From Akkermansia muciniphila (lineage in GTDB: Bacteria > Verrucomicrobiota > Verrucomicrobiia > Opitutales > UBA953), in contig CALQLO010000003.1 of assembly GCA_943331445.1 (NCBI GenBank), positions 1-64,000 on the forward strand: a stretch of 64,000 nt of DNA. Reading direction: 5' to 3'. Positions 1-64,000 of the stretch are shown in pieces. The translations under genes and the position numbers were made by a program. The notes under the pieces were generated by a model. That model was not told where the DNA came from, did no database searches, and worked only from the letters and a program-made list of their open reading frames with translations. How positions within the stretch are numbered: position 1 is the stretch's first letter; every line of letters starts with the position of its first letter.

Positions 1-258
1 GGCGGGCTCAGCTTTCTTTGGGAGCTTGTCCTCCGCGAACTTCATGAAGTCATCGCGGTAGGTCTTCCCAAAGTTGCTCGAGGCGGCGGGCTTCTTGCCG
101 GCGGAGTAGACGTAATCCCTGAACTCGGGCTGAGCCTCCACGAACTGGTCGACCAAGGCGAGGAGCGCCTTGACCTCCAAGCCGAGCTCCTTGGCCACGT
201 CGCTGAAGCGCTGGGTCGTGGCCGCCTTCTTGGCTTCAGGTTTCTTCTTCTCGGTCAT
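1..258 (-). CDS. infB: Translation initiation factor IF-2, N-terminal fragment (cut by the window edge)
   Basis: The first 86 codons of a gene that continues beyond the left edge. The start is the ATG at 258-256. The N-terminus is lysine-rich, followed by RFSDVAKELGLEVKALLALV, which resembles the small IF2_N helical domain (the 'ELAKELG..xKELL' pattern) that opens bacterial IF-2. It lies 47 bp downstream of nusA on the same strand, and nusA-infB is one of the most conserved bacterial gene orders; this context carries much of the call. IF-2 is the GTPase that places initiator tRNA on the 30S subunit. The GTPase domain is not in the window, so the identification is inferred from the N-terminal motif and synteny. 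Confidence 0.72.
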   Translation of the reverse strand, partial: MTEKKKPEAKKAATTQRFSDVAKELGLEVKALLALVDQFVEAQPEFRDYVYSAGKKPAASSNFGKTYRDDFMKFAEDKLPKKAEPA

Positions 259-305
259 GTGCTCGTTCGGGGTGGTATGTCGGGATGGACTAGAAGAGGG
301 GAGGA

Positions 306-1553
306 TTAAGCGCTACGGCCCTTGGCGTAGGCCGCGAGGACGGTTTCGACCTCTTCGGCCGGGATGCCGCTCTCCTTGAAGTCTTCCACGGTCGCGCCTT
401 CGAGGGCTTCGACGCTGGAGATACCTAGGCTGACGAACTTCGCGATGAGTTCGGCCGGGAGGCCAAGCTGTTCGGCGATGCGGACGGCAGCGTCACCAGC
501 CTTAGCTTCGAAGCTTTCGGCGGCGTGCGTGGCCTTCTGAATGTTGAGACCCCAGCCCATGAGTTTGGAGGTGAGGCGGGCGTTGCGACCCTTGCTGCCG
601 ATGGCGATACGCATGTCGTCTTCGTCCACTTCGAAGTGGATGCTGCGGGTGCGCTCGTCGATCCGGACGTTACGGGGCTTAGCCGGTCGGATGGCTTCTT
701 CGAGTAGCTTGAGCGGCTCGGCATGGTAGCGGATGATATCAATCTTTTCGCCGCCGAGTTCCTTAACGATGTTGCGGACGCGGGCGCCACGGGCACCGAC
801 GCAAGCGCCGACGGGGTCGACCTTGGGATCGCGCGAATCAACGGCAATCTTGGTGCGGTAGCCAGGGTCGCGGGCCATCTTGGCGATGGTGACGGTTTTA
901 TCGGCGATTTCGGCGACTTCGAGTTCCAGCAGGCGGCGGACAAAGCCGTCGTTGGCGCGGGAAAGGACGAACTCGCGACCGCGCTGCGGGTCTTCCCGGA
1001 TTTCAAGGAGGAGGCAGCGGATGCGGTCGCCGGTGCGGAATTCGTCGCCATGGCAGCGTTCTTTGTGGGTCAGCACAGCTTCGGCGGTGCCGAGCTCGAT
1101 GATGACATTACCACGTTCGGTGCGGCGGACGGTGCCGGTGACGATGTCTCCAACCTTATCCTTATACTCGAGGAAGACTTGGTCCTTCTCGATTTTGCGG
1201 AAACGCTGGTTGAGCAGCTGCTGGGTGGTCTTGGCGGCGATACGGCCGAGGTCAGCCACATTGATGGGCTTGCGCACTTCTTGGCCGACCTGGACATTGG
1301 CTTCGAGGAGGGAGGCGGCGATCGGGTTGATCTCCTGCAGGGGGTCGGACACGGAGTCCGTCACGCGGAGGACGACGCAGGCGTCGAGCTTGCCGGTGGC
1401 GGGGTCGGCCGTGATTTCGACGTTCTGGCCGGCCATGACCGATTTCTCGACGGAAGACTTGATGGCCTCAATAATGAGGGCGCAGGCCTCTTCTTTTTTG
1501 ATATTCTTCTCTTTTTCGAGATATTGGAGGAATGGTTTGATATCGACGCTCAT
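306..1553 (-). CDS. nusA: Transcription termination/antitermination protein NusA
   Basis: A 415-residue NusA. In order: N-terminal RNA-polymerase-binding domain (about 1-125, with AAKTTQQLLNQRFRKIEKDQ), S1 RNA-binding domain (about 130-200, GDIVTGTVRRTERGNVIIEL), then two KH domains whose GxxG loops are visible as VGARGARVRNI and IGSKGRNARL, and a single C-terminal helix-hairpin-helix-like segment of about 45 residues. It lacks the second acidic repeat of E. coli NusA, as do many non-proteobacterial forms. The ATG at 1553 (MSVDIKPFLQYLEKEK) is chosen over an upstream in-frame ATG at 1655 because the intervening 34 residues have no NusA character. infB follows downstream. Upstream lies the divergent ettA rather than rimP, so nusA is first in its transcription unit here. 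Confidence 0.96.
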   Translation of the reverse strand: MSVDIKPFLQYLEKEKNIKKEEACALIIEAIKSSVEKSVMAGQNVEITADPATGKLDACVVLRVTDSVSDPLQEINPIAASLLEANVQVGQEVRKPINVADLGRIAAKTTQQLLNQRFRKIEKDQVFLEYKDKVGDIVTGTVRRTERGNVIIELGTAEAVLTHKERCHGDEFRTGDRIRCLLLEIREDPQRGREFVLSRANDGFVRRLLELEVAEIADKTVTIAKMARDPGYRTKIAVDSRDPKVDPVGACVGARGARVRNIVKELGGEKIDIIRYHAEPLKLLEEAIRPAKPRNVRIDERTRSIHFEVDEDDMRIAIGSKGRNARLTSKLMGWGLNIQKATHAAESFEAKAGDAAVRIAEQLGLPAELIAKFVSLGISSVEALEGATVEDFKESGIPAEEVETVLAAYAKGRSA

Positions 1554-1737
1554 GGTAGGTGCTGGTTTGCGGTGAAAGTGTTTGGGGACAAAAAAAGCGG
1601 GTCCGGCTGGACCCACCTCGGTAAAGGTGAACTGACCCCCACCTTGGTCGGCCACCCCGCGATGTCAAGACCGCTAAAGGCCCGTGCCCGCCGGGTTCCG
1701 CTTGCCCCCCGGGGTGCTTCTCCGAACCTTCAGCCCC

Positions 1738-3414
1738 ATGGCTGACGATAAGGTGATTTTCACGATGACGGGGGTGACGAAGTTCTTCGAGAAGAAGCCC
1801 GTTTTCCGGGATATTTCATTATCCTATTACTACGGGGCTAAAATTGGGGTCCTTGGACTCAATGGCTCCGGCAAGTCGACGCTCCTCAAGATCATGGCGG
1901 GCGAAGACAAGGAGTTCGATGGCACGATCAGTCAGGTGCCTGGTTATACTCTTGGCTACTTGGCGCAGGAGCCTCGCTTGGATGAGCACCTCACGGTTCA
2001 GGAATGTGTCATGCAGGCCGCCGCCCCAATGAAGGCGCTGCTGGAGGAATACGACGAGACATTCGTTAAGGTCTCCGAGACGGATGACGCCAAAGAGCAG
2101 GAAAAGATTTTGACCCGCCAGGGCGAAATCCAATCCATTCTCGATACGCGGGGCGGCTGGGATCTGGATGCCCGCATTGAGATGGCGATGGAAGCTTTAC
2201 GCTGTCCGTCTGGTGACGCGGTCGTCTCTAAGTTATCCGGGGGTGAGAAGCGACGCGTAGCCCTTTGCCGGTTGTTGCTGATGGAGCCAGATATCCTGCT
2301 GCTCGATGAGCCGACGAATCACCTCGACGCTGACACGGTCGCATGGCTCGAGCGCCACCTGCAGAGTTATAAGGGTACGGTCATTGCCATCACGCACGAC
2401 CGGTACTTCCTTGATAATGTCGCGGGTTGGATTCTCGAACTTGACCGCGGCCGCGGGATTCCTTGGAAGGGCAATTACTCCTCATGGTTGCAACAGAAAC
2501 AGCAACGCCTTGAGATGGAGGAGAAGCAGTCGGTCGCCCGCTCCCGCTCGATGGAGCGCGAACGGGAATGGGCCGCCGCGTCGCCGAAGGCCCGCGTGGC
2601 CAAGAATAAAGCGCGTCTCCGTGCCTATGAGCAGATGCTCACGCAAGATCAAGGGCAGCAGGAAAAGGCCGCCGAAATCTGGATCCCGCCCGGTCCGCGT
2701 CTCGGCGGAGCCGTCATCGACGCCCGCGGTCTCATGAAGGGATACGGCGACCGCATTCTGATGGAGGATGTTAACTTTACTCTGCCTGCTGGCGGTATCG
2801 TCGGTGTGGTTGGCCCCAATGGTGCCGGCAAGACGACGCTCTTCCGAATGATCACGGGGCAAGAGAAGCCGGACCGCGGCACGCTCACGGTGGGCGAGTC
2901 GGTGAAGATCGCTTACGTGGATCAATCCCGTGATTCCCTTCCCGCGGACGCGCCCTTATGGTCCGCCATCTCCGATGGACAGGACATGGTCCATCTCGGA
3001 AAAATCATGGTGCCGGCTCGGGCCTATGCCGCGCGCTTCGGTTTTACCGGCGATGTTCAGCAACGCAAGGTCGGCCTAATGTCCGGCGGCGAACGCAATC
3101 GCATCCACCTTGCGCGGCTGATTAAAGCGGGAGCCAACGTGCTCTTGCTCGATGAGCCGACCAACGATCTCGACGTGAACACGATTCGCGCACTGGAAGA
3201 TGCCCTTGAGGGGTTTGCCGGTTGTGCCGTCATTGTCACCCACGACCGCTGGTTCCTCGATCGCGTGGCCACACATATTCTGGCCTTTGAGGATGACAGC
3301 ACCGTCGTCTGGCATGAGGGAAACTACGGCGATTATCTTGAAGACCGCCGCAAGCGCTTGGGGCTTGATTCAGATACGCCCCGCCGCCCGAAGTATCGTC
3401 GCCTTACGCGCTGA
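1738..3414 (+). CDS. ettA: Energy-dependent translational throttle protein EttA (ABC-F ATPase)
   Basis: A 558-residue ABC-F protein with two ATPase cassettes and no membrane domain. Cassette 1 has Walker A GLNGSGKST, signature LSGGEKRRVALCRLL and Walker B LLLDEPTNHLD; cassette 2 has GPNGAGKTT, MSGGERNRIHLARL and LLLDEPTNDLD. The arm insertion in cassette 1 and the charged linker (residues about 240-320) fit the EttA subfamily, as does the near-identical length to E. coli EttA (555 aa). EttA binds the ribosomal E site and gates entry into elongation according to ATP/ADP ratio. The start is the ATG at 1738 (MADDKVIFTMTGVTKFF); an upstream ATG at 1684 would add 18 unrelated residues. Its last 11 bases overlap the stop of the convergent malQ. 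Confidence 0.95.
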   Translation: MADDKVIFTMTGVTKFFEKKPVFRDISLSYYYGAKIGVLGLNGSGKSTLLKIMAGEDKEFDGTISQVPGYTLGYLAQEPRLDEHLTVQECVMQAAAPMKALLEEYDETFVKVSETDDAKEQEKILTRQGEIQSILDTRGGWDLDARIEMAMEALRCPSGDAVVSKLSGGEKRRVALCRLLLMEPDILLLDEPTNHLDADTVAWLERHLQSYKGTVIAITHDRYFLDNVAGWILELDRGRGIPWKGNYSSWLQQKQQRLEMEEKQSVARSRSMEREREWAAASPKARVAKNKARLRAYEQMLTQDQGQQEKAAEIWIPPGPRLGGAVIDARGLMKGYGDRILMEDVNFTLPAGGIVGVVGPNGAGKTTLFRMITGQEKPDRGTLTVGESVKIAYVDQSRDSLPADAPLWSAISDGQDMVHLGKIMVPARAYAARFGFTGDVQQRKVGLMSGGERNRIHLARLIKAGANVLLLDEPTNDLDVNTIRALEDALEGFAGCAVIVTHDRWFLDRVATHILAFEDDSTVVWHEGNYGDYLEDRRKRLGLDSDTPRRPKYRRLTR

Positions 3415-4918
3415 GCCGATGGGCGGCGCGTAAGCGCTGCTTCCAGTTCACCGCCTCGGAGTCGAGTCGGTCAAGCTGCGTCTCGCTCATGCGCCACGTC
3501 CAGTTGCCTTGGGGGTTCCCCGGCGTGTTGAAGCGCGCCTCGGAGCCCAATCCGAGTAGGTCCTGCGCTGGGATGAACGCGGCGATGGCCGGTGAGGCTA
3601 GCACGGCTTCCGCCAATGCGACTGCCGGGTGATTCATCGTCCCGTAAAGGGCAGTCAGTCTTTCCAGTTCCTGCGGCTGCGCCTGCTTGATCCAGCCGGC
3701 GAGGGTGTCATTGTCGTGGGTGCCCGTGTACGCGATGCGGTCTGCGGCGATATTGGGAGGGTAGTGCGGGTTCTGCTCCAGCTCGCCCCCAAATCCGAAT
3801 TGCAGCACGGCCATACCTGGCAATTTCGCGGCCTTACGTAGGACTTCCACGCCCGGAGAAAGCAGCCCGAGATCCTCGGCGACCAAGGCTAAGTCGCCGA
3901 GGGCTTGCGTGAACGTCAGGCCCGGCCCAGCCCGCCATTCGCCCACGCGTGCATTGGGCGCGCCGGCCGGGACACTCCAGTAGTCATGGATGCCACGGAA
4001 GTGGTCGATGCGGATCGCGTCGAAGAGTTCCAGGTCGTGATGGACGCGTGATTTCCACCAGGCGAAGCCGTCGGCGGCGTGGCGCTCCCAGCGGTAGAGC
4101 GGATTACCCCAGAGTTGGCCGTCTTCCGCAAAGTAATCTGGGGGCACGCCGGCCACAGCCGTGGGGCGTCCGGCTGCATCCAGTTGGAATAAATGCGGGC
4201 TGAACTTGGCGTCGCAGCCATCGCTTGAGACGTAGATGGGTTCGTCGCCGAAAAGCCGCACGCCTCTTTGGCGGGCGTAGTTACGTAGCGCCTTCCATTG
4301 TTCGGCGAAAAGGAACTGCAGTACGGCCGCCTCATCCTGCGCCACTCGTGAAGCCTCCTTGATGGCCCAGGTGTGGGGTGCGGCGTAGCCGTTAATTTCA
4401 CGCAGGGCGGAGAAGCGGCACCAGTCCGTGAGCCAATGGGCCTCGCGTGAGCGATAGGCCTGAAAGGCAGGATCTTTCGCGAGCCCGATGGCACCGCGGC
4501 CGGCGGCTACTTTCAGGATCGGGCGAAGCTCGTTCCAGAGCCTGCCGTAGTCGGTGCATTCATCGCCGTGCCGACGGAGGGAAGAGAGTTCGCCTGCGGT
4601 GATCAACTTGCGGGCCGCGAGGTCGTCCAGGTCGAGCAGGTAAGGATTACCAGCGAAGACGGAGAGCGCCTGATAGGGTGAGTCGCCGTACCCGGTCGGC
4701 CCAAGGGGGCAGACCTGCCACCAGCGGAAGCCGCTCGCTTGCAGGAAGTCTACAAATCGACGGGCGCCGGCTCCAAGGTTTCCCGTCGGGCCAGAGCCAG
4801 GCAGCGCGGTGATGTGGAGCAGTGCCCCCGCGGTTCGCTCCGGGAATGCTCGGCAGCGGAAGGGGACGGCGGGAGCCCGGCCGCTTTCGGCCTCGGGGTC
4901 ACGTCGAGATTGGCTCAT
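3404..4918 (-). CDS. malQ: 4-alpha-glucanotransferase (amylomaltase, GH77)
   Basis: A 504-residue GH77 enzyme that transfers alpha-1,4-glucan segments during glycogen and maltodextrin metabolism, expected in the cytoplasm. Visible signatures: the N-terminal LHITALPGSGPTGNLG, the substrate-loop PLGPTGYGDSPYQALS, the nucleophile region IRIDHFRGIHDYWSVP near residue 305, the acid/base region LVAEDLGLLSPGV, and the third carboxylate in TGTHDNDTLAGW. Its length is typical of the short amylomaltases. The start ATG overlaps the stop of the parvulin gene by 4 bases (ATGA), so it is probably translationally coupled as the last gene of the sel1-mfd-parvulin-malQ block. The function has no obvious link to those partners. 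Confidence 0.95.
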   Translation of the reverse strand: MSQSRRDPEAESGRAPAVPFRCRAFPERTAGALLHITALPGSGPTGNLGAGARRFVDFLQASGFRWWQVCPLGPTGYGDSPYQALSVFAGNPYLLDLDDLAARKLITAGELSSLRRHGDECTDYGRLWNELRPILKVAAGRGAIGLAKDPAFQAYRSREAHWLTDWCRFSALREINGYAAPHTWAIKEASRVAQDEAAVLQFLFAEQWKALRNYARQRGVRLFGDEPIYVSSDGCDAKFSPHLFQLDAAGRPTAVAGVPPDYFAEDGQLWGNPLYRWERHAADGFAWWKSRVHHDLELFDAIRIDHFRGIHDYWSVPAGAPNARVGEWRAGPGLTFTQALGDLALVAEDLGLLSPGVEVLRKAAKLPGMAVLQFGFGGELEQNPHYPPNIAADRIAYTGTHDNDTLAGWIKQAQPQELERLTALYGTMNHPAVALAEAVLASPAIAAFIPAQDLLGLGSEARFNTPGNPQGNWTWRMSETQLDRLDSEAVNWKQRLRAAHRLSA

Positions 4919-6015
4919 TTTTTCAGCTCAGGATCAAGTATCGCGACGTAGTGCTTGGCACGAAGTTCAGCGATCCGCGTTGCCAAAGCTTGGCGGAAAT
5001 TTTCGACGTTCACCTTGCGCTCAATGTCGCCCAAAACCTCCGGGTCGGAAAGTGGCAGATAGCCTTTGGGCCGATAATCAGTGCGGACGAAGATAAACCA
5101 AGTGGCAGCGCTTCCGCTGATGGTGAATTCCATCGGGGCGGAAGCTTGATCAGCGGGTAGATTCTTCACCGTGGTGACGATTTTCGCGTTCAGGTCCCCC
5201 AGTTCCCGCCAGCCGCTATCGCCGCCGGTTTTGGCATAGTCATCGGTGCTAATCCGTTCGGCGATGTCAGCGAAGGTTGGCTTCGCATTCAGCTTGTTGG
5301 TGTCGATTTTAAAGCGCGCGAAGGTGGCGAGGATTTTCTCCGGATGCTGGAGGGCGTCGGCCCAGGCATGGGCGCGAGTTCGGGCTTCTTCGACGGATTC
5401 AGCGGAGCCTTGGGTGATGGTGATTTGGCGGAAGCGGATCTGCTCCTTGCGTTCGAATTCAGCTTTATGCTTTTCGTAATACTCGGCGAGTTTACCTGGG
5501 CCGGAAGTCATGGCGTTGGTGCGGATCTCGCGCTGCATCTCGGAGGCGATGATGTGTTCCTCTACTATTTTCCGGTACTCAAGAGGGGTTGTGCCTTCTT
5601 TGCGGAGTTGATCAACGAAGCGATTGCGGTCTCCGGCGAAATCCCGACGAACGGTTTCCTCAATCTCTGCATCGATGAAGGAAGCGGGGACTTTGTTCCC
5701 GCTGGCTCGGAATTCAGCAACGATGAGCTTGCTGTCGATGGTGCTTTTTAGGGTGTCCTGGAATATTTTCTCGAGCGCAAGATCGAAGTCGGCAGCACTC
5801 TTCGACTCGGCTTTCACTTGGCCGATAATCGGCATCATTTGTCGGATGATTTCCGAATGGGTGATGCCTTGGTTGTCGGACACTCCGGCGACATAGTCTG
5901 TGCGCTGCGCCCTGAAGTTGCGGACTGCGACATGCTCGAGGCCGCTTGGCGCTAACTGCGCGAATACTGCGGCGGCGCTGCCGAGGAGGGCGAAGGAGAA
6001 GGACGAAACGTTCAT
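4915..6015 (-). CDS. Periplasmic SurA/PpiC-type peptidyl-prolyl isomerase chaperone
   Basis: A 366-residue exported protein. The N-terminus (MNVSSFSFALLGSAAAVFAQ) is a signal peptide with a likely AxA-like cleavage site near residue 19. Residues about 40-170 form a SurA_N-type helical region (GITHSEIIRQMMPII, KSTIDSKLIVAEF, RDFAGDRNRFVDQLRKEG). One parvulin rotamase domain follows (about 195-310), beginning EQIRFRQITI and including the family hallmark DYAKTGGDSGWREL. SurA-like proteins escort outer-membrane proteins through the periplasm. Only one parvulin domain is present, against two in E. coli SurA. The start overlaps the mfd stop by 4 bases, and the stop overlaps malQ. The mfd-surA-like adjacency looks operonic. 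Confidence 0.88.
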   Translation of the reverse strand: MNVSSFSFALLGSAAAVFAQLAPSGLEHVAVRNFRAQRTDYVAGVSDNQGITHSEIIRQMMPIIGQVKAESKSAADFDLALEKIFQDTLKSTIDSKLIVAEFRASGNKVPASFIDAEIEETVRRDFAGDRNRFVDQLRKEGTTPLEYRKIVEEHIIASEMQREIRTNAMTSGPGKLAEYYEKHKAEFERKEQIRFRQITITQGSAESVEEARTRAHAWADALQHPEKILATFARFKIDTNKLNAKPTFADIAERISTDDYAKTGGDSGWRELGDLNAKIVTTVKNLPADQASAPMEFTISGSAATWFIFVRTDYRPKGYLPLSDPEVLGDIERKVNVENFRQALATRIAELRAKHYVAILDPELKK

Positions 6016-9000
6016 GAGCCAGTGGAAGGAAGGATGCGCGAGAGGAACCCTCGGATTTCTTTGAGTTTCCGCAGGGGGTCCTTCACGGTCAAGCGGGGAA
6101 ACCGATTGCCTATCATAATAGGCTCAGGCGACCGCCCTCCTGCCACGCTTAGGCAACGGAGGGTGTTGCCATCGGTTGTCACGGAAATGACACTTTTCTC
6201 CTCAGCCAGACAGCGGATTTCAGCCAAAGAGAGCAAGGCCTCGGCTTCCGGTGGTAATTTGCCGTAGCGATCTTTAAGCGAGGCGCGTAGTTCCACCACT
6301 TCGGAAATATCTAGAGCCAAGGCGATGCGCCGGAACGCTTCGATGCGCAAGCGGGTCTCCGGAATCCAATCTGCCGGCAGCGTGGCGGTGAGTAAGGGGG
6401 CGTCGCCATCGCTGGAATTGACCTGTTCCGTCCCAAGTGCGGCCTGAGTGTGATCGATGAAATCAAGATTCACATCACACCGCTCACTGGTCGCACCCTT
6501 GTCGCCGCGCAATTTGGCCACGCTCCGGCGGAGCAGTTGGCAGTAGAGGTCGAAGCCCACAACGGCGACATGTCCGCTCTGGGCGGCACCCAGGATGTTG
6601 CCCGCGCCTCGTAACTCGAGGTCGCGCATGGCGATGCGGAAACCCGCCCCGAGCTGGTTATACTGTCGGATGGCGGAAAGCCTTCGGTGCGCCGTGCCAA
6701 CGAGCGCGGCGTGTCGATGGAGGAAGAGGTAGGCGTATGCCTGACGATTGAATCGCCCGACCCGTCCGCGTAGCTGATAAAGCTGGGCGAGACCGAAGCG
6801 GTCCGCCCCTTCGATAATCAGGGTGTTACAGTTTGGGATATCCAAGCCGGTCTCGATGATGGTCGTGCACACGAGCACATCGTATTCACCAGCGACAAAT
6901 GCGGACATGGTTTCCTCCAGCTCGCCCGCGCCCATCTGGCCGTGGCCGACGATGATGCGAGCCTTGGGGAGGAGGGCGGCGAGGCGCTCAGCAACCGCCC
7001 GAATTGTCTCCACGCGATTGTGCAGGTAGAAGACTTGCCCGCCACGGGCGAGTTCGGCTTTCACCGCATCCCGCACGAGGTTCTCGTCATAACTTCGGAC
7101 GACGGTGCGGATCGGCAATCGTTCGCGCGGGGGCGTTTCGATGACGCTGAGGTCGCGGGCACCGACAAGTGCGAGGTAGAGCGTGCGCGGGATGGGTGTC
7201 GCGCTCATCGCGAGGACGTCTACTTCAGAGCGGAGTTGTTTGAGACGCTCTTTGTGCCGAACGCCGAAGCGATGTTCCTCGTCGATGATGACGAGGCCGA
7301 GCCGTCCGAAGCTTGTTCCGTCAGAGAGGAGTGCGTGGGTGCCCACGACAATGTCGACGGTACCGGCGGCGGCCCGCGCCCGGACGTCGGCTTTTTGCTT
7401 CGCGGTGCGATATCCACTCAGGAGTTCAACCGAGACGGGCCAACGTGCGAGTCGCTCTTTAAAGCTTTCGAAGTGCTGCTGGGCTAGGACGGTGGTGGGG
7501 GCGAGAATCGCGACCTGCCGTCCCCCGAGTACGCATTTGAACGCAGCGCGCAAGGCTACCTCCGTCTTCCCGAAGCCGACATCACCGCTGACTAACCTGT
7601 CCATGGGTGCGGGGCGTTCCATGTCGGCTTTCACTTCGGTGATGGCGCGGGCCTGATCGGGCGTCTCGCGGTGCGGGAAGGAACGTTCGAATTCGCCCAT
7701 CCAGGCGTTATCCGCGTCTTTCGGGTGCGAGATGCCAGGCTTGGTGGAGCGCTCGGCTTGCATCGCCAATAATTGGGCCGCGAGGTCCACCGTGGCCTTC
7801 TCGGCAGCCTTGCGCGATTTTTCCCAGCCGCCCCCGCCGAGTTTCGAAAGCTTGGGCTGCATCCGACCGATGCCGATATAACGCGTGAGCAGATGCGATT
7901 CCCGCAGGGGGAGGTGCAGCATCGATTTCGCGGCAAACTCCAAGCCGATGAAGTCTTCGGTTCGGCCATTGTGTTCGTGGGCCTTGATGCCGCGGAAGAG
8001 GCAGACGCCTTGGGTGGCGTGGACGAGTGCGTCGCCGTCGGCGATTTCACCGAAGTCGAGGGCGCGCCCCACGGCGGCGCGGACGGCGGTGCGTCGTCTC
8101 GGTAGGGAAGCGAGCGGGCGTTTCCGGCGACCGAAGAGTTCCCGTTCGGTCAGCAGGATAAGTCCATCGCGGAGTAATCCCGGCAACTTGCCGGGGGCCA
8201 GTAGGATGCCGCCGCCGAATCGTCCATGAATCACGCGCGGTGTGAAGCCGCGGATTTTGGCCGCGGTCACATCGGCATTCAGTCGATCGACGGACCCGTC
8301 ATTGTCGCCTGCCAGCAGGCAAGGCCGACCGTCTTTGGTCAGTGAAGCCGCGGCGCGGAGCAGGGCGGGTCGCGCCTCTGAACTATCGGTCGCACCACCA
8401 ATGAGTAGCGATTCGCCGGGAGCTGATTCCAGAGCGAGGGCTTCGTAGCCGATGGGCGCATCGTCGGTCTCTTCGAGCACGAGTTCATCAACTTTGGCGC
8501 GGTGGAGTTCCGCGCAAAGCACGTCTTCGTGGCAACGGTCGACCGATATGATGAGAGTTCCAGCACCGAGGTGATGGAAGAACGGGGCTTCGGGTGCCGT
8601 GCCGGAATCATCACGCGGGGCGCAGATCACGAGGCCGTCGACCTCGCCTTCGCTCCGTTGCGTCGCGGGATCAAAAGGACGGAGGGATTCGACCGTATCC
8701 CCGAAGAGGTCAATGCGCACGGGCGACTGTGCATTCAGCGGGTAGACATCTAAGATGCCGCCGCGCAGGGCGTATTCGCCGGGTTGTTCGCAGAGGGCCT
8801 CATGGGCGTAGCCAAAATCCACCGCCAGCCGGCGGGCGAATGCTTGCAGCGCGAGCTTATCGCCCTTGCGGATGACAATCTCAGCCTGAGCGGTGGCTTC
8901 GGGTGCGGGGGAACGGCGGGTGATTGAGCCTGGGGTGCAAGCGATGAGCAGGGGTTTCTTTGCGTCATGGGCTCCATGCCGGAGCAGGGAGAGGACGCCG

Positions 9001-9245
9001 AGTAGATCGCAGTCCGCCTCAAAGGCTGGCACCGCCGCATCCGATTCTGTTAAAGTCCGGGCGACGGGCTGTGCTCCGTTGAGCAGCGTAAGCAGCTGGG
9101 CGGTTTCTTCCGCCAGCGTTTCCGCGGCGCCAAGATTCGAGGCGAGTAAGACGATGACGCTACGCCCGGCTCCTTCCGAACAAGCGCACACCGCCCGGGC
9201 GTGCGCGGGCACGCCGGTCAGGGCACGGCGTGGATGGGCGGGCAT
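6012..9245 (-). CDS. mfd: Transcription-repair coupling factor
   Basis: A 1077-residue Mfd, the ATP-driven translocase that removes stalled RNA polymerase at DNA lesions and recruits UvrA. The N-terminal UvrB-like module ends with the EYALRGGILDVYPL motif. A CarD/RID-type polymerase-interaction domain follows (GDALVHATQGVCLFRG, about residue 400). The RecG-like motor has Walker A GDVGFGKTEVALRAAF, motif II IDEEHRFGVRHKE, motif III AMSATPIPRTL, and the TRCF C-terminal domain. It is slightly shorter than E. coli Mfd (1148 aa), mostly at the N-terminus. No in-frame start exists between the ATG at 9245 and an upstream stop, so this start is secure. It lies 52 bp after the Sel1-repeat gene and overlaps the parvulin gene by 4 bases. 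Confidence 0.97.
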   Translation of the reverse strand: MPAHPRRALTGVPAHARAVCACSEGAGRSVIVLLASNLGAAETLAEETAQLLTLLNGAQPVARTLTESDAAVPAFEADCDLLGVLSLLRHGAHDAKKPLLIACTPGSITRRSPAPEATAQAEIVIRKGDKLALQAFARRLAVDFGYAHEALCEQPGEYALRGGILDVYPLNAQSPVRIDLFGDTVESLRPFDPATQRSEGEVDGLVICAPRDDSGTAPEAPFFHHLGAGTLIISVDRCHEDVLCAELHRAKVDELVLEETDDAPIGYEALALESAPGESLLIGGATDSSEARPALLRAAASLTKDGRPCLLAGDNDGSVDRLNADVTAAKIRGFTPRVIHGRFGGGILLAPGKLPGLLRDGLILLTERELFGRRKRPLASLPRRRTAVRAAVGRALDFGEIADGDALVHATQGVCLFRGIKAHEHNGRTEDFIGLEFAAKSMLHLPLRESHLLTRYIGIGRMQPKLSKLGGGGWEKSRKAAEKATVDLAAQLLAMQAERSTKPGISHPKDADNAWMGEFERSFPHRETPDQARAITEVKADMERPAPMDRLVSGDVGFGKTEVALRAAFKCVLGGRQVAILAPTTVLAQQHFESFKERLARWPVSVELLSGYRTAKQKADVRARAAAGTVDIVVGTHALLSDGTSFGRLGLVIIDEEHRFGVRHKERLKQLRSEVDVLAMSATPIPRTLYLALVGARDLSVIETPPRERLPIRTVVRSYDENLVRDAVKAELARGGQVFYLHNRVETIRAVAERLAALLPKARIIVGHGQMGAGELEETMSAFVAGEYDVLVCTTIIETGLDIPNCNTLIIEGADRFGLAQLYQLRGRVGRFNRQAYAYLFLHRHAALVGTAHRRLSAIRQYNQLGAGFRIAMRDLELRGAGNILGAAQSGHVAVVGFDLYCQLLRRSVAKLRGDKGATSERCDVNLDFIDHTQAALGTEQVNSSDGDAPLLTATLPADWIPETRLRIEAFRRIALALDISEVVELRASLKDRYGKLPPEAEALLSLAEIRCLAEEKSVISVTTDGNTLRCLSVAGGRSPEPIMIGNRFPRLTVKDPLRKLKEIRGFLSRILPSTGS

Positions 9246-9297
9246 GCGCTTATCGAGTTGGGAAGCGCCGATGGGTCAAACCCCGTTCGCGATTCGC

Positions 9298-10287
9298 TCA
9301 GCGACTCTGGGCGAGTCGGGCGAGGGCGGCGTCGTTTTCCGAGGGAAGCTGCTTCAAGGCTGCCCCAGCCTGTTCTTGGCCGGCGATAATCTCCGTCAGT
9401 GCCATGCGCTCCCGCAGTTCGCCTAAGTACGCCCGATCGTTGTCCTCGCCCGAGAGTTCATAAATCACCAAGCGCCAGGCATAGGCGGTGGCGAGATTTA
9501 CGACGGTCGTGGTGCCGCTCTCGTAATGCTCGGCGAGCAACTGCATGGCGACGGTGTCGCGCTTCAAGGCGGCTTGCGTGTAGAAGTCTATGGCCAGCCG
9601 AAAGTTCTGCGTGAAGCCTGGATGGCCTTCTTCGTAGGCCTTGCCGAGCAGCCGGAGGGCGGCTGAGTCACCCATCTTGGCGGCGCGCTCAATCTCCAGG
9701 TAACTTTCTTTGCGCAGTTCATTGCGGCGGGCTTGCATCAGTTTGCGGGCGGCCTGAAATTCTTGATCCGTCTCCGGCTTGGTGAGGTTCTGCTGTTTGA
9801 ATTGTTGTTCTAAGTGCGATGCTTCCGCCGCCCGAATCTCGCCGAGTAACCGAATTCCCATCGGCTGGCCTTTCTCCGCCGCTTTCTGCGCCCATTCGCG
9901 CGATTTAGCTTCGTCCTTTGCCGTGCCGATGCCGTTGAAGTAATAGAGCGCAAGGACGGCCATGGCTCGCGGGTGGCGGTTCTCGGCGGCCTTACTCATC
10001 CATTCAAAGGCGACCGCCTGGTCGGGGTTGATTTGTAGGTCGGTGGGTGCGTAGCGGGTATGCCGGAGCGCGTAGATGTATTGGGCCTGGGTGTTCCCGG
10101 CTTTCGCTTCCTCGAGCAGTCGGGCCGGCGGGTCGTCTGCGCGCAGCGTACTCAAGTAGCGGTCGTAGACTTCGCCGGGCACGTGGCGCATCGGTACTTC
10201 CAGTTGATTGGAAGCGTCAAGCAGCAGGATGAAGGTTACTCCGCAGCCGATGAGCAGGGGGCGATGGCGGATGATATGACGGATCAT
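9298..10287 (-). CDS. Membrane-anchored Sel1-like repeat (TPR) protein
   Basis: About 329 residues with an N-terminal signal anchor (HRPLLIGCGVTFILLL after a basic IRHIIRHR stretch) and then Sel1-like helical repeats: AKAGNTQAQYIYALRH, MSKAAENRHPRAMAVLALYYFNGIG, AQKAAEKGQPMGIRLLGEI, AKMGDSAALRLLGKAYEEG, and AALKRDTVAMQLLAEHYESG. Such repeats are usually scaffolds for protein-protein contacts; no catalytic motif is seen. The start at 10287 is preferred because it puts basic residues directly before the hydrophobic segment; an ATG at 10365 would add 26 low-complexity residues. It is the probable first gene of the unit that continues with mfd. Its partner is unknown. Confidence 0.75.
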   Translation of the reverse strand: MIRHIIRHRPLLIGCGVTFILLLDASNQLEVPMRHVPGEVYDRYLSTLRADDPPARLLEEAKAGNTQAQYIYALRHTRYAPTDLQINPDQAVAFEWMSKAAENRHPRAMAVLALYYFNGIGTAKDEAKSREWAQKAAEKGQPMGIRLLGEIRAAEASHLEQQFKQQNLTKPETDQEFQAARKLMQARRNELRKESYLEIERAAKMGDSAALRLLGKAYEEGHPGFTQNFRLAIDFYTQAALKRDTVAMQLLAEHYESGTTTVVNLATAYAWRLVIYELSGEDNDRAYLGELRERMALTEIIAGQEQAGAALKQLPSENDAALARLAQSR

Positions 10288-10398
10288 CGTGGTGCGCCCC
10301 ACGATGGGGCCTGCCGGGCGATTGGCAAGGGGGCAGGGGCTCGCTCCGTAATTGTCATCGCTCATCGGCAGGCTTAATCATCCCTTCACCTGCTTGGT

Positions 10399-10698
10399 AT
10401 GACCCCCTCTGAACTCCTAAAATCGGCCTTGAATGATGCGGTGCCACGCGCCGGGCTCTCACCCGAAGTGAAGACCCTCTGGCTGATTAAGAAAGGGGAT
10501 TGGGATGCAGCCCATCTCATTGCCCAAGACATCGAGACGCCGATGGGCTCCTGGCTGCATGCGTTCCTGCACCTGATCGAGGGCGATCTCGCTAACGCCC
10601 GCTACTGGTTTGTGGAAGCCGGCCGGCCAGTGCGCAAGCCAGCCCAGATTGATGAATTGTGGGAAGAGATTGCCGCCGAAGTGCTCCGTCGGCCGTAA
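10399..10698 (+). CDS. Small conserved protein, function unknown (99 aa)
   Basis: A 99-residue soluble protein with no signal peptide or membrane segment. The core KKGDWDAAHLIAQDIETPMG followed by LHAFLHLIEGDLANARYWF resembles a short family in which an aspartate-tryptophan helix and an EGD-NARYWY helix are conserved, a layout like a single TPR hairpin. I recognise the pattern but no assigned function. It is transcribed alone, divergent from the Sel1-repeat gene and convergent with the 362-residue gene that ends 5 bases beyond it. The clean open frame and motif conservation make it a real gene. Confidence 0.72.
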   Translation: MTPSELLKSALNDAVPRAGLSPEVKTLWLIKKGDWDAAHLIAQDIETPMGSWLHAFLHLIEGDLANARYWFVEAGRPVRKPAQIDELWEEIAAEVLRRP

Positions 10699-10702
10699 CC
10701 GA

Positions 10703-11791
10703 CTAGAAATCAAAGACGTGTTCGACGATCAGCTTGGCGTCGGCCATCCGCTTGAGGGTCGTGTGCAATTCTGCCACCGGTGTGGCGATGGCCCAGCGGC
10801 GGAAGCCGGGCTTGGTTGGAATGGACTGACTGAAGAGGGAAACGGCTTTTCCGGTCGGCTGCCAATCAGCTGGGCCTACGGCGCTAATGAGTATCGCGGT
10901 ACGGTTGCCGGCGATTTCCCGGAAGGCGACGCCTTGGCGGGCGGCCTCGATGGCCAGGGGAGTGAAGGGGCCGTAGCGCGGCCATTCGGCCAGGACGCTG
11001 CCGTCTGGATAGGTCTGCTTGATGGTGACACCTTCCATCTTGCCGACGGGAGCCCGTTCGAGGACGACATAAGTGACCAGCAGTTCTGTGCCGTAGGCGG
11101 TATGGGCGGCTATCTTATTGGCCCACCCGTAGGCGGCCTTGGTGAGTATTTCAGAAGTTAGAAAGAAGCGTCGCTCCAGTTTGCGCAAGGGATGCGCCCC
11201 AAACCAGGGCACATCCCTCCAGAGAATTTTAGCCTGCTTGATGAAATCGAATTCATACCACGGAACGAAATAGATGAAGTCGATATAGTCTTGAGCGAAA
11301 CGGGCGGCAAAGCGGTCCTCCTCGGTGGCAATCGTGCCAGGGCCGATGTCCGTGATTCGTCCAACGACCGCTTCGTAGGCAGCTTTTACGCCGAATTCAA
11401 AAGTCGAGCTGATGTTAATAACCCGAATCGTGGTGTTATACTCATCATAGGGTGGGTAGTTTCCGACCAGTTGGTCGCTCACGGCCGCATAGCATTCCCA
11501 AGCTTGGTGGATGTGGGTGGTGAGCGGAAAGGTTGTGGCGGTCCGCGTGCGCATGGACTCGGCGTACTCGGCGGGACCGAAGACCAAGAACCACTCGGGA
11601 TAGGTTAGGTAGGTCTGGTCCGGGCGGCGGACGTTATCGACTGGAGCGAGGCTTGGGGTGCCGTTGTGCAGCCAATCCTTCGGCACGGGCGCCCGTTCGG
11701 ACGAACGGAAGGTCGTTGGAGGGCGGACGTACCAGAAGCAGGTCGCTGCGACCAGCGCCATGCCCCAGGAGATGATGTAAAGTCGCCGCAT
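10703..11791 (-). CDS. Membrane-anchored protein of unknown function in the FAD-oxidase operon
   Basis: A 362-residue protein with an N-terminal membrane anchor (LYIISWGMALVAATCFWYV); the rest is hydrophilic and presumably periplasmic. Distinctive segments are DQTYLTYPEWFLVFGPAEYA, an aromatic-rich patch QDYIDFIYFVPWYEFDFIKQ, and GANKIAAHTAYGTELLV-like sequence (read WANKIAAHTAYGTELL). I do not recognise a family. It starts 5 bp after the methyltransferase gene, which itself overlaps the oxidase gene, so the three are almost certainly co-transcribed. The acidic/aromatic composition could suit binding of a lipid or membrane substrate, but that is a guess. It is not an obvious enzyme by motif. 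Confidence 0.72.
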   Translation of the reverse strand: MRRLYIISWGMALVAATCFWYVRPPTTFRSSERAPVPKDWLHNGTPSLAPVDNVRRPDQTYLTYPEWFLVFGPAEYAESMRTRTATTFPLTTHIHQAWECYAAVSDQLVGNYPPYDEYNTTIRVINISSTFEFGVKAAYEAVVGRITDIGPGTIATEEDRFAARFAQDYIDFIYFVPWYEFDFIKQAKILWRDVPWFGAHPLRKLERRFFLTSEILTKAAYGWANKIAAHTAYGTELLVTYVVLERAPVGKMEGVTIKQTYPDGSVLAEWPRYGPFTPLAIEAARQGVAFREIAGNRTAILISAVGPADWQPTGKAVSLFSQSIPTKPGFRRWAIATPVAELHTTLKRMADAKLIVEHVFDF

Positions 11792-11796
11792 CGAGC

Positions 11797-12657
11797 TCAG
11801 TTTTTGGTCAGGCGGATCAAGGCGTTATCCGAAGGATCGTTGGGCTGGAAGAGGGCTTTACCCGCCGGAGTGAAGCCATGGGCGGTCAGCATATCGGACC
11901 ACTCTTTGATGGGGCGGAAGCCCTTGAAGTCAGCCGCATCGACTTCCCAGGTGGCACCAAGGCCAAGGTTGAAGACGGTATGCACCAGTGAGACGAAGCT
12001 AGCCATGGCCGGCGTGCGCACGTCGTGGTCGCGTACGATGAGCGTGCCGCCTGGGCGAAGTGTGCGTCGGATGGAATCAATGAACGCTGGCAGTTGGGGG
12101 AGCGGGCAATGATGGAAGCCGATGTAGATGGTCGCCATGTCGAGGCTGGCGTCCGGGATATCAGCGGGCGAGATGGGCTTGTAGTTATCCAGCGGGATGA
12201 ACTGGCCGAGCTTGGATAGCTGACCGCGCTCCATAATGTCGCCAGGGCTGTTGGTCGGGGCGATATCGTTGACGAGGTAGATGGGGCCGTTGAAGCGGAG
12301 ATGTTTGCGGAGCTCGCTGACATAGCGACCGGTGGAACCAATCTCCAGATAGCCTTGGACGGGGCCGCGTTCGCCGAGCAATTCCAGCGTCTCCTTGGTC
12401 AGTTCTTTCTTTTGGGTGCGCAGGGCGGGAAGGGCGTAAGTGAGCACCGAGAGGAACGGCGTGATTTCGGGCAGGCGGCGTTGGACTTCGCGATAGATGG
12501 CCTCGTCGCTATCCAGCTTCCCGCAGACTTCATGAATCAGGTGGTGGAACTTATCCTCTGGGTAGAGGTGGAAGACCACCTGTAGGAAGCGGAAGAAGGC
12601 GTCGCGCGATTCAGTGCGATCGAAGACGGTGTGGAATTCAGAGGCTAGTTTGGTCAT
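11797..12657 (-). CDS. Class I SAM-dependent methyltransferase
   Basis: A 286-residue protein. Residues about 1-95 are an all-helical region (FFRFLQVVFHLYPEDKFHHL...). A Rossmann methyltransferase domain follows: motif I VQGYLEIGSTGRYVSEL, the acidic strand end IYLVNDIAP, motif IV-like SLDMATIYIGFHHCPLP and post-motif IRRTLRPGGTLIVRDHD. The fold and motifs match Methyltransf_11-type enzymes; the substrate cannot be read. It lacks the features of cyclopropane-fatty-acid synthases. It overlaps the upstream oxidase gene by 20 bases and is followed 5 bp later by the membrane-anchored gene, which implies one pathway. Confidence 0.82.
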   Translation of the reverse strand: MTKLASEFHTVFDRTESRDAFFRFLQVVFHLYPEDKFHHLIHEVCGKLDSDEAIYREVQRRLPEITPFLSVLTYALPALRTQKKELTKETLELLGERGPVQGYLEIGSTGRYVSELRKHLRFNGPIYLVNDIAPTNSPGDIMERGQLSKLGQFIPLDNYKPISPADIPDASLDMATIYIGFHHCPLPQLPAFIDSIRRTLRPGGTLIVRDHDVRTPAMASFVSLVHTVFNLGLGATWEVDAADFKGFRPIKEWSDMLTAHGFTPAGKALFQPNDPSDNALIRLTKN

Positions 12658-14392
12658 TTTTGGGAGAGTAATAGGTGTTCCAGAGGACGTGCCGAAGGCG
12701 GTAGTCGGGATCGAGTCGGCGCTTCAATGCGAAGAGTTCGCGGGCGCGCGGATAGGCTCGGTGGAATTGATCGGGCGTCGCATGCGCCTGGTAGGGGAGG
12801 TAGTACGTACCGTTGAGGGCGATGGCGGCCTCGATTAGCTCGCGTGTCCAGACGGCCACGGCGCCGCGCGCGCTGGGGTTGGTGTCTTGTTTGTGATAAA
12901 GGACGAAGGCAAAGACCTCTTCGCGGGCCCAAGATAAGAGCGTGCCGGGGTCGGGTAGGGCGTGCCGGATGGAGACGTTGAGAATCTTGACATGATGGCG
13001 TCGAAGAATCTCCGTCAGGATGTCGGCGTAAGCATCGAAATTACGAACGGGAATAAAGTATTCCTGCAGTACGTAGGTGTCGTCGCGCCGAGATTTTGGC
13101 TCGAGTTCGGCAACGTCGTAGCCGGCCTCATAGTTACGCCAATACACACGGTTGCGAAAGAAGAAGACCGGGTCGAACATGTGTTCACGGCGCCAGTGGC
13201 CGCCCGGGGTCTCGGTATAGGCCCAGATGAAGTAGCGCATGACCGGGTACGCGTCATTCAAGGGCATCAGTCTCGTGGGGGTCGTCGGCTTTCGATCGGT
13301 CTTCCGCCAAGTGACGGAGTTAATCCGCCGATAGTCCGGCGGGTACATGTCGCCGTTGTGCAGTACGGTGAGCGGGTCATCGCGGACTTCCGCCTGGAAA
13401 TGTTTAACGTAGTCGGTCCGCGCCAGCTTACGGTCGGTGCATTCGATGGCGGTGTTGTCGGCGAGATCTAGTTCAACTTCAACGATGATGCCGATAGCGC
13501 CGTAGCCCCCAATCGCGGCGAAGAAAATCTCAGAGTTTTCGGTCCGGCTAGCGCGATGAACGCTGCCGTCCGCCAGCATTACGTCCACCCAGCGAACAGA
13601 AAGCACGGCCGGGCCGAAACCGATATAACGCCCATGGGCATTGACGCTCAAGGCTCCGCCGACGGTGAAGTTGGCGTAGGTCTGCATGATTTTCACGCTA
13701 AGCCCGTGCGGGTCGATGTAGCGTTGAATGTCGCACCAGCGGGCGCCCGCCTGCACGCGGATCCACTTCTGTTCGCGCGAGAAATTGGTGATGGCATTAA
13801 GGCCGCGAAGATCGAGATGCAGGCTGCCGGGGCTGGCGGTCTGGCCGCCCATGCTGAATCGTCCACCGCCGACTGAAATGGGCCCCTTGGACGCGCTTAA
13901 GATTTTACGTAAGGCCTCAAGGGTGGTTGGTCGTTCCACTTTGTCGACGACGACGGGGTGCAGCTGCGTGACTTCGTTAATGACCACACCGCTGCCATCA
14001 GCGGAGGGTTGGCCTTCGTCGTTCTTTAGGTAGTCCTCGGACATACCTCTGGCCGCTCCGTGGTTATTCGTGACGGCCTGACCGCCCTTGACTAGAAGTT
14101 GCCAGCCGAGCCACAGGAGGCCGAGCACCGGAATAAGTATGGCGAGCAGCCACCAGCCGCTCCTTCCGCTGTCGTGGAGGCGTTTGGTTGAGGTTGCGAG
14201 TAAGCACCAGATAAGCAGCGGCGAGAGTAACCACGGCGTTAGCTCGCCGAGAATCTTACCCATGCCTTGATCCAAGAGGTAGAATGCCGCCGCCAGCAGA
14301 AGCAAGCAGTGCAGGTATTGCATCCGGCCAAGCCGACCACGCCGGGTGAAGAGCATGTAGGTAAGCGGAATCTTTTGGGGCAGAGAGAGCAT
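12638..14392 (-). CDS. DUF805 membrane domain fused to a FAD-linked (ALO/VAO-type) oxidase
   Basis: About 584 residues with an unusual two-part architecture. The N-terminal ~115 residues match DUF805: TRRGRLGRMQYLHC, then hydrophobic helices, then the hallmark KRLHDSGRSGWWLL followed by a helix and KGG.xVTNNHG. After a linker there is a FAD_binding_4 domain (PTTLEALRKIL, SVGGGRFSMGGQ, VQAGARWCDIQRYI, ANFTVGGALSVNAHGR, FFAAIGGYGAIGIIVEVEL) and a C-terminal aldonolactone-oxidase-like cap. In covalent-flavin relatives a histidine often sits in the GGGRHS-type loop; here it is Phe, so FAD is probably bound non-covalently. ATG 14392 is chosen as start; an in-frame GTG at 14500 would add 36 residues. 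First gene of the three-gene block. Confidence 0.8.
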   Translation of the reverse strand: MLSLPQKIPLTYMLFTRRGRLGRMQYLHCLLLLAAAFYLLDQGMGKILGELTPWLLSPLLIWCLLATSTKRLHDSGRSGWWLLAILIPVLGLLWLGWQLLVKGGQAVTNNHGAARGMSEDYLKNDEGQPSADGSGVVINEVTQLHPVVVDKVERPTTLEALRKILSASKGPISVGGGRFSMGGQTASPGSLHLDLRGLNAITNFSREQKWIRVQAGARWCDIQRYIDPHGLSVKIMQTYANFTVGGALSVNAHGRYIGFGPAVLSVRWVDVMLADGSVHRASRTENSEIFFAAIGGYGAIGIIVEVELDLADNTAIECTDRKLARTDYVKHFQAEVRDDPLTVLHNGDMYPPDYRRINSVTWRKTDRKPTTPTRLMPLNDAYPVMRYFIWAYTETPGGHWRREHMFDPVFFFRNRVYWRNYEAGYDVAELEPKSRRDDTYVLQEYFIPVRNFDAYADILTEILRRHHVKILNVSIRHALPDPGTLLSWAREEVFAFVLYHKQDTNPSARGAVAVWTRELIEAAIALNGTYYLPYQAHATPDQFHRAYPRARELFALKRRLDPDYRLRHVLWNTYYSPKNDQTSL

Positions 14393-14667
14393 GGACTTCA
14401 GGGTTTGGCGGGGTGGCCAAAGTTCAGGGATGAGATGGTAGGCGGTGGCTTCTTGATTAACACGGTTAATCGGCGACTTATTCTGTTGGGGGGACGGCAC
14501 GACATACCGGCCGCGGCGCTTTCTTGATTATACCTTCTAAACGCACGAAGGGTTAATCGATAAGCATGATGGGGCTTATCAGCCCACCCGATGTAGGCGT
14601 TGGACGTCGTTCCCCTGGACTTGCCTGCGGCGGGTGCCCAGTCATGGTCGAGCCACTCCCTCGCCTT

Positions 14668-15711
14668 ATGCGTCTACTCGCCTGCTTGCTCACTCTTGTC
14701 GCCTTCGCTGAAGATAAGACGCCCGTCCTCGGCCACGGCGGCCTCCGCTATTCGGTCGATTTGAAATGGGCCAAGGCCGACCCGGCGGTCGCCCCGGTGG
14801 TCAACTCGCACGCCTTGGCGGAGGGTAAGGATGGCCGCATCTACCTGGTGACCGACCATCCGAAGAACGACTTCATCGTCTTCGAGAAAGACGGCCGCTA
14901 CGTGCGTTCGATCAGCGCGGGTCTCGGCGGCGGGCACGGGCTCGCCATTTTTGAACAAGATGGGGTGGAGTATCTCGTGCATGTCGACTCCGGCTGGCAC
15001 ATGGCGGCCGAAGGCTGGAACCCGTCCGCGGTCGAAGGGCGTATCACCTTGCTGACGACCGAGGGTAAGGTCGTGCGCAAGTTCCCGACGCCGAAGGAGC
15101 TCGGGTTGAGCGACGGTAAGTTCATGCCATGCGCGGTCGCCTGGACTCCCGCCGGAACTTTACTCATCGCCGATGGTTACGGCTCGAACTTCATCTACGA
15201 GTTCTCGCTTGAGGGGAAACTGCTGAAGAAATGGGGCGGGCCGACGAAGGACGCCGCCAATCTCAGCAACGCTCACGGCATCTCAATCGATACCTCCGAT
15301 CCGCGTGGTCCGCTCGTCTGGGTCCCTTCACGCAGCCAGAACCAGCTCAAGGCGTTCACCTTGGACGGCAAGTATGTCGATACCATCGATCTACCCGGGG
15401 CCTTCGCCGGCCAACTGTGCTTTCGCGGCGACAAGATCTACACGGCCGTGTGCTGGAGCAAGGATGCCAAGGGCAAGCGCCTCGCGCAGTCAGGCTTCCT
15501 GCTCGTTCTGGATCGCGCCACCAAGAAGGTCCTCAGCGCTCCGGGCGGCAACGAACCCAAGTACGTTGACGGCATGTTGCAGCCGCTCACGCAGGCCCAG
15601 CCCGTATTCAAGCACGGCCACGACCTCTTTGTCGATTCAGCCGGCGACATCTACCTCGGCGAATGGAACGCAGACCGTCGCTACCCGTCGAAGCTGACGC
15701 TGGTTAAGTAG
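14668..15711 (+). CDS. Secreted NHL/6-bladed beta-propeller protein
   Basis: A 347-residue protein with a signal peptide (MRLLACLLTLVAFA) at the ATG at 14668; an upstream ATG at 14566 gives no sensible N-terminus. The body is a beta-propeller of NHL type: repeats such as HALAEGKDGRIYLVTDHPKN, CAVAWTPAGTLLIADGYGSN, GISIDTSDPRGPLVWVPSRS and DLFVDSAGDIYLGEWNADRR. Members of this group in the PVC phyla are secreted or periplasmic and mostly uncharacterised, some annotated as peptidylglycine-monooxygenase-like propellers without the catalytic domain. The last ~50 codons are duplicated as an orphan fragment at 17424-17577, evidence that this locus has been rearranged. Confidence 0.85.
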   Translation: MRLLACLLTLVAFAEDKTPVLGHGGLRYSVDLKWAKADPAVAPVVNSHALAEGKDGRIYLVTDHPKNDFIVFEKDGRYVRSISAGLGGGHGLAIFEQDGVEYLVHVDSGWHMAAEGWNPSAVEGRITLLTTEGKVVRKFPTPKELGLSDGKFMPCAVAWTPAGTLLIADGYGSNFIYEFSLEGKLLKKWGGPTKDAANLSNAHGISIDTSDPRGPLVWVPSRSQNQLKAFTLDGKYVDTIDLPGAFAGQLCFRGDKIYTAVCWSKDAKGKRLAQSGFLLVLDRATKKVLSAPGGNEPKYVDGMLQPLTQAQPVFKHGHDLFVDSAGDIYLGEWNADRRYPSKLTLVK

Positions 15712-15775
15712 TCTTAGCCAAGGATGACGGATTTCCTGTCACAACTGAGGTCCTGGCGGCGTCTTATTGGGTGAC

Positions 15776-17230
15776 ATGAACAATGAATCCGTGATGGACG
15801 AAGGTCGGACCCTCGACGCGCTTCTGGTCCGCAAGGCCGCCGCCGGCGATCAACGTGCTTTCGAAGAGCTGGTCGCCTTGCACCAAGGGCTTGCTTGCGC
15901 GGTGGCTTACGCCGCCTGCGGCGATTTTCATCGTAGCGAGGAGCTGGCCCAGGAAGCCTTCATCTCGGCCTGGCGTCATCTCGGCCAACTCAAGGATCCG
16001 ACGGCCTTCCGGTCGTGGCTTTGCGGCATCGTGCGTAACCAGGTGGCTGACGATCAGCGGCGGCGCCAAGGTCAGGACCGTCTCCGCGAGCGGCTGGGGC
16101 CGACCGACGAGGTCGATCCGACGCCGTCGCCGGCGGCGCAGGCCGCCGGGGCCGATGAGGTCGCTTTCGTGCTGCGGCAGCTTCACCTCCTGCCGGAGAT
16201 CTACCGCGAGCCGATGGTGCTGTTCTACCGGTCTGGAGAGTCCGTCGCCTTTGTTGCCCTGCAGTTGGAAATCTCCGAAGACCTCGTACGTCAGCGGTTA
16301 GCCAGGGGGCGAGCCATGCTCACCGGACGGATGGAGCAGGCCTTGGGGGTTGCTTTGCGGGGGTCCGCTCCGAAACCAGGCTTCGCCGCGGGAGTGGTCG
16401 GACTTATTGGCGCAGGCTCCGCACCGATGGCTGTCGGATCGGGTGTTTCGGCCAAGCTAGCCGCGGGAGTCGGGGGCTGGTTCTGGGTGATGGCGTCGGG
16501 ATTCCTTGTCGGCATGAGCATGCTGTACGGCGCCTCGAGGGACTCGGCCATTTCGGACAATGACTGGCATGTCATACGTCGGGCCATTTGGTTGCAGATG
16601 GGGTTGTTCCTCCTGTGCGTACCCATCCTGATCTATTGGGTCATCGTCGTTGCAGGAGCCTCCCGTCCGGCGGTCTTCCTTTTCGGCCTCCTGCTGATGG
16701 GGTTCCTACAGCTGGGCACGATCGCGGGATTGCGCTGGCGGGAGCGAAAACTGCGTGTCGAAGGCTTGGCGGAGTCCGTCGTGGCCAAGGTATGGCGCTT
16801 TGATTACGGGCAGAAAGGGTTCTGGCCTGCCGTGACGGGCTACCTCCTGATACTCGGATCCAGTCCGAACTATTCGTTCTTATTCGTGCACCGGGAGCTG
16901 GCCGTCTCCTTCAAGCTGCTCGTCTTCGGTACGCCGGTCCTATTGGCCCTCATGGCGGGGATCTTAGTCTGCTTCCGCCCAGAACGGTTTCGCCGGATCC
17001 TCATGGGCTTCCTGATTCTCCTGTGCGCGCAATACCTCGGCTTCGTGGGGTTCATGTGGGCGCGATGGGAGGCCGACGGCACCTTGCCTCTACGGGGCGT
17101 GCTGACCGCAATCCAGTCCTTCCATGCCTCCGTCCTGCTGGGCGTCTCTTTGGTGTCTTATCTTTGGTGGCGCTGGGAAGGCTGGGACCATCCGGCGAAG
17201 TGCTCAGCTGATCAGCAGGAGGCGCGGTGA
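15776..17230 (+). CDS. ECF-type sigma factor with a multi-pass membrane C-terminal domain
   Basis: A 484-residue fusion. Residues 1-~190 are an ECF sigma factor: region 2 (AAGDQRAFEELVALHQGLA, EELAQEAFISAWRHL, FRSWLCGIVRNQVAD) and region 4 (QLHLLPEIYREPMVLFY, QLEISEDLVRQRLARGRAML). The remainder contains about seven hydrophobic helices (for example WFWVMASGFLVGMSMLYG, FLLCVPILIYWVIVVAG, VSFKLLVFGTPVLLALMAGI), so the sigma domain is tethered to the inner membrane and probably controlled by that tail in place of a separate anti-sigma factor. ATG 15776 is chosen over a TTG at 15767. The last 9 codons (SADQQEAR and stop) are antisense sequence from a truncated DUF1826-like gene tail, so the native C-terminus has been replaced. 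Confidence 0.84.
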   Translation: MNNESVMDEGRTLDALLVRKAAAGDQRAFEELVALHQGLACAVAYAACGDFHRSEELAQEAFISAWRHLGQLKDPTAFRSWLCGIVRNQVADDQRRRQGQDRLRERLGPTDEVDPTPSPAAQAAGADEVAFVLRQLHLLPEIYREPMVLFYRSGESVAFVALQLEISEDLVRQRLARGRAMLTGRMEQALGVALRGSAPKPGFAAGVVGLIGAGSAPMAVGSGVSAKLAAGVGGWFWVMASGFLVGMSMLYGASRDSAISDNDWHVIRRAIWLQMGLFLLCVPILIYWVIVVAGASRPAVFLFGLLLMGFLQLGTIAGLRWRERKLRVEGLAESVVAKVWRFDYGQKGFWPAVTGYLLILGSSPNYSFLFVHRELAVSFKLLVFGTPVLLALMAGILVCFRPERFRRILMGFLILLCAQYLGFVGFMWARWEADGTLPLRGVLTAIQSFHASVLLGVSLVSYLWWRWEGWDHPAKCSADQQEAR

Positions 17231-17422
17231 GCCGGGGTGGTTTTCTGGCGCGCGGTGAATGCACGGTGGCACTGGGCTGCCGGGCCAGCGGGTCGCGATG
17301 CGCCAGAGCGCGAAGGTGCCAAAGGGATAGGGCATCGCACCGGCCTTCGGGGCGTAGTGCGAGTCGTAGCTGTGCTCGTGCAGGAACTCCGCGAAGCCTT
17401 CGTCATCCGCGCCGCCGTATTC
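17204..17422 (-). pseudogene. Orphan 3' fragment of a DUF1826-like gene
   Basis: Read on the minus strand this gives about 73 codons in frame, from EYGGADDEGFAEFLHEHSYD to SPRLLLIS and a TGA at 17206-17204. It matches the last 73 residues of the intact gene at 19630-20325 with only a handful of substitutions, and the DNA is close to 90% identical by eye. No start or N-terminal two thirds is present: homology stops abruptly at about 17422, where a second gene fragment begins. It overlaps the end of the ECF sigma gene. Read-through translation is unlikely, so it is called a pseudogene relic. Confidence 0.82.
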
Positions 17423-17423
17423 C

Positions 17424-17577
17424 TTCGTATGTGGACGGAAAACTCCAGCCGCTCACGCAGGCCCCGCCCGTCTTCAAACACGGCCACGACCTCTTTGTCG
17501 ATTCCGCCGGCGACATCTACTTAGGCGAATGGAACGCCGATCGCCGTTACCCGTCCAAGTTGACTCTGGTGAAGTAG
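17424..17577 (+). pseudogene. Orphan 3' fragment of the NHL beta-propeller gene
   Basis: The last ~49 codons of a propeller gene, SYVDGKLQPLTQAPPVFKHG through RRYPSKLTLVK and a TAG at 17575-17577. It is a near-copy of the 3' end of the intact gene at 14668-15711 (YVDGMLQPLTQAQPVFKHG...), with mainly synonymous differences. An open frame extends upstream to 17227, but that part is antisense DUF1826-like sequence and gives a meaningless arginine-rich peptide. The fragment abuts the minus-strand DUF1826-like relic at about 17423, N-side to N-side. Confidence 0.82.
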
Positions 17578-17646
17578 GATTCATGCGGCAGAGCTTCAGT
17601 CGTTGATTGCGTTCGCGCCGAGGGTAGATTGCCCCAACCCCATCTC

Positions 17647-19602
17647 ATGATCCGCTACTCCTTTTTTCTGTTGTTCGGTGCCGTCGCTTCGGCGTCTCCC
17701 CGCCTGCCTGCGATATTCTCGGATCACATGGTCCTGCAACGCGATATGGCCGTTCCCATCTGGGGGAAGGCTGACGCAGGTGAGAGGGTTGAGGTGGAAT
17801 TCGGCGGTCAGAAGAAGGCCGCGACCGCCGACGCCGCGGGACGATGGAAACTCACGCTTGATGCCATGCCCGCGAGCACGGTTCCTCGTATGCTTAAGGT
17901 AGGCCCAATTTCCTTTCAAGATGTCTTGGTCGGCGAGGTCTGGCTGTGCTCAGGTCAGTCAAACATGACCATGTCGGTGGGAGTCAGCGCGGACGCGGAG
18001 AAGGAAGTGGCCGCTGCGGACCATCCGTTCATCCGGCTTTTTACGGTCGCGCCTAATCCCGTGCTCCAGCCGGTCGCTGACGTGAAGGGCGAGTGGTCGC
18101 CGTGCGCCCCGAAGACCGTGGGGTCGTTTTCGGCTGCGGCATATTATTTCGGCCGGAAACTGCAGGCGGAGCTGAAGGTGCCGGTGGGCTTGATCCATTC
18201 TTCCGTCGGTGGCACGCCCATCGAATCGTGGACCCGACTGGAAGTGCTTCATGGTATCCCCGTCGTCGGAGCTCGAGCGGATGCCGAAGTGGCTGAGATG
18301 ATCGCCTTGCCGGAAGTCACCCGACTCTTTCCCGCCGCTCGCGCCGCCTGGGAGGAAAAGTACGGCGTGCGCCCACCGCCTGTCGCCGAAGCCGCCAAGG
18401 GGTGGGCGGAAGTTTCTGCCGACACTGCGGAGTGGAAGAAGGTCCGCTTCCCCAATCAATGGGGGCAGCAAGGCTTCAAGTCGGGCGGCGTCTTCTGGAT
18501 TCGAAAGGAAGTTGATTTGCCTGCTTCCGCCGCGGGTAAGCCTTTCTCGCTGAGTCTCGTCTGGATTTCGGAGCAATATGACACCGCGTATTGGAACGGT
18601 GAGGAGATCGGGCATGCCGCCGATAAGCCGCCTGAATTCTATACCCAGCAGCGGCGGTATCAGGTGCCTGGTCGGCTCGTCAAAGCCGGCCGCAATGTCA
18701 TCGCCGTCCGGATTGTCTCGGCGACGGAGAAGGCAGGACCTTGGGTGGCCGGCCATCAGTTAGACTTACCGGTGGCGGATGTCGGTAAGGTCGGCGACGA
18801 ATGGCTTCTGCGCCAGGAGAGCGCCTTCGCTCCGCTGAGCCGGGAGGCCTTGGCCGCGCGCCCTAAGCCCAACCGGATGGTGATGCGTAACGTCCCCGCC
18901 TCGCTTTACGCCGGGATGATCGCGCCGTTGGTGCCCTATGGAATGCGCGGGGCGATCTGGTATCAAGGCGAGAGCAATGCGCCCCGTCACGCTGAGTACC
19001 GCACGCTCCTTGCAGCCATGATTCAGGATTGGCGTGCACAGTGGGGGCAGGGTGATTTTTCATTCATCATGCAGCAGCTGGTGAATAACGGACTCCCCCA
19101 CGACGAGCCTAATCGGACGCGTGACAGTTGGCCTTTCCTGCGGGAGGCGCAGGTGCGTGTCGCCGATGAAGTTCCCAATGTGGGTATCGCGGTCGGCATC
19201 GAGCTGGGTAATGCCTACACGATTCATCCGCCGAATAAGCAGGACGTCGGTCTTCGTCTCGCCTTGGTGGCTTTGGAGAAAACTTACGGTCGAGCCATTG
19301 AGTCCAGCGGTCCACGCTATCTCGGGATGAAGGTCGAAGGTCCGACGGTGCGCGTCGCTTTCAGCCATGCGGCTGGATTGCAGGCTAAGGGCGGCGATTT
19401 GCGTCGCTTCGCGATTGCCGGAGCGGACCGGAAGTTCTTCTGGGCGAATGCGCGAATTGAAGGCGACTCCGTCGTGGTCAGCTGTCGGGAAGTGCTCAGC
19501 CCCGTCTCCGTCCGTTACGCGTGGGCCGAGAACCCTGAAGGCTGTAACCTCTTTAATGGCGCCGACCTGCCGGCTTCGCCCTTCCGGACTGATGCGTGGT
19601 AG
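17647..19602 (+). CDS. Secreted sialate O-acetylesterase-type SGNH esterase
   Basis: A 651-residue exported enzyme with a signal peptide (MIRYSFFLLFGAVASAS) at ATG 17647. The family opening RLPAIFSDHMVLQRDMAVPIWGKA leads to the SGNH nucleophile block VWLCSGQSNMTMSV, then PVGLIHSSVGGTPIESWT, an inserted galactose-binding-like beta domain (about 260-380: VFWIRKEVDLPA, DTAYWNGEEIG, NVIAVRIVSA), the return motif GAIWYQGESNA and the C-terminal IHPPNKQDVGLRLAL. In relatives the last motif usually reads DIHPxNK; here the residue before IHP is Thr, so activity on O-acetyl sugars should be tested. It fits polysaccharide degradation in the periplasm. Confidence 0.9.
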   Translation: MIRYSFFLLFGAVASASPRLPAIFSDHMVLQRDMAVPIWGKADAGERVEVEFGGQKKAATADAAGRWKLTLDAMPASTVPRMLKVGPISFQDVLVGEVWLCSGQSNMTMSVGVSADAEKEVAAADHPFIRLFTVAPNPVLQPVADVKGEWSPCAPKTVGSFSAAAYYFGRKLQAELKVPVGLIHSSVGGTPIESWTRLEVLHGIPVVGARADAEVAEMIALPEVTRLFPAARAAWEEKYGVRPPPVAEAAKGWAEVSADTAEWKKVRFPNQWGQQGFKSGGVFWIRKEVDLPASAAGKPFSLSLVWISEQYDTAYWNGEEIGHAADKPPEFYTQQRRYQVPGRLVKAGRNVIAVRIVSATEKAGPWVAGHQLDLPVADVGKVGDEWLLRQESAFAPLSREALAARPKPNRMVMRNVPASLYAGMIAPLVPYGMRGAIWYQGESNAPRHAEYRTLLAAMIQDWRAQWGQGDFSFIMQQLVNNGLPHDEPNRTRDSWPFLREAQVRVADEVPNVGIAVGIELGNAYTIHPPNKQDVGLRLALVALEKTYGRAIESSGPRYLGMKVEGPTVRVAFSHAAGLQAKGGDLRRFAIAGADRKFFWANARIEGDSVVVSCREVLSPVSVRYAWAENPEGCNLFNGADLPASPFRTDAW

Positions 19603-19629
19603 GCTCGGGTTGGGGTTAGACTTGCTCGC

Positions 19630-20325
19630 TTAACTAATCAGTAACAACCGCGGGGAACCTGGCTTATTTTCCGGGGCGCGGTGAATGCACGGTGGCACTG
19701 GGCTGCCGGGCCAGCGGGTCGCGATGCGCCAAAGCGTGAAGGCGCCAAAGGGGTAGGGCGTCGCGCCGGGCTTCGGGGCGTAGTGCGAGTCGTAGCTATG
19801 CTCGTGTAGGAACTCCGCGAAGCTGGCATCATCGGCCCCGCCGTATTCCCGCAGGAGCGCCGCGCGGATTTCCGGGATCTCGACTTTGAGTAAAGCGTCC
19901 TCGTTGCGGAGGCCTTCGCTGCAGGCGCCGTGGTAAGTGCAGAGCCAGGTGTCGACCTCGATGGGTGCGCTGTCGATGTGGAATGAGGTGACGTCCGTTG
20001 GCACGGTGCCAGCGCCTAGGCTGCGCACGCAGTCGTAGACGCAGTTGAGTGATGGCGCGAGGTCGTGGTCCCGTAAAAGCTGCTGATCAGCGAGCATCGC
20101 TTCGGCGGCGAGGCGTCCGGCGGGTGTCAGGTCGAGGGCCTGGATGCGTTCGTCGTCGAGCGGCACGATGCCTTCGCCGGGCCCTAGCTTCGCAATGACC
20201 TCGGCGTAATCGCCGGGCAGCGTGCGCTCCCAGTAGAGCGCGTTGACGCCATCGGCGAAGCGCGTGGATCTGAGTTCTTCAAAGCTCCGCACTGGGCGGA
20301 TACGCGGCTGGCCGACGTCGCTCAC
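19630..20325 (-). CDS. DUF1826-like protein, coupled to parA
   Basis: A 231-residue cytoplasmic protein. The start is a GTG at 20325-20323 that overlaps the parA TGA (GTGA), indicating translational coupling; a longer reading from 20430 runs inside parA and is rejected. Motifs: FADGVNALYWERTLPGDYAE near the start, SFHIDSAPIEVDTWLCTYHG in the middle, and TRWPGSPVPPCIHRAPEN with SPRLLLIS at the end. The histidine/aspartate and C-terminal arginine pattern resembles DUF1826 proteins, which in proteobacteria are linked to zinc-homeostasis loci, but this assignment is by memory of the pattern. Its 3' end exists as a second, truncated copy at 17204-17422. Confidence 0.65.
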   Translation of the reverse strand: MSDVGQPRIRPVRSFEELRSTRFADGVNALYWERTLPGDYAEVIAKLGPGEGIVPLDDERIQALDLTPAGRLAAEAMLADQQLLRDHDLAPSLNCVYDCVRSLGAGTVPTDVTSFHIDSAPIEVDTWLCTYHGACSEGLRNEDALLKVEIPEIRAALLREYGGADDASFAEFLHEHSYDSHYAPKPGATPYPFGAFTLWRIATRWPGSPVPPCIHRAPENKPGSPRLLLIS

Positions 20326-21098
20326 TTCAGCGCAAAGCGCTTGGCGAACTCTTTGGCGAGCGCGGTGTACGCCACCGCACCCGGGGAATGGACGTCGTAC
20401 TGGAAGATTGTCTGGCCGTGGCTCGGGCACTCCGACAGACGGACGGTGCGCGGAATCATGGTTTCCATGACCAGGGCAGGGAAGTGGGTTTTTACTTCTT
20501 CAACGACTTGGCGCGAGAGCTTCGTGCGCGAGTCGTACATGGTCATTACGATGCTGCCAACGGTGAGCTTATCGCTTGCCCCGGCGGCCTTAAGTTGATC
20601 GACCACGCCAAGGATCTGACCAAGGCCTTCCATGGCGAGGTATTCAGTCTGCAGGGTGACGATGAGGTGATCCGATGCGCCCAGGGCGTTCATCGAGAGC
20701 ATGCCGAGCGCGGGTGGGCAATCGATCAAGATGGCTTGATACTTGCCAGCGGCGATCAGCGGAGCGAGTGCTTCACGTAGGCGCCCGAGGTAGTTTTCGG
20801 CCTGAGTTAGTTCGGATTCGATGGCGGCCAAGTCGACTTCCGAAGGGATGAGGTCGAGTTTCGCCGTCGAGGTCGCGACCACCATGTCTGCGGCTTTAGC
20901 TTCACCGTGGAGGACTTTGTAGAGGGACTTGCCTTCGGTCTTCTCGATGCCGAGGGCGCTGGTGGCGTTCGCCTGGGCGTCGAGGTCGATGATCAGGGTG
21001 GAGATACCGAGACGGGCGAGGCCAGCGCCGAGGTTTACCGTGGTGGTCGTCTTGCCGACGCCGCCCTTTTGATTGGCGATGGAAAATACTTTAGTCAC
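20322..21098 (-). CDS. parA: ParA/Soj-family chromosome-partitioning ATPase
   Basis: A 258-residue ParA. The deviant Walker A is KGGVGKTTTTVNL with the signature lysine, Walker A' is LIIDLDAQANATSAL, and Walker B is AILIDCPPALGMLS. No N-terminal helix-turn-helix extension is present, so it is of the small Soj-like chromosomal type. The start is a GTG at 21098, placed directly after the fabV TAA. Downstream, where parB usually sits, there is a DUF1826-like gene with a GTGA overlap. ParA ATPases move ParB-parS complexes over the nucleoid; whether this one does so or positions another cargo cannot be read from the sequence. Confidence 0.9.
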   Translation of the reverse strand: MTKVFSIANQKGGVGKTTTTVNLGAGLARLGISTLIIDLDAQANATSALGIEKTEGKSLYKVLHGEAKAADMVVATSTAKLDLIPSEVDLAAIESELTQAENYLGRLREALAPLIAAGKYQAILIDCPPALGMLSMNALGASDHLIVTLQTEYLAMEGLGQILGVVDQLKAAGASDKLTVGSIVMTMYDSRTKLSRQVVEEVKTHFPALVMETMIPRTVRLSECPSHGQTIFQYDVHSPGAVAYTALAKEFAKRFALK

Positions 21099-22301
21099 TT
21101 AGGCGTCCTCGAGGGTGCGTTCAACTTCGGTCGGGGCTTCGTAATCGATACCCGCGAGGCCGAAGCCAAAGTTCTTCATGAAGTCGGTCTGGTAGCCAGC
21201 GAAGTCCGCATGGGCATCAAACGTCTCGGTAGTCACCTGGGGCCAGAGGTCGAAAACGGCCTTCTGGACGTCTTCAGCCATTTCCCAGTCGTCGATGCGC
21301 ACGCGGCCGTTCTCATCGAAGTCGAGGGCGTTACCGTTGTACATCTGCTTCTCGAAGAGACGCTGGATTTGCTCGATGCAACCTTCGTGCGTGCCCTTGG
21401 CCTTCATGATTTTGAAGAGCAGGGAGACGTAGAGCGGGACGACGGGGATAGCGGAGCTGGCCTGGGTGACGACGGCTTTGTTGACGGAGACGAAGGCGCG
21501 ACCGCGGTGCAGTTTCATCAGGCTGTCAATTTTGCGGCCGGCTCGCTCGAGGTCTTCCTTCGCCTTGCCGATGGTGCCGTCTTTATAGATAGGCCAAGTG
21601 ACGCGGGGGCCGATGTAAGAATAGGCGACCGTCTGGCAGCCTTCCTTGAGGACTCCAGCGCCGTCGAGGGCGTTCATCCAGAGTTCCCAGTCTTCTCCGC
21701 CCATGACCTTAACCGTCTGCGCGATATCATCCGCCGAGGCAGTTTCGAGCGTCACATCGTTCACGACCTTGCGGTCGGTATCGAGGTTCTTGGCGTGGAA
21801 CGGTGCACCGGTTGGCTTGAGGACGGACTTATACGTTACGCCATCGGGAGCGGTCCGGCGAGGGGAGGCGAGGGAGTAGACGACGAGGTCGATCTTGCCG
21901 CCAGGCATCTTCGACTTGATGGCATCGATGACTTGGGTCTTTAGCTCCGCCGAGAAGGCGTCGCCATTAATGGAGACGGCTTTCAATCCCGCCTTCTTAG
22001 CTTCAGTGTGGAAGCCGGCGGTATTGTACCAGCCAGGAGAGCCCGGCTTATCGCCTTCGCCGTTACGCTCGAAGAACACACCCAGCGTCGCGGCGCCGGA
22101 CCCGAAGGCTGCGGAGATGCGTGAGGAGAGTCCGTAGCCCGTGGAGGCACCAATCACTAAGACGGACTTGGGTCCGCCTTGGATGGGTTGGCGGGATTTT
22201 ACGTAGGCAATCTGCTCACGAACGGCGGCGGCACAGCCGTCGGGGTGGGAGGTGATGCAGATGAACCCACGGACACGGGGTTTCACGACTTGCTGGGACA
22301 T
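21099..22301 (-). CDS. fabV: Trans-2-enoyl-ACP/CoA reductase FabV
   Basis: A 400-residue FabV, the long-chain SDR-type enoyl reductase that completes each fatty-acid elongation cycle with NADH and is naturally triclosan-tolerant. The signature N-terminus is KPRVRGFICITSHPDGC; the NADH site reads VLVIGASTGYGLSSRISAAF, the YSLASPRR loop follows, and the catalytic Tyr-X8-Lys region is SYIGPRVTWPIYKDGTIGKAK. The length is standard (about 400). The stop codon abuts the parA GTG start, so the order fabV-parA-DUF1826-like is a tightly packed unit. A four-helix-bundle cassette begins about 55 bp upstream of the start codon and may have changed its promoter context. Confidence 0.95.
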   Translation of the reverse strand: MSQQVVKPRVRGFICITSHPDGCAAAVREQIAYVKSRQPIQGGPKSVLVIGASTGYGLSSRISAAFGSGAATLGVFFERNGEGDKPGSPGWYNTAGFHTEAKKAGLKAVSINGDAFSAELKTQVIDAIKSKMPGGKIDLVVYSLASPRRTAPDGVTYKSVLKPTGAPFHAKNLDTDRKVVNDVTLETASADDIAQTVKVMGGEDWELWMNALDGAGVLKEGCQTVAYSYIGPRVTWPIYKDGTIGKAKEDLERAGRKIDSLMKLHRGRAFVSVNKAVVTQASSAIPVVPLYVSLLFKIMKAKGTHEGCIEQIQRLFEKQMYNGNALDFDENGRVRIDDWEMAEDVQKAVFDLWPQVTTETFDAHADFAGYQTDFMKNFGFGLAGIDYEAPTEVERTLEDA

Positions 22302-22365
22302 GGGGACACCTTTGGAGGGGGAGGGGATGAGTTCAATCTGGAATTAGGAGGCAAAGGTGGTGGCG

Positions 22366-22387
22366 GCGGTTGGCGGTTAGCGGTTGG
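22366..22387. repeat. Left arm of 22-base inverted repeat, cassette 1
   Basis: Composed of three heptamers GCGGTTG, GCGGTTA and GCGGTTG (last base shared with flank). It is the exact reverse complement of 23046-23067. Confidence 0.85.
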
Positions 22388-22511
22388 GATGGCGCACAAA
22401 GCGGCAGGGTGGGGATATTATGGGGTCTGGGCGTGGAGGAAGTTTGTCAGTCGTGTCATGGGTAATAGCGGGACGTGCGGTGGGAGCGCGTTTCTTGATG
22501 ATGGGGAGTCT

Positions 22512-22973
22512 ATGCATCCCCAAGAGAATCCCAAGGTAGTCAGTTATCGCGATCTTTCGGCATGGAAGGCCGCCAAGGCCCTCGCGGTCGAAGTGTATCG
22601 AGTCGTGAATGTCGCGGCGGTCCGGAATGACTTCGCACTCGTCGATCAGCTTCGCCGGGCGGCGATCTCTGTGCCGTCGAACATCGCCGAAGGCGCTGGC
22701 CGGGGGACGAATCAGGACGCCCTGAGGTTCCTTTACATCGCGAGGGGTTCCTTGTGTGAGCTGCGCACCCAGGTGGAGGTGATGCAGGAGGCCGGCCTTC
22801 TGGATAGCCGTATCTGCGAGTCGCTTCTGGGCCGCGCCGAGGAAGCTGGCCGTCTCCTCGGAGGGCTTGTTCGATTCCGGGCCTCTCGTCGCGACGGCGC
22901 CGCCGAGCCCGACAAGGTAATCGGGCCTTCGGCTCCGTCCTTCCGGTCTACTGACACGCGCCATAGGACATAA
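22512..22973 (+). CDS. Four-helix bundle protein (S23 rRNA-IVS / TIGR02436 family)
   Basis: A 153-residue helical protein. The family core is plain: YRDLSAWKAAKALAVEVYRV at the N-terminus, QLRRAAISVPSNIAEGAGRG in the centre, then RFLYIARGSLCELRTQVEV and a last helix ending LGGLVRF. Relatives are encoded inside intervening sequences of 23S rRNA genes and as the Avd accessory protein of diversity-generating retroelements; free-standing members have no known function. The C-terminal ~30 residues (SRRDGAAEPDKVIG...) are basic and low-complexity. ATG 22512 is chosen because the next upstream residues are not family-like. It lies inside a 22-base inverted repeat pair. A second member is at 29744-30124. 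Confidence 0.88.
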   Translation: MHPQENPKVVSYRDLSAWKAAKALAVEVYRVVNVAAVRNDFALVDQLRRAAISVPSNIAEGAGRGTNQDALRFLYIARGSLCELRTQVEVMQEAGLLDSRICESLLGRAEEAGRLLGGLVRFRASRRDGAAEPDKVIGPSAPSFRSTDTRHRT

Positions 22974-23045
22974 GTCCCCTCCGGGCTCATAACCCTTGCT
23001 TGTGGGGTCTGCTTGCGGATTGTTGCCACCTTCGCGGTCCAACCG

Positions 23046-23067
23046 CCAACCGCTAACCGCCAACCGC
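23046..23067. repeat. Right arm of 22-base inverted repeat, cassette 1
   Basis: Reverse complement of 22366-22387. It ends only 13 bases before the ATG of the aminotransferase gene, so the cassette occupies that gene's promoter/leader region. Confidence 0.85.
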
Positions 23068-23080
23068 TTCTACCTTCTTT

Positions 23081-24250
23081 ATGTTCAGTACGAGACTCTC
23101 TTTCGCCGACACGACCAATGCCTTGAGTAAGGCCAAGGCGAAGCGTCTCGCCGCCGGCCTGCCGGTGCTCGACCTCTCGGATTCTAATCCGGCCAATGCG
23201 GGATTCGCTTGGTCTGCCACCGACCTTGGTCCAATGCTGCGCCGCGATGGTATCCAGCGGCAGGATCCCGATCCGCTGGGCTTGGCCTCGGCCCGCACCG
23301 CCGTCTCGGATTATTATTCCTCACGCGGCGCGCGCGTGCCGGTTGACCGTCTGTTCCTGACGGCCAGCACGAGCGAGGCTTATTCATGGGTCTTTAAGCT
23401 GCTCTGCAATCCGGGCGACGAGGTGTTGGTGCCGTCGCCTGCTTACCCTTTGCTTGAAGTGATTGCCGCGCTCGAAGGCGTGACGCTCCGTCCTTATCAG
23501 CTCGTGCAGCTCGCGGGCGAGTGGGTTATCGATATCACGACGCTGAGTGTGAATCGCCAGACGCGGGCGATTCTCGCCATTAATCCTTCGAATCCGACCG
23601 GAGCTTTTGTGGGCCGCCGTGATCGCGACGTGCTGCGTGGCTTTGCGCTTAAGAACGGCTTGGCGATTGTTTGTGATGAAGTCTTCCTAGATTACCCGGC
23701 CGAAGGCGTGGCCTCGCCAGGCACGTGGGCGGGTGAAGCGAATGTGCTGACGTTCGTGCTCAGCGGGCTTTCCAAGGTCGCGCTCGCGCCGCAATTGAAG
23801 GTCGGCTGGATTGTCGTAGCCGGCCCAGCGGTGGCGACCCTTGAGGCGTGTCGCCGATTGGAGCACATCGCCGATGCCTATCTTTCCGTAAACACCCCGG
23901 CCCAGCTCGCCTTGCCAGACCTACTCCGCCGGGCCGAACCTCTCCGCGCCTTGGTGCGCACTCGGGTCGCCCAAGGTGAGGCCACCTTGCGTGCTTGGAC
24001 GACCGCTTCAGTCACCGGTTGTACGGTTTTACCCCGCCCTGCTGGTTGGACGGGTATCCTGACTTTACCCCCAGGGGTGCATGAGGATCGCTTCCTGATG
24101 AACGCGCTGAGTGAAGGCGTCTGGGTGCACCCTGGATATTTCTATGGAATGCCGACAACTGTCCCGAGTGTCGTTTTGAGCCTTTTGACCCCTCCAGACG
24201 GTCTTTCTGCAGGATTACAGGCGCTCGATCGGGCTTTGAAGCGGACTTGA
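23081..24250 (+). CDS. PLP-dependent class I/II aminotransferase
   Basis: A 389-residue fold-type I aminotransferase. Visible: LTASTSEAYSWVFKLLCNPGD (phosphate-binding loop region), VPSPAYPLLEVIAAL, LAINPSNPTGAFVGRRD, IVCDEVFLDYP (Asp and Tyr contacting PLP), and SGLSKVALAPQLKVGW with the Schiff-base lysine. The substrate is not determinable; overall it resembles bacterial AspC/alanine-aminotransferase-like proteins. The ATG at 23081 follows the right repeat of the upstream cassette by 13 bases, with no room for an independent promoter between them, so transcription must start inside or upstream of the cassette. rpmB follows 70 bp downstream. Confidence 0.86.
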   Translation: MFSTRLSFADTTNALSKAKAKRLAAGLPVLDLSDSNPANAGFAWSATDLGPMLRRDGIQRQDPDPLGLASARTAVSDYYSSRGARVPVDRLFLTASTSEAYSWVFKLLCNPGDEVLVPSPAYPLLEVIAALEGVTLRPYQLVQLAGEWVIDITTLSVNRQTRAILAINPSNPTGAFVGRRDRDVLRGFALKNGLAIVCDEVFLDYPAEGVASPGTWAGEANVLTFVLSGLSKVALAPQLKVGWIVVAGPAVATLEACRRLEHIADAYLSVNTPAQLALPDLLRRAEPLRALVRTRVAQGEATLRAWTTASVTGCTVLPRPAGWTGILTLPPGVHEDRFLMNALSEGVWVHPGYFYGMPTTVPSVVLSLLTPPDGLSAGLQALDRALKRT

Positions 24251-24302
24251 AGGGTAATTACCGCTTGCCAAGAGCCTCGGCACTCCTTTGCTCCGACTTT
24301 CC

Positions 24303-24311
24303 AAAAGGAGC
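24303..24311 (+). promoter_or_regulatory. Strong Shine-Dalgarno site of rpmB
   Basis: The sequence AAAAGGAG at about 24303-24310 lies 10 bases before ATG 24321. Clear Shine-Dalgarno sites are scarce elsewhere in this window, so it supports the internal start over an in-frame ATG at 24288. Confidence 0.6.
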
Positions 24312-24320
24312 CCGAACACT

Positions 24321-24551
24321 ATGTCCCGTATCTGCAGCGTCACCGGCAAGCGCCCCGTCAAAGGCCGCCGCATCATTCACCGCGGTCAGTCCAAGAAGAG
24401 TGGCGGCATCGGCTTCCAGCTCGTGAAGCAGACCAAGCGCACGTTCAAGCCGAACGTCCAGCGCATCCGCGTCGTCCAGCCTAACGGCTCGGTGAAGCGC
24501 CAGTGGGTCTCGGTCAAGGCCATCAAGGCCGGCCTGGTCACCAAGGGCTAA
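24321..24551 (+). CDS. rpmB: 50S ribosomal protein L28
   Basis: A 76-residue bL28. The family opening MSRICSVTGKRPVKG and the basic QTKRTFKPNVQRIRV segment are diagnostic, and the rest (WVSVKAIKAGLVTKG) is the usual C-terminal stretch. Only one of the zinc-binding cysteines seen in C+ forms is present, so it is a C- (zinc-independent) type. Start ATG 24321 is backed by a strong ribosome-binding site. It is monocistronic: an intrinsic terminator follows 19 bp after the stop. Confidence 0.96.
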   Translation: MSRICSVTGKRPVKGRRIIHRGQSKKSGGIGFQLVKQTKRTFKPNVQRIRVVQPNGSVKRQWVSVKAIKAGLVTKG

Positions 24552-24570
24552 GTCCTTCTCTCAGGACCTT

Positions 24571-24601
24571 AAAAACCCGCCGACCATCGGCGGGTTTTTT
24601 G
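24571..24601 (+). terminator. Rho-independent terminator of rpmB
   Basis: Perfect hairpin: AACCCGCCGA (24574-24583), loop CCA, TCGGCGGGTT (24587-24596), followed by a run of T residues to 24601. The A-run on the 5' side would make it work to some degree in both directions. Confidence 0.92.
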
Positions 24602-24649
24602 TGCCCACTCCGTCCGTGGCGGTGCGGGCAGTTTGTCACTTAGGTGTCA

Positions 24650-24683
24650 CCAGCCCGATATGAAGGCCCAAGTTATGGGCTGG
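24650..24683 (+). promoter_or_regulatory. Leader hairpin upstream of mgtA (possible)
   Basis: CCAGCCC (24650-24656) pairs with GGGCTGG (24677-24683) across a 20-base loop, about 43 bases before the mgtA start. Mg2+-transport genes often carry regulatory leaders. This one does not match what I know of the M-box, so function is only suggested by position. Confidence 0.3.
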
Positions 24684-24726
24684 CTCGATAGAAGTCCTTT
24701 TGTAGGCTGAATGTCCCCTGCCCGTT

Positions 24727-27381
24727 ATGGCCGCCCAGAAGCAAGTCATCGAAGAAAATAACCGCACCGTTCGTCTGTTGCGCGGTACGGAGGAGGAGGC
24801 TTTTGTTGCGGTGAAGGCCCGCCGCGAGGGATTGACCGTTGCCGAAGCTTCCGCCCGATTGGAAGAGTTTGGGCATAACTCGGTCACCGCCAAGCGGCCG
24901 AGCTCAATTGTCGAACTGCTCCGCAAATTCAAGGAGCCGCTAGTCGTCCAGTTGATGGTGATTTGTGTACTCTCCTTCATTTTTGAGGACGACGAGACCA
25001 AGAAGATCCTCAGCACCACGCTCGTCGGAGGGATGGTGTTCTTCTCCGTCTTCCTTTCCTATTTTCAAGAGAGCCGTTCCGCCGCGACGATCGCCAAGCT
25101 CCAAGCGATGGTCAAATCCACCTGCGATGTGTTGCGCGGGGGTGTTGAAATTACCGTGCCCATCGACGAGATTGTCCCGGGCGACGTGGTCATTCTCGCT
25201 GCTGGCTCGATTATCCCGGCCGACTGCCGCGTCATCCAAGCTAAGGATTTCTTTCTTTCGCAGTCAGCCCTGACCGGCGAATCGATGCCCGTGGAGCGCG
25301 TCGTCATGGCGGCCGGCTCGGGTGAGACCTCTGCGCAGGAGTGTCCCAATGGCTGCCTTATGGGCAGTAACGTGCAAAGCGGTTCGGCTAAGGCGCTCGT
25401 GCTGGCTACGGGTCGGGACACTCAGTTTGGGGCGATGTCCGCTCGCTTGGTGGAACGGAAAGACCGGACCGCCTTTGAGCGCGGCACCCGCGAATTCGTC
25501 TGGATGATGATTCGCATGATGCTGGTGATGGTGACGCTTACTTTCGGCTTTAGCGCATGGCGCACCAACAATGTTCAGGATGCCTTCCTCTTCGCGCTGA
25601 CGGTCGCCGTCGGTCTTACGCCCGAGATGTTGCCCATGATCCTCGCGGCGTGCCTCTCTAAGGGCGCCCGTTCGCTCGCCCGACTCAAGGTCGTGATGAA
25701 GCGACTCGACGCGATTCAGAACCTTGGGGCGATGGATATCTTTTGTACCGATAAGACCGGTACGCTCACCCAAGATCACATCGTCCTCCAGCGGCATGTT
25801 GACGTGATCGGTCGCGACTCCGAGGACGTCCTGCGTTACGCCTGGATGAACTCGTATTACCAGACGGGGCTCCGCAATCTGCTCGACCGGGCGATCCTCA
25901 ATCGCACCGATCTCGATGTCGAACGTAGCTGCCGCAAGGTCGATGAGATCCCGTTCGACTTCCAGCGCCGACGCATGTCGGTGGTCGTGGACCATGAGGG
26001 TGATCACTTGCTCATCTGTAAAGGTGCGGTAGAAGAGATTCTTTCCGTCTGCGATCGATACCAGATTGATGACGAGATCCACACCATGATCCCGTTGATT
26101 AAGGACGAGGTTATGGAGGAATACCGTTCGCTCTCATCGCAGGGCTTCCGCGTCATCGCGCTCGCCTACCGTGAGTTCGATCGCACCAAGGAAGTCTTCG
26201 CTTCCAGCGATGAGTCTGGATTGGTGCTGCTGGGATATCTCGCCTTTTTCGACCCGCCTAAGGAGACCGCGGCGACTGCTCTCGCTGGCCTGCGGGCTCG
26301 CGGTGTGCGTGCCAAAATCCTTACCGGCGATAACGAGCTCGTCTCCCGTAAAGTCTGCTCCGATGTCGGTATGCCCGTCGGCCGCGTCCTCACCGGTGCC
26401 CAGCTTGCGGCGATGGATAAGGCGACCTTCGACGCCGCGGTGCTCGAGGCCGATATCATGGCGCGGTTAACACCCTCCCAAAAGGAGCAGGTCATCCGCT
26501 CGCTCAAGTCGCAGGGTCATACCGTTGGCTTCATGGGCGACGGCATCAATGACGTGCTGGCGCTCAAGGCTGCTGACGTGGGCATCTCTGTCGACACCGC
26601 CGTCGATGTCGCCAAGGAGTCGGCCGACGCTGTCCTGCTCGAGAAATCACTACTAGTACTGGTTGCTGGCATCGACGAAGGCCGCCGTATCTTCTGCAAT
26701 ATCGAGAAATACATCCGCATGGGTGCGTCGTCCAACTTCGGCAACATGTTCTCGGTGCTCGGTGCCGCGATGCTCTTGCCGTTCCAGCCCCTCAGCCCGA
26801 TTCTGATTCTCCTCAATAATTTCATCTACGATTTCTCGCAGACCGCCATTCCCTTTGACCGGGTCGAAGATGATCAGATCTCTAAGCCGCGGCAGTGGAA
26901 TATCAGCGGCATTCGCAGCTTCATGGTCTGGCTCGGCCCCGTGTCGTCATTATTTGATTACCTGACTTTCGCTCTTATGTGGTTCGTCATCTGCCCCCAC
27001 GCCTGCGGCGGCACCTGGAGCGAGCTGGCCGCTGCGAACCATAATTCCGGTACCAGCTTTTCGGAAAAACAGACCCTGTTCATTGTTCTCTTCCACACGG
27101 GCTGGTTCATTGAGTCAAATATCACCCAGACCCTCGTGGTCCACGTCATCCGCTCAGCGCAGGTGCCGTTCTTTGGGGCCCGCGCATCTTGGCAGCTGAC
27201 GCTCACGACCTGCGCGGCCATCTGCTTCGCCTGCTGGCTTACCTTCTCGCCGTGGACGAAGGGCCTCGGTCTCGACGGCGCCGCCCTCGGGGTGACCTTC
27301 TGGGGTGCACTCGCCCTGATGACGGTTGCCTATGTCACCCTCGCCCATTTGATTGCTCGCCCGCGCCTTCGCGCGGCCTGA
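24727..27381 (+). CDS. mgtA: Magnesium-translocating P-type ATPase (MgtA/MgtB type)
   Basis: An 884-residue P-type IIIB ATPase that imports Mg2+ across the inner membrane. The N-terminal EGLTVAEASARLEEFGHNSV cation-ATPase motif, the actuator loop ALTGESMPVE, the M4 segment VGLTPEMLPMILAACLSKGA and the phosphorylation site DIFCTDKTGTLTQD are visible, as are the nucleotide-domain GAVEEIL and the hinge GFMGDGINDVLALKAADVGI. C-terminal helices complete ten segments. Length equals that of enteric MgtA (about 898). A ptsN-like EIIA gene follows 13 bp downstream and looks co-transcribed. Regulation could involve the hairpin in its leader. Confidence 0.95.
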   Translation: MAAQKQVIEENNRTVRLLRGTEEEAFVAVKARREGLTVAEASARLEEFGHNSVTAKRPSSIVELLRKFKEPLVVQLMVICVLSFIFEDDETKKILSTTLVGGMVFFSVFLSYFQESRSAATIAKLQAMVKSTCDVLRGGVEITVPIDEIVPGDVVILAAGSIIPADCRVIQAKDFFLSQSALTGESMPVERVVMAAGSGETSAQECPNGCLMGSNVQSGSAKALVLATGRDTQFGAMSARLVERKDRTAFERGTREFVWMMIRMMLVMVTLTFGFSAWRTNNVQDAFLFALTVAVGLTPEMLPMILAACLSKGARSLARLKVVMKRLDAIQNLGAMDIFCTDKTGTLTQDHIVLQRHVDVIGRDSEDVLRYAWMNSYYQTGLRNLLDRAILNRTDLDVERSCRKVDEIPFDFQRRRMSVVVDHEGDHLLICKGAVEEILSVCDRYQIDDEIHTMIPLIKDEVMEEYRSLSSQGFRVIALAYREFDRTKEVFASSDESGLVLLGYLAFFDPPKETAATALAGLRARGVRAKILTGDNELVSRKVCSDVGMPVGRVLTGAQLAAMDKATFDAAVLEADIMARLTPSQKEQVIRSLKSQGHTVGFMGDGINDVLALKAADVGISVDTAVDVAKESADAVLLEKSLLVLVAGIDEGRRIFCNIEKYIRMGASSNFGNMFSVLGAAMLLPFQPLSPILILLNNFIYDFSQTAIPFDRVEDDQISKPRQWNISGIRSFMVWLGPVSSLFDYLTFALMWFVICPHACGGTWSELAAANHNSGTSFSEKQTLFIVLFHTGWFIESNITQTLVVHVIRSAQVPFFGARASWQLTLTTCAAICFACWLTFSPWTKGLGLDGAALGVTFWGALALMTVAYVTLAHLIARPRLRAA

Positions 27382-27394
27382 TTCCGTCCCTCCC

Positions 27395-27940
27395 ATGCGC
27401 ATCCTTCTTGAAGCCCTCCAGGCCGGCCGTTTGTTCGAACTGACGGAGACCTCCAAGCGCGGCGCGTTTGAATTCCTCGGCCGCGTACTCGAAGCCATTC
27501 CGGAGATCCCTGATGACTCTGGCGTGGTGGAGGCGATGTTCGCCCGCGAGGCTACCGGCAATACCGCCATCGCTCCGGGTGTGGCCTGCCCGCACGCCCG
27601 CGTCGAAGGCATCAACGCCGAAATTTTCTGTGCCCTCGGTTGGTCCTCCGCAGGTATCGACTACGAGGCCGAAGACGGCAACCGGGTGAACCTTGTTGTG
27701 GCCTACTGGATTCCCGACTGCCAGCGCGTGGGTTTTCTTAAGGAGATGTCTGGTCTTGCGAAAGCCATCACCGCCCTCGGCGGGATCGAATCTCTGCGCA
27801 AGTGTGAGACTTTGGGTGAAGTGCGCCACGGTCTCCTGGATTGGGTGACGGTCGCCCTCAATGAATCGTCGCCCGATGCCCGCGCCCGGATGCTTCGCCT
27901 CAGCGCCAAGCCTCCAGCAGGCGAAGAACCGAGGGCTTAG
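27395..27940 (+). CDS. PTS fructose/nitrogen-type EIIA domain protein (PtsN-like)
   Basis: A 181-residue soluble EIIA of the mannitol/fructose class. The phosphorylated histidine lies in the motif NTAIAPGVACPHARVEGI, preceded by the usual FLGRVLEAIPEI and EAMFAREATGN helix. No EIIB or EIIC is nearby, so it is more likely a regulatory phosphoprotein of the PTS-Ntr kind than part of a sugar transporter. It starts 13 bp after mgtA. PtsN proteins in other bacteria tune potassium and magnesium transport through direct contacts, so the pairing suggests control of MgtA; that is inference. Start ATG 27395; a longer reading from 27353 overlaps mgtA. Confidence 0.8.
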   Translation: MRILLEALQAGRLFELTETSKRGAFEFLGRVLEAIPEIPDDSGVVEAMFAREATGNTAIAPGVACPHARVEGINAEIFCALGWSSAGIDYEAEDGNRVNLVVAYWIPDCQRVGFLKEMSGLAKAITALGGIESLRKCETLGEVRHGLLDWVTVALNESSPDARARMLRLSAKPPAGEEPRA

Positions 27941-27942
27941 CT

Positions 27943-28341
27943 TTACTTAACGTAGTGGTTCCATAGTACCGCTGCCCAGGTGCTGGCGGCGATGACGATG
28001 GTCAGGAAGACGGCGGCGCTGCCCATGTCCTTGGCCCGCTTGGCCAGGGGATGGCGCTCGAGTGAGATGTGGTCGGTGTTCGCCTCGATGGCTGAATTGA
28101 TCAACTCGACGATGAGGATGAGCTGAAGAACGGCGAAGAGTAGGGCGCGCTCGTAGGCAGGGACGGGCACAAACCAAGCCGCGATGGAAAGTGGGACCAC
28201 TACCATGAGTTCCTGCTTAAAGGCTTCCTCGTGCTTGGCGGCGGCACGCAGCCCGTCCCAGGTGTACCGGAGGGCGCTAATGAGCCGGGTCAGACCTCCC
28301 TTGGACTTCATGGTTTCACCGTAAGGCTTCTCGTCGGGCAT
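27943..28341 (-). CDS. dgkA: Diacylglycerol kinase (DgkA family)
   Basis: A 132-residue integral membrane kinase with three helices. Diagnostic motifs: the amphipathic start SALRYTWDGLRAAAKHEEAFKQE (catalytic Glu region), then LQLILIVELINSAIEANTDHI (EINSAIE-type active-site motif) and LAKRAKDMGSAAVFLTI. The fold and length match E. coli DgkA (122 aa). It phosphorylates diacylglycerol or undecaprenol, recycling lipids from envelope synthesis. The start at ATG 28341 is preferred; 28410 would add 23 unrelated residues. It stands alone, convergent with the ptsN-like gene, whose stop is 2 bases away. Confidence 0.93.
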   Translation of the reverse strand: MPDEKPYGETMKSKGGLTRLISALRYTWDGLRAAAKHEEAFKQELMVVVPLSIAAWFVPVPAYERALLFAVLQLILIVELINSAIEANTDHISLERHPLAKRAKDMGSAAVFLTIVIAASTWAAVLWNHYVK

Positions 28342-28459
28342 ACTTAAGGGCTTAACCCCCTGTTTTGGTAGGGCAAAGGCAATTTCAGGCCCCCAAAAAT
28401 CGCTTGCCACTGGGGGGTCCTACCCTAGGTTTCGTGGTTCCCTACTCGGGAAACCCACC

Positions 28460-28705
28460 ATGCGCGACGATTACCTCCAGGAAGCCCGTAAAGTCATCCC
28501 CGACGCCAACATTCTCATCAATGTGGTCTCGAAGCGCGTGAAGCAGCTCCGCAGCACCGCCGACTACTCTGTCCAACCTCCGAAGTACAACCACACCTTG
28601 GGTGACGTCTTCGAGAAGCTTTCCCCTGAGGACATGGCCCTCCGCGAGATCATCGAAGGTCGCATCTCCTGGGAGTTCCGTCCTGAGGATCGCCTGCCTG
28701 CCTAA
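28460..28705 (+). CDS. rpoZ: DNA-directed RNA polymerase subunit omega
   Basis: An 81-residue protein resembling verrucomicrobial omega: MRDDYLQEARKVIPDANILI followed by NVVSKRVKQLRST and the C-terminal helix DMALREIIEGRISWEF (the ALREI.EG motif). Omega stabilises the beta' subunit and holds one ppGpp site. The small size, lack of membrane segments and position directly before smpB fit. The assignment is by short motifs only, but the NVVSxRVxQL and ALREIIEG pair is distinctive. Confidence 0.85.
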   Translation: MRDDYLQEARKVIPDANILINVVSKRVKQLRSTADYSVQPPKYNHTLGDVFEKLSPEDMALREIIEGRISWEFRPEDRLPA

Positions 28706-28757
28706 GGCAGTCCCCCGCCACAGCCGGCTTGCCGGCGAGTAGCCCTTTCGTCATCCG

Positions 28758-29225
28758 ATGGCCGCCCGCCGAGAGCACGTTCTACCCGAGGTCAATAACC
28801 CGAAGGCGGGACGCGACTATTTCATTGGCCCAACCTTCGAGGCCGGGATCGTCTTGCGCGGCACCGAGGTGAAGTCCCTTCGCGCCGGCCGGGCCAACAT
28901 CGCCGATGCGTTTATTAAGATCAGCCCGAAGGGCGTGATGCTTTACCACGCGCACATTGCGGAGTATGACTTCGGCAACCTCAACAACCACGCCTCGTAT
29001 CGCACGCGCCAGTTGCTCCTGAGGGAGGCAGAGATCGAGAAGATCGCCGCGGAGATTCAATCCGGCGGCCACGCGATCATCCCCCTGAAGATCTACTTCA
29101 AGCATGGTCTGGCGAAGTGCCTCCTCGCCGTGGGCAAGGGCAAGAAGATGCATGACAAACGTCAGGACATCAAGGAACGCGAAGCCAAGCGCGAGATCTC
29201 GCGCGCTATGAGTCGGCGCAAGTGA
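28758..29225 (+). CDS. smpB: SsrA-binding protein SmpB
   Basis: A 155-residue SmpB, the tmRNA partner in trans-translation ribosome rescue. Signatures: GRDYFIGPTFEAGIVLRGTE, VKSLRAGRANIADAFIKI, the RTRQLLLREAEIEKI core and the basic C-terminal tail GKKMHDKRQDIKEREAKREI, which enters the mRNA channel. Length matches the family. Its TGA overlaps the GTG start of trmL (GTGA). No tmRNA gene was recognised nearby. Confidence 0.97.
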   Translation: MAARREHVLPEVNNPKAGRDYFIGPTFEAGIVLRGTEVKSLRAGRANIADAFIKISPKGVMLYHAHIAEYDFGNLNNHASYRTRQLLLREAEIEKIAAEIQSGGHAIIPLKIYFKHGLAKCLLAVGKGKKMHDKRQDIKEREAKREISRAMSRRK

Positions 29226-29692
29226 AGCCGCCGCTCCACCTCGTCCTGCTCCGCCCGGAGATTCCGCCGAACACCGGCAACGTCGGGCGCATGTGTGCCG
29301 TGACGGGTTGCGTACTCCACCTCGTCCACCCGCTGGGCTTCAAGATCGACGACGCCAAGCTGCGTCGCGCCGGCATGGATTACTGGCACGAACTAGACGT
29401 CCGCCATCACGACAACTGGGAAGCCTTCCTCGCCTCGCCCGGCCGCCCGGAGCGTCTCTGGCTCTTTACGACCAAAACGACGCGCGGCCTTTGGGATGCG
29501 GAGTTCCAGGAAGGCGACGGACTCGTCTTTGGCAACGAAGGCTCCGGCACGCCCGAAGAAATCCACGCTTGGTTCGGCGCGGACCGCGAAGTGAAGATCC
29601 CACACTTCAACGACAAGACTCGTTCGCTCAACCTCTCGACCGCCTGCGGAATCGCGACGTACGAGGCGCTGAGGCAGATTAAGGGGAGATGA
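29222..29692 (+). CDS. trmL: tRNA (cytidine(34)-2'-O)-methyltransferase TrmL
   Basis: A 156-residue SPOUT methyltransferase that modifies the wobble base of certain leucine tRNAs. Motifs: LHLVLLRPEIPPNTGNVGRM (N20 signature), LHLVHPLGFKIDDAKLRRAG, the knot residues GLVFGNEGSGTPEE and RSLNLSTACGIATYEALRQ. Start is the GTG at 29222 within the smpB stop codon, so translation is coupled. Its own TGA (29690-29692) already overlaps the first bases of the repeat bounding the next cassette. Confidence 0.95.
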   Translation: MKPPLHLVLLRPEIPPNTGNVGRMCAVTGCVLHLVHPLGFKIDDAKLRRAGMDYWHELDVRHHDNWEAFLASPGRPERLWLFTTKTTRGLWDAEFQEGDGLVFGNEGSGTPEEIHAWFGADREVKIPHFNDKTRSLNLSTACGIATYEALRQIKGR

Positions 29693-29737
29693 CTGAGTCG
29701 ATGGCGGATGACAGATGGCTGAATCGATCACGGAGGG
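29691..29737. repeat. Left boundary repeat of cassette 2
   Basis: Starts in the last two bases of trmL. It reads almost the same as the reverse complement of 51630-51668, differing at a few positions, and imperfectly as the reverse complement of 30192-30234. Confidence 0.75.
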
Positions 29738-29743
29738 GTATGG

Positions 29744-30124
29744 TCACTCGGGTCGGGATTTGCGGTAGGCGATTAGGCCGCCGATGAGTCGTCCGACTAG
29801 GACCATTTGTTCTGTGATGTTTCGGCTGTCCTCGATTTTGATTAAGCCGGTGCGCTGGCAGACGTCTATCTGTGACTCGAGTTCGCACAGGGAGCCGCGG
29901 GCGATGTAGAGGAACCGAAGTGAGTCCCGATTTGTCCCCCGACCGTTACCTTCGGCGATATTCGAGGGGATTGAAATGGCTGCGCGTCGTATCTGGTCGG
30001 CGAGTCCTCGATCCATGGAAGCTGGTCGTCTTGCGCAAAGCCTGTAAATCAACACGGCCAAGTCCCTTGATTCTATCCATGCCTTCAGCTGCCGATAAGG
30101 AGGCCCGTCCGGAGTTGTTTCCAT
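29744..30124 (-). CDS. Four-helix bundle protein (S23 rRNA-IVS / TIGR02436 family), second copy
   Basis: A 126-residue member of the same family as 22512-22973: YRQLKAWIESRDLAVLIYRL, QIRRAAISIPSNIAEGNGRG, RFLYIARGSLCELESQIDV and a last helix LVGRLIGGLIAYRKS. The central 40 residues are very similar to the first copy, the N- and C-termini are not, so this is family-level homology and not a recent duplication. Start ATG 30124 (METTPDGPPYRQL); an upstream ATG at 30199 would run into the boundary repeat. It is isolated from neighbours and bracketed by inverted repeats unlike those of the first cassette. Confidence 0.87.
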   Translation of the reverse strand: METTPDGPPYRQLKAWIESRDLAVLIYRLCARRPASMDRGLADQIRRAAISIPSNIAEGNGRGTNRDSLRFLYIARGSLCELESQIDVCQRTGLIKIEDSRNITEQMVLVGRLIGGLIAYRKSRPE

Positions 30125-30190
30125 GCTTCGGGGTGGCCGCTTCGCCGTCTCATCGCAACGCAGGCTTTTATCCAGGCGAGGCCTGGAGGG

Positions 30191-30265
30191 TTCTGTCATC
30201 GATTCAGCCCTCTGTCATCGACCCAGCCATCGACTACGTCCTCAATTCAGGCCTCCACTCAGTCC
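30191..30265. repeat. Right boundary repeat of cassette 2
   Basis: Contains two or three degenerate units of the type ATTCAGcCCTCtGTCATCGA, the inverted form of the left boundary. It ends about 40 bases before the stop of the nitrilase-family gene. Confidence 0.65.
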
Positions 30266-30303
30266 TCTCATTATCTCCTCCCTCCGCTCGCCTAGCCCCT
30301 GGC

Positions 30304-31584
30304 TTACTTCGCTGTGCCCGGCCGGTGGCGCTGAACGATGTCGTGGAAGTCGCCAAGGTTGTAGGGGCCGACGATGGGCCTTGAAAGATCCGCTTCATGG
30401 ATCACCACCGAGCCGTTTTCTATCGCTTGGGCGACGACCTTACCGGCGGGATCGATGACCGCGGAGATCATCCAATTATTCTTGGGGTCGGTGAAAGTGT
30501 TGCTGACGACGTAGACGCGGTTCTCGCAGGCGCGAGCGCGAGCGAGCAAAGGATCACAGCCCCAGACTGGCCAGGCGATGACTTCCGCGCCATTGGCCGC
30601 AAGGGCCCGGGCAACTTCGGGATAAAATCCATCGTAGCAGATCATCAGGCCGACCTTACCAAAAGCCGTGTCAAAGACCGGATACTCTGAACCCGGGGCG
30701 ACGCCTTTTTCGACTTCGCCGTGCGGTAGGCAGACCTTCCGATATTTACCGAGCAGCTTACCTTCAGGGCTGAGGAGCACCGCGGTGTTGTAAATCAAGC
30801 TGCCATCGCGCTCGTAGAGACTGAGCGCGATGTGGATGGAGTGATGCTTGGCGACTTCGCCGAAGAATTGCGTCGTGGGGCCGGGGATTAACTCTGCGGT
30901 CTGGACGGGAGTCAGTCCCGTGCGCGCGTAGGGCACGGTCTCACCGAGTACAATCAGGTCGGCTTTCTGTTTGGCTGCCTCGGCGATCAGGGGCACGTAC
31001 TCTTCGCAGTTCTGCCGCGGGGATTTGCCAGTGGGAAGGTATTGCAACGCCGCAAGCCGGACTTTGCGGGCGGCGGGAGCGACTGTTTTCTCGAAGACGA
31101 TGTCGCTCCACTCGACCCGGCCTTTGGGGGCGTGTTGGAGGTGTAGTTCAATCGTCGCCTGGGTGGCTTTCGGCGGCACCTGGTAAACGCCAGAGAGGAT
31201 GCTGCGACCCTGAGCATCGATTGTTCCGTCCATCGGATGTTCTGGTTCGGCGCTCGCACCCGGCGTTGAGGAAGGGACGCCTTTGCCCTTAGCGTCCGAC
31301 CAGACGATACGGGCGAGTCCGCTGTGGCGCGGATCTTCGACGCCGGCCGTCTTGCGCGCGGCGCTGAATTTCATGAAGTCGCCGCCTTGGACGGTGAAGG
31401 TCTGCTGATACCATCCATCCAAGCCCTGCCGTGCGTCTTGCGTGATGACGAGTGACTGGGCTTCACGCGAGAAGGACGGGCGGATTTCGTCGCGCGGGGA
31501 TTTCTCCGTCCAGCCGGCCAAATCGGCGGCATGGGCTGCAAGCATGCTCAGCAGGAGAGCGGGTAAAGAAAGGTATAGACGCAT
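30304..31584 (-). CDS. Secreted nitrilase-superfamily (carbon-nitrogen hydrolase) protein
   Basis: A 426-residue protein with a signal peptide (MRLYLSLPALLLSMLAAHAA) at ATG 31584. An N-terminal beta-rich domain of about 170 residues (DGWYQQTFTVQGGDFMKFSA; TIELHLQHAPKGRVEW) precedes a C-N hydrolase domain. The catalytic triad is intact: Glu in LIVLGETVPY (about 213), Lys in GKYRKVCLPHGE (about 282) and Cys in GLMICYDGFYPEVARAL (about 314). An exported nitrilase with an accessory domain is typical of Verrucomicrobiota and Planctomycetes; the substrate (amide or carbamoyl group) is unknown. It lies 59 bp after hemW and may be co-transcribed. Confidence 0.86.
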   Translation of the reverse strand: MRLYLSLPALLLSMLAAHAADLAGWTEKSPRDEIRPSFSREAQSLVITQDARQGLDGWYQQTFTVQGGDFMKFSAARKTAGVEDPRHSGLARIVWSDAKGKGVPSSTPGASAEPEHPMDGTIDAQGRSILSGVYQVPPKATQATIELHLQHAPKGRVEWSDIVFEKTVAPAARKVRLAALQYLPTGKSPRQNCEEYVPLIAEAAKQKADLIVLGETVPYARTGLTPVQTAELIPGPTTQFFGEVAKHHSIHIALSLYERDGSLIYNTAVLLSPEGKLLGKYRKVCLPHGEVEKGVAPGSEYPVFDTAFGKVGLMICYDGFYPEVARALAANGAEVIAWPVWGCDPLLARARACENRVYVVSNTFTDPKNNWMISAVIDPAGKVVAQAIENGSVVIHEADLSRPIVGPYNLGDFHDIVQRHRPGTAK

Positions 31585-31643
31585 CGGGGTGAGGTAGTTG
31601 TAGGGCCTGTGCGAGAGACCGCAACCGTCCATGTCCCGGGGTC

Positions 31644-32783
31644 TTAGTCGAACTGCTCCAGCACGGCCACGCCGACCGCGTCGGCCCGCATGCGGCCTTC
31701 GCCGGTCAGGCGGAAATCCGGGCCGCTATTTTCCATCAGGCCTTCGGCGATGAGGTTGGTAAAGAGTCGAGGCACGCCCACGGGTAGCACGGCCCCGAAT
31801 CGCTTTGCGAGTTCAGCCGGCTGCACTCCCGCATTCAGGCGGAGGCCGAAGACCAGTGCGTCGCAGAGGAGGTCGGCCTTACTCAAATCTTTGACCTGCT
31901 CGAGTGCTGGGGTGCTGGCTTCGATGCCTTTGATCCATTGATCAAGGTTGGCGGGGTTGGTCCAGCGGCGGTCGCCCCATTGCGAGGAGGCGGAAGGGCC
32001 GTAGCCAATCCATGAACCCATTTCCCAAGTGATGAGGTTGTGGCGGCATGCGTGGCCGGGACGGGAGAAGTTAGACGTTTCGTATTGGGCGTAGCCGTGC
32101 GCTTCAAGCGTTTCCCAGGTGCCGCGGTAGAGGCGGGCTTCGAGTTCGCGGTCGATCTTCACTTTGCCTTGCGAGAGTTTAACGAACATCGCCGTGTCTT
32201 CTTCAAACGTCAGGCAATAGGTCGAGAGATGGTCGGGCTCCAGCTCAGCCACGCGGCGGAGATCTTCGGTCCATCGTATCTCATCCTGTCCAGGAATTCC
32301 GAAGATGAGGTCGAGGTTACGGCTCTTGAAGCCGGCGGCCTCGATGAGCTCCCATGCTTCCATGATTTGCTTCGGCGAATGGCGGCGCCCGAGCGCATCA
32401 AGCGTCGCATCGTCGAAGCTTTGCACGCCCATGGAAACACGGGTCACGCCGATTTCCTTGAGGGCAGCGAGTTTATCGGCGCGGACGGAAGAGGGCGCGA
32501 GCTCGACGGTCCATTCGCCCGGCTGCCCGGCGGCCGCCGTCATGGCTTTGCCGAGTCGGAGTAAATCCTCTGCCGGCAGGAGGCCGGGAGTGCCGCCGCC
32601 CCAGAAGGCTGTTTCGACCCGGCCTGGCGGATGCAGTTCCATTTCGCGCTCGATCGCACCGAGGTAGCGGTCGATCTCGCCACGTTTAGGCTGTTCTTGG
32701 TAGAAGGAACAGAAGTCGCACGACGAGGCGCAAAAGGGCACGTGTAAGTAGAGCGCGGTCCCGGACTGGACGGGCGACGCCAT
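31644..32783 (-). CDS. hemW: Radical SAM haem chaperone HemW-like protein
   Basis: A 379-residue radical SAM protein. The cluster motif is CASSCDFC in LYLHVPFCASSCDFCSFY, with GGGTPGLLP, SMGVQSFDDATLDALGRRHS and NLDLIFGIPGQ as further core motifs and the HemW-type C-terminal domain (CRHNLITWEMGSWIGYGPSA). The CX3CX2C spacing lacks the additional N-terminal cysteines of true HemN, and the family member HemW delivers haem and is not a coproporphyrinogen oxidase. The ATG at 32783 overlaps the sufT TGA by one base (TGATG); a GTG at 32786 is also possible. The sufT-hemW coupling groups two metal-cofactor genes. Confidence 0.9.
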   Translation of the reverse strand: MASPVQSGTALYLHVPFCASSCDFCSFYQEQPKRGEIDRYLGAIEREMELHPPGRVETAFWGGGTPGLLPAEDLLRLGKAMTAAAGQPGEWTVELAPSSVRADKLAALKEIGVTRVSMGVQSFDDATLDALGRRHSPKQIMEAWELIEAAGFKSRNLDLIFGIPGQDEIRWTEDLRRVAELEPDHLSTYCLTFEEDTAMFVKLSQGKVKIDRELEARLYRGTWETLEAHGYAQYETSNFSRPGHACRHNLITWEMGSWIGYGPSASSQWGDRRWTNPANLDQWIKGIEASTPALEQVKDLSKADLLCDALVFGLRLNAGVQPAELAKRFGAVLPVGVPRLFTNLIAEGLMENSGPDFRLTGEGRMRADAVGVAVLEQFD

Positions 32784-33328
32784 CACTCGAGTCCGAGCTG
32801 CTTGCGTCCGGCTTCAGAAATCATCCGCGGATTCCAGACCGGGTCCCAAACGATTTCGACTTCGGCAGATTCAACGCCGGGCAAGGATTCCATTTTAGAT
32901 TTAGCATCGGCCGCAATCACCGGGCCCATGCCGCACCCCTGAGCGGTCAAGGTCATCTTGGCCGCCACTTTTTGGCCACCACGCTCGCCAGGCGAAAGCT
33001 CGAGATGATAGATGAGGCCGAGGTCGACGATGTTGACGGGGATCTCTGGATCGAAGCAGCCCTTGAGTGCTTCCCAGAGTGCATCTTGGTCGACCGGGCC
33101 AGCGGCGACAGCTTCATCCTTCTTGCCATATTGGGCCACGGCTTCTGTGCCGAGGGCAGAGATGTCCGCGGGAGCGATCCGAAAAAGTCCCATCGGGGTA
33201 CGCACGGTGACCGAGCCGCCGAGCGCTTGGGTGACTGTTACTTCGGTGCCCGCCTCGAGCACCACGATGTCTCCGGCGGGAATCAGAGTAGCCGCGCAGT
33301 CGCGGACAAGTTTATGGGCGTCGCTCAT
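32783..33328 (-). CDS. sufT: Fe-S cluster assembly protein SufT (MIP18 family)
   Basis: A 181-residue SufT. The N-terminal extension (residues 1-~80, with VTVTQALGGSVTVRTPMGLF) is specific to the SufT subfamily; then comes the MIP18/DUF59 core GCFDPEIPVNIVDLGLIYHL, MTLTAQGCGMGPVIAADAKS and VEIVWDPVWNPRMISEAG. The conserved Asp-Pro-Glu and Cys residues are present. It assists maturation of Fe-S proteins. No other suf genes are in the window. It overlaps hemW and is divergent from the large cytochrome gene 154 bp away. Confidence 0.92.
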   Translation of the reverse strand: MSDAHKLVRDCAATLIPAGDIVVLEAGTEVTVTQALGGSVTVRTPMGLFRIAPADISALGTEAVAQYGKKDEAVAAGPVDQDALWEALKGCFDPEIPVNIVDLGLIYHLELSPGERGGQKVAAKMTLTAQGCGMGPVIAADAKSKMESLPGVESAEVEIVWDPVWNPRMISEAGRKQLGLE

Positions 33329-33482
33329 GCCCTAGAAACAGGCGGTTCGGCCCGCGGACGCAAGCGTGGGCTGGGTGCTTTCGCTTAGAGATGTGCTTTT
33401 GGGTGTAGTTGGGTTGCGAAATGCGATGACGTGCAGGGTTGTCGGCCGTCGGAGTCGGGCTAAGTTGGTGCGACCCCATCCT

Positions 33483-36400
33483 ATGAATCGCATCTTCACG
33501 GCGTTCCTTTTAGTCTTCAGCCTGCTCGCACCGGCCGCCCCCGTCTCGCTCTTCGATGGCAAGACCCTCGCTGGCTGGGAGGGCGACACCGCTTGGTGGC
33601 GCGTGGAAGCGGGCGAGATTCGTGGCGGTTCCTTCAAGACGAAGGTGCCCAAGAATTTCTTTCTCGCGACAGAGAAGTCCTACCAGAACTTCGACCTGCG
33701 CGTGAAGCTTCGCCTGACCGGTACCGGCTTTGTGAACAGCGGCATTCAGATGCGGAGCGTGCGGGTTCCGAATAGCACTGAGATGAGCGGCTACCAAGTA
33801 GATTACGGTAAGGGCTGGTACGGTAAACTTTACGACGAAAGCCGCCGCAACAAGGTCATCGCCGATTCGGTCGACCCCAAGGCCGTTCTGGCTGCGGTCA
33901 AAGAGGGCGAATGGAATGAATATCGCATCCTCGCCGAGGGCCCGCGCATCCGCAGTTGGGTCAACGGCGTACCCGCGCTCGATTTCACCGAGTCGGAGGC
34001 GAACATCGCCATGGACGGCAAGATTGGCATCCAGATTCATGCCGGCGGTCAGGCCGAAGTTCAGGCTAAAGATATTACTATCGAGGAGCTACCCGCCACG
34101 GCGGGCGCCCTGACTTGGGATAAAGTGAAGCCCGCTGCCCAGAAGACTGAGCCCGCCAAGGAAGCCGCCCCCAAGCGCGTGACCGGCTACAACGACGTGC
34201 AAGGCGTTCGCCGTCCCGCCGAGGAGCAACAGAAGCTCTTCAAGCTCCCTGCCGAATTTGAAATCGAGCTTTTCGCCAAGGAGTCGGCCGACTACGGCAA
34301 ATTCATCATGCTGATCTTCGATCAGCAGGGCAGGGCCTGGTCTAGTACGGCGCTGGAGTATCCCGTCGATGCTAATGAGAATCCGGCCGCGGCGGATGCC
34401 CTTTATAAATCCAAGGCCCGCGACAAGGTCATCATCTTCGATAAGCCTTTCGACTTAGGCCTGCACCAGCCGCGCACCTTCGCCGACGGCCTCGCCATTC
34501 CTGAAGGCGTGCTGCCTTATAAGGACGGCGTCATCGTTCAGCATGGTCACGAGATTGTTAACCTGCGCGACACCACGGGCTCTGGTAAGGCCGATAAGCG
34601 TGAAGTGCTCCTCACCGGTTTTGGTGTCCAGGATTCACACCTTTTCCCGCACCAGTTTACGCGCGCTCCGGGTGGCTGGTTCTGGTTGGCTCAAGGTGCT
34701 TTTAATAAAGGGACGGTCGTCACCACTAAGGGCGATCAGATTGACTTCCCGAACACGCGCATGGCGCGTTTCCGTCCGGACGGAAGTTTCTTCGAGCCCA
34801 CTTCCACTGGCCCGTGTAACATCTGGGGCCTCGTGCTGACGGGCGAAGGTGAATCCTTTATTCAGGAGGCGAACGATTATGGCTATCCAGTGATGCCCTT
34901 CCACGAATACGCATGGTATCCTGGTTGTGCCGATCGTCTGGCAAAATCCTATCAGCCACCGTTCCCGGTCCAGGCTCCGCAGTTCAAGATGGGCGGCACG
35001 GGTCTGAGCGGTCTCGCCCTTTCCGACAAGGGCGTCTGGCCCGCGGGTTATGATGATGTGATGTATGTCGCGAATCCGATTACCTCGAAAATCAATGCCA
35101 TCCGGATGACGCGCGATGGCCCCCGCTACGCGCTCGAAAAGCTCGACGACTTCGTCAGCTGCGAGGATCCTTTCTTCCGTCCAATCGCTATGACGATGGG
35201 GCCGGATGGCTGCCTCTACATTGTCGATTGGTATAACAAGATCATCAGTCACAACGAAGTCGCTCGCAATCACCCTGACCGCGATAAGCAGTCCGGCCGC
35301 ATCTGGCGCATTAAGCCCAAGGGCTATGTCGCACCGGTGCCGGTTGATTACACGAAGCTCTCTTCCGACGACCTCATTGCTCGTCTGGGTGGTAAGATTA
35401 TCGGTGACGCCCATCTGTCGTGGCAGACGCTTGCCGACCGCACATCCGACGCCACGACCACGGCGTCACTACAGGCAATCATTCGCGACGAGAATGCCGC
35501 CTCACCTCGCCGTATCCAGGCCCTCTGGGTGCTCGGCTGGCAGCAGCAGACGCCGGTCGACCTATTGCCCATTCTCGCGCGGAGTAATAACCGTAATGTC
35601 CGCCGCGAGGCGGTGAACGCCTTACGCTTTGCGGAAGCCGCACTGCCGCATCTTGAATTGCTCCGTGCACTTAAGGCCGACGCCGACCCGGAGGTGCGTA
35701 ACGCCGCCATCAAGGCCTTGGGTGAGGCTTCTTTGCATTCCGCCGAAGCACTGGGTGCCATGCTGGAGTTTGCCCGGCCTTCGCTCGATGGACCAGTGGC
35801 ACCAGATCGTTCTGGCAAGCCCATCAAGGTGGGCATCGCTTATGATCGTGAATTCGAACGTTTCCTCGTTCGCATGTACCTCGAACGTCAGCCCGCCGCC
35901 GTCGCCGCCTTCTTGGCAACAGATGCCGCCAAGCCTTTGCCAGCCGAAGGTCGGATGTTTGCCGCACTTGCGCTCGACCCAAAGGTCGGAGCTCCCCTTG
36001 TCGCCCAACTCGTCGGCCAACTGTCCCGTGCGCCGGGCCCCGAGGAGCTCTTCGCCGTTGCCAAGACGCTTGATCAGCCGGCCAGCGTCACGGTTCTCCG
36101 CAAACTGCTCGCTGATGGCGCGGTCCGCAGTCGCGTGGCAGAACTCTTGTTGGTCTACCGCACGGACCTCGATCCGGCGAAGGTCGGCCCGGTCGTCGCT
36201 GAGGCCGCCCGTTCCTTGCTCGCACAGGGCGCGCCAGAGCGTGCCCTCGCCGCTCAACTCATCGGCGGCTTCCAACTGATGGAGCTGGAGGACGAGTTGC
36301 TCGCTTTGGTCGGCCGTGAAGACTCACGTCGTGATGCCTTGGCTGGCCTGCAGCAGCTACGTACGACCAAGCCTGAGGCGATTGCCGCCTTGGTCGGACA

Positions 36401-37739
36401 GGCTCCGGCGGAGGTCTCGCGGTTGGCCCTGGCGGCTCTGGTCGCCGCCCGCTCCCCGCAGGGTGCCGTGCTGGCGATGAAGCTTTACCCGACCCTGGGC
36501 GTGAATGAACGCAAGGTCGTGCTCGATGGCATCAGCGGCACCAAGGCTGGGGCCAAGGCCATCGCGGCTGGTCTGGCTGATAAGTCGATCGCGGTTGCCG
36601 ATATCGAGACCCCCGTCGCCGAGAAACTCGCTATCGCCTTGGGTGATAGCCCGGAGCTTACGGTCGTCTCTGCCCAGCTGGGTGGTGTCTTCCGCAGCGT
36701 GTTGTCGCTCGATGGTACGGATGAAGCCGTCGCGTACGCCAATCTCACCTTGAAGGGTCCCTTCACCGTCGAGACGTGGGTGAAGCTGGATGGTAAGGTC
36801 GATAATAAAGCCAGTATCCTAGGTGCTCCGGGTAAGCTGGACCTTAACTTCTTCAGCGGAAGTTTCCGCGCCTATTTCGGCGGGACGATTCGCGACGGCG
36901 TTACTTCCTCGAAGCCTGTTTCCTCAGGTATCTGGACGCACATCGCCCTCACGCGTGACAGTGCCGGCATCCTCCGGATTTATCAGGACGGCGATCTGAC
37001 CGGGACTTCGAAGGTGACCGTACCACATGACCTGACCGGACTCACCATCGGCTGGTCGGGCCCGGCTGGAGGCCCGCTGGGCGCCTTCTCTGAGTATCGT
37101 GTTTGGAACGTCGAACGAAAGCCGGCCGAGGTGCGTGCTAATATGACTCGCACTTTCGCGGGCGACAAACTTCCGGTCTCCCTCGTCTTTGCTTCTGCCT
37201 CGGATGCCTCGTGGGGTAAACTCGGCAAGGGTGCCAAGGTGGTGCGCACGACGGACTCGCCGCCGCTGTTGAATGCGGCTCAGTTTGCCGCTCTGGAGGT
37301 CAAGACCGCGCATTATTTTGCGCTGGCGCAAAAACCGGGTAATCCCGCAAAAGGTCGCGTCGTCGTCACGCTCTGCCAGACCTGTCACATGATTAACGGG
37401 CAAGGGGGCCTCATTGGCCCGAATCTGTCCGGTGCCGGTGCCATGGGCATGGAAGGCGTCATCCGGAATATCATTGATCCCAACGCCGCGATCGAGGCCG
37501 CTTACCGTATCTTCCAGGTCAAGCTCAAGGCGGGTGAAGTCATCGAGGCTTTCTATGTCTCCGAAGACTCCACGGCCTACGTGCTTCGCCAGCCCGGTGG
37601 TGCCGATCGGCGCGTGCCGAAGGTCGAAGTGAGCTCCACCAAGTACCTGCGCCGCTCGATTATGCCCGAAGGGTTGCTTGATGGCTTCACGGACGAGCAG
37701 GTGGTCGACCTCTTCGCCTATCTGAAGACGCTCAAGTAA
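33483..37739 (+). CDS. Giant secreted DUF1080 - PVC-type dehydrogenase - HEAT - LamG - cytochrome c fusion
   Basis: A 1418-residue exported multidomain protein with a signal peptide (MNRIFTAFLLVFSLLAPAAP). Order: DUF1080/3-keto-disaccharide hydrolase domain (about 20-215, VSLFDGKTLAGWEG to GIQIHAGG), proline/lysine linker, PVC-type membrane-bound dehydrogenase propeller (about 245-615, FEIELFAKES to KQSGRIWRIKPKG), HEAT-type helical repeats (about 635-1060), a LamG/concanavalin domain (about 1070-1235, FTVETWVKLDG, WTHIALTRDSAG), and a C-terminal cytochrome c with heme site CQTCH at 1298-1302 and GPNLSGAGAMG. This architecture is characteristic of PVC-phylum polysaccharide metabolism: sugar oxidation with electrons passed to the fused heme. 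ATG 33483 is preferred to 33366. Confidence 0.9.
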   Translation: MNRIFTAFLLVFSLLAPAAPVSLFDGKTLAGWEGDTAWWRVEAGEIRGGSFKTKVPKNFFLATEKSYQNFDLRVKLRLTGTGFVNSGIQMRSVRVPNSTEMSGYQVDYGKGWYGKLYDESRRNKVIADSVDPKAVLAAVKEGEWNEYRILAEGPRIRSWVNGVPALDFTESEANIAMDGKIGIQIHAGGQAEVQAKDITIEELPATAGALTWDKVKPAAQKTEPAKEAAPKRVTGYNDVQGVRRPAEEQQKLFKLPAEFEIELFAKESADYGKFIMLIFDQQGRAWSSTALEYPVDANENPAAADALYKSKARDKVIIFDKPFDLGLHQPRTFADGLAIPEGVLPYKDGVIVQHGHEIVNLRDTTGSGKADKREVLLTGFGVQDSHLFPHQFTRAPGGWFWLAQGAFNKGTVVTTKGDQIDFPNTRMARFRPDGSFFEPTSTGPCNIWGLVLTGEGESFIQEANDYGYPVMPFHEYAWYPGCADRLAKSYQPPFPVQAPQFKMGGTGLSGLALSDKGVWPAGYDDVMYVANPITSKINAIRMTRDGPRYALEKLDDFVSCEDPFFRPIAMTMGPDGCLYIVDWYNKIISHNEVARNHPDRDKQSGRIWRIKPKGYVAPVPVDYTKLSSDDLIARLGGKIIGDAHLSWQTLADRTSDATTTASLQAIIRDENAASPRRIQALWVLGWQQQTPVDLLPILARSNNRNVRREAVNALRFAEAALPHLELLRALKADADPEVRNAAIKALGEASLHSAEALGAMLEFARPSLDGPVAPDRSGKPIKVGIAYDREFERFLVRMYLERQPAAVAAFLATDAAKPLPAEGRMFAALALDPKVGAPLVAQLVGQLSRAPGPEELFAVAKTLDQPASVTVLRKLLADGAVRSRVAELLLVYRTDLDPAKVGPVVAEAARSLLAQGAPERALAAQLIGGFQLMELEDELLALVGREDSRRDALAGLQQLRTTKPEAIAALVGQAPAEVSRLALAALVAARSPQGAVLAMKLYPTLGVNERKVVLDGISGTKAGAKAIAAGLADKSIAVADIETPVAEKLAIALGDSPELTVVSAQLGGVFRSVLSLDGTDEAVAYANLTLKGPFTVETWVKLDGKVDNKASILGAPGKLDLNFFSGSFRAYFGGTIRDGVTSSKPVSSGIWTHIALTRDSAGILRIYQDGDLTGTSKVTVPHDLTGLTIGWSGPAGGPLGAFSEYRVWNVERKPAEVRANMTRTFAGDKLPVSLVFASASDASWGKLGKGAKVVRTTDSPPLLNAAQFAALEVKTAHYFALAQKPGNPAKGRVVVTLCQTCHMINGQGGLIGPNLSGAGAMGMEGVIRNIIDPNAAIEAAYRIFQVKLKAGEVIEAFYVSEDSTAYVLRQPGGADRRVPKVEVSSTKYLRRSIMPEGLLDGFTDEQVVDLFAYLKTLK

Positions 37740-37802
37740 GCCCCGCCGCTGGCTCTACGCCTTCTTCGCTTGCCGAGGGGGCGTGGGGGCTTACGGCTTG
37801 AG
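37731..37802. repeat. Inverted repeat between the cytochrome giant and argS
   Basis: CTCAAGTAAGCCCC (37731-37744, including the stop codon) pairs with GGGGCTTACGGCTTGAG (37786-37802), interrupted by a 3-base bulge. There is no T-run after it. It may fold as a weak terminator or an mRNA 3' end structure; it ends 2 bases before argS. Confidence 0.4.
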
Positions 37803-37804
37803 TC

Positions 37805-39583
37805 ATGTCCGTCTGGTTCAATCCTGCCCGCGAAATCGACGCCCTGCTACGCAAGGCGGCACTCTCCGTTCCTGGCTTGGAAGCCGATTTCAATCCGGAG
37901 CTAAAGCCGTCGGACCCCCGTCACGCCGACTTCCAGGCTAACGGCGTGCTCGCCGCCGCCAAGAAGGCCAAGGCCAATCCGCGTGCCCTTGCCACGGCCC
38001 TTGTCGAGGCCGTCCGTCTGCAAGGCGGGCTGGATGCGAATCTCATCCAGATCGAGGTCGCGGGTCCGGGCTTCATTAATTTCAAGCTCACCCCGGCCGC
38101 CTTGGGTGCTTGGTTGCGTGAGTATCGCGACGAATCCAAGTGGCGCGCGGGGGCGGCCCGTTTGATGGGCGGCCGTAAAGTCGTCATCGATTATCCTTCG
38201 CCCAATACTGCCAAGCAGATGCACGTGGGCCACCTGCGTCCGATTGTCATCGGCGAGGCCGTCGCACGGCTGATTGAGTTTTGCGGCGCTGATCTCGTGC
38301 GCGATAACCACATTGGTGACTGGGGGACGAACTTCGGTATCCTCATCCTCGCGATTCGACGGGCCGGCTTCAAGTTGGACCCTAAGAGTGCGACCGCCCT
38401 TGAGGACCTCGAGCGACTTTATAAAGAAGGCAGCATCGCGACCAAGGCCGACCCGGTGCTGATGGATGCCGCCCGAGCCGAGCTTGCGAAGCTGCAGTCC
38501 GGCGACGCCGAGAGCGCCGCACTCTGGAAGGAAATTGTCGAGGTCTCGAATGCCGCCTGTCAGCGTATCTACGACCAGTTTGGCCTCAAGACAGACGTCA
38601 TCCTCGGCGAGTCCTTCTATCGCGATAAGGTCGACCAGGTCTACGCCGAGCTCGCGAAATATAAGTTAGCCGAAGAAAGCGAAGGGGCTCTGGTGGTCTG
38701 GCATGATGAAGAGCCGCGCTTCTCGCGCCACGCCGAGACCAAGATGCCCTTCATCGTTCGCAAGAAGGACGGTTCATCCAACTATGCCTCAACGGATCTC
38801 GCCACGCTTCTTTACCGCACCGACCACTTCAAGGCCGACGAGATCGTCTACGTTACCGATGGGCGTCAGCAGGATCATTTTCACCAGCTCTTTGTCACTG
38901 GCGATAAATGGTTCAAGGCTTCGGGGCGAAAGCTTCCGCGCCTCCGTCACGTCTGGTTCGGTACCATTTTAGGCGAAGATGGCAAAGCCATCAAAACGAA
39001 GTCGGGCGACCCGGTTCGTCTTCAGGCGCTGATCGATGAGGCCACGCAGCGCGCCTTCGATGCGGTTACGAGCAAGAGCCCAGAGCTGCCGGAAGCCGAA
39101 CGCCGTGAGATCGGCAAGGCCATCGGGGTCGCCGCTATGCGCTACGCCGACCTGTCGTCGAACCGTACGATGGATTACACTTTCTCGTGGGATAAGTTGC
39201 TGGCCTTTGAAGGGAATACCGCACCTTACCTTATGTACGCCGTGGTGCGCGTTCGATCTATCTTCCGCAAGAGCGGACTAGCCGTGGGGCAGGGCGAGGA
39301 AGGGGCGACTGATCCGGAAACCCCGGCCGAGATTGCCCTGGCCCGTAAGCTCTTGGCTTTCACCGCAGCGCTCGACCAGGCACTCGAAGAACTTCGCCCG
39401 CATCATCTCTGCACCTACTTGCACGAACTCGCCGCCGCTTACGGTACGTTCTACGCCGCGGATAGCGTCATTGTGGATGACCCGGCCGTGAAGGCGCGTC
39501 GTCTCATGCTCTGCGCGCGCACGTGTGCGGTCATGGAAACTGGCCTGCGTCTCCTGGGTATCGAGCCGGTCGAGCGAATGTAA
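37805..39583 (+). CDS. argS: Arginyl-tRNA synthetase
   Basis: A 592-residue class I synthetase of the ArgRS family. The N-terminal Add-1 domain (GPGFINFKLTPAALGAWL) precedes the HIGH motif, seen as VVIDYPSPNTAKQMHVGHLR, then VRDNHIGDWGTNFGILI, and YVTDGRQQDHFHQLF. The KMSKS-like loop is degenerate (GEDGKAIKTKSGDPV), as is usual in ArgRS. The C-terminal DALR anticodon-binding domain begins about residue 455 and ends ALGIEPVERM-like (read LLGIEPVERM). It starts 65 bp after the cytochrome gene. Length is typical. Confidence 0.97.
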   Translation: MSVWFNPAREIDALLRKAALSVPGLEADFNPELKPSDPRHADFQANGVLAAAKKAKANPRALATALVEAVRLQGGLDANLIQIEVAGPGFINFKLTPAALGAWLREYRDESKWRAGAARLMGGRKVVIDYPSPNTAKQMHVGHLRPIVIGEAVARLIEFCGADLVRDNHIGDWGTNFGILILAIRRAGFKLDPKSATALEDLERLYKEGSIATKADPVLMDAARAELAKLQSGDAESAALWKEIVEVSNAACQRIYDQFGLKTDVILGESFYRDKVDQVYAELAKYKLAEESEGALVVWHDEEPRFSRHAETKMPFIVRKKDGSSNYASTDLATLLYRTDHFKADEIVYVTDGRQQDHFHQLFVTGDKWFKASGRKLPRLRHVWFGTILGEDGKAIKTKSGDPVRLQALIDEATQRAFDAVTSKSPELPEAERREIGKAIGVAAMRYADLSSNRTMDYTFSWDKLLAFEGNTAPYLMYAVVRVRSIFRKSGLAVGQGEEGATDPETPAEIALARKLLAFTAALDQALEELRPHHLCTYLHELAAAYGTFYAADSVIVDDPAVKARRLMLCARTCAVMETGLRLLGIEPVERM

Positions 39584-39682
39584 GCGCGGGGACTCGCCCA
39601 AAACCGTCAGATTCGCCTATCTTCTTGGGTAATCCGCTGGGTCGGGCGTGACTTTCCCGGAGGGGTGCTGTCAAAGTGTCTC

Positions 39683-41650
39683 ATGACCCCAGCGTTCACG
39701 GCATGCCTCGTGGCTATGATGCTCATTCCGCGGATCTTGGGTGCCGCAGATGGTCCGCTTGAGCTGGAGACCCGCCGGCTTCATCTCGGAAAACCCGGTC
39801 AATGGGAGTGGGATATTTTTAAGGATCGGAAGGTGGACGCCGAGCGATTGGAATATCGCTTCCAAGCCAAGTCCAACGCGACCGAGCAGACGCTCCGGAT
39901 TTGGCAGCGTGATGTTAAGCTGGATTGGCAGGTGAAACTTAATGGCCGCCGGCTGGGTAATCTCGTTTCGGCAGAGGAGGCCCTCGAGGCGCTATTCGCT
40001 TTGCCCAGAGGGTCGCTTCGTGACGGCGAGAATATCCTGACGATCGAGGCACCGAAGGCTTTGGATGATATTGAGGTCGGCCCGATTACCATCGTCGATA
40101 AGCCCGGGCGAGATTTTCTGGCCGGCGCGAGTATCGTGGTCGCCGTGACGGATGCGAACTCAGGCAAAGTTTTACCTAGTCGATTAACGCTCACCCGCTT
40201 GGATGGAACGCTTCAACCTCTACGCGCTGAGCCCGCCGCCAGCGTCGCGGTTCGCACGGGCGTGGTGTATGTCAAGGATGGCCAGGTCACGATTTATACC
40301 GCACCCGGAGATTATGTGCTGCATGCGGGGCGCGGCTTTGAGTGGGGTCTCGAGCGTGCCAAGATTTCGCTCTCGGCCGGTGGGACTCAGCAGGTTGCCT
40401 TCAAGTTGCATCGCGAAGTGCCCACCGAAGGCTGGGTGGCGGCCGATAGCCATATCCACACCTTCACCCACAGCCGGCATGGTGATGCCACGATTGAGGA
40501 GCGGATGATCACCCTGGCGGGTGAGGGCATTGAATTAGCCATCGCCACCGACCACAATCACCACGCGGACTTTGCCCCGGTCGCGAGTAAGATGGGCGTA
40601 TCGGGATATTTTACGTCAGTCGTCGGCAATGAAGTCACCACGAATCGGGGCCACTTCAATGCCTTCCCCGTAGAGCGCGGCTCGCCAGTCGTGAATGCCA
40701 AGGAGGATGATTGGTCTAAGTTGGTGCCGTTGATGCGGGCGGCGCCCGGCGTGAAGGTGATTACGCTCAATCACCCTCGCGATGACCATCAAGGCTTCAT
40801 CCCCTTCGGCGAGACGCAGTTTAATCCCAAGACAGGAAAGCATCGCGATGAGGCCGCCTTGGCAAATATCGACGCCGTCGAGGTGGTTACCTCCGGCGCG
40901 ATGCAGTCTGACATCCATCAGCTTTACCGCGATTGGTTCGCGCTGTTGAATCGCGGGCTGCGCATCTCGGCCATCGCTTCGAGCGATAGCCATGATGTGA
41001 ATCGCTTCATCGTAGGGCAGGGGCGCACTTATGTGGCGACGCGGGATGAAGACCCGGCCCATCTGGACCTAGATGAAATCTGGCGGAGTTATCAGCAGGG
41101 CCGGCTCTTGGTCAGCCTCGGGCTCCTCGCGCACCTGAAGGTAGACGATAAGTTCATCGTGGGCGACCTCGCTACTGGCTTGGGGGAAGTCATCAAGGTC
41201 GAGGCATCCGTGCTCGGGCCAGCGTGGGCACAGGCTGATCATATTGAACTTTATGCCAATGGGCGCCTGATTCGTGAGCAGGATATTCGCGATGACCATC
41301 GGGCGGGGTTGAAGGCGAAGATTACGTGGATGATTCCCCGGCCAGCACACGACGTCCATTTGGTGGTGATTGCGACCGGCCCCGGCGTCAGTGAGCCGTT
41401 CTGGGGTATTGCTCGCCCCTACCAGCCGACCAGTAAGGTTCTAGGCGCTCGAGTCATCGGTTCCACGAATCCCATCTGGCTGGACGTCGACGGCGACGGG
41501 AAATTCCACTCCGCCTTGGCTTACGCGCAGGCCTTGCTCAAGCGTCACGGTAATGACCGGGCGGCCTTGAGTGCCGCCTTGAAGAATTATGATGAAGCGG
41601 TGGCGGTTCAGGTGGCGGAGTTGCTGCCAGCGGCTGGGGTGGGGCGCTGA
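39683..41650 (+). CDS. Secreted PHP-domain phosphoesterase-like hydrolase (CehA/McbA family)
   Basis: A 655-residue exported protein (signal peptide MTPAFTACLVAMMLIPRILG, ATG 39683). Residues about 20-240 are beta-rich (LETRRLHLGKPGQWEWDI and similar). A PHP metal-site domain follows at about 250-510: DSHIHTFTHS, AIATDHNHHAD, ITLNHPRDDHQ, and AIASSDSHDVN provide the metal-binding histidines and aspartates. CehA/McbA-type PHP hydrolases cleave phosphodiesters or carbamate/amide substrates; the natural substrate here is unknown. The C-terminal ~130 residues form another beta domain (HIELYANGRLIREQDI). The gene is followed closely by a membrane acyltransferase. Confidence 0.82.
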   Translation: MTPAFTACLVAMMLIPRILGAADGPLELETRRLHLGKPGQWEWDIFKDRKVDAERLEYRFQAKSNATEQTLRIWQRDVKLDWQVKLNGRRLGNLVSAEEALEALFALPRGSLRDGENILTIEAPKALDDIEVGPITIVDKPGRDFLAGASIVVAVTDANSGKVLPSRLTLTRLDGTLQPLRAEPAASVAVRTGVVYVKDGQVTIYTAPGDYVLHAGRGFEWGLERAKISLSAGGTQQVAFKLHREVPTEGWVAADSHIHTFTHSRHGDATIEERMITLAGEGIELAIATDHNHHADFAPVASKMGVSGYFTSVVGNEVTTNRGHFNAFPVERGSPVVNAKEDDWSKLVPLMRAAPGVKVITLNHPRDDHQGFIPFGETQFNPKTGKHRDEAALANIDAVEVVTSGAMQSDIHQLYRDWFALLNRGLRISAIASSDSHDVNRFIVGQGRTYVATRDEDPAHLDLDEIWRSYQQGRLLVSLGLLAHLKVDDKFIVGDLATGLGEVIKVEASVLGPAWAQADHIELYANGRLIREQDIRDDHRAGLKAKITWMIPRPAHDVHLVVIATGPGVSEPFWGIARPYQPTSKVLGARVIGSTNPIWLDVDGDGKFHSALAYAQALLKRHGNDRAALSAALKNYDEAVAVQVAELLPAAGVGR

Positions 41651-41708
41651 GCCAGCGTTTGCCGTCGACCCGACGGAACCGTCGGGCTATTCCCTTGTCA
41701 CCCCACCT

Positions 41709-42854
41709 ATGGAAACCCCTGCTCCTGCGGCGGAAGCCGTCGCCCCCAAGTCGGAACGCCTACTCTCACTCGACGCCCTGCGCGGCTTCGATCTCTTCTG
41801 GATTATCGGAGGCCACGGCATTGTCGTGGCCCTTTTAGCTCTGACCGGCTGGGGCTGGCTGGCGACCGTAGATGCGCAGCTAGGGCATGTGGCTTGGAAT
41901 GGATTCCACTTCGAAGACCTTATTTTCCCGCTGTTTCTATTCATGGCCGGCGTCTCGACGCCTTATTCGCTGACGCGTCGTCTGACGGAAGGCGCCCGCG
42001 GCGAAGTCTGCCGCAAGATTATCCAGCGCGGCCTGATCCTCGTCCTGCTTGGTATCATCTATAACAACGGACTCCAGTGGAAGGGGCTTGAAGGCATGCG
42101 GTTCGGTAGTGTGCTCGGCCGCATCGGCCTGGCGGGCATGTTCGCCCAGCTCATCTTCGCTTTTAATTACGAGATGCCGAAACGGCTCTGGGTTTGGTTC
42201 GCGGGCGTATTGCTCGGCTATTGGGCAATCATGTCGCTGGGTCATGCGCCTGGTTTTGCCCCGGGAGATCTGACCATGGAGGGAAACTTTGCCAGTTACG
42301 TCGACCGCTTGATCTTGCCCGGACGGCTGCACCTTAAAATTCACGACCCCGAGGGCTTGCTCGCCGTCCTGCCGGCAATTGGTAATGCGTTGTTAGGCAT
42401 TCTTGCCGGCCTATGGTTGCGTCGACCTTCGACGGAGGTTTCTGGTGACCGCAAGGCTGCCGGCCTAATGGTTGCCGGCTTGGCTTTGTTGGTCGGAGGG
42501 TATGTCTGGGATCTAGTTTTCCCGATTAACAAGAACCTGTGGACGAGCTCTTTTGTGCTGTGTACCTGTGGATGGTCCAGTCTCCTGCTGGGCGCCTTTT
42601 ATTGGTTCATTGATGTGCGTGGGTGGCTACGCGTCTTCGGCGCCTTCTTTGCGGTCGTCGGCATGAACTCCGTGCTCATTTATATGGCAGGGAAGTTCCT
42701 CAACTTTGATTACACCGCGAAGGCTATTTTTAGCGGTGTAGCCAAATTCCTGCCAGCGGGGTGGGCCGCCCTGTTGCTCGCCATCGGCTTCTTCATGGTA
42801 GAGTGGACGTTGCTCTGGTTCTTGAAGCGGCAGAAACTGTTCCTTAAGGTTTAG
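41709..42854 (+). CDS. DUF5009 / heparan-alpha-glucosaminide N-acetyltransferase-like membrane protein
   Basis: A 381-residue inner-membrane protein with about ten helices. The family opening SERLLSLDALRGFDLFWIIG (the conserved LDxLRGxxxxxMI block with the Arg), then HFEDLIFPLFLFMAGVS and the last cytoplasmic KRQKLFLK, identify the NagX/HGSNAT group (COG4299). Members transfer acetyl groups from cytoplasmic acetyl-CoA to amino sugars on the other side of the membrane. It follows the PHP hydrolase by 58 bp, and both may act on scavenged glycans. Start ATG 41709; an upstream frame from 41589 is arginine-rich nonsense overlapping the PHP gene. Confidence 0.85.
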   Translation: METPAPAAEAVAPKSERLLSLDALRGFDLFWIIGGHGIVVALLALTGWGWLATVDAQLGHVAWNGFHFEDLIFPLFLFMAGVSTPYSLTRRLTEGARGEVCRKIIQRGLILVLLGIIYNNGLQWKGLEGMRFGSVLGRIGLAGMFAQLIFAFNYEMPKRLWVWFAGVLLGYWAIMSLGHAPGFAPGDLTMEGNFASYVDRLILPGRLHLKIHDPEGLLAVLPAIGNALLGILAGLWLRRPSTEVSGDRKAAGLMVAGLALLVGGYVWDLVFPINKNLWTSSFVLCTCGWSSLLLGAFYWFIDVRGWLRVFGAFFAVVGMNSVLIYMAGKFLNFDYTAKAIFSGVAKFLPAGWAALLLAIGFFMVEWTLLWFLKRQKLFLKV

Positions 42855-42881
42855 GCTGGCCGGGGTCTTCGCTTGTCTTCC

Positions 42882-42899
42882 GCCTCATCTGGATGAGGC
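42882..42899. repeat. Perfect 8-bp hairpin before the DUF983 gene
   Basis: GCCTCATC (42882-42889), TG loop, GATGAGGC (42892-42899), ending 7 bases before ATG 42907. No T-run follows, so it may act as an operator or translational hairpin more than a terminator. Confidence 0.5.
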
Positions 42900-42906
42900 T
42901 ATCAGT

Positions 42907-43311
42907 ATGGATGAACCTGAGCTGAAAATCACGCGTGGCGACATCATCGCCCGGGGTGTCCTCTGCCATTGTCCCAATTGCGGGAAGCGTGGTCTGCTCG
43001 CCTCCTGGTTCCGCTTGAACAAAGCCTGTCACGCCTGCGGCATGGACCTCGCCCGGTCCCCCGGTCTTTATTCCGGCACGACCTCGATTGGCTACGTTGC
43101 CGCCATCATCTTCGTTATCATCCCGGTCTCTTTCTTAGTCGTCTTCAAGGTGCTTTCGGTCGCGACCGGAGTGTTGCTCGGGATTTTTGGATCCTTCGGC
43201 TTTATCGTATTAATCTACCCCGTCATGCTCTGCTGGATGGTCATGGCGTACCATGTGGCGATGCCGGGGGAACTGCCTGGGAATGGCGGCGGGTCGGAGG
43301 AGGAAGGCTGA
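42907..43311 (+). CDS. DUF983 family zinc-ribbon membrane protein
   Basis: A 134-residue protein. Two Cys pairs form a zinc-ribbon-like motif at the N-terminus (CHCPNCGKRGLL ... ACHACGMDL), followed by two transmembrane helices (YVAAIIFVIIPVSFLVVFKV and GFIVLIYPVMLCWMVMAYHV). This is the DUF983 layout, a small family often near cytochrome oxidase or haem-related genes, function unknown. It is preceded by a short perfect hairpin and followed 27 bp later by metF. Confidence 0.88.
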   Translation: MDEPELKITRGDIIARGVLCHCPNCGKRGLLASWFRLNKACHACGMDLARSPGLYSGTTSIGYVAAIIFVIIPVSFLVVFKVLSVATGVLLGIFGSFGFIVLIYPVMLCWMVMAYHVAMPGELPGNGGGSEEEG

Positions 43312-43338
43312 CGCTGGCCTTGACATACATCTTCATAT

Positions 43339-44238
43339 ATGGATAAGAAGATACTTCAAATGTCACGCCGGCACCTCATCGAAGCCCTCCGCCGACCCGT
43401 GCGACCTGCGGTATCGGTGGAGTTCTTTCCGCCCAAGGATGCCGAGGGTGGGGCGCGGATGCTGAAGGTAGCGGCGACGCTTAAGCCGCACGGGATTGAT
43501 TTCGCCTCGATCACCTACGGTGCTGGGGGCACTTCCCGTGACACCACCATCACCTACGGAGCCGAACTGGTAAAACTGGGCATTCCGCTGATCGGACACC
43601 TCACCTGCGTCGGCCATTCGCGCGCGGAGCTGGCGGCCATTATCGCCCAATACGATCAAGCTGGGTTCTCCGGGATCCTCGCGCTCCGGGGCGACCCGCC
43701 TAAGGGCCAGACGGAGTTTGTGACTCACCCTCAGGGTTTTGCGCATGCCCAAGAACTCGTCCGGCAGATCAACGTCGAACGACCTGGGCGTTTTGCGGTA
43801 GGGGTTGCGGGCTTCCCGGAACGTCACCCGGACGCTGCGGACGACCTGTCGGACATCCGTTTCCTTGCGGGTAAGGTCGCTGCGGGCGCCGATTTCGTGA
43901 CCACGCAGCTGTTCCTGGATAACGAGGATTACTTTCGGTTCGTCGCCCGCGCGCGGGCGGCTGGCGTCTCGGTGCCCATTCTGCCTGGTATCATGCCCGT
44001 GCTTTCCCTGAAGCAGGCCCGTAATTTCTGCGGCTTTTGCAAGGCCCGGATTCCCGATGCCTTGGTGCGGGAACTCGAGGCCTGCGGTCCGGATGAAGAA
44101 GCCCAGCGTAAGGTCGGGGTTTCCTGGGCCGTGCGCCAGGCTCGCGGCTTGGTCGCGCGCGGTGCGCCCGGTTATCATGTATATATACTAAACAAGGCAG
44201 AGTCGGCCGTGGAACTCTTCGCGGCGTTGCGGGATTAA
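43339..44238 (+). CDS. metF: 5,10-methylenetetrahydrofolate reductase
   Basis: A 299-residue TIM-barrel flavoprotein. Motifs: AVSVEFFPPKD (catalytic Glu region), DFASITYGAGGTSRDTTI, HLTCVGHSRAELAAII, ILALRGDPPKG, GAGxP-like VAGFPERHPDA and DFVTTQLFLDNEDYF, with LPGIMPVLSLKQARNFC. It makes methyl-THF for methionine synthesis. Two possible starts exist: ATG 43339 and ATG 43360 (MSRRHLIEALRRP); the first lies inside a short hairpin ATCTTC...GAAGAT. The first codons are A/T-rich, unlike neighbours. No methionine synthase is in the window. Confidence 0.93.
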   Translation: MDKKILQMSRRHLIEALRRPVRPAVSVEFFPPKDAEGGARMLKVAATLKPHGIDFASITYGAGGTSRDTTITYGAELVKLGIPLIGHLTCVGHSRAELAAIIAQYDQAGFSGILALRGDPPKGQTEFVTHPQGFAHAQELVRQINVERPGRFAVGVAGFPERHPDAADDLSDIRFLAGKVAAGADFVTTQLFLDNEDYFRFVARARAAGVSVPILPGIMPVLSLKQARNFCGFCKARIPDALVRELEACGPDEEAQRKVGVSWAVRQARGLVARGAPGYHVYILNKAESAVELFAALRD

Positions 44239-44296
44239 GGCGGTGACCTCACATCAATAGGTTTGTAAAGGCCGTGGCCCGCTCGTGTGATGGGTC

Positions 44297-45553
44297 ATGG
44301 CGAACACCCCTGCACCTTCGGTTACTGGCTGGCAATCTGGCTTCTGGAACCTGATGGCGACGCAGTTCCAGAACGCTTTTAGCGACAACGCCCTTAAGCA
44401 GTTGATTATTTTGGTTCTGATGGCTGGCGTTGCGACAACTGCCAGTGCTGACGCGGACCGGGATCGTCTGGTCGCCATGGTAACAGCCGTTTTCTCCGCC
44501 CCTTTTATTCTTTTTGCGATGCTGGGAGGCTGGCTGGCGGATCGTTTCAGCAAGCAACGCATCATGGTCAACGTGAAGCTGGCGGAGATGGGCATCATGG
44601 CTTTCGCCGCCCTCGCCTTAGGTCTGCCTGGCCTGCCGCTGAAACTCTGCGCTATTTTCCTGATGGGCTGCCACAGTGCCATCTTCGCGCCTTCCAAGTA
44701 CGGAATTCTGCCTGAAATTCTACCGCACGAGAAACTTTCATGGGGCAATGGCATCCTAGAGTTATTGACCTTCCTTGGGGTCATCTTGGGTACCGTTGCG
44801 GCCGGAATTTTCTCGGATGGATTTAAGGGTAGGGAGTGGATCGCTGGCCCCATTTTGGTGGCGATTGCCTTTGGCGGATGGTTGCTGAGCCGTCGCATCA
44901 CGCCGGTACCGGCCGCCGACCCAACGTGCCCAGTCCGCATCAATCCTGTTACCGACCTTTGGCGTCAGCTTAGTATCATGAAGCAGGATCGGGATCTTTG
45001 GCGTGCGTGCTGGGGTAATACGGGATTCTTCTTTATCTCCGCCTTGGTGATGATGAATGTCGCGGTCTTTGGTAAAGGGGTCCTGAATCTTTCGGACACG
45101 GGGATTAGTATGATGAATGTATGGTTGGCCCTCGGCATCGGGTTTGGTAGCGTCATCGCTGGGTACGCCTCGCGTGGTCACATCGAGTATCGCCTCGTGC
45201 CTATTGGTGCGCTCGGGCTGGCCCTGAGCACCATCCCGATGGGAATCGCTGGTGTCACGGCCGTTAGATTCGCTATCTGTATGGCGACCTTAGGTTTTTC
45301 GGCGGGCCTCTTTATTGTCCCCATCGTCTCCGTCATCCAGCATCGCCCTTCGCCGGAGAGTAAGGGCGCCGTGCAAGGCACGGTCAGTAGTCTTAGCTTC
45401 ATCGGGATTATGGTGGCCGCCGGTGTTCAATGGGTCGCCCGCGAGACTTTCCACATCACCTCTGGCCAGGTTTTCTGGGTGTGCGGGGCCTCGGCGATTA
45501 TCTGCGGCGCCTATGCGGCGATTTCCCGAGGGAGATTCATCAAGGCCGAGTAG
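44297..45553 (+). CDS. MFS transporter, LplT-like (lysophospholipid transporter family)
   Basis: A 418-residue, 12-helix MFS protein. The opening FWNLMATQFQNAFSDNALKQ and APSKYGILPEILPHEKLSWGNGILE motifs, with GGWLADRFSKQR after helix 2, are those of LplT, which flips lysophospholipids inward for re-acylation; in some bacteria the transporter is fused to acyltransferase domains, absent here. No acyl-ACP synthetase/acyltransferase (aas) is adjacent, so the substrate stays an inference. It ends 62 bp before the response regulator. Confidence 0.82.
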   Translation: MANTPAPSVTGWQSGFWNLMATQFQNAFSDNALKQLIILVLMAGVATTASADADRDRLVAMVTAVFSAPFILFAMLGGWLADRFSKQRIMVNVKLAEMGIMAFAALALGLPGLPLKLCAIFLMGCHSAIFAPSKYGILPEILPHEKLSWGNGILELLTFLGVILGTVAAGIFSDGFKGREWIAGPILVAIAFGGWLLSRRITPVPAADPTCPVRINPVTDLWRQLSIMKQDRDLWRACWGNTGFFFISALVMMNVAVFGKGVLNLSDTGISMMNVWLALGIGFGSVIAGYASRGHIEYRLVPIGALGLALSTIPMGIAGVTAVRFAICMATLGFSAGLFIVPIVSVIQHRPSPESKGAVQGTVSSLSFIGIMVAAGVQWVARETFHITSGQVFWVCGASAIICGAYAAISRGRFIKAE

Positions 45554-45566
45554 GTCTGGCCTGCTT

Positions 45567-45600
45567 CTTAATCTTGGATTAAGGGCGGGGATGGTAGAAT
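45567..45600 (+). promoter_or_regulatory. Putative promoter and inverted-repeat operator of the two-component operon
   Basis: CTTAATCTTGGATTAAG (45567-45583) is a perfect 7-base inverted repeat with a 3-base centre, equivalently CTTAAT-N5-ATTAAG. A -10-like TAGAAT sits at 45595-45600 and a weak -35-like TTGGAT at 45574-45579 inside the repeat (15-base spacer). CTTAA half-sites are typical of OmpR-family regulators such as PmrA/QseB, though those are direct repeats. It lies 33 bases before the response-regulator ATG and would suit autoregulation. Confidence 0.4.
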
Positions 45601-45615
45601 ATAGGACAAGCACCA

Positions 45616-46293
45616 ATGCGCCTCCTGATTGTCGAAGACGAAGCTCCCCTGCGGAATGGCCTGCTGAAGCTACTCCGTGAGGAAGGGTATGCCGCGGATG
45701 GCGCCGCTAACGGCGAAGAGGGGCTGCACAAGGCGATGGAGACGGATTACGACGCCATCGTGCTCGATTACCTCATGCCGGGGATGGATGGACGTGAAAT
45801 GCTGCGTCGTCTCCGCCATACGAAGCGGACGCCCGTGATGATGCTCACGGCTCGCAACTCAGTCGATGACCGGGTGGCCGGCTTGGATCTCGGCGCCGAC
45901 GATTACGTTTCCAAACCTTACATTCAGCAGGAATTGCTGGCCCGCCTGCGCGCCCTTGTGCGGCGTAATCACAGTTCGGCCGCCGCGGTGATCACTCTCG
46001 GCGAAGTCGTCATCGATACCACGGCCCGCCGGGTCACCAAGGGCGGCGTCGACGAGCCCGTTACGGGTCGCGAATATGGCCTGCTTGAATACCTCGCCCA
46101 TCGCCGCGGAGCCGTCGTGCCGCGGGCGGAGCTTTACGAGCACCTGTTCGACGAGAACGAGGACACGCTATCGAATCTGCTTGAAGTCCATGTTTGCAAT
46201 CTGCGTCGGAAGCTCGGGGCGGATTTGATTAAGACCCGTCGCGGCTTGGGCTATGTGATTGAAGCCGCCGCCAAAGAAAAGGGCCGCCCATGA
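45616..46293 (+). CDS. OmpR-family two-component response regulator
   Basis: A 225-residue regulator. The receiver domain has the acidic pair in LIVEDEAPLR, phospho-acceptor Asp51 in IVLDYLMPGMDG, Thr in VMMLTARNSVDDR and Lys in GADDYVSKPY. The C-terminal winged helix (about 125-220) is of the Trans_reg_C type: LTGREYGLLEYLAHRRGAVV-like (read VTGREYGLLEYLAHRRG), SNLLEVHVCNLRRKLG and RRGLGYVIE. Its stop overlaps the kinase start by 4 bases (ATGA). The target genes are unknown. The closest well-known relatives by sequence feel are QseB/PmrA/CusR-type regulators. Confidence 0.95.
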   Translation: MRLLIVEDEAPLRNGLLKLLREEGYAADGAANGEEGLHKAMETDYDAIVLDYLMPGMDGREMLRRLRHTKRTPVMMLTARNSVDDRVAGLDLGADDYVSKPYIQQELLARLRALVRRNHSSAAAVITLGEVVIDTTARRVTKGGVDEPVTGREYGLLEYLAHRRGAVVPRAELYEHLFDENEDTLSNLLEVHVCNLRRKLGADLIKTRRGLGYVIEAAAKEKGRP

Positions 46294-47753
46294 TCTTTCA
46301 TTCCATCCGCTGGCGGATTTTGGCTTGGAACTTCGCCTTACTCGCGGCGACGGCTTCGGTGCTCCTCGTGGCGTTCTACCGCCATGAGAAGCAGGCCCGA
46401 GTCCAGGAGCTTGATTTACGACTCCGCCAGGAGATGACGCGCGGGATGGGTGCGATCAACGAGGTCGTGCCGGGCCTCGGCGGTCCGCGTAGCCCTGGTC
46501 CCGCTCCCGCCGTCCGTCCTAATGGCAAGGCCGCTCCACGTGGAGAGAGTCAGGAACAGCGAGCGACCAAGGCGCGCCAGGCTTTGACCGAAATCGTCGA
46601 TACCGGCGTCTGGGTCCAGGCGGTCGACCCCGCGGGCAAGCCTCTCTATCGTTCGCCGAATGCACCCGAGGACCCTGCGCTCATCGCTCAGGCCTTGGCC
46701 GAGCTCGAGACGCCTTTGGAAGACGCCCCAGCGCGGCCGCAGGACCTGATGGCGACGCTCCCCGGACATCGTGTGCTGTTACATCGCCCACCGGGTCGCA
46801 ACTTGGTGATGTTCGGTAATCCCACCACTCAGATTGATGCAGCCCTTGCGGTGCTGGCTCGGAATCTCGCGCTGGCTGGCTTCGCCGTCGTGATTGTTGG
46901 CTGTGGCATCGGCTGGATTCTCGCTGGTCGCTCGCTGCGCCCCATCGATCGTATTGCCGCTGATGCCGAGGGCATCGCCGCCGGTGACTTCGGCCGGAAG
47001 ATCGATGTTGAGGACACGGAAAGCGAACTCGGCCGACTGGCCGTCGTCCTGAATGATACGTTTGGCAAGATGAATGCCGCGCGGGAGCACATGGCCCAAT
47101 TTACCGCTGACGCTTCGCATGAACTCCGCACGCCACTGACGGTGATTCTTTCGGATAGCCAGGGGGCGCTGCGTCAGGAGCGCACGCCAGAGGAATATCG
47201 AGCGGCACTTGAAACCATCAAGCAGTCGGCCCTGCGGATGAAGTCTATTTCGGACGCATTATTGGAGCTCGCCCAAGGGGATGCGGCCCATCCAGTCAAT
47301 AAGGATGCCTGCGATTTGGCCGATCTCGCCGATGAGTCGGTGGCGTTGCTTGGCCGCGTGGCACGCGAGCATGGGGCCACCCTCATCGCTCAGCTAGAGG
47401 GTGCTCCCGTGATCGGCGATGCTGGCCGGTTGGGACGGGTGATTCTCAATCTTACCATCAACGCCATCCTGCATAATGAGGCCGGCGTGGCGGTGACGGT
47501 TTCAACAGGGATGGTCGACGGTCAGCCTGAATTACGCGTCGCGGACAGCGGTCGCGGCATCACTCCGGAGAGTCTCGCTCGTATTTTTGAGCGCTTTCAT
47601 CGGGCCGATGCCTCGCGCTCTCGGCATACCGGTGGGGCTGGCCTGGGGTTGGCCATCGTCAAGCAGACCGTCGAAGCGCACGGCGGTACGATTACCGTGG
47701 TCAGCGAAGTTGGTAAGGGCACGACTTTCATCGTGCGCCTGCCGAAGGCCTAA
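46290..47753 (+). CDS. Membrane sensor histidine kinase
   Basis: A 487-residue kinase. TM1 (RILAWNFALLAATASVLLVAF), a periplasmic sensor of about 155 residues rich in Pro/Arg/Ala, TM2 (LALAGFAVVIVGCGIGWILAG), HAMP (RSLRPIDRIAADAEGIAAGD), HisKA with His277 in FTADASHELRTPLTV, and HATPase with NLTINAILHNEAG, VADSGRGITPESL, and GGAGLGLAIVKQTVEAHGG. The module arrangement is like copper/polymyxin-type sensors, but no metal-binding His/Met cluster is evident in the sensor. Its TAA is immediately followed by the convergent gcvP stop (zero bases between them). Confidence 0.94.
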   Translation: MIFHSIRWRILAWNFALLAATASVLLVAFYRHEKQARVQELDLRLRQEMTRGMGAINEVVPGLGGPRSPGPAPAVRPNGKAAPRGESQEQRATKARQALTEIVDTGVWVQAVDPAGKPLYRSPNAPEDPALIAQALAELETPLEDAPARPQDLMATLPGHRVLLHRPPGRNLVMFGNPTTQIDAALAVLARNLALAGFAVVIVGCGIGWILAGRSLRPIDRIAADAEGIAAGDFGRKIDVEDTESELGRLAVVLNDTFGKMNAAREHMAQFTADASHELRTPLTVILSDSQGALRQERTPEEYRAALETIKQSALRMKSISDALLELAQGDAAHPVNKDACDLADLADESVALLGRVAREHGATLIAQLEGAPVIGDAGRLGRVILNLTINAILHNEAGVAVTVSTGMVDGQPELRVADSGRGITPESLARIFERFHRADASRSRHTGGAGLGLAIVKQTVEAHGGTITVVSEVGKGTTFIVRLPKA

Positions 47754-50735
47754 TTAAATCGTCGCGAGGACGCGTTGCTTAATCTCCGCGATGGACATCG
47801 CGTTGAGCAGGACGGGCGACAGGCGGTTCTCGTTGATTAGCGGGAGTGCCGTGAGGCGTTCGCTGAGGACGAGATTACGGTTTGCGGCGACTTCGTCGAC
47901 GCGGTCGACAGGCGTGAAACGCGGGGTCGATTTGAGTACCTCGGGGTGCTCGCGAATGAGTTCGCCGATGGCCAGGACGACTTGGGTAAAGCGGTCGAGC
48001 TCATCCTTCGTGTAGGATTCGGTCGGCTCGATCATTAGCCCGAAGACTTCCGGGAAAGCGACGGTCGGGGCGTGGAAGCCGAAATCAAGGAAGAGTTTGC
48101 CGACGCGGGCGATGATGCTCGCGCGCGGAATGCCGGATGCCTCGATGCGTTTGAAGTCCTCCTCTGTGAGGGTGAGGATGAACTCATGCATGCGGGGCAC
48201 GCCATCGGCGGCCGCAGGGAGGGAGGGGAAAGCTTTGCCGAGGGTGGCGAAAAGGTAGCGGCTCGAGAGGACGGACATGGCGGCCATGCGGCGAACGCCT
48301 TCCTTGCCGAGGCGCTGCAGGTAGGTGTAGACGCGCACCTTGTGGGCGAAGTTGCCCCAGTGGCGATGGAACGAGCCGATGCTGTGCTTCGGTTTGACCG
48401 GCACGTAGGCATCGCCCTGTTTCGCAATTTGAAATCCAGGCAGGAAATCCACGAGACGTTCGGAGACGGCCACGATGCCATCGCCAGGGCCGCCGCCGCC
48501 ATGCGGGACGGTCCAGGTCTTGTGCAGGTTGTTATGGACCGCATCGACGCCCAGGGCCCCGAGGTTTACCCAGCCAGCGATGGCATTCATGTTGGCGCCG
48601 TCCATGTAGACGAGGCCACCGATACGATGGATCTCAGCGGCCATCTTCTGGAAGTCGGTTTCAAAGACGCCTGAGGTATTGGGATTGGTCACCATCATAC
48701 CAGCGATTCGTGGTCCGAATTCGGCAATCTTCGCAGCGAAGTCGGTTTGATCGACGCGACCATCGGGGGCGGACTTCAGAATCATGATACCCGACGGCGA
48801 GCCATCGGGGTTACGCTTAGTCGCATAGCCCGCCGTGGTCGCCGTTGCAAAGTTTGTGCCGTGGGCCGTCGACGGGATGAGGATGATGTCGCGGTGCTGG
48901 CCGTGGTGGCGGTGGTAGGCCTGGAAGAGTTTGAGGCCCACGAGTTCGCCTTGGGCGCCTGCGACGGGTTGGGTCGTCAGTCCGGCGAGGCCCGTAATTT
49001 TGCGGAACCACTCCTGCGTCTGCCAGAGGAGTTCGAGCGATCCCTGCGCGTCTTCGGAGGGCGCCTGTGGGTGGAGTCCCGTGAAGCCAGGTAGTCCCGC
49101 TGCCCAGTCATTGATGTGTGGGTTATACTTCATCGTGCATGAGCCCAGCGGGAAGCAGCCCGTATCGGGCGACACGTTGAGTTCGCCGAGCTTCGCGTAG
49201 TAGGCCTTGAGCTCCGAAAGAGGGAAAGAGGGCAGGCCGACTGATCCTAGGCGGAGGAGGGCGGGCGAAATCTCGGCGAGCGGCTTCGCCCCGGCGGACT
49301 TCCCGTAGAGGCCTTCGAAGAAAGCGATGAGCTTGTCGGTATCGGCGGCCGTTTGGAGGTCGCTGAAGGAGATCTTAAGCAGCGAGCAATTGCAGGGTGT
49401 GCGGCCGGTGATGTCGACGCCCACGTGCAGGCCGGCAGCGCGTCCCTTGGCGATGACAGCGTCGGCGGGTTCAGGGAGCATCAGGCTGAATTCATTCCAG
49501 AAAGCTTGGTTGGCGTAGCAGACCTTCAGTCCAGGGATGTTATGCAGCTGGGCGGCGGCACGATGGGCTTGGTCGCGTCCGGCGCCGCAGCTGGCGGCCA
49601 TGCCTTTTTCGCCGCGGGCGAGAATCGCCGCGCCAGCGATGGTGGCGATGAAGGCCTGATTGGAGCAGATGTTCGAGGTAGCCTTGTCCTTGCGGATGTG
49701 CTGTTCGCGGGTGGACATCACCATGACGATGCAATCACGACCGGCGTTGTCCTTGGCCTTACCGACGAAACGTCCGGGGGTTTCGCGGACTTCATTCTTT
49801 TTATCGGCATTATGACGCACCGCAAAGATGCCGAGACCGGGGCCGCCAAAGTTGGCGCCGATCGCAAGGTGCTGGCCTTCGCCCACGAGGATGTCAGCCC
49901 CCTTGCGGCCGTACTGCGCGGGGGCCTTGAGGCCGCCCGTGGCGAGGAGCATCGGGTCGATGACCGCGATAGATTTCACACCAGCATCGGCGCACGCGTC
50001 GGTGAGCGCATCGACGTCTTCCAGTAGGCCGAGCGCATTGACTTGCGGGAAGATAACGCCGGCAAGTTGCTTGCCGAGGCGTGCGGCGGCGGTGGCGATA
50101 CCAGCGGCGGTTAGACGTCCGGTGTCCTCGTCCGGGGTGAGGAACTCGAGTTTGACGGAAGTGTCCGCGACGTGCGTGCGGAGCACCTCGAGGTCGCATG
50201 GTAGCAGGTTGGCGCCGACGAGGATGGTGTTGGCTTCGGCGTCGCCCATGCGCACGGCGCAGACAGCGGCTTCAAACAGGGCGCTAGCCCGGTCATAGAG
50301 CGAGGAGTTGACAGCCTCGAAGCCGGTCAGCTGGGCGAGGGTGGATTGGTAGATCCAATGGGTGATGAGGGTGCCCTGGGAGCGTTCGGGCTGATAGGGC
50401 GTATAGGAAGTCGTCAGGTTACGAATCGAGCAGACATGGCCGACGATTTCATGCGTCTGGTAGACCTGTAATCCGTCGCCCAGAAAAGGGGTCTTCACCG
50501 AATTCTTTTGGGCGAGCGCCTCCATGCGGTCGGCGAGGGCCTGGTATTCGAGTTCCGCGGGCAGGTCTTGGACGCCGGTAAACTTCACCGCAGGGTCGAT
50601 ATGCGCGTATAGGTCTGAGAAGTCCTTGGCGCCGATGGTGGCGAACATCGTGCGAATATCCGCCTCGCTGGCCGGGATGTAGTGGCGGGCGAGTTCGCGC
50701 GAAATCTTAGAAGGATCGAAGGGCAATTGGACCAT
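47754..50735 (-). CDS. gcvP: Glycine dehydrogenase (decarboxylating), P protein of the glycine cleavage system
   Basis: A 993-residue fused P protein (GcvPA- and GcvPB-like halves in one chain), a PLP enzyme that decarboxylates glycine and passes the aminomethyl group to lipoyl-GcvH. The N-terminal HYIPASEADIRTMFATIG and the PYQPERSQGTLITHWIYQ region mark the first half; the PLP lysine is Lys739 in HNNLHKTWTVPHGGGGPG. GTNFATATTAGY and VYMDGANMNAIAGW follow the second-half pattern. Neither gcvT nor gcvH is adjacent. The upstream region (50736-50913) showed no glycine-riboswitch pattern I could recognise. Confidence 0.96.
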   Translation of the reverse strand: MVQLPFDPSKISRELARHYIPASEADIRTMFATIGAKDFSDLYAHIDPAVKFTGVQDLPAELEYQALADRMEALAQKNSVKTPFLGDGLQVYQTHEIVGHVCSIRNLTTSYTPYQPERSQGTLITHWIYQSTLAQLTGFEAVNSSLYDRASALFEAAVCAVRMGDAEANTILVGANLLPCDLEVLRTHVADTSVKLEFLTPDEDTGRLTAAGIATAAARLGKQLAGVIFPQVNALGLLEDVDALTDACADAGVKSIAVIDPMLLATGGLKAPAQYGRKGADILVGEGQHLAIGANFGGPGLGIFAVRHNADKKNEVRETPGRFVGKAKDNAGRDCIVMVMSTREQHIRKDKATSNICSNQAFIATIAGAAILARGEKGMAASCGAGRDQAHRAAAQLHNIPGLKVCYANQAFWNEFSLMLPEPADAVIAKGRAAGLHVGVDITGRTPCNCSLLKISFSDLQTAADTDKLIAFFEGLYGKSAGAKPLAEISPALLRLGSVGLPSFPLSELKAYYAKLGELNVSPDTGCFPLGSCTMKYNPHINDWAAGLPGFTGLHPQAPSEDAQGSLELLWQTQEWFRKITGLAGLTTQPVAGAQGELVGLKLFQAYHRHHGQHRDIILIPSTAHGTNFATATTAGYATKRNPDGSPSGIMILKSAPDGRVDQTDFAAKIAEFGPRIAGMMVTNPNTSGVFETDFQKMAAEIHRIGGLVYMDGANMNAIAGWVNLGALGVDAVHNNLHKTWTVPHGGGGPGDGIVAVSERLVDFLPGFQIAKQGDAYVPVKPKHSIGSFHRHWGNFAHKVRVYTYLQRLGKEGVRRMAAMSVLSSRYLFATLGKAFPSLPAAADGVPRMHEFILTLTEEDFKRIEASGIPRASIIARVGKLFLDFGFHAPTVAFPEVFGLMIEPTESYTKDELDRFTQVVLAIGELIREHPEVLKSTPRFTPVDRVDEVAANRNLVLSERLTALPLINENRLSPVLLNAMSIAEIKQRVLATI

Positions 50736-50913
50736 GGAGAGAAGAAAGGTTTTGAAGCAGGAAAGAGGTCTCGCAACCGTCCACCAAACGGCGGCGGCAG
50801 TATTAGAGAATCAGGGTTTTGGCATAAGGTTTGGCAACCCAATCGGACGCTTGTGAATAAGTCGCTGGCCGGTGGTGCGTTGCCTTCGGCTGGGGGGTGC
50901 CCAATCTCGGGTC

Positions 50914-51537
50914 ATGACCAAGCAGGAGCGCGCTAACTATGTGGGGAAGGAGCTCGCGAGGCTCTACCCAACGACGCCTATTCCCTTGGATCACACGGAT
51001 GCTTTCACGCTACTGGTGGCGGTGGTGCTTTCGGCTCAGTGTACGGACAAAAAGGTCAACGAGATCACCCCGGCACTTTTCGCCGAAGCAGGTACGGCGG
51101 CCAAGATGGCTGCGATGACCGAGGTGCGGGTGCTGACGCTCATCCGCCAGCTGGGTCTCGCCCCGCAGAAATCCAAAGCGTTGGTCGGCTTGGGCAAACT
51201 GCTCATGGCGAAGCACGGCGGCACCGTGCCCCGGACCTTTGAGGAATTAGAGGAACTTCCAGGCGTTGGGCATAAGACCGCCTCCGTCGTCATGGCACAG
51301 GCTTTCGGGGTGGCCGCCTTTCCGGTCGACACGCATATCCATCGCCTGGCCAAGCGCTGGAAGTTGAGCCCGGGTAAGTCCGTCGAACAGGTTGAAAAGG
51401 ACCTCAAGCGACTCTTCCCTGAGGACAGTTGGAATCAGCTGCATCTGCGGATTATCTTCTACGGGCGGGAGCACTGCACCGCGCGCGGCTGCGGCGGTAA
51501 GACGTGTGGGATTTGTGCCGCGCTAGCGCAGAAGTAG
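50914..51537 (+). CDS. nth: Endonuclease III (nth), with an atypical C-terminal cysteine spacing
   Basis: A 207-residue HhH-GPD DNA glycosylase/AP lyase. Hallmarks: LLVAVVLSAQCTDKKVNEI, the HhH FEELEELPGVGHKTASVVMA with the catalytic Lys of VGHKTA, and VDTHIHRLAKRW containing the catalytic Asp. E. coli Nth ends in C-X6-C-X2-C-X5-C for the [4Fe-4S] cluster; here the tail CTARGCGGKTCGIC gives C-X4-C-X4-C-X2-C and stops soon after. Start ATG 50914 is preferred over 50872. Confidence 0.92.
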   Translation: MTKQERANYVGKELARLYPTTPIPLDHTDAFTLLVAVVLSAQCTDKKVNEITPALFAEAGTAAKMAAMTEVRVLTLIRQLGLAPQKSKALVGLGKLLMAKHGGTVPRTFEELEELPGVGHKTASVVMAQAFGVAAFPVDTHIHRLAKRWKLSPGKSVEQVEKDLKRLFPEDSWNQLHLRIIFYGREHCTARGCGGKTCGICAALAQK

Positions 51538-51539
51538 AG

Positions 51540-51670
51540 GACTGAATCGATGACAGATGACGGATGACAGAGTGCTGCGTCGATGAATGACCCAGGGCAG
51601 AAAGCAACTTTGGTCTATCTGTTTTTATCGATTCAGACCTCTGTCATCTGCCATCGACTCAGTCATCTAC
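51540..51670. repeat. Gene-less palindromic element related to cassette 2 repeats
   Basis: 131 bp filling the whole gap between convergent nth and the thioesterase gene. The left arm starts GACTGAATCGATGACAGATG at 51540; the right arm 51630-51668, in reverse complement, reads GACTGAGTCGATGGCAGATG then ACAGAGGTCTGAATCG. The right arm is nearly identical to the left boundary of cassette 2 (29691 onward). No coding sequence is inside. It behaves as a solo, MITE-like or REP-like copy. Confidence 0.75.
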
Positions 51671-51672
51671 TA

Positions 51673-52116
51673 TTAAGCCCTGATAAGGGCTTCATGCTTC
51701 GCACGGAAGTCTTCACTCCAGGCGGCGGGCTGATGCGTGGTTCCATCCATGCGGCAGACCGTGCGGGAAGCCTTGGCGTGTAGGACGGAGAAATCGGCGC
51801 TGCGGAACTCAAAATCGACGGTGAGGCCGGCGGCACGTACTTTGCGGACGCTAAGCACAAGTTTCAGTTCGCATTCGGGTCGGACGGCCGCGTGGTAGTG
51901 GAGTTCGATATCACGGACGACGACGTAAACGTCCGGGGCGACAGCGGGATCTAGGGTGTCCTTACCCATCACGGCGACGAACATCACCTTCTGCGCACGC
52001 TCCATCAAGAGTACGTAATGCGAGTGATGGAGGATGCCGAGGCCGTCGGTCTGATCGAACCACGTCTTCATGGTCACCACGAAACTTTTGTCAGATTGGA
52101 GTCCGTCGACGGGCAT
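51673..52116 (-). CDS. Acyl-CoA thioesterase (YbgC/4-hydroxybenzoyl-CoA thioesterase type)
   Basis: A 147-residue hotdog-fold protein. The family motif is DQTDGLGILHHSHYVLLMERA (the usual D-x-D-x-x-G-x-x-x-H/N-x-x-x-Y block), followed by VVVRDIELHYHAAVRPECEL and the last strand TVCRMDGTTHQPA. These enzymes hydrolyse acyl-CoA or acyl-ACP thioesters. It starts 43 bp after oleD on the same strand, so it may remove acyl-CoA intermediates of the Ole pathway, but it is also a common standalone gene. Start ATG 52116 is preferred; 52188 lies inside oleD. Confidence 0.8.
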   Translation of the reverse strand: MPVDGLQSDKSFVVTMKTWFDQTDGLGILHHSHYVLLMERAQKVMFVAVMGKDTLDPAVAPDVYVVVRDIELHYHAAVRPECELKLVLSVRKVRAAGLTVDFEFRSADFSVLHAKASRTVCRMDGTTHQPAAWSEDFRAKHEALIRA

Positions 52117-52159
52117 GGGGAAGGGGTGTCGTGAAAAGTCTGGAGTGCAAGCCCGAGAG

Positions 52160-53158
52160 CTATTTCGTCCGGCGGTAGGACGCCGCAAGCAAATCGAGGG
52201 CGGCCCAGGTTTCGTGGGCAGGCTTCAGGCCGAGGTCGCGCTGCGCGGCGGAGACATCGTACCAGTGGTCCTTCGAGAGTTCGACCGCGATGAAGCGGGT
52301 CATGGGCGGTTCGCCTTTGAGGTGGAAGAGCGTCCAGACTCCTTCGAGTAAGGCGCCGAGGGTGTAGGCCGCTCGCGGGCTGATTCGGCGGGTGATGGGT
52401 TGCTCGCCAGCACCGACGAGAAGGCGGTTAATGAAATCCCAGAGCTTCACCGGCGCACCCTGCGAGAGGAAGTAGGCTTTGCCGTTGGCGCGTCCGGCGA
52501 GCAGGGCATCGAGCGCACCGAGGTGCGCGTCCGCCGCGGTGTCGAGATGCGTGACGTCGATCCGGTTCTCGCCGTCGCCGACGATCCGGAGTTTGCCGGC
52601 ACGGGCCCGGGCGAGGACCCGAGGGAAAAGATGATTATCGCCGGGACCCCAGATGAGGTGCGGACGCAGGGCGCAGACCTTGAGTTTATCTGAAGCTGCC
52701 TTCAGCACAAATTCTTCGGCGATAGCCTTGGTCTCGGCGTAGGCACAGAGCCAGTTGTCGCCGTAGGGTAGGGATTCATCGGCACCCCGGAAAGCCTCGC
52801 CCGTGAAGACGACACTTGGGGTGCTCGTGTGAATCAAGGCGCGGACGCCGTGGGTCTTACAGGCGGCGACGACGTGACGGGTGCCGGTGATATTTATACG
52901 CAGGTAATCCTCCCAGGGGCCCCAGACGCCAGCCTTGGCCGCCACATGGAAGACGTAATCACATCCGGCCACGGCCTTGGTCACCGCCGCTTCGTCGCCC
53001 AGATCGCCTTGGTGAAACGCGACTTTCTCCGCGAGTTCGCCAGTCATCAGTGTCCGGCCCAGCACGCGTACCGCGTAGCCACGTGCCAAGCAGCGGCGGA
53101 CAATCGCTTGGCCGAGGAAGCCTGCCCCGCCGGTGATAAGGACGCGAGGCGGGTTCAT
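52160..53158 (-). CDS. oleD: OleD-like NAD(P)H-dependent 2-alkyl-3-oxoalkanoate reductase
   Basis: A 332-residue extended SDR (3beta-HSD family). The nucleotide loop is VLITGGAGFLGQAIVRRCL; the active site has Ser/Thr in IHTSTPSVVF and YAETKAIAEEFVL for the YxxxK pair. GVWGPWEDYLRINITGTRHVV and LRPHLIWGPGDNHLFPRVL are typical of OleD. OleD reduces the beta-keto acid from OleA condensation to a beta-hydroxy acid for OleC. The 4-base ATGA overlap with the OleC-like gene strongly supports this role over a generic sterol dehydrogenase. Confidence 0.84.
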   Translation of the reverse strand: MNPPRVLITGGAGFLGQAIVRRCLARGYAVRVLGRTLMTGELAEKVAFHQGDLGDEAAVTKAVAGCDYVFHVAAKAGVWGPWEDYLRINITGTRHVVAACKTHGVRALIHTSTPSVVFTGEAFRGADESLPYGDNWLCAYAETKAIAEEFVLKAASDKLKVCALRPHLIWGPGDNHLFPRVLARARAGKLRIVGDGENRIDVTHLDTAADAHLGALDALLAGRANGKAYFLSQGAPVKLWDFINRLLVGAGEQPITRRISPRAAYTLGALLEGVWTLFHLKGEPPMTRFIAVELSKDHWYDVSAAQRDLGLKPAHETWAALDLLAASYRRTK

Positions 53159-54828
53159 GATTTCAAGTTACTGAGGGGGTTGGCCCCGAGTTTCGCCGTC
53201 CACTCTTTAGCGAGCCGGAGCCGGTGAATCTTCGCATTATGGCGGACATCAACAGGCAGTGCGTGCTGGAAGACGAAGACTTTGACGGTGCTCGCCCAAG
53301 GGTTGTCTTTCGCCAATGCCTGGAGCGTTTCGATGAAGCGCTCGCGCTCGCCGCTATTCGCAGGGAAGTATCCAGCCTTAGGCTCAACCACGAGTGCAGG
53401 AACTTGGTTATTGCCTGCCCCTAGGCCGATGAGGGCGCAGCGGGCTACCTGCGGGTGCTGGCGGAAGGCGGGCTCGACGGCTTCGGTGGGTAGGCTGCCT
53501 GTGGGGGTGCGTACGCGTTCGACGCGGCGACCGAGGAAGAAGATCCGTCCATCGGCGTCGAGGCATCCGAGATCGCCCATGCGATGCCAGACTTTTTCAC
53601 CATCGGGAATTTTTGCGAGTCGGGTGGCGCCGGGCAGAGCGTCATATTCGCGGGTGACGCTGGGGCCGGTCACGATGATTTCGCCCATCTCGCCAGGGGC
53701 GCAGACTTGGGCGGCCTCCAGTGAGGCGATGGCGCCATCGGTCTCACGGATAATCCGGACTTCGACCCCCTTCACGGGCCGGCCCACGCAGGTACCTTTG
53801 CCGCGAAGCGTGGGCGCGCGCAGTTCTCCGAGGAGCTCGTCGGCTTCAATGGTGGTGGCGGGCAGGCATTCCGTCGCGCCGTAGGGCGTGTGAATCTGGC
53901 ATTGTGGGGCAACCTTGCGGAGTTTGGCGAGGAGTTCCCCGGAGACGGGTGCACCCGCGATGAGCAGTCGGCGAAGCGAGGGTAGGCTTAGTCGCTTTGC
54001 GTCGCAGTAGTCGGCGATTTTACCCCAGATAGCTGGCGAGCCGAAAGAGGTGGTAACCTTTTCTGTAATTAGCGTGGCCGCAATCGGTGCCGGATCTGCA
54101 GCCATCGGCTGCGAGGGGTCTAACATGGGTGTGACCGTGGTCACGCCGAGGGCCGGATTAAAAAGGGCGAAGAGCGGCAGCATCGTCATATCGATTTCGC
54201 CTGGTTGGATTCCGAAAGTATCGCGCACCATGCTGATCTGCGCGTCAAACATGCCGTGGGTGTAGCAGACGCCTTTGGGTGCGCCGGTGGAGCCGGAGGT
54301 GAAAAGGATGGCGGCGGGTGCGTTGGCCTGCACGTCCGCCAACGGCCGCGGCACTGTGGAGTGGCACTGGTGGAGTTGGTGCCGCCAGTGTGAGGTGCCC
54401 ACGCAAATGCGTATCCGCAGGCTACGGAAGGCAGGCAGAGGAAGGCGGCTGAGTAGTGTCGCTGGGCGGATGCCCACAATCGCCTCGGGGTGCGACCGCT
54501 GGATGCAATCCAGCAGGGATCGCCAATGCATGCCTGGGTCGATGGCGATGGGTATGGCGCCGAGTTTGAGTAAACCGAACATCCCGACGATCAGGTCGTG
54601 CCCAGGGCGGACCGCTAGCAAGACGCGCATGCCTTCGATTACACCTTCGGCGTGAAAGAGGCGGGCCGCGGCATCACTTTCTTGGTCGAGTGATCGGAAG
54701 GATTGGAGCGTGTGGACTACCTTCGCGTCCGGCCCGACCGAAAGCGGGGATTTAGTGGCAAGGCCGTCCGGCTGTTCGAGGGCGGCTTGCCGCAGATGGC
54801 GGGCGACGTTGCTTCGGGATACGCTCAT
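53155..54828 (-). CDS. oleC: OleC-like beta-lactone synthetase (long-chain olefin biosynthesis)
   Basis: A 557-residue ANL-superfamily adenylating enzyme. The P-loop is AILFTSGSTGAPKGVCYTHG, with TPYGATECLPATTIEADELL, GRPVKGVEVRIIRETDG, and the hinge MGDLGCLDADGRIFFLGRRVERVRT. The C-terminal signature VFVFQHALPVDVRHNAKIHR is characteristic of OleC in my recollection. OleC uses ATP to cyclise the beta-hydroxy acid made by OleD into a beta-lactone. oleA (thiolase) and oleB (alpha/beta hydrolase) are not in the window. Start ATG 54828 (MSVSRSNVARHL) is preferred to 54870. Confidence 0.85.
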   Translation of the reverse strand: MSVSRSNVARHLRQAALEQPDGLATKSPLSVGPDAKVVHTLQSFRSLDQESDAAARLFHAEGVIEGMRVLLAVRPGHDLIVGMFGLLKLGAIPIAIDPGMHWRSLLDCIQRSHPEAIVGIRPATLLSRLPLPAFRSLRIRICVGTSHWRHQLHQCHSTVPRPLADVQANAPAAILFTSGSTGAPKGVCYTHGMFDAQISMVRDTFGIQPGEIDMTMLPLFALFNPALGVTTVTPMLDPSQPMAADPAPIAATLITEKVTTSFGSPAIWGKIADYCDAKRLSLPSLRRLLIAGAPVSGELLAKLRKVAPQCQIHTPYGATECLPATTIEADELLGELRAPTLRGKGTCVGRPVKGVEVRIIRETDGAIASLEAAQVCAPGEMGEIIVTGPSVTREYDALPGATRLAKIPDGEKVWHRMGDLGCLDADGRIFFLGRRVERVRTPTGSLPTEAVEPAFRQHPQVARCALIGLGAGNNQVPALVVEPKAGYFPANSGERERFIETLQALAKDNPWASTVKVFVFQHALPVDVRHNAKIHRLRLAKEWTAKLGANPLSNLKS

Positions 54829-54842
54829 TTGCCTGTAAATGA

Positions 54843-54866
54843 AGAAGCCCCGATGTCGGGGCTTCT
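54843..54866 (-). terminator. Hairpin between the lipoprotein gene and oleC (weak terminator)
   Basis: Perfect 10-base stem GAAGCCCCGA (54844-54853) / TCGGGGCTTC (54856-54865) with a TG loop. On the minus strand the stem is followed by TTCATTT, a poor T-run. It lies between the lipoprotein stop (54886) and the oleC start (54828), so it probably separates the two units. Confidence 0.65.
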
Positions 54867-54885
54867 GCAAGGGCTAGTTGACGAC

Positions 54886-55149
54886 TTAGTAGTCGGTCAG
54901 GGTGACGGCACCCCAGAGGAAGGTGATACGGTCACCGGAGTCATTGCGGCGGGAGTAGAACTCATCGGTGGTGGCGCCCACGGTGACAATTTTCTTGGGG
55001 GCGTAGATGCCGGATTCGACCTTCATGATGCCGAGGAAGTTGTGGGTAGGCTCAAGGGAGACATTACGACCGTGGTTAGGGGTGTCGTAGGTGGTGCAAC
55101 CAACCAGGGCGGCGGAAGCGATTAAGGTAGCAAGGGCGAGCTGCTTCAT
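54886..55149 (-). CDS. Small lipoprotein, function unknown
   Basis: An 87-residue precursor. The signal sequence MKQLALATLIASAALVGCTT ends in a clear lipobox (LVGC), so the mature ~70-residue protein is lipid-modified, probably at the outer membrane. The mature part (HNFLGIMKVESGIYAPKKIV, then SRRNDSGDRITFLWGAVTLT) appears beta-rich and matches no family I recognise. Start ATG 55149; an upstream ATG at 55206 would bury the signal. It sits between the prepilin peptidase and oleC. Confidence 0.72.
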   Translation of the reverse strand: MKQLALATLIASAALVGCTTYDTPNHGRNVSLEPTHNFLGIMKVESGIYAPKKIVTVGATTDEFYSRRNDSGDRITFLWGAVTLTDY

Positions 55150-55206
55150 AAGTGGGGTAGACTTTGATGATTGGTAGGGGGGAGGGGGCTGACAAGCCCG
55201 AATCAT

Positions 55207-56064
55207 TCACGAAACGCCCCAGTTCCGCCAGGCCATGAGTATCTCCGGCCCGCGGAAGAACCAAAGGGCTCCCGCGATGGCCATACTGGGCACGAACGGC
55301 ACTACCCCTTGGTATGCCTCGCCCTTTATTTTCGATAAAACCAAGGAAGGTAGGGCCGTGATTACGCCGATGATAGAGCCGCCAAAAAGGCAGAAAAGTG
55401 CCCCTTGCCAGCCGCAATAGGCCCCGACGCCCGCACAGAGGATGATGTCGGCCTCACCCATGGCTTCTTGCCCGGCGATGATCGAGCCGACCGTGCGGAT
55501 CCACCAGACTAAGGCGGTGCCGACGGCGATACCGATGAGGCTGTCGATCAAGGCGTAGGCGCGATTGACGGCCGGTTCGGCGTGCGCCGTCTGGCCGAAG
55601 AGTGAGGGCACCAACATGGCGATGATGATGCCGGTGCCAACCAAGGTGAAGTTGGGTGCGTCCGGTACGGTCATGTCGTCGAGGTCACATCCGGCGAGCA
55701 GGATGAGGAGCGAGAGGAAGACCCAGGCGACGGCTACTTTGGGTCCGGCGAGCATGGTCCACGCGGCGATGAAAAGTAGGGCCGTAATCAGTTCTACGAG
55801 CGGGTAGCGCACGGAAATCTTTGCTCCACAACAGCGAGCTTTTCCGCCGAGGCTGAGCCAGCCGATGAGCGGGAGGTTAAGCCAGAAAGGTATCGGCTGC
55901 CCGCAGGCGCAGTGGGAGCCAGGCGTGATGACGGATTCCCCTTTGGGCATCCGGTGAATGCAGACGTTAAGGAAACTGCCGACACAGGAGCCGAGGACGC
56001 CGACCGTGAGGGTTGCGAGTCCCGAGTGGAGGGCGGCGAATCGCTGAAGGTCGGCGAGGGTCAT
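55207..56064 (-). CDS. Prepilin leader peptidase / A24 aspartic protease
   Basis: A 285-residue membrane protein with about eight helices. The N-terminal methyltransferase-like cytoplasmic loop has GSCVGSFLNVCIHRMPKGES (family opening) and two cysteine pairs (SHCACGQPIPFW, ARCCGAKISVRYPLVE) that are reduced from the usual CPxC/CxxC set. The catalytic aspartates are in LAGCDLDDMTVPD and MGEADIILCAGVGAYCGW, the second departing from the standard GxGD by GEAD. It cleaves type IV pilin/type II pseudopilin leaders. Start ATG 56064 overlaps neither the aroE stop (56067) nor its neighbour. No pilin genes are in the window. Confidence 0.87.
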   Translation of the reverse strand: MTLADLQRFAALHSGLATLTVGVLGSCVGSFLNVCIHRMPKGESVITPGSHCACGQPIPFWLNLPLIGWLSLGGKARCCGAKISVRYPLVELITALLFIAAWTMLAGPKVAVAWVFLSLLILLAGCDLDDMTVPDAPNFTLVGTGIIIAMLVPSLFGQTAHAEPAVNRAYALIDSLIGIAVGTALVWWIRTVGSIIAGQEAMGEADIILCAGVGAYCGWQGALFCLFGGSIIGVITALPSLVLSKIKGEAYQGVVPFVPSMAIAGALWFFRGPEILMAWRNWGVS

Positions 56065-56066
56065 AT

Positions 56067-56957
56067 TCAGGCAGCTTTTTCTCCGAGGGCGTGACGCATC
56101 GGGGAGGCAGGGGGAAGAATGCCTGTCCAAAGTTGGAAGGCGAGCGCTCCTTGCCAGCGGAGCATCGCGCGACCGTCGGCGTGGCTTACGCCAAGGGCCT
56201 GAGCATCCAGCAGCAATCGAGAGGTCGTCTGGCCGTACGTGGTGTCGAAGACAAATTGGCCAGGCTTAAGAAGGGTAGCTGGGAAGGCCGACGGGTCCGA
56301 TGATTTCAGGCCAAGCACCGTGCAGTTAATAATCACGGCGTCGCCTGCAGGGGCGATGATTTCATCGAGGCCGGCCGCGGTTACTCGCGGATCGTCGAGA
56401 GCGAGGGCTAAGTCAGCGGCCCTTTGGCGGTCGCGATTGTAAACGCGCAGCGTGGTGCAGCCGGCATCAAGGCAGGCGGTGGCGACCGCCCGAGCGGCCC
56501 CGCCGGAACCGAGGAGGACTACTTCGCGACCTTGAACGGTGCCGCCGGAGTTTTCGCGCAGGGCGGCAAGGAAGCCCGGACCGTCGGTGGTGTGTCCGTC
56601 CCATCCGTTGGGGGTGCGGACGAGGGTGTTCACGGAGGCGGCCCGTTGGGCGGCCGGCGACAGGGAGGCGGTGAGGGTGAGTGCAGCGATTTTGTGCGGC
56701 ACGGTCAGATTCACGCCAATGAACCCAGCGGTATGGAGGAGGCGAAGCGCTTCCGGTAATTCGTCGGCGGTGATATGCAGTCGATGGTATTGCAGGCCGC
56801 TGAGGTGCGGATGCGTCGGCACCAGTGCGGCAATCGCTGCGTTGTGCATTGCGGGGCTGAGCGAATGCGCAATCGGGTCACCAAGCACGCCGAGCTGTGG
56901 CCCGTTGAAGCGAGCGGTGCGCAAGTTGGCGAGCGTCAGGGTGTCAGGCGCGCTCAT
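56067..56957 (-). CDS. aroE: Shikimate dehydrogenase
   Basis: A 296-residue AroE, which reduces 3-dehydroshikimate with NADPH. Motifs: LGVLGDPIAHSLSPAMHNAAI, GVNLTVPHKIAAL (catalytic Lys), ASVNTLVRTPNGWDGHTTDG (Asn and Asp), the NADP loop VLLGSGGAARAVATACL, and INCTVLGL / DTTYGQTTSRLLLDAQ. Start options are ATG 56957 (MSAPDTLTLAN) or ATG 56981; both overlap the upstream gene stop at 56944, the first by 14 bases. It ends 3 bases before the prepilin peptidase start. Confidence 0.94.
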   Translation of the reverse strand: MSAPDTLTLANLRTARFNGPQLGVLGDPIAHSLSPAMHNAAIAALVPTHPHLSGLQYHRLHITADELPEALRLLHTAGFIGVNLTVPHKIAALTLTASLSPAAQRAASVNTLVRTPNGWDGHTTDGPGFLAALRENSGGTVQGREVVLLGSGGAARAVATACLDAGCTTLRVYNRDRQRAADLALALDDPRVTAAGLDEIIAPAGDAVIINCTVLGLKSSDPSAFPATLLKPGQFVFDTTYGQTTSRLLLDAQALGVSHADGRAMLRWQGALAFQLWTGILPPASPMRHALGEKAA

Positions 56958-57789
56958 CGTGTTTATCGAGGGCGTGGACAAAGCCCAGGAAGAGTCGGCT
57001 GCTGCGGTCGTCGCCTTGGGCTTCGAATTGGGAGACGAGGTTGCGACAGCAGCGCGCGAGCGTCTGATGCGTGGTGACGGGTTGCAGGAATGCCTCGTCT
57101 GCCGGCAATTGGTTGTCGAGGAGGAGGAGTTGGACTTCGGCCCGCGTGCGGAAGGCGCCGCCTTCGTAGCAGTCGATGTAGAGCGGTTCGCGTCCGCGGA
57201 AGACTCCGACCATGAAGCGCCCTGGCAGGCCGACAGGTTCGGCTGGGAGGCCGAGGCGACGGGCGACGAGTAGAAAGATTAGGCAGAGCGAAATGGGAAT
57301 ACCGCGGCGACTTTGGATGACTTGGGAGAGCAGGGAGGAGGAGGGGACGGCGAAACTCTCCTGCGCGCCACGGTAACCTTCTTCGCCGAAAATCACCCGG
57401 CAGAGGAGTCGGCATTTGGCCCGCACATCTAAGGGCTCGGCCATCAGTTCACGGGTGCGCGTCGCGAGGCGATCAAGCTCGGCGGCATAGGCATCATCGC
57501 ACAAGGATGGGTTGGTCGTGCGTTCCAGAAGGAGGCACGCTTGCTCGAGGTCGCACTGGCCGTCGCGAAGGTGGGTTAAGAAGGACTGCGCGGCGGCCTC
57601 GGGTGTACGCAGGTCGACTAGCAGGACCTTGGCGTGAGTCGCCAATGACTCGTCGTGCGTTAGCGTTTCTAGCCAGAGCACTCCTTTGAGACCCGCTGCT
57701 TTGAGTTTAGTGAGCACGGCCTGACGGACGACCGGAGAGGGGTCGTCAAGAAGGCGCTCCAAGGTCGCCAGCTCCGCATCGTGCGTCAT
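56944..57789 (-). CDS. SirB1-like transglutaminase-fold protein
   Basis: A 281-residue protein of the SirB1/transglutaminase-like family. The family pattern is visible in the C-terminal half: VIFGEEGYRGAQESFAVPSS, SLLSQVIQSRRGIPISLCLIF, RRLGLPAEPVGLPGRFMVGV and LYIDCYEGGAF. The catalytic Cys/His of true transglutaminases are not obviously kept. The N-terminus begins with helical repeats (TLERLLDDPSPVVRQAVLTK) like a HEAT repeat. Function is unknown in general. First gene of the aroE / prepilin peptidase run; overlaps the aroE start. Confidence 0.82.
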   Translation of the reverse strand: MTHDAELATLERLLDDPSPVVRQAVLTKLKAAGLKGVLWLETLTHDESLATHAKVLLVDLRTPEAAAQSFLTHLRDGQCDLEQACLLLERTTNPSLCDDAYAAELDRLATRTRELMAEPLDVRAKCRLLCRVIFGEEGYRGAQESFAVPSSSLLSQVIQSRRGIPISLCLIFLLVARRLGLPAEPVGLPGRFMVGVFRGREPLYIDCYEGGAFRTRAEVQLLLLDNQLPADEAFLQPVTTHQTLARCCRNLVSQFEAQGDDRSSRLFLGFVHALDKHDERA

Positions 57790-58014
57790 GCGGTATTTTT
57801 ACCCGCAACGCTCTTCGCTGGGCAACAAGGGACTGGTGATTCGCTGGTCTTTTATGGATTGACGACTCATCAAACGAGGAAGCGACAGGGCGTCCCGCCC
57901 GCGACGAGATGTCGCGACGTTGTCTCGGCTTAAGCGCTGGCTAATGCCAATTACGGGTCGATTAGACCTTCTAGTCACCCGCCGGCTTGGAACGCTTTCT
58001 GCAGTTAGTGCGGT

Positions 58015-60612
58015 ATGACAACTCCCTACGGTAACCTTACCGAGAAGACTTCCGAAGCCCTGCAGCAGGCGCAGGGAATCGCCATGCAACGTCGGCACCC
58101 GGCGCTAGAGTCCGCGCATATTCTCCAAGCCCTGCTTGAGCAGGAGGGCGGGGTGGTTGGCTCTCTCCTTCGGCGAGCAGGCAAGGATGAGCCGGCGTTC
58201 GCCTCAGCCGTGGCTGGTCAGCTCGCCCGCCTGCCCAAACTCGCCCAATCCGCCGGCCAGCCTTCGCTTTCCGGGGAGACGCACGAACTCCTGCTGAAGG
58301 CCAAAGATGAGGCCGCGGGCATGAAAGATGATTTTGTTTCGGCCGAGCACGTCCTGCTCGCGCTCAGCGAGACTCCTTCGCTGCGGTCAATCTTTACCGC
58401 CGTCGGGTTCGAGCGGAAGGCAATTCTCGCCGCCTTGCAGGCTGTGCGTGGTGCGCAGCGCGTGACGACGGCCAATCCTGAAGCCACCTATGAGGCCCTC
58501 GCCAAATACGGGCAGGATCTCACGGCCTTGGCGCGAACCGGCAAGATGGATCCTGTCATCGGCCGCGACGAAGAGATTCGTCGCGTCATCCGGATTCTTT
58601 CCCGGCGCACCAAGAATAACCCTGTGCTGATTGGCGAACCTGGCGTCGGTAAGACTGCCGTGGTCGAAGGCCTCGCTCAGCGGATTGTGAACGGCGACGT
58701 GCCAGAGAGCCTGCGGGATAAGGTGCTCTTTTCCTTAGATATGGGTGCGCTCATCGCTGGAGCCAAGTACCGCGGTGAATTTGAGGAACGTCTCAAGGCG
58801 GTCTTGAATGAAGTGAAGTCCGCCGAAGGAGGCATCCTTCTCTTCATTGACGAGATGCACACGCTCGTCGGTGCCGGCAAGGCCGATGGCGCGATGGATG
58901 CGGCGAATCTGCTCAAGCCGATGCTCGCTCGTGGCGAACTCCATTGCATCGGGGCCACCACGCTCAAGGAATTTCGTGAACACGTGGAGAAGGATCCCGC
59001 CCTCGAGCGCCGCTTTCAGCAAGTCTTGGTGGATCCGCCCAGTGTGCCGGACACGGTTTCTATTCTTCGCGGGCTCAAGGAGCGCTTCGAGGTACACCAC
59101 GGCGTGCGCATCGAGGATGCCGCGCTGGTCGAGGCCGCCACGCTCTCCGACCGTTATATTACGGCCCGCTTCCTGCCAGATAAGGCGATCGACCTCATCG
59201 ACGAGGCGTGTGCGCAGATCCGCACGGAGATTGATAGCGTACCTTCTGAACTCGACGCTTTGAATCGCCGCGTATTGCAGCTTGAGGTTGAGGAATCCGC
59301 GCTCAAAAATGAGAAAGACGAAGCTTCCAAGGTTCGCCTCGGCGGACTGCGGAAAGAACTCGGTGCGGCCCGTGAGGAGCAGACGGCATTTCGCGCACGC
59401 TGGGTTGCGGACAAGGAAGCCGTGACCAAGGTGCGATCTTCACGCGAGAAGCTGGAGAACGCCAAGGCCGACATGGCTAAGGCCGAGCGCGCGGGTAAAC
59501 TGGAGGAAGTCGCCAAACTTCGCTACGGTACCATTCCCGAACTCGAGAAGGAGGTCGCCAAACTGGAAGGCACGGCTAAGTCCGCCACGGGCCTCTTCCG
59601 CGAGACGGTCACGCCGGAAGAAATCGCCGAAGTCGTTGCCCGCTGGACTGGGGTGCCGGTCAGTAAACTACTCGAGGGCGAGCGGCAGAAAATTCTGCGA
59701 CTGGCGGATAATCTCAAGGCCCGCGTGGTGGGTCAGGAGGAGGCCGTGCGGGTGGTGGCTGAGGCCGTCCAGCGCTCGCGGGCCGGTGTTCAAGACCCTC
59801 GCCGTCCAGTTGGATCTTTTCTCTTTCTGGGGCCGACGGGTGTCGGCAAGACTGAGCTCGCCAAGGCCCTGGCGACCGAACTTTTCGACAGCGAGAAGTC
59901 GATGATCCGCATCGATATGTCGGAATACATGGAGAAGCATGCCGTCTCGCGCCTCGTTGGTGCGCCTCCTGGCTACGTCGGTCACGAGGAAGGCGGCCAG
60001 CTCACTGAAGCACTCCGCCGCCATCCCTACGCCGTGGTACTCCTCGATGAGGTTGAGAAGGCTCACCCCGAGGTCTTCAATATCCTGTTGCAAGTACTGG
60101 ACGACGGCCGCTTGACCGACTCCCAGGGGCGCACGGTGGATTGCCGCCAGGCGATCTTCATCATGACATCGAACATCGGCAGCCGACATATCGCCGAGCA
60201 TGCCGGTTTCGGGCTGACGGATAGTGTCCGTGAGTCGGTCATGGCCGACCTCCGTGCCCATTTCCGGCCCGAGTTCCTCAATCGGATCGACGACATCGCT
60301 CTCTTTCAGCCGCTCGGTCATGAACAGGTCGCTGCAATCGCCGGCATTATGCTGCGCGGTCTCAACGAGCGGCTCGCGGTCAAGCGGATCCGGCTCGACT
60401 TCGATAAGACGGCCTTGGCGCTTATTGCCGAGCGCGGTTTCGACCCCGTCTACGGAGCACGCCCCCTGCGCCGTTACTTGCAGCGTGAAGTCGAGACCTC
60501 GCTCGCCAAGGCCATGCTGGCAGGGGAAATCCCTGAGGGTAGCCTCGTTCGTGTCAAACGGGCCAAGGACATCTTGGCCTTCGACGTCCAGGCGGGTGGG
60601 TTTTCGGATTGA
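58015..60612 (+). CDS. clpB: ATP-dependent disaggregase ClpB
   Basis: An 865-residue Hsp100 disaggregase. The Clp_N double domain ([33 protein letters not shown]) is followed by AAA+ domain 1 with Walker [18 protein letters not shown], Walker [18 protein letters not shown], then the coiled-coil middle domain (about 400-520, rich in Lys/Glu), then domain 2 with [35 protein letters not shown] and [17 protein letters not shown]. It has no ClpP-binding loop. It works with DnaK/DnaJ to resolubilise aggregates. I looked for CIRCE and heat-shock promoters in the 225 bp upstream and saw none I trust. Confidence 0.97.
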
Positions 60613-60642
60613 AGACGGACGGTGCCCGTGGAGTCTGTCGGT

Positions 60643-61587
60643 ATGACTGCACCGCGCATCCGCTGCGGGGTGGCCGGCACGGGTTCGCTCGGCCAGCACC
60701 ACGCCCGCATCTACTCGACGCTCCCCGGGGCGGAACTCGCTGGGATCTTTGAGCCGAACGATGCTCGGGCGGCGGAGATTTGCGCTAAGCATCAATGCCA
60801 TCGATTCGCGACACTCGAGGAGATGGCCGCTGGTTGTGATGCCGTGAGCGTCGTCGTGCCGACCAATTACCATGCGGCCGTCGCCCTCCCGCTGCTCGCC
60901 AAGGGGGTGCACCTACTCATCGAGAAGCCTATCTGTGTCACGCTAGATGAGGCGGCTCAGATTCTGGACGCCGCTGCCAAGGCGGACCGCATCGTGCAAG
61001 TCGGCCATATTGAGCACTATAATCCGGTGATGTCGTACCTCGAGAAGGCCGTCACCGATGCTCGCTACATCACAGCTGAACGGTTGGCGCCCTTTACGCC
61101 GCGCGGCACCGAGGTCGGCGTCGTGCTCGATCTGATGATCCACGACATCGGGATTGTGCTGCAACTCGCCAATTCCCCCGTCGAGCGCATCGACGCCGTT
61201 GGCGTTTCGGTGGTCACGAAGACTGAGGATATCGCCAACGCGCGCCTAGCTTTCAAGAACGGTTGCGTCGCGAATCTCAGTGCCAGCCGCGTTTCCCTGA
61301 AGAAGAACCGCGAGATTCGCGTCTTCCAGACCGGCGGCTATCTCTCCATCGATTTCATGGGCCAGAAAGGACACACCGTCCGTGTCGACCCAGCGGCTGA
61401 AGGCGGTTTCGCCAAGGAGGAGATTCCAATCGAGAAGGGCGAGCCGCTCGCCATCGAGCTCGCTTCCTTTACGGCTTGTGTGCGTGACCGCAAGAGTCCG
61501 AAGGTCAGTGGCGAACTGGGGCGCTCTGCTTTGGAAGTCGCCATTCGCATCACCGAGCAAATCCGTGCCGGCATGGCACGCAAATGA
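60643..61587 (+). CDS. Gfo/Idh/MocA oxidoreductase upstream of lpxB (GnnA-like)
   Basis: A 314-residue NAD-dependent oxidoreductase. N-terminal Rossmann motif RCGVAGTGSLGQHHARIY, catalytic Lys region HLLIEKPICVTLDEAAQIL (Lys about residue 94), VQVGHIEHYNP and the DLMIHDIGIVLQLA motif of the C-terminal domain. Its stop overlaps lpxB by 4 bases (ATGA). In several Gram-negative lineages a Gfo/Idh/MocA gene stands in the lpx operon and oxidises UDP-GlcNAc at C3 (GnnA), leading to an amide-linked lipid A sugar. That role is inferred from context. ATG 60643 is preferred to GTG 60622. Confidence 0.85.
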   Translation: MTAPRIRCGVAGTGSLGQHHARIYSTLPGAELAGIFEPNDARAAEICAKHQCHRFATLEEMAAGCDAVSVVVPTNYHAAVALPLLAKGVHLLIEKPICVTLDEAAQILDAAAKADRIVQVGHIEHYNPVMSYLEKAVTDARYITAERLAPFTPRGTEVGVVLDLMIHDIGIVLQLANSPVERIDAVGVSVVTKTEDIANARLAFKNGCVANLSASRVSLKKNREIRVFQTGGYLSIDFMGQKGHTVRVDPAAEGGFAKEEIPIEKGEPLAIELASFTACVRDRKSPKVSGELGRSALEVAIRITEQIRAGMARK

Positions 61588-62771
61588 GCGCGTTCCCCCG
61601 CATTCCCGTGGCTTTCGATCGTCCCCGCTCGGGAGAGGTCGATGTGCTGGTGGTGGCGGGAGAGCATTCTGGTGACCAGCATGCGGCGAAGGTCGTTGCG
61701 GACTTATTGAAGGCACGGCCGGGGCTCCGTGTCGCCGCGTTCGGCGGCCCGGATTTGAAGGTGGCCGGCGCACAGGTGCTTTTCGATATGACGGGCTTCT
61801 CGGCGGTGGGCATTGTGGAGGTGCTGGCCGCCTATCCGTTTTACCGCCGTCTGTTTTCGCGGATGGTCGCGTGGACATTGAAGTGGAAGCCGAAGGTCGT
61901 CATGTTGGTGGATTACCCTGGGCTCAATCTCCGGCTCGCTGACGAGCTGCGTAAGGCTGGGCTTTCGCGGGCAGGCTTTGGAACCACGGCGGTCATCCAG
62001 TATGTGAGCCCGCAGTTATGGGCGTGGAAGCCCAAGCGGCGTTTCACCATGGCCCGGGATTTGGATAGTGTCGGCACGATTTTCCCATTCGAGCCTGCTT
62101 GCTACGCCGATACCAAGCTCGAAGCACGTTTCGTGGGTCATCCTTTCGCCGAGCCAGATCATCAGCACGGTCTGAAGTATGATTCCGCCGGCCCGGTGCT
62201 ACTGTTGCCGGGGAGCCGTCCCAAGCCCGTCCGGAAGATTTTCCCCGCCTTGGTCGAAGCTTTTGCCGAATTCCGTAAGCATCACCCGGGTCGCCGCGCC
62301 CTTGTGTTGCACACTGGTGGCGAAGTCCACGCGGAGCTTTATCGGTTGCTCGCGGAATATGGCGACGCGGCGAAGGGGATCGATCTCCGGCCGGTCTCGG
62401 AAGGTCCGGCGACAGGCTGCGCCGCGCTCGTCAGTTCCGGCACCATGTCATTGACCGTTGCGCTCGCGGGCATCCCCGGGGCGGTGGTCTACCGTGCCAA
62501 TCCGCTGACCTGGGTGGTTGGTCGACGTCTGATCGCCGGGCGGGTTGATAACCTCGGTATCGCGAACATTTTGCTCAAGCGGCAGGCGTGGCCGGAGTAT
62601 CTGCAGTCTGCCTGCGAGCCTGCCGCCTTGGCGGTACGGTTGCGCGAATGCGTCGAAGTGCCTGGCCCGCGGGCCCAGGCCTTAGCGGATTCCGGTGAGC
62701 TGATGAAGATGCTTTCGGCCCAGTCCGGCTCCACGCCCGCCGAGTGGGCGGCATCTTTCCTGCCCGCGTGA
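61584..62771 (+). CDS. lpxB: Lipid-A-disaccharide synthase
   Basis: A 395-residue GT19 glycosyltransferase that joins UDP-2,3-diacylglucosamine and lipid X. Motifs: DVLVVAGEHSGDQHAAKVV, VLFDMTGFSAVGIVEVLA, VVMLVDYPGLNLRLADELR, IQYVSPQLWAWKPKR, FVGHPFAE, VLLLPGSRPKPVRKI and SSGTMSLTVALAGIPGAVVY. It places the organism among LPS/lipid A producers. It is coupled on both sides: ATGA with the oxidoreductase gene, GTGA with the following SDR. Confidence 0.95.
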   Translation: MSAFPRIPVAFDRPRSGEVDVLVVAGEHSGDQHAAKVVADLLKARPGLRVAAFGGPDLKVAGAQVLFDMTGFSAVGIVEVLAAYPFYRRLFSRMVAWTLKWKPKVVMLVDYPGLNLRLADELRKAGLSRAGFGTTAVIQYVSPQLWAWKPKRRFTMARDLDSVGTIFPFEPACYADTKLEARFVGHPFAEPDHQHGLKYDSAGPVLLLPGSRPKPVRKIFPALVEAFAEFRKHHPGRRALVLHTGGEVHAELYRLLAEYGDAAKGIDLRPVSEGPATGCAALVSSGTMSLTVALAGIPGAVVYRANPLTWVVGRRLIAGRVDNLGIANILLKRQAWPEYLQSACEPAALAVRLRECVEVPGPRAQALADSGELMKMLSAQSGSTPAEWAASFLPA

Positions 62772-63643
62772 GCCAGCCCTTGGTCATTGTCGTGCTGGGT
62801 TGCGGTTATGTCGGCGCGGAGTTCGCCCGGTTGGCCAAACGGGCCGGGCATGATGTCACCGGCATTGTGCGATCGGAGGCCTCGCGCGACCACCTCAGGG
62901 CAGAGGGCTTGAAGGCCGAGGCATTCAATATCTTCACCGACGATTGGGCTGCGCTGCCTTCACGCGTTGACGCCGTGGTCTACGCCGCGAGCACAGGCGG
63001 GGGCGGGCCAGAGGCTTATGCGCTCGCCTATGATATCGGCGTCCGGCGTTCGCTCGCCTGGGCGAAGTTGGTCGGCGCGGCAAATTTCATCTTCACCAGT
63101 TCCACGGGAGTTTATCGCCAAGATGACGGCGGCGTCGTTGACGAAATTTCCGAAGTCGGTGGGGCACCGACCGCCGACGCAATCCTCGCCGGCGAGCAGT
63201 CGGTGCTTACGTCTGGCCTCGCCCGCGCTCGCGTGCTGCGCTTTGGTGGATTGTATGGACCGGGACGACATCATCTCGTGGATCAATTGCGCCGCGGTGA
63301 AAATGTAATCGGCGGTCGCGTGGATCACTTCATCAACTATCTGCATCGCGATGATGCGGCATCTTCCATTCTCACTGCAATCACTGGTGGCCCGCTGGGC
63401 GCGCGCGTTTACAACGTCGGTGACGGCCGGCCCGTGACAAAGGCTGAACTTGCTAAGTGGATTGCGAAACGCCTCGGCCAGGCCGAGCCCATCTTCGATG
63501 CCACCGCTCCCGCAGGCCCCCGCGTGGCCAAAGGAGGGCGGACCCAGCCCAACCGAATTGTCGCGGTGGGTCGAATTAAGGCCGAATTAGAGTGGTTTCC
63601 TCAGTTTACGGACGTTTTTCAGGGTCTTAGTCAGCTATTCTGA
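62768..63643 (+). CDS. NAD-dependent epimerase/dehydratase-like SDR (YeeZ type)
   Basis: A 291-residue atypical SDR. The start is a GTG at 62768 overlapping the lpxB TGA (GTGA); a GTG at 62744 is less likely. Motifs: VIVVLGCGYVGAEFARLAKR (nucleotide loop), VVYAASTGGGGPEAY, FIFTSSTGVYRQDDGG (catalytic Ser/Tyr region), VLRFGGLYGPGRHHLVDQL and NYLHRDDAASSIL. The fold fits YeeZ-like sugar-nucleotide epimerases. Coupling to lpxB suggests an envelope role, but the substrate is unknown. Confidence 0.8.
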   Translation: MSQPLVIVVLGCGYVGAEFARLAKRAGHDVTGIVRSEASRDHLRAEGLKAEAFNIFTDDWAALPSRVDAVVYAASTGGGGPEAYALAYDIGVRRSLAWAKLVGAANFIFTSSTGVYRQDDGGVVDEISEVGGAPTADAILAGEQSVLTSGLARARVLRFGGLYGPGRHHLVDQLRRGENVIGGRVDHFINYLHRDDAASSILTAITGGPLGARVYNVGDGRPVTKAELAKWIAKRLGQAEPIFDATAPAGPRVAKGGRTQPNRIVAVGRIKAELEWFPQFTDVFQGLSQLF

Positions 63644-63753
63644 CCGTGATTCCCGTCTAAGTGTGGCGAGTTTAAGGCACTTTCTTCACCACTTCGACAT
63701 CATCCTGTAACATTGGGATGAGATAGTCCCGTCGCATAACCGCACCAACACCT

Positions 63754-64000
63754 ATGAATAGCACCCTCAAGTCCATGCTCATCGCAGCTGCCGCCATTAC
63801 GTCGGTTTCTGCGTACGCCCAAGACAAAGCCACGCTCGACCTCCTTGTGAAGAAGGGCGTGATCACCGCCGAAGACCGCGCTAAGACCCTAGAAGAGGCC
63901 GCCACCGCGCGCACCGCTTCTGGAGCTGGCCGCGTCTGGGCTAAGGAAGACACCACCAGCCGCCTGACTTTCTCCGGCTACTTCCAGACCCAGTACGAGA
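63754..64000 (+). CDS. Outer-membrane porin-like protein, N-terminal fragment (cut by the window edge)
   Basis: The first 82 codons. Signal peptide MNSTLKSMLIAAAAITSVSA followed by a YAQ cleavage site, then a helical segment ATLDLLVKKGVITAEDRAK resembling the SLH-like or coiled linker seen at the start of phosphate-selective (OprP/OprO-type) porins, then the first barrel strand RLTFSGYFQTQYE. The beta-barrel itself lies beyond the edge. The call of porin is inferred from the N-terminal pattern. It is preceded by 110 bp of non-coding sequence. Confidence 0.68.
   Translation, partial: MNSTLKSMLIAAAAITSVSAYAQDKATLDLLVKKGVITAEDRAKTLEEAATARTASGAGRVWAKEDTTSRLTFSGYFQTQYE

What the first reader, a model, noticed from the sequence alone, without database searches (positions are those of the whole stretch)
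22355..23068. S23-family four-helix-bundle gene inside a perfect 22-base inverted repeat: an IVS-like cassette outside rRNA
The arms 22366-22387 and 23046-23067 are exact reverse complements made of GCGGTTG-type heptamers, and the only gene between them belongs to the family encoded by 23S rRNA intervening sequences. rRNA IVS elements share this layout (ORF inside a terminal stem). Here the cassette sits between fabV and an aminotransferase, ending 13 bases before the latter's ATG. No transposase is present, so a mobile unit with an unknown mobilisation mechanism is suggested.
Basis: partly seen in the sequence, partly recalled or inferred. Interest (0 to 1): 0.72.

Follow-up and report, generated by a model that had tools for sequence, protein, structure and literature searches.

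The report
Mobile hairpin cassette with S23 gene
A tiny gene of unknown function, best known from insertions inside bacterial ribosomal RNA, sits here between two mirrored strings of 7-letter repeats, and the same layout recurs in many bacterial phyla, which points to a widespread and little-recognised kind of mobile element that carries no transposase.

Summary
Observation confirmed: arms 22366-22387 / 23046-23067 are exact reverse complements, and the only gene between them is PF05635 (S23p/IVP). It is not a local oddity. In this genus 85 of 91 testable PF05635 genes (controls 8 of 388), and 49 of 78 from many phyla (controls 0.8%), lie between inverted arrays of short, mostly 7-8 bp repeats. 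Repeat sequence differs between elements, but both arms of one element match. Orthologous sites are filled in some species and empty in others; the trmL site holds two lineages in opposite orientations; in one related genome two 93%-identical copies at different sites match from array to array. Arrays of the same types are also dispersed through the genomes, alone or as ORF-less hairpins. The ORF is under purifying selection (median dN/dS 0.07), and arm type follows protein relatedness. Neither a reverse transcriptase nor the RAYT transposases examined fit as mobiliser. Best reading: a mobile cassette like rRNA IVS in content and REPIN/RAYT in population structure, whose protein recognises its own repeats. 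Movement over evolutionary time is well supported; its chemistry is unknown. Base-level covariation between arms was tested and not found, which weakens a pure RNA-stem explanation.

The parts
22353..22387 (+). left arm: array of GCGGTTG/GCGGTTA heptamers (perfect part 22366-22387)
22512..22973 (+). PF05635 (S23p / 23S rRNA IVP) ORF; the in-frame ATG at 22458 is an alternative start
   Evidence: 107.6 bits
23041..23080 (+). right arm: AACCGCC/AACCGCT array, reverse complement of the left arm (perfect part 23046-23067), ending at the aminotransferase ATG
21099..22301 (-). left neighbour, fabV/trans-2-enoyl-CoA reductase gene (flank, not part of the cassette)
   Evidence: PF12241, PF12242, PF07055; orthologues anchor the site comparison
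23081..24250 (+). right neighbour, class I/II aminotransferase gene (flank)
   Evidence: PF00155; orthologues used
29688..29734 (+). second element, outer array (TCGATG type); it begins at the stop codon of a SpoU methylase (trmL-like) gene (TGA 29690-29692)
29747..30124 (-). second element, PF05635 ORF (start codon inferred)
30192..30243 (+). second element, other array
51533..51671 (.). ORF-less hairpin of the same TCGATG array type (75-nt loop) that fills the gap between the stop codons of two convergent genes (HhH-GPD and thioesterase family); MITE-like

Best explanation
The feature is a small mobile cassette. Its ends are inverted arrays of a short G-rich repeat, and its only gene encodes an S23p/IVP four-helix-bundle protein. 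The most likely working model has three steps. (1) The protein recognises the repeat unit of its own element at both ends (inferred). (2) The unit formed by two inverted arrays, with or without the gene between them, is copied or moved as one piece into spaces between genes, in several seen cases abutting a stop or start codon; movement over evolutionary time is well supported, its chemistry is unknown and probably uses host enzymes (inferred). (3) Copies that lose the interior remain as hairpins or single arrays and form a REPIN/MITE-like population of the same repeat type (hairpins and arrays shown, their origin inferred). In the window, the GCGGTTN cassette stands in place of about 60 nt of leader between fabV and the aminotransferase.
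For: Arms: 140 of 179 PF05635 genes with enough flank score >=15 (genus 85/91, order 6/10, other phyla 49/78). Same geometry elsewhere in the same loci: genus 8 of 388, order 0 of 30, phyla 0.8% of 1661. Plasmids: 9 of 12, control maximum 12 in 58 places. Mobile unit: in one related genome (G043) two copies at different sites are 420/453 identical from array to array, with no further match between their flanks. Filled/empty: fabV site 7 of 19 filled; groES site 3 of the 9 read; trmL site 6 of 19, in both orientations with different arms. Protein-arm link: arm similarity follows protein identity across sites, 0 of 2000 permutations as high; without the three loci that could inflate it 1 of 1000, genus only 0 of 1000. 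Free arrays are more abundant where the matching gene is present (p 0.002 and 0.0005; crossed controls 0.74 and 0.62). Selection: median dN/dS 0.068, 95 pairs. Polarity: the inward-reading strand is G-rich in 137 of 140. No reverse transcriptase found in 54 of 55 genus genomes; RAYT loci carry other repeats.
Against: No recombinase, nuclease or replicase is encoded, so the movement step has no enzyme. Target-site duplications were not resolved. Many arrays occur in genomes where no matching PF05635 gene was found (G012, G015, G016), and the abundance test is corrected neither for kinship nor for genome completeness. 36 of 38 protein clusters are confined to one site, so recent movement is directly seen only in G043; there a third, shorter copy shares 14-16 bases beyond the array with one of the two, so the border is not strict. 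Against cross-paired flanks only 19 of 100 exceed the 99th percentile, because cross-pairs include members of one family. Exchange of whole intergenic regions by homologous recombination could explain part of the patchy occupancy. 29 of 78 loci from other phyla lack clear arms at this threshold.
Confidence: 0.57

Rival explanations
1. RNA-level IVS-like element: the arms pair in the transcript, RNase III removes the hairpin, and insertions between genes are therefore neutral. The arms are kept for pairing; the protein binds or protects the excised RNA.
For: The arms close the predicted RNA fold of the whole cassette, z -3.22 against 20 shuffles. The Coxiella rRNA IVS has a 28-bp terminal stem, in vitro RNase III cleavage and tandem heptamers GACAGAT in its 5' part (passages of PMC4990558).
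Against: Within 19 orthologous clusters, an element's own arms match no better than arms swapped between orthologues (26.5 vs 27.4, p 0.63), so base-by-base compensation is not seen. Single arrays are common. No RNA data were available.
Confidence: 0.2
2. Host regulatory or terminator hairpins: the arrays are bidirectional terminators or translation signals at gene ends, and the S23p protein is a domesticated regulator that binds them.
For: Hairpins abut stop codons (window 29688, 51533). The ORF is under purifying selection and site-stable. Regulatory roles were proposed for TAACTGA heptamers (section 24 of PMC4679880).
Against: Patchy presence at orthologous sites, opposite orientations and different array types at one site, and copies matching from array to array at different sites.
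Confidence: 0.14
3. The arrays are moved in trans by an unrelated enzyme (for example a RAYT/Y1 transposase) and the S23p gene is a passenger.
For: Y1 transposase matches at E <= 0.001 occur in 28 of 55 genus genomes (24 over the family cut-off), with 2 in this genome. One Y1 locus (L343) also holds a short-repeat hairpin nearby, not around the gene.
Against: Inverted repeats enclose the Y1 match in 16 of the 20 loci read; 15 of these 16 are GGGGTCAG-type REPs, and by eye none resembles the arms of a PF05635 element. Arm type follows the S23p protein.
Confidence: 0.06

Closest known systems
23S rRNA intervening sequences (IVS) with an S23p ORF (Leptospira, Coxiella)
   Same: Same protein family, ORF inside a terminal inverted repeat; in Coxiella with tandem heptamers at the 5' end (PMC4990558 passages).
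   Different: Not in rRNA; several copies per genome with different arms; dispersed ORF-less relatives in intergenic DNA.
REPIN / RAYT (Pseudomonas; PMC3116915 passages)
   Same: A repeat type dispersed genome-wide between genes, partly as inverted doublets; a gene enclosed by that repeat type; gene copies distinct and mostly single.
   Different: The protein is a four-helix bundle without the Y1 domain; the repeats are tandem arrays of about 7 bp, not short palindromes. RAYT-like genes with their own repeats exist in the same genus.
Dispersed bacterial heptamer repeats: TAACTGA (PMC4679880), GGGAATC of Xanthomonas and GGGGA(C/T)T of Nostoc (PMC4692102), cyanobacterial STRRs (recalled)
   Same: Intergenic heptamer arrays; in two Xanthomonas genomes 70 and 75 convergent inverted pairs (passages). 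The TAACTGA paper suggested that a repeat-binding protein could be the mobile element.
   Different: In the passages and sections I saw, no gene is linked to the repeats. The link to S23p is proposed here and was not tested in those species.
DGR accessory protein Avd
   Same: Resembles PF05635 (PMC10053308 passages).
   Different: No reverse transcriptase found in 54 of 55 genus genomes; template and variable repeats were not searched for.

Membership tests
PF05635 (23S_rRNA_IVP / S23p) | profile match above the curated cut-off | tested here: met
   106.9 bits against a cut-off of 33.8; the two other genes of this genome too; a profile of 14 relatives matches solved structure 2gsc at E 4.9e-36
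23S rRNA IVS | lies inside a 23S rRNA gene | tested here: not met
23S rRNA IVS | S23p ORF inside a terminal stem | tested here: met
   (the stem is a prediction)
23S rRNA IVS | excised by RNase III without ligation | not testable with these tools
   needs RNA data
REPIN/RAYT | Y1/HUH transposase encoded between the repeats | tested here: not met
   the only Pfam domain found in the ORF is PF05635
REPIN/RAYT | same repeat type dispersed genome-wide, partly as inverted doublets | tested here: met
IS element / MITE | transposase gene between terminal inverted repeats (IS) | tested here: not met
IS element / MITE | target-site duplication | tested here: inconclusive
   borders seen; I saw no clear duplication; about 60 nt of leader are missing at the fabV site
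DGR (Avd) | reverse transcriptase nearby or in the genome | tested here: not met
   0 in this genome (about 95% complete), 1 of 55 in the genus

The most novel reading that the evidence does not exclude
S23p/IVP genes and G-rich short-repeat arrays together form one bacteria-wide class of transposase-free mobile element. rRNA IVSs are special cases that landed in rRNA, and the long-known dispersed heptamers (TAACTGA, GGGAATC, STRRs) are its free or ORF-less derivatives. Because the strand that reads inward from both flanks is nearly always the G-rich one, the arrays could be made during insertion by adding repeat units to the two 3' ends of a broken target, in a telomere-like way. This last step is speculation; no reverse transcriptase was found in most of the genus.
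Probability: 0.38. Interest if true: 0.93.

Novelty: new variant of a known kind. Interest (0 to 1): 0.8.

Why it matters
PF05635 is a widespread family without a known function, and the origin of dispersed bacterial heptamer repeats is an open question; one paper called for identifying their repeat-binding protein (PMC4679880). The result proposes one answer to both and makes it testable: does each S23p protein bind its own repeat? It would also recast rRNA IVSs as one landing site of a larger family, and it warns that PF05635 genes found inside CRISPR or other operons may be insertions and not functional partners: in three of the 12 plasmid loci read they stand between cas genes (cas6|cas4 twice, cas10|cmr3 once), with arms scoring >=15 in the two cas6|cas4 cases and 14.5 in the third.

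Tried and rejected
RAYT/REP origin of the arrays: disfavoured after reading 20 Y1 loci. Reverse-transcriptase or DGR partner: not supported, 1 of 55 genomes. Base-pair covariation of the arms within orthologues: tested, not found. A site-finding step by tblastx mixed strands and was redone with blastn. Period estimates of arms: 7/14 and 8/16 are the commonest clear ones, but 35 of 85 genus and 13 of 49 phyla arms gave no clear single period, so 'heptamer' is a simplification. Five paper searches listed mostly general repeat papers; PMC4679880 and PMC4692102 were the useful ones. Structure prediction was not run, since the family fold is solved (2gsc).

Full report
Observation. The window arms 22366-22387 and 23046-23067 are exact reverse complements built of GCGGTTG/GCGGTTA units. 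The inverted match extends to 35 nt on each side at 86%, and the right array is a double 14-mer, 23041-23068. The gene between, 22512-22973 (+), is PF05635; its neighbours are an enoyl reductase of the FabV kind and a class I/II aminotransferase. Gapped scans of 464 kb of this genome found only four long inverted arrays: this element, a second PF05635 element at 29688-30243, an ORF-less hairpin at 51533-51671 and one on contig C2; shuffles of the four pieces gave none. The predicted RNA fold of the whole cassette is closed by the arms (z -3.22, 20 shuffles).

Generality. This genome has three PF05635 genes, and 41 of 57 genomes of the relatives search (this one included) have a match. Of 118 matches in 112 fetched loci, 100 had enough flank and profile cover for a first test. 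The best match between the upstream flank and the reverse complement of the downstream flank had median 25.25, against 9.5 for flanks paired across elements; 87 of 100 exceeded the 95th percentile of cross-pairs, but only 19 the 99th (32.0), since cross-pairs include members of the same family. The fairer control is the same geometry elsewhere in the same loci: 85 of 91 genus genes reach 15, against 8 of 388 control places; 6 of 10 of the order, against 0 of 30 (91 of 100 and 10 of 11 genes had 300 bases on both sides). 49 of 78 reach 15, against 0.8% of 1661 control places. Of 12 cyanobacterial plasmid loci, picked by me from the 30 records found (regions), 9 reach 15, with a control maximum of 12 in 58 places. 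The repeat differs from element to element (GCGGTTN, TCGATGGCAGATGAC, GTGCAAAG, AGGGGT, AGTTACA, TAGGGAG and so on), while the two arms of one element match. On 140 armed elements the strand that reads inward is G-rich in 137.

Mobility. At the fabV/aminotransferase junction 7 of 19 orthologous sites hold the cassette. The left flank agrees in 49 of 50 bases with that of G008, which lacks the cassette, and then the cassette stands in place of about 60 nt of leader. G003 has only a single heptamer array there, G009 and G021 an array of the TCGA type. At the groES site (Cpn10) 3 of the 9 species read are filled; one search lists matches to both flanks in further genomes that I did not read. The sister G002 (flanks 99-100% identical) and also G003 keep only scraps of an array, G008 and G015 carry hairpins of other repeat types without the gene, and G001 and G010 have nothing recognisable. 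At the trmL site 6 of 19 are filled: five with TCGATG arms (one, G011, split over two frames and with an assembly gap) and one (G016) with an opposite-strand gene and other arms; G021 has a hairpin only, G017 an array only, and in 11 I saw nothing in the 260 bases read (both flanks confirm the inversion). At the site of L006 the relative G017 has a collapsed remnant made of the outermost units. In G043 two copies at different sites are 420/453 identical from array to array, without a further match between their flanks. A third, shorter copy nearby shares both ends and also 14-16 bases beyond the array with one of them, so the border may not be strict.

Dispersed arrays. GCGGTTN triplets occur 137 times in this genome with up to 2 mismatches (29 for the reversed-pattern control). 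Some form ORF-less hairpins. Counts with up to 1 mismatch were obtained in 55 genus genomes for two repeat types. I compared the 37 genomes whose PF05635 content is known; the other 18 were not used. GCGGTTN arrays: median 67.5 in 8 genomes with the matching gene against 8 in 29 without (p 0.002). GTGCAAA arrays: 31 in 12 against 13 in 25 (p 0.0005). Crossed controls gave p 0.74 and 0.62. The counts include the elements' own arms; kinship and completeness are not corrected, and some genomes without the gene have many arrays (G012 70, G016 68, G015 57).

Protein and arms. 111 genes fall into 38 protein clusters at 27 sites, and 36 of the 38 clusters are confined to one site, so recent movement is rare in the genus. 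Across 507 pairs of clusters at different sites, arm similarity rises with protein identity (rho 0.25; 0 of 2000 permutations as high). The highest class in that test (0.56 at 65% identity or more, 7 pairs) was lifted by the G043 pair and by one locus (L101) that may be the same site on a short contig. Without these three loci rho is 0.27 (1 of 1000 permutations), in the genus alone 0.34 (0 of 1000), and the mean similarity rises from 0.11-0.12 below 35% identity to 0.32-0.36 above 55% (12 pairs). Median dN/dS is 0.068 over 95 pairs. Against strict arm pairing: within 19 orthologous clusters the arms of one element match no better than arms swapped between orthologues (26.5 against 27.4, p 0.63). 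Matching is thus at the level of repeat type, as for recognition sequences or for arms laid down together, and not at the level of single compensated bases.

Other mobilisers. Reverse transcriptase: 1 of 55 genus genomes, many of them incomplete. Y1 transposase: 28 of 55, 24 over the family cut-off. In 20 Y1 loci the match is enclosed by inverted repeats in 16, of which 15 are GGGGTCAG-type REPs; by eye none of the enclosing repeats resembles the arms of a PF05635 element, though one locus (L343) has a short-repeat hairpin further away. The RAYT/REP system therefore looks separate, and is a useful parallel.

Reading. What it works like: an rRNA IVS in content (PMC4990558 passages) and a REPIN/RAYT population in structure (PMC3116915 passages). 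Whether it is a member: it is PF05635; it is not an rRNA IVS by location and not a RAYT by domain. Shown: layout, generality, patchy sites, a unit repeated at two sites, purifying selection, and the link of arm type to protein. Inferred: the protein binds its repeats, and host enzymes do the moving. Unknown: target duplication and mechanism.

Literature. Ten searches of the PMC open library listed no paper whose title, abstract start or passages that I saw link S23p genes to inverted heptamer arrays outside rRNA. Most listed papers were not opened; subscription papers and preprints outside PMC were not searched. The TAACTGA paper leaves open which protein binds the repeats (passages and section 24). 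The GGGAATC paper reports 70 and 75 convergent inverted pairs in two Xanthomonas genomes (passages). The solved PF05635 structure 2gsc is XCC0516, named as the Xanthomonas campestris S23p in PMC4990558 (passages). Whether XCC0516 has GGGAATC arms was not tested and is the cheapest next check.

Noticed in passing
window 51533-51671: ORF-less inverted array of the TCGATG type that fills the gap between the stop codons of two convergent genes (HhH-GPD and thioesterase family).
   Followed up: partly
G000 small contigs C38, C49, C54, C63, C67 (L151-L155): Single GCGGTTN arrays, mostly in one orientation per contig, every few kb, and arrays lying within about 140 bases of several contig ends, as if assembly broke at them.
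   Followed up: partly
L336, L337, L341, L342, L352 and other Y1 loci: RAYT-like genes enclosed by GGGGTCAG-type REPs: apparently a separate REP/RAYT system in the same genus.
   Followed up: yes
L361, L362, L366 (cyanobacterial plasmids): PF05635 genes standing between cas6 and cas4 (twice) and between cas10 and a cmr3-family gene; PF05635 is named in a figure legend of a CRISPR-association survey (PMC10910872), possibly for this reason.
   Followed up: partly
L313/L320 (G032:C29): A long near-perfect hairpin with non-simple arms and further inner hairpins, without a listed PF05635 match, at a site that holds a PF05635 element in G017.
   Followed up: no
G014:C112:2869-3561: The only reverse transcriptase match among 55 genus genomes.
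   Followed up: no
between ORF stop and right arm at the fabV site (window about 22974-23040): A block containing TTGCTTGTGGGGTCT or close variants is conserved among the filled species and not significantly similar to the empty sites; it may now serve as the aminotransferase promoter.
   Followed up: partly
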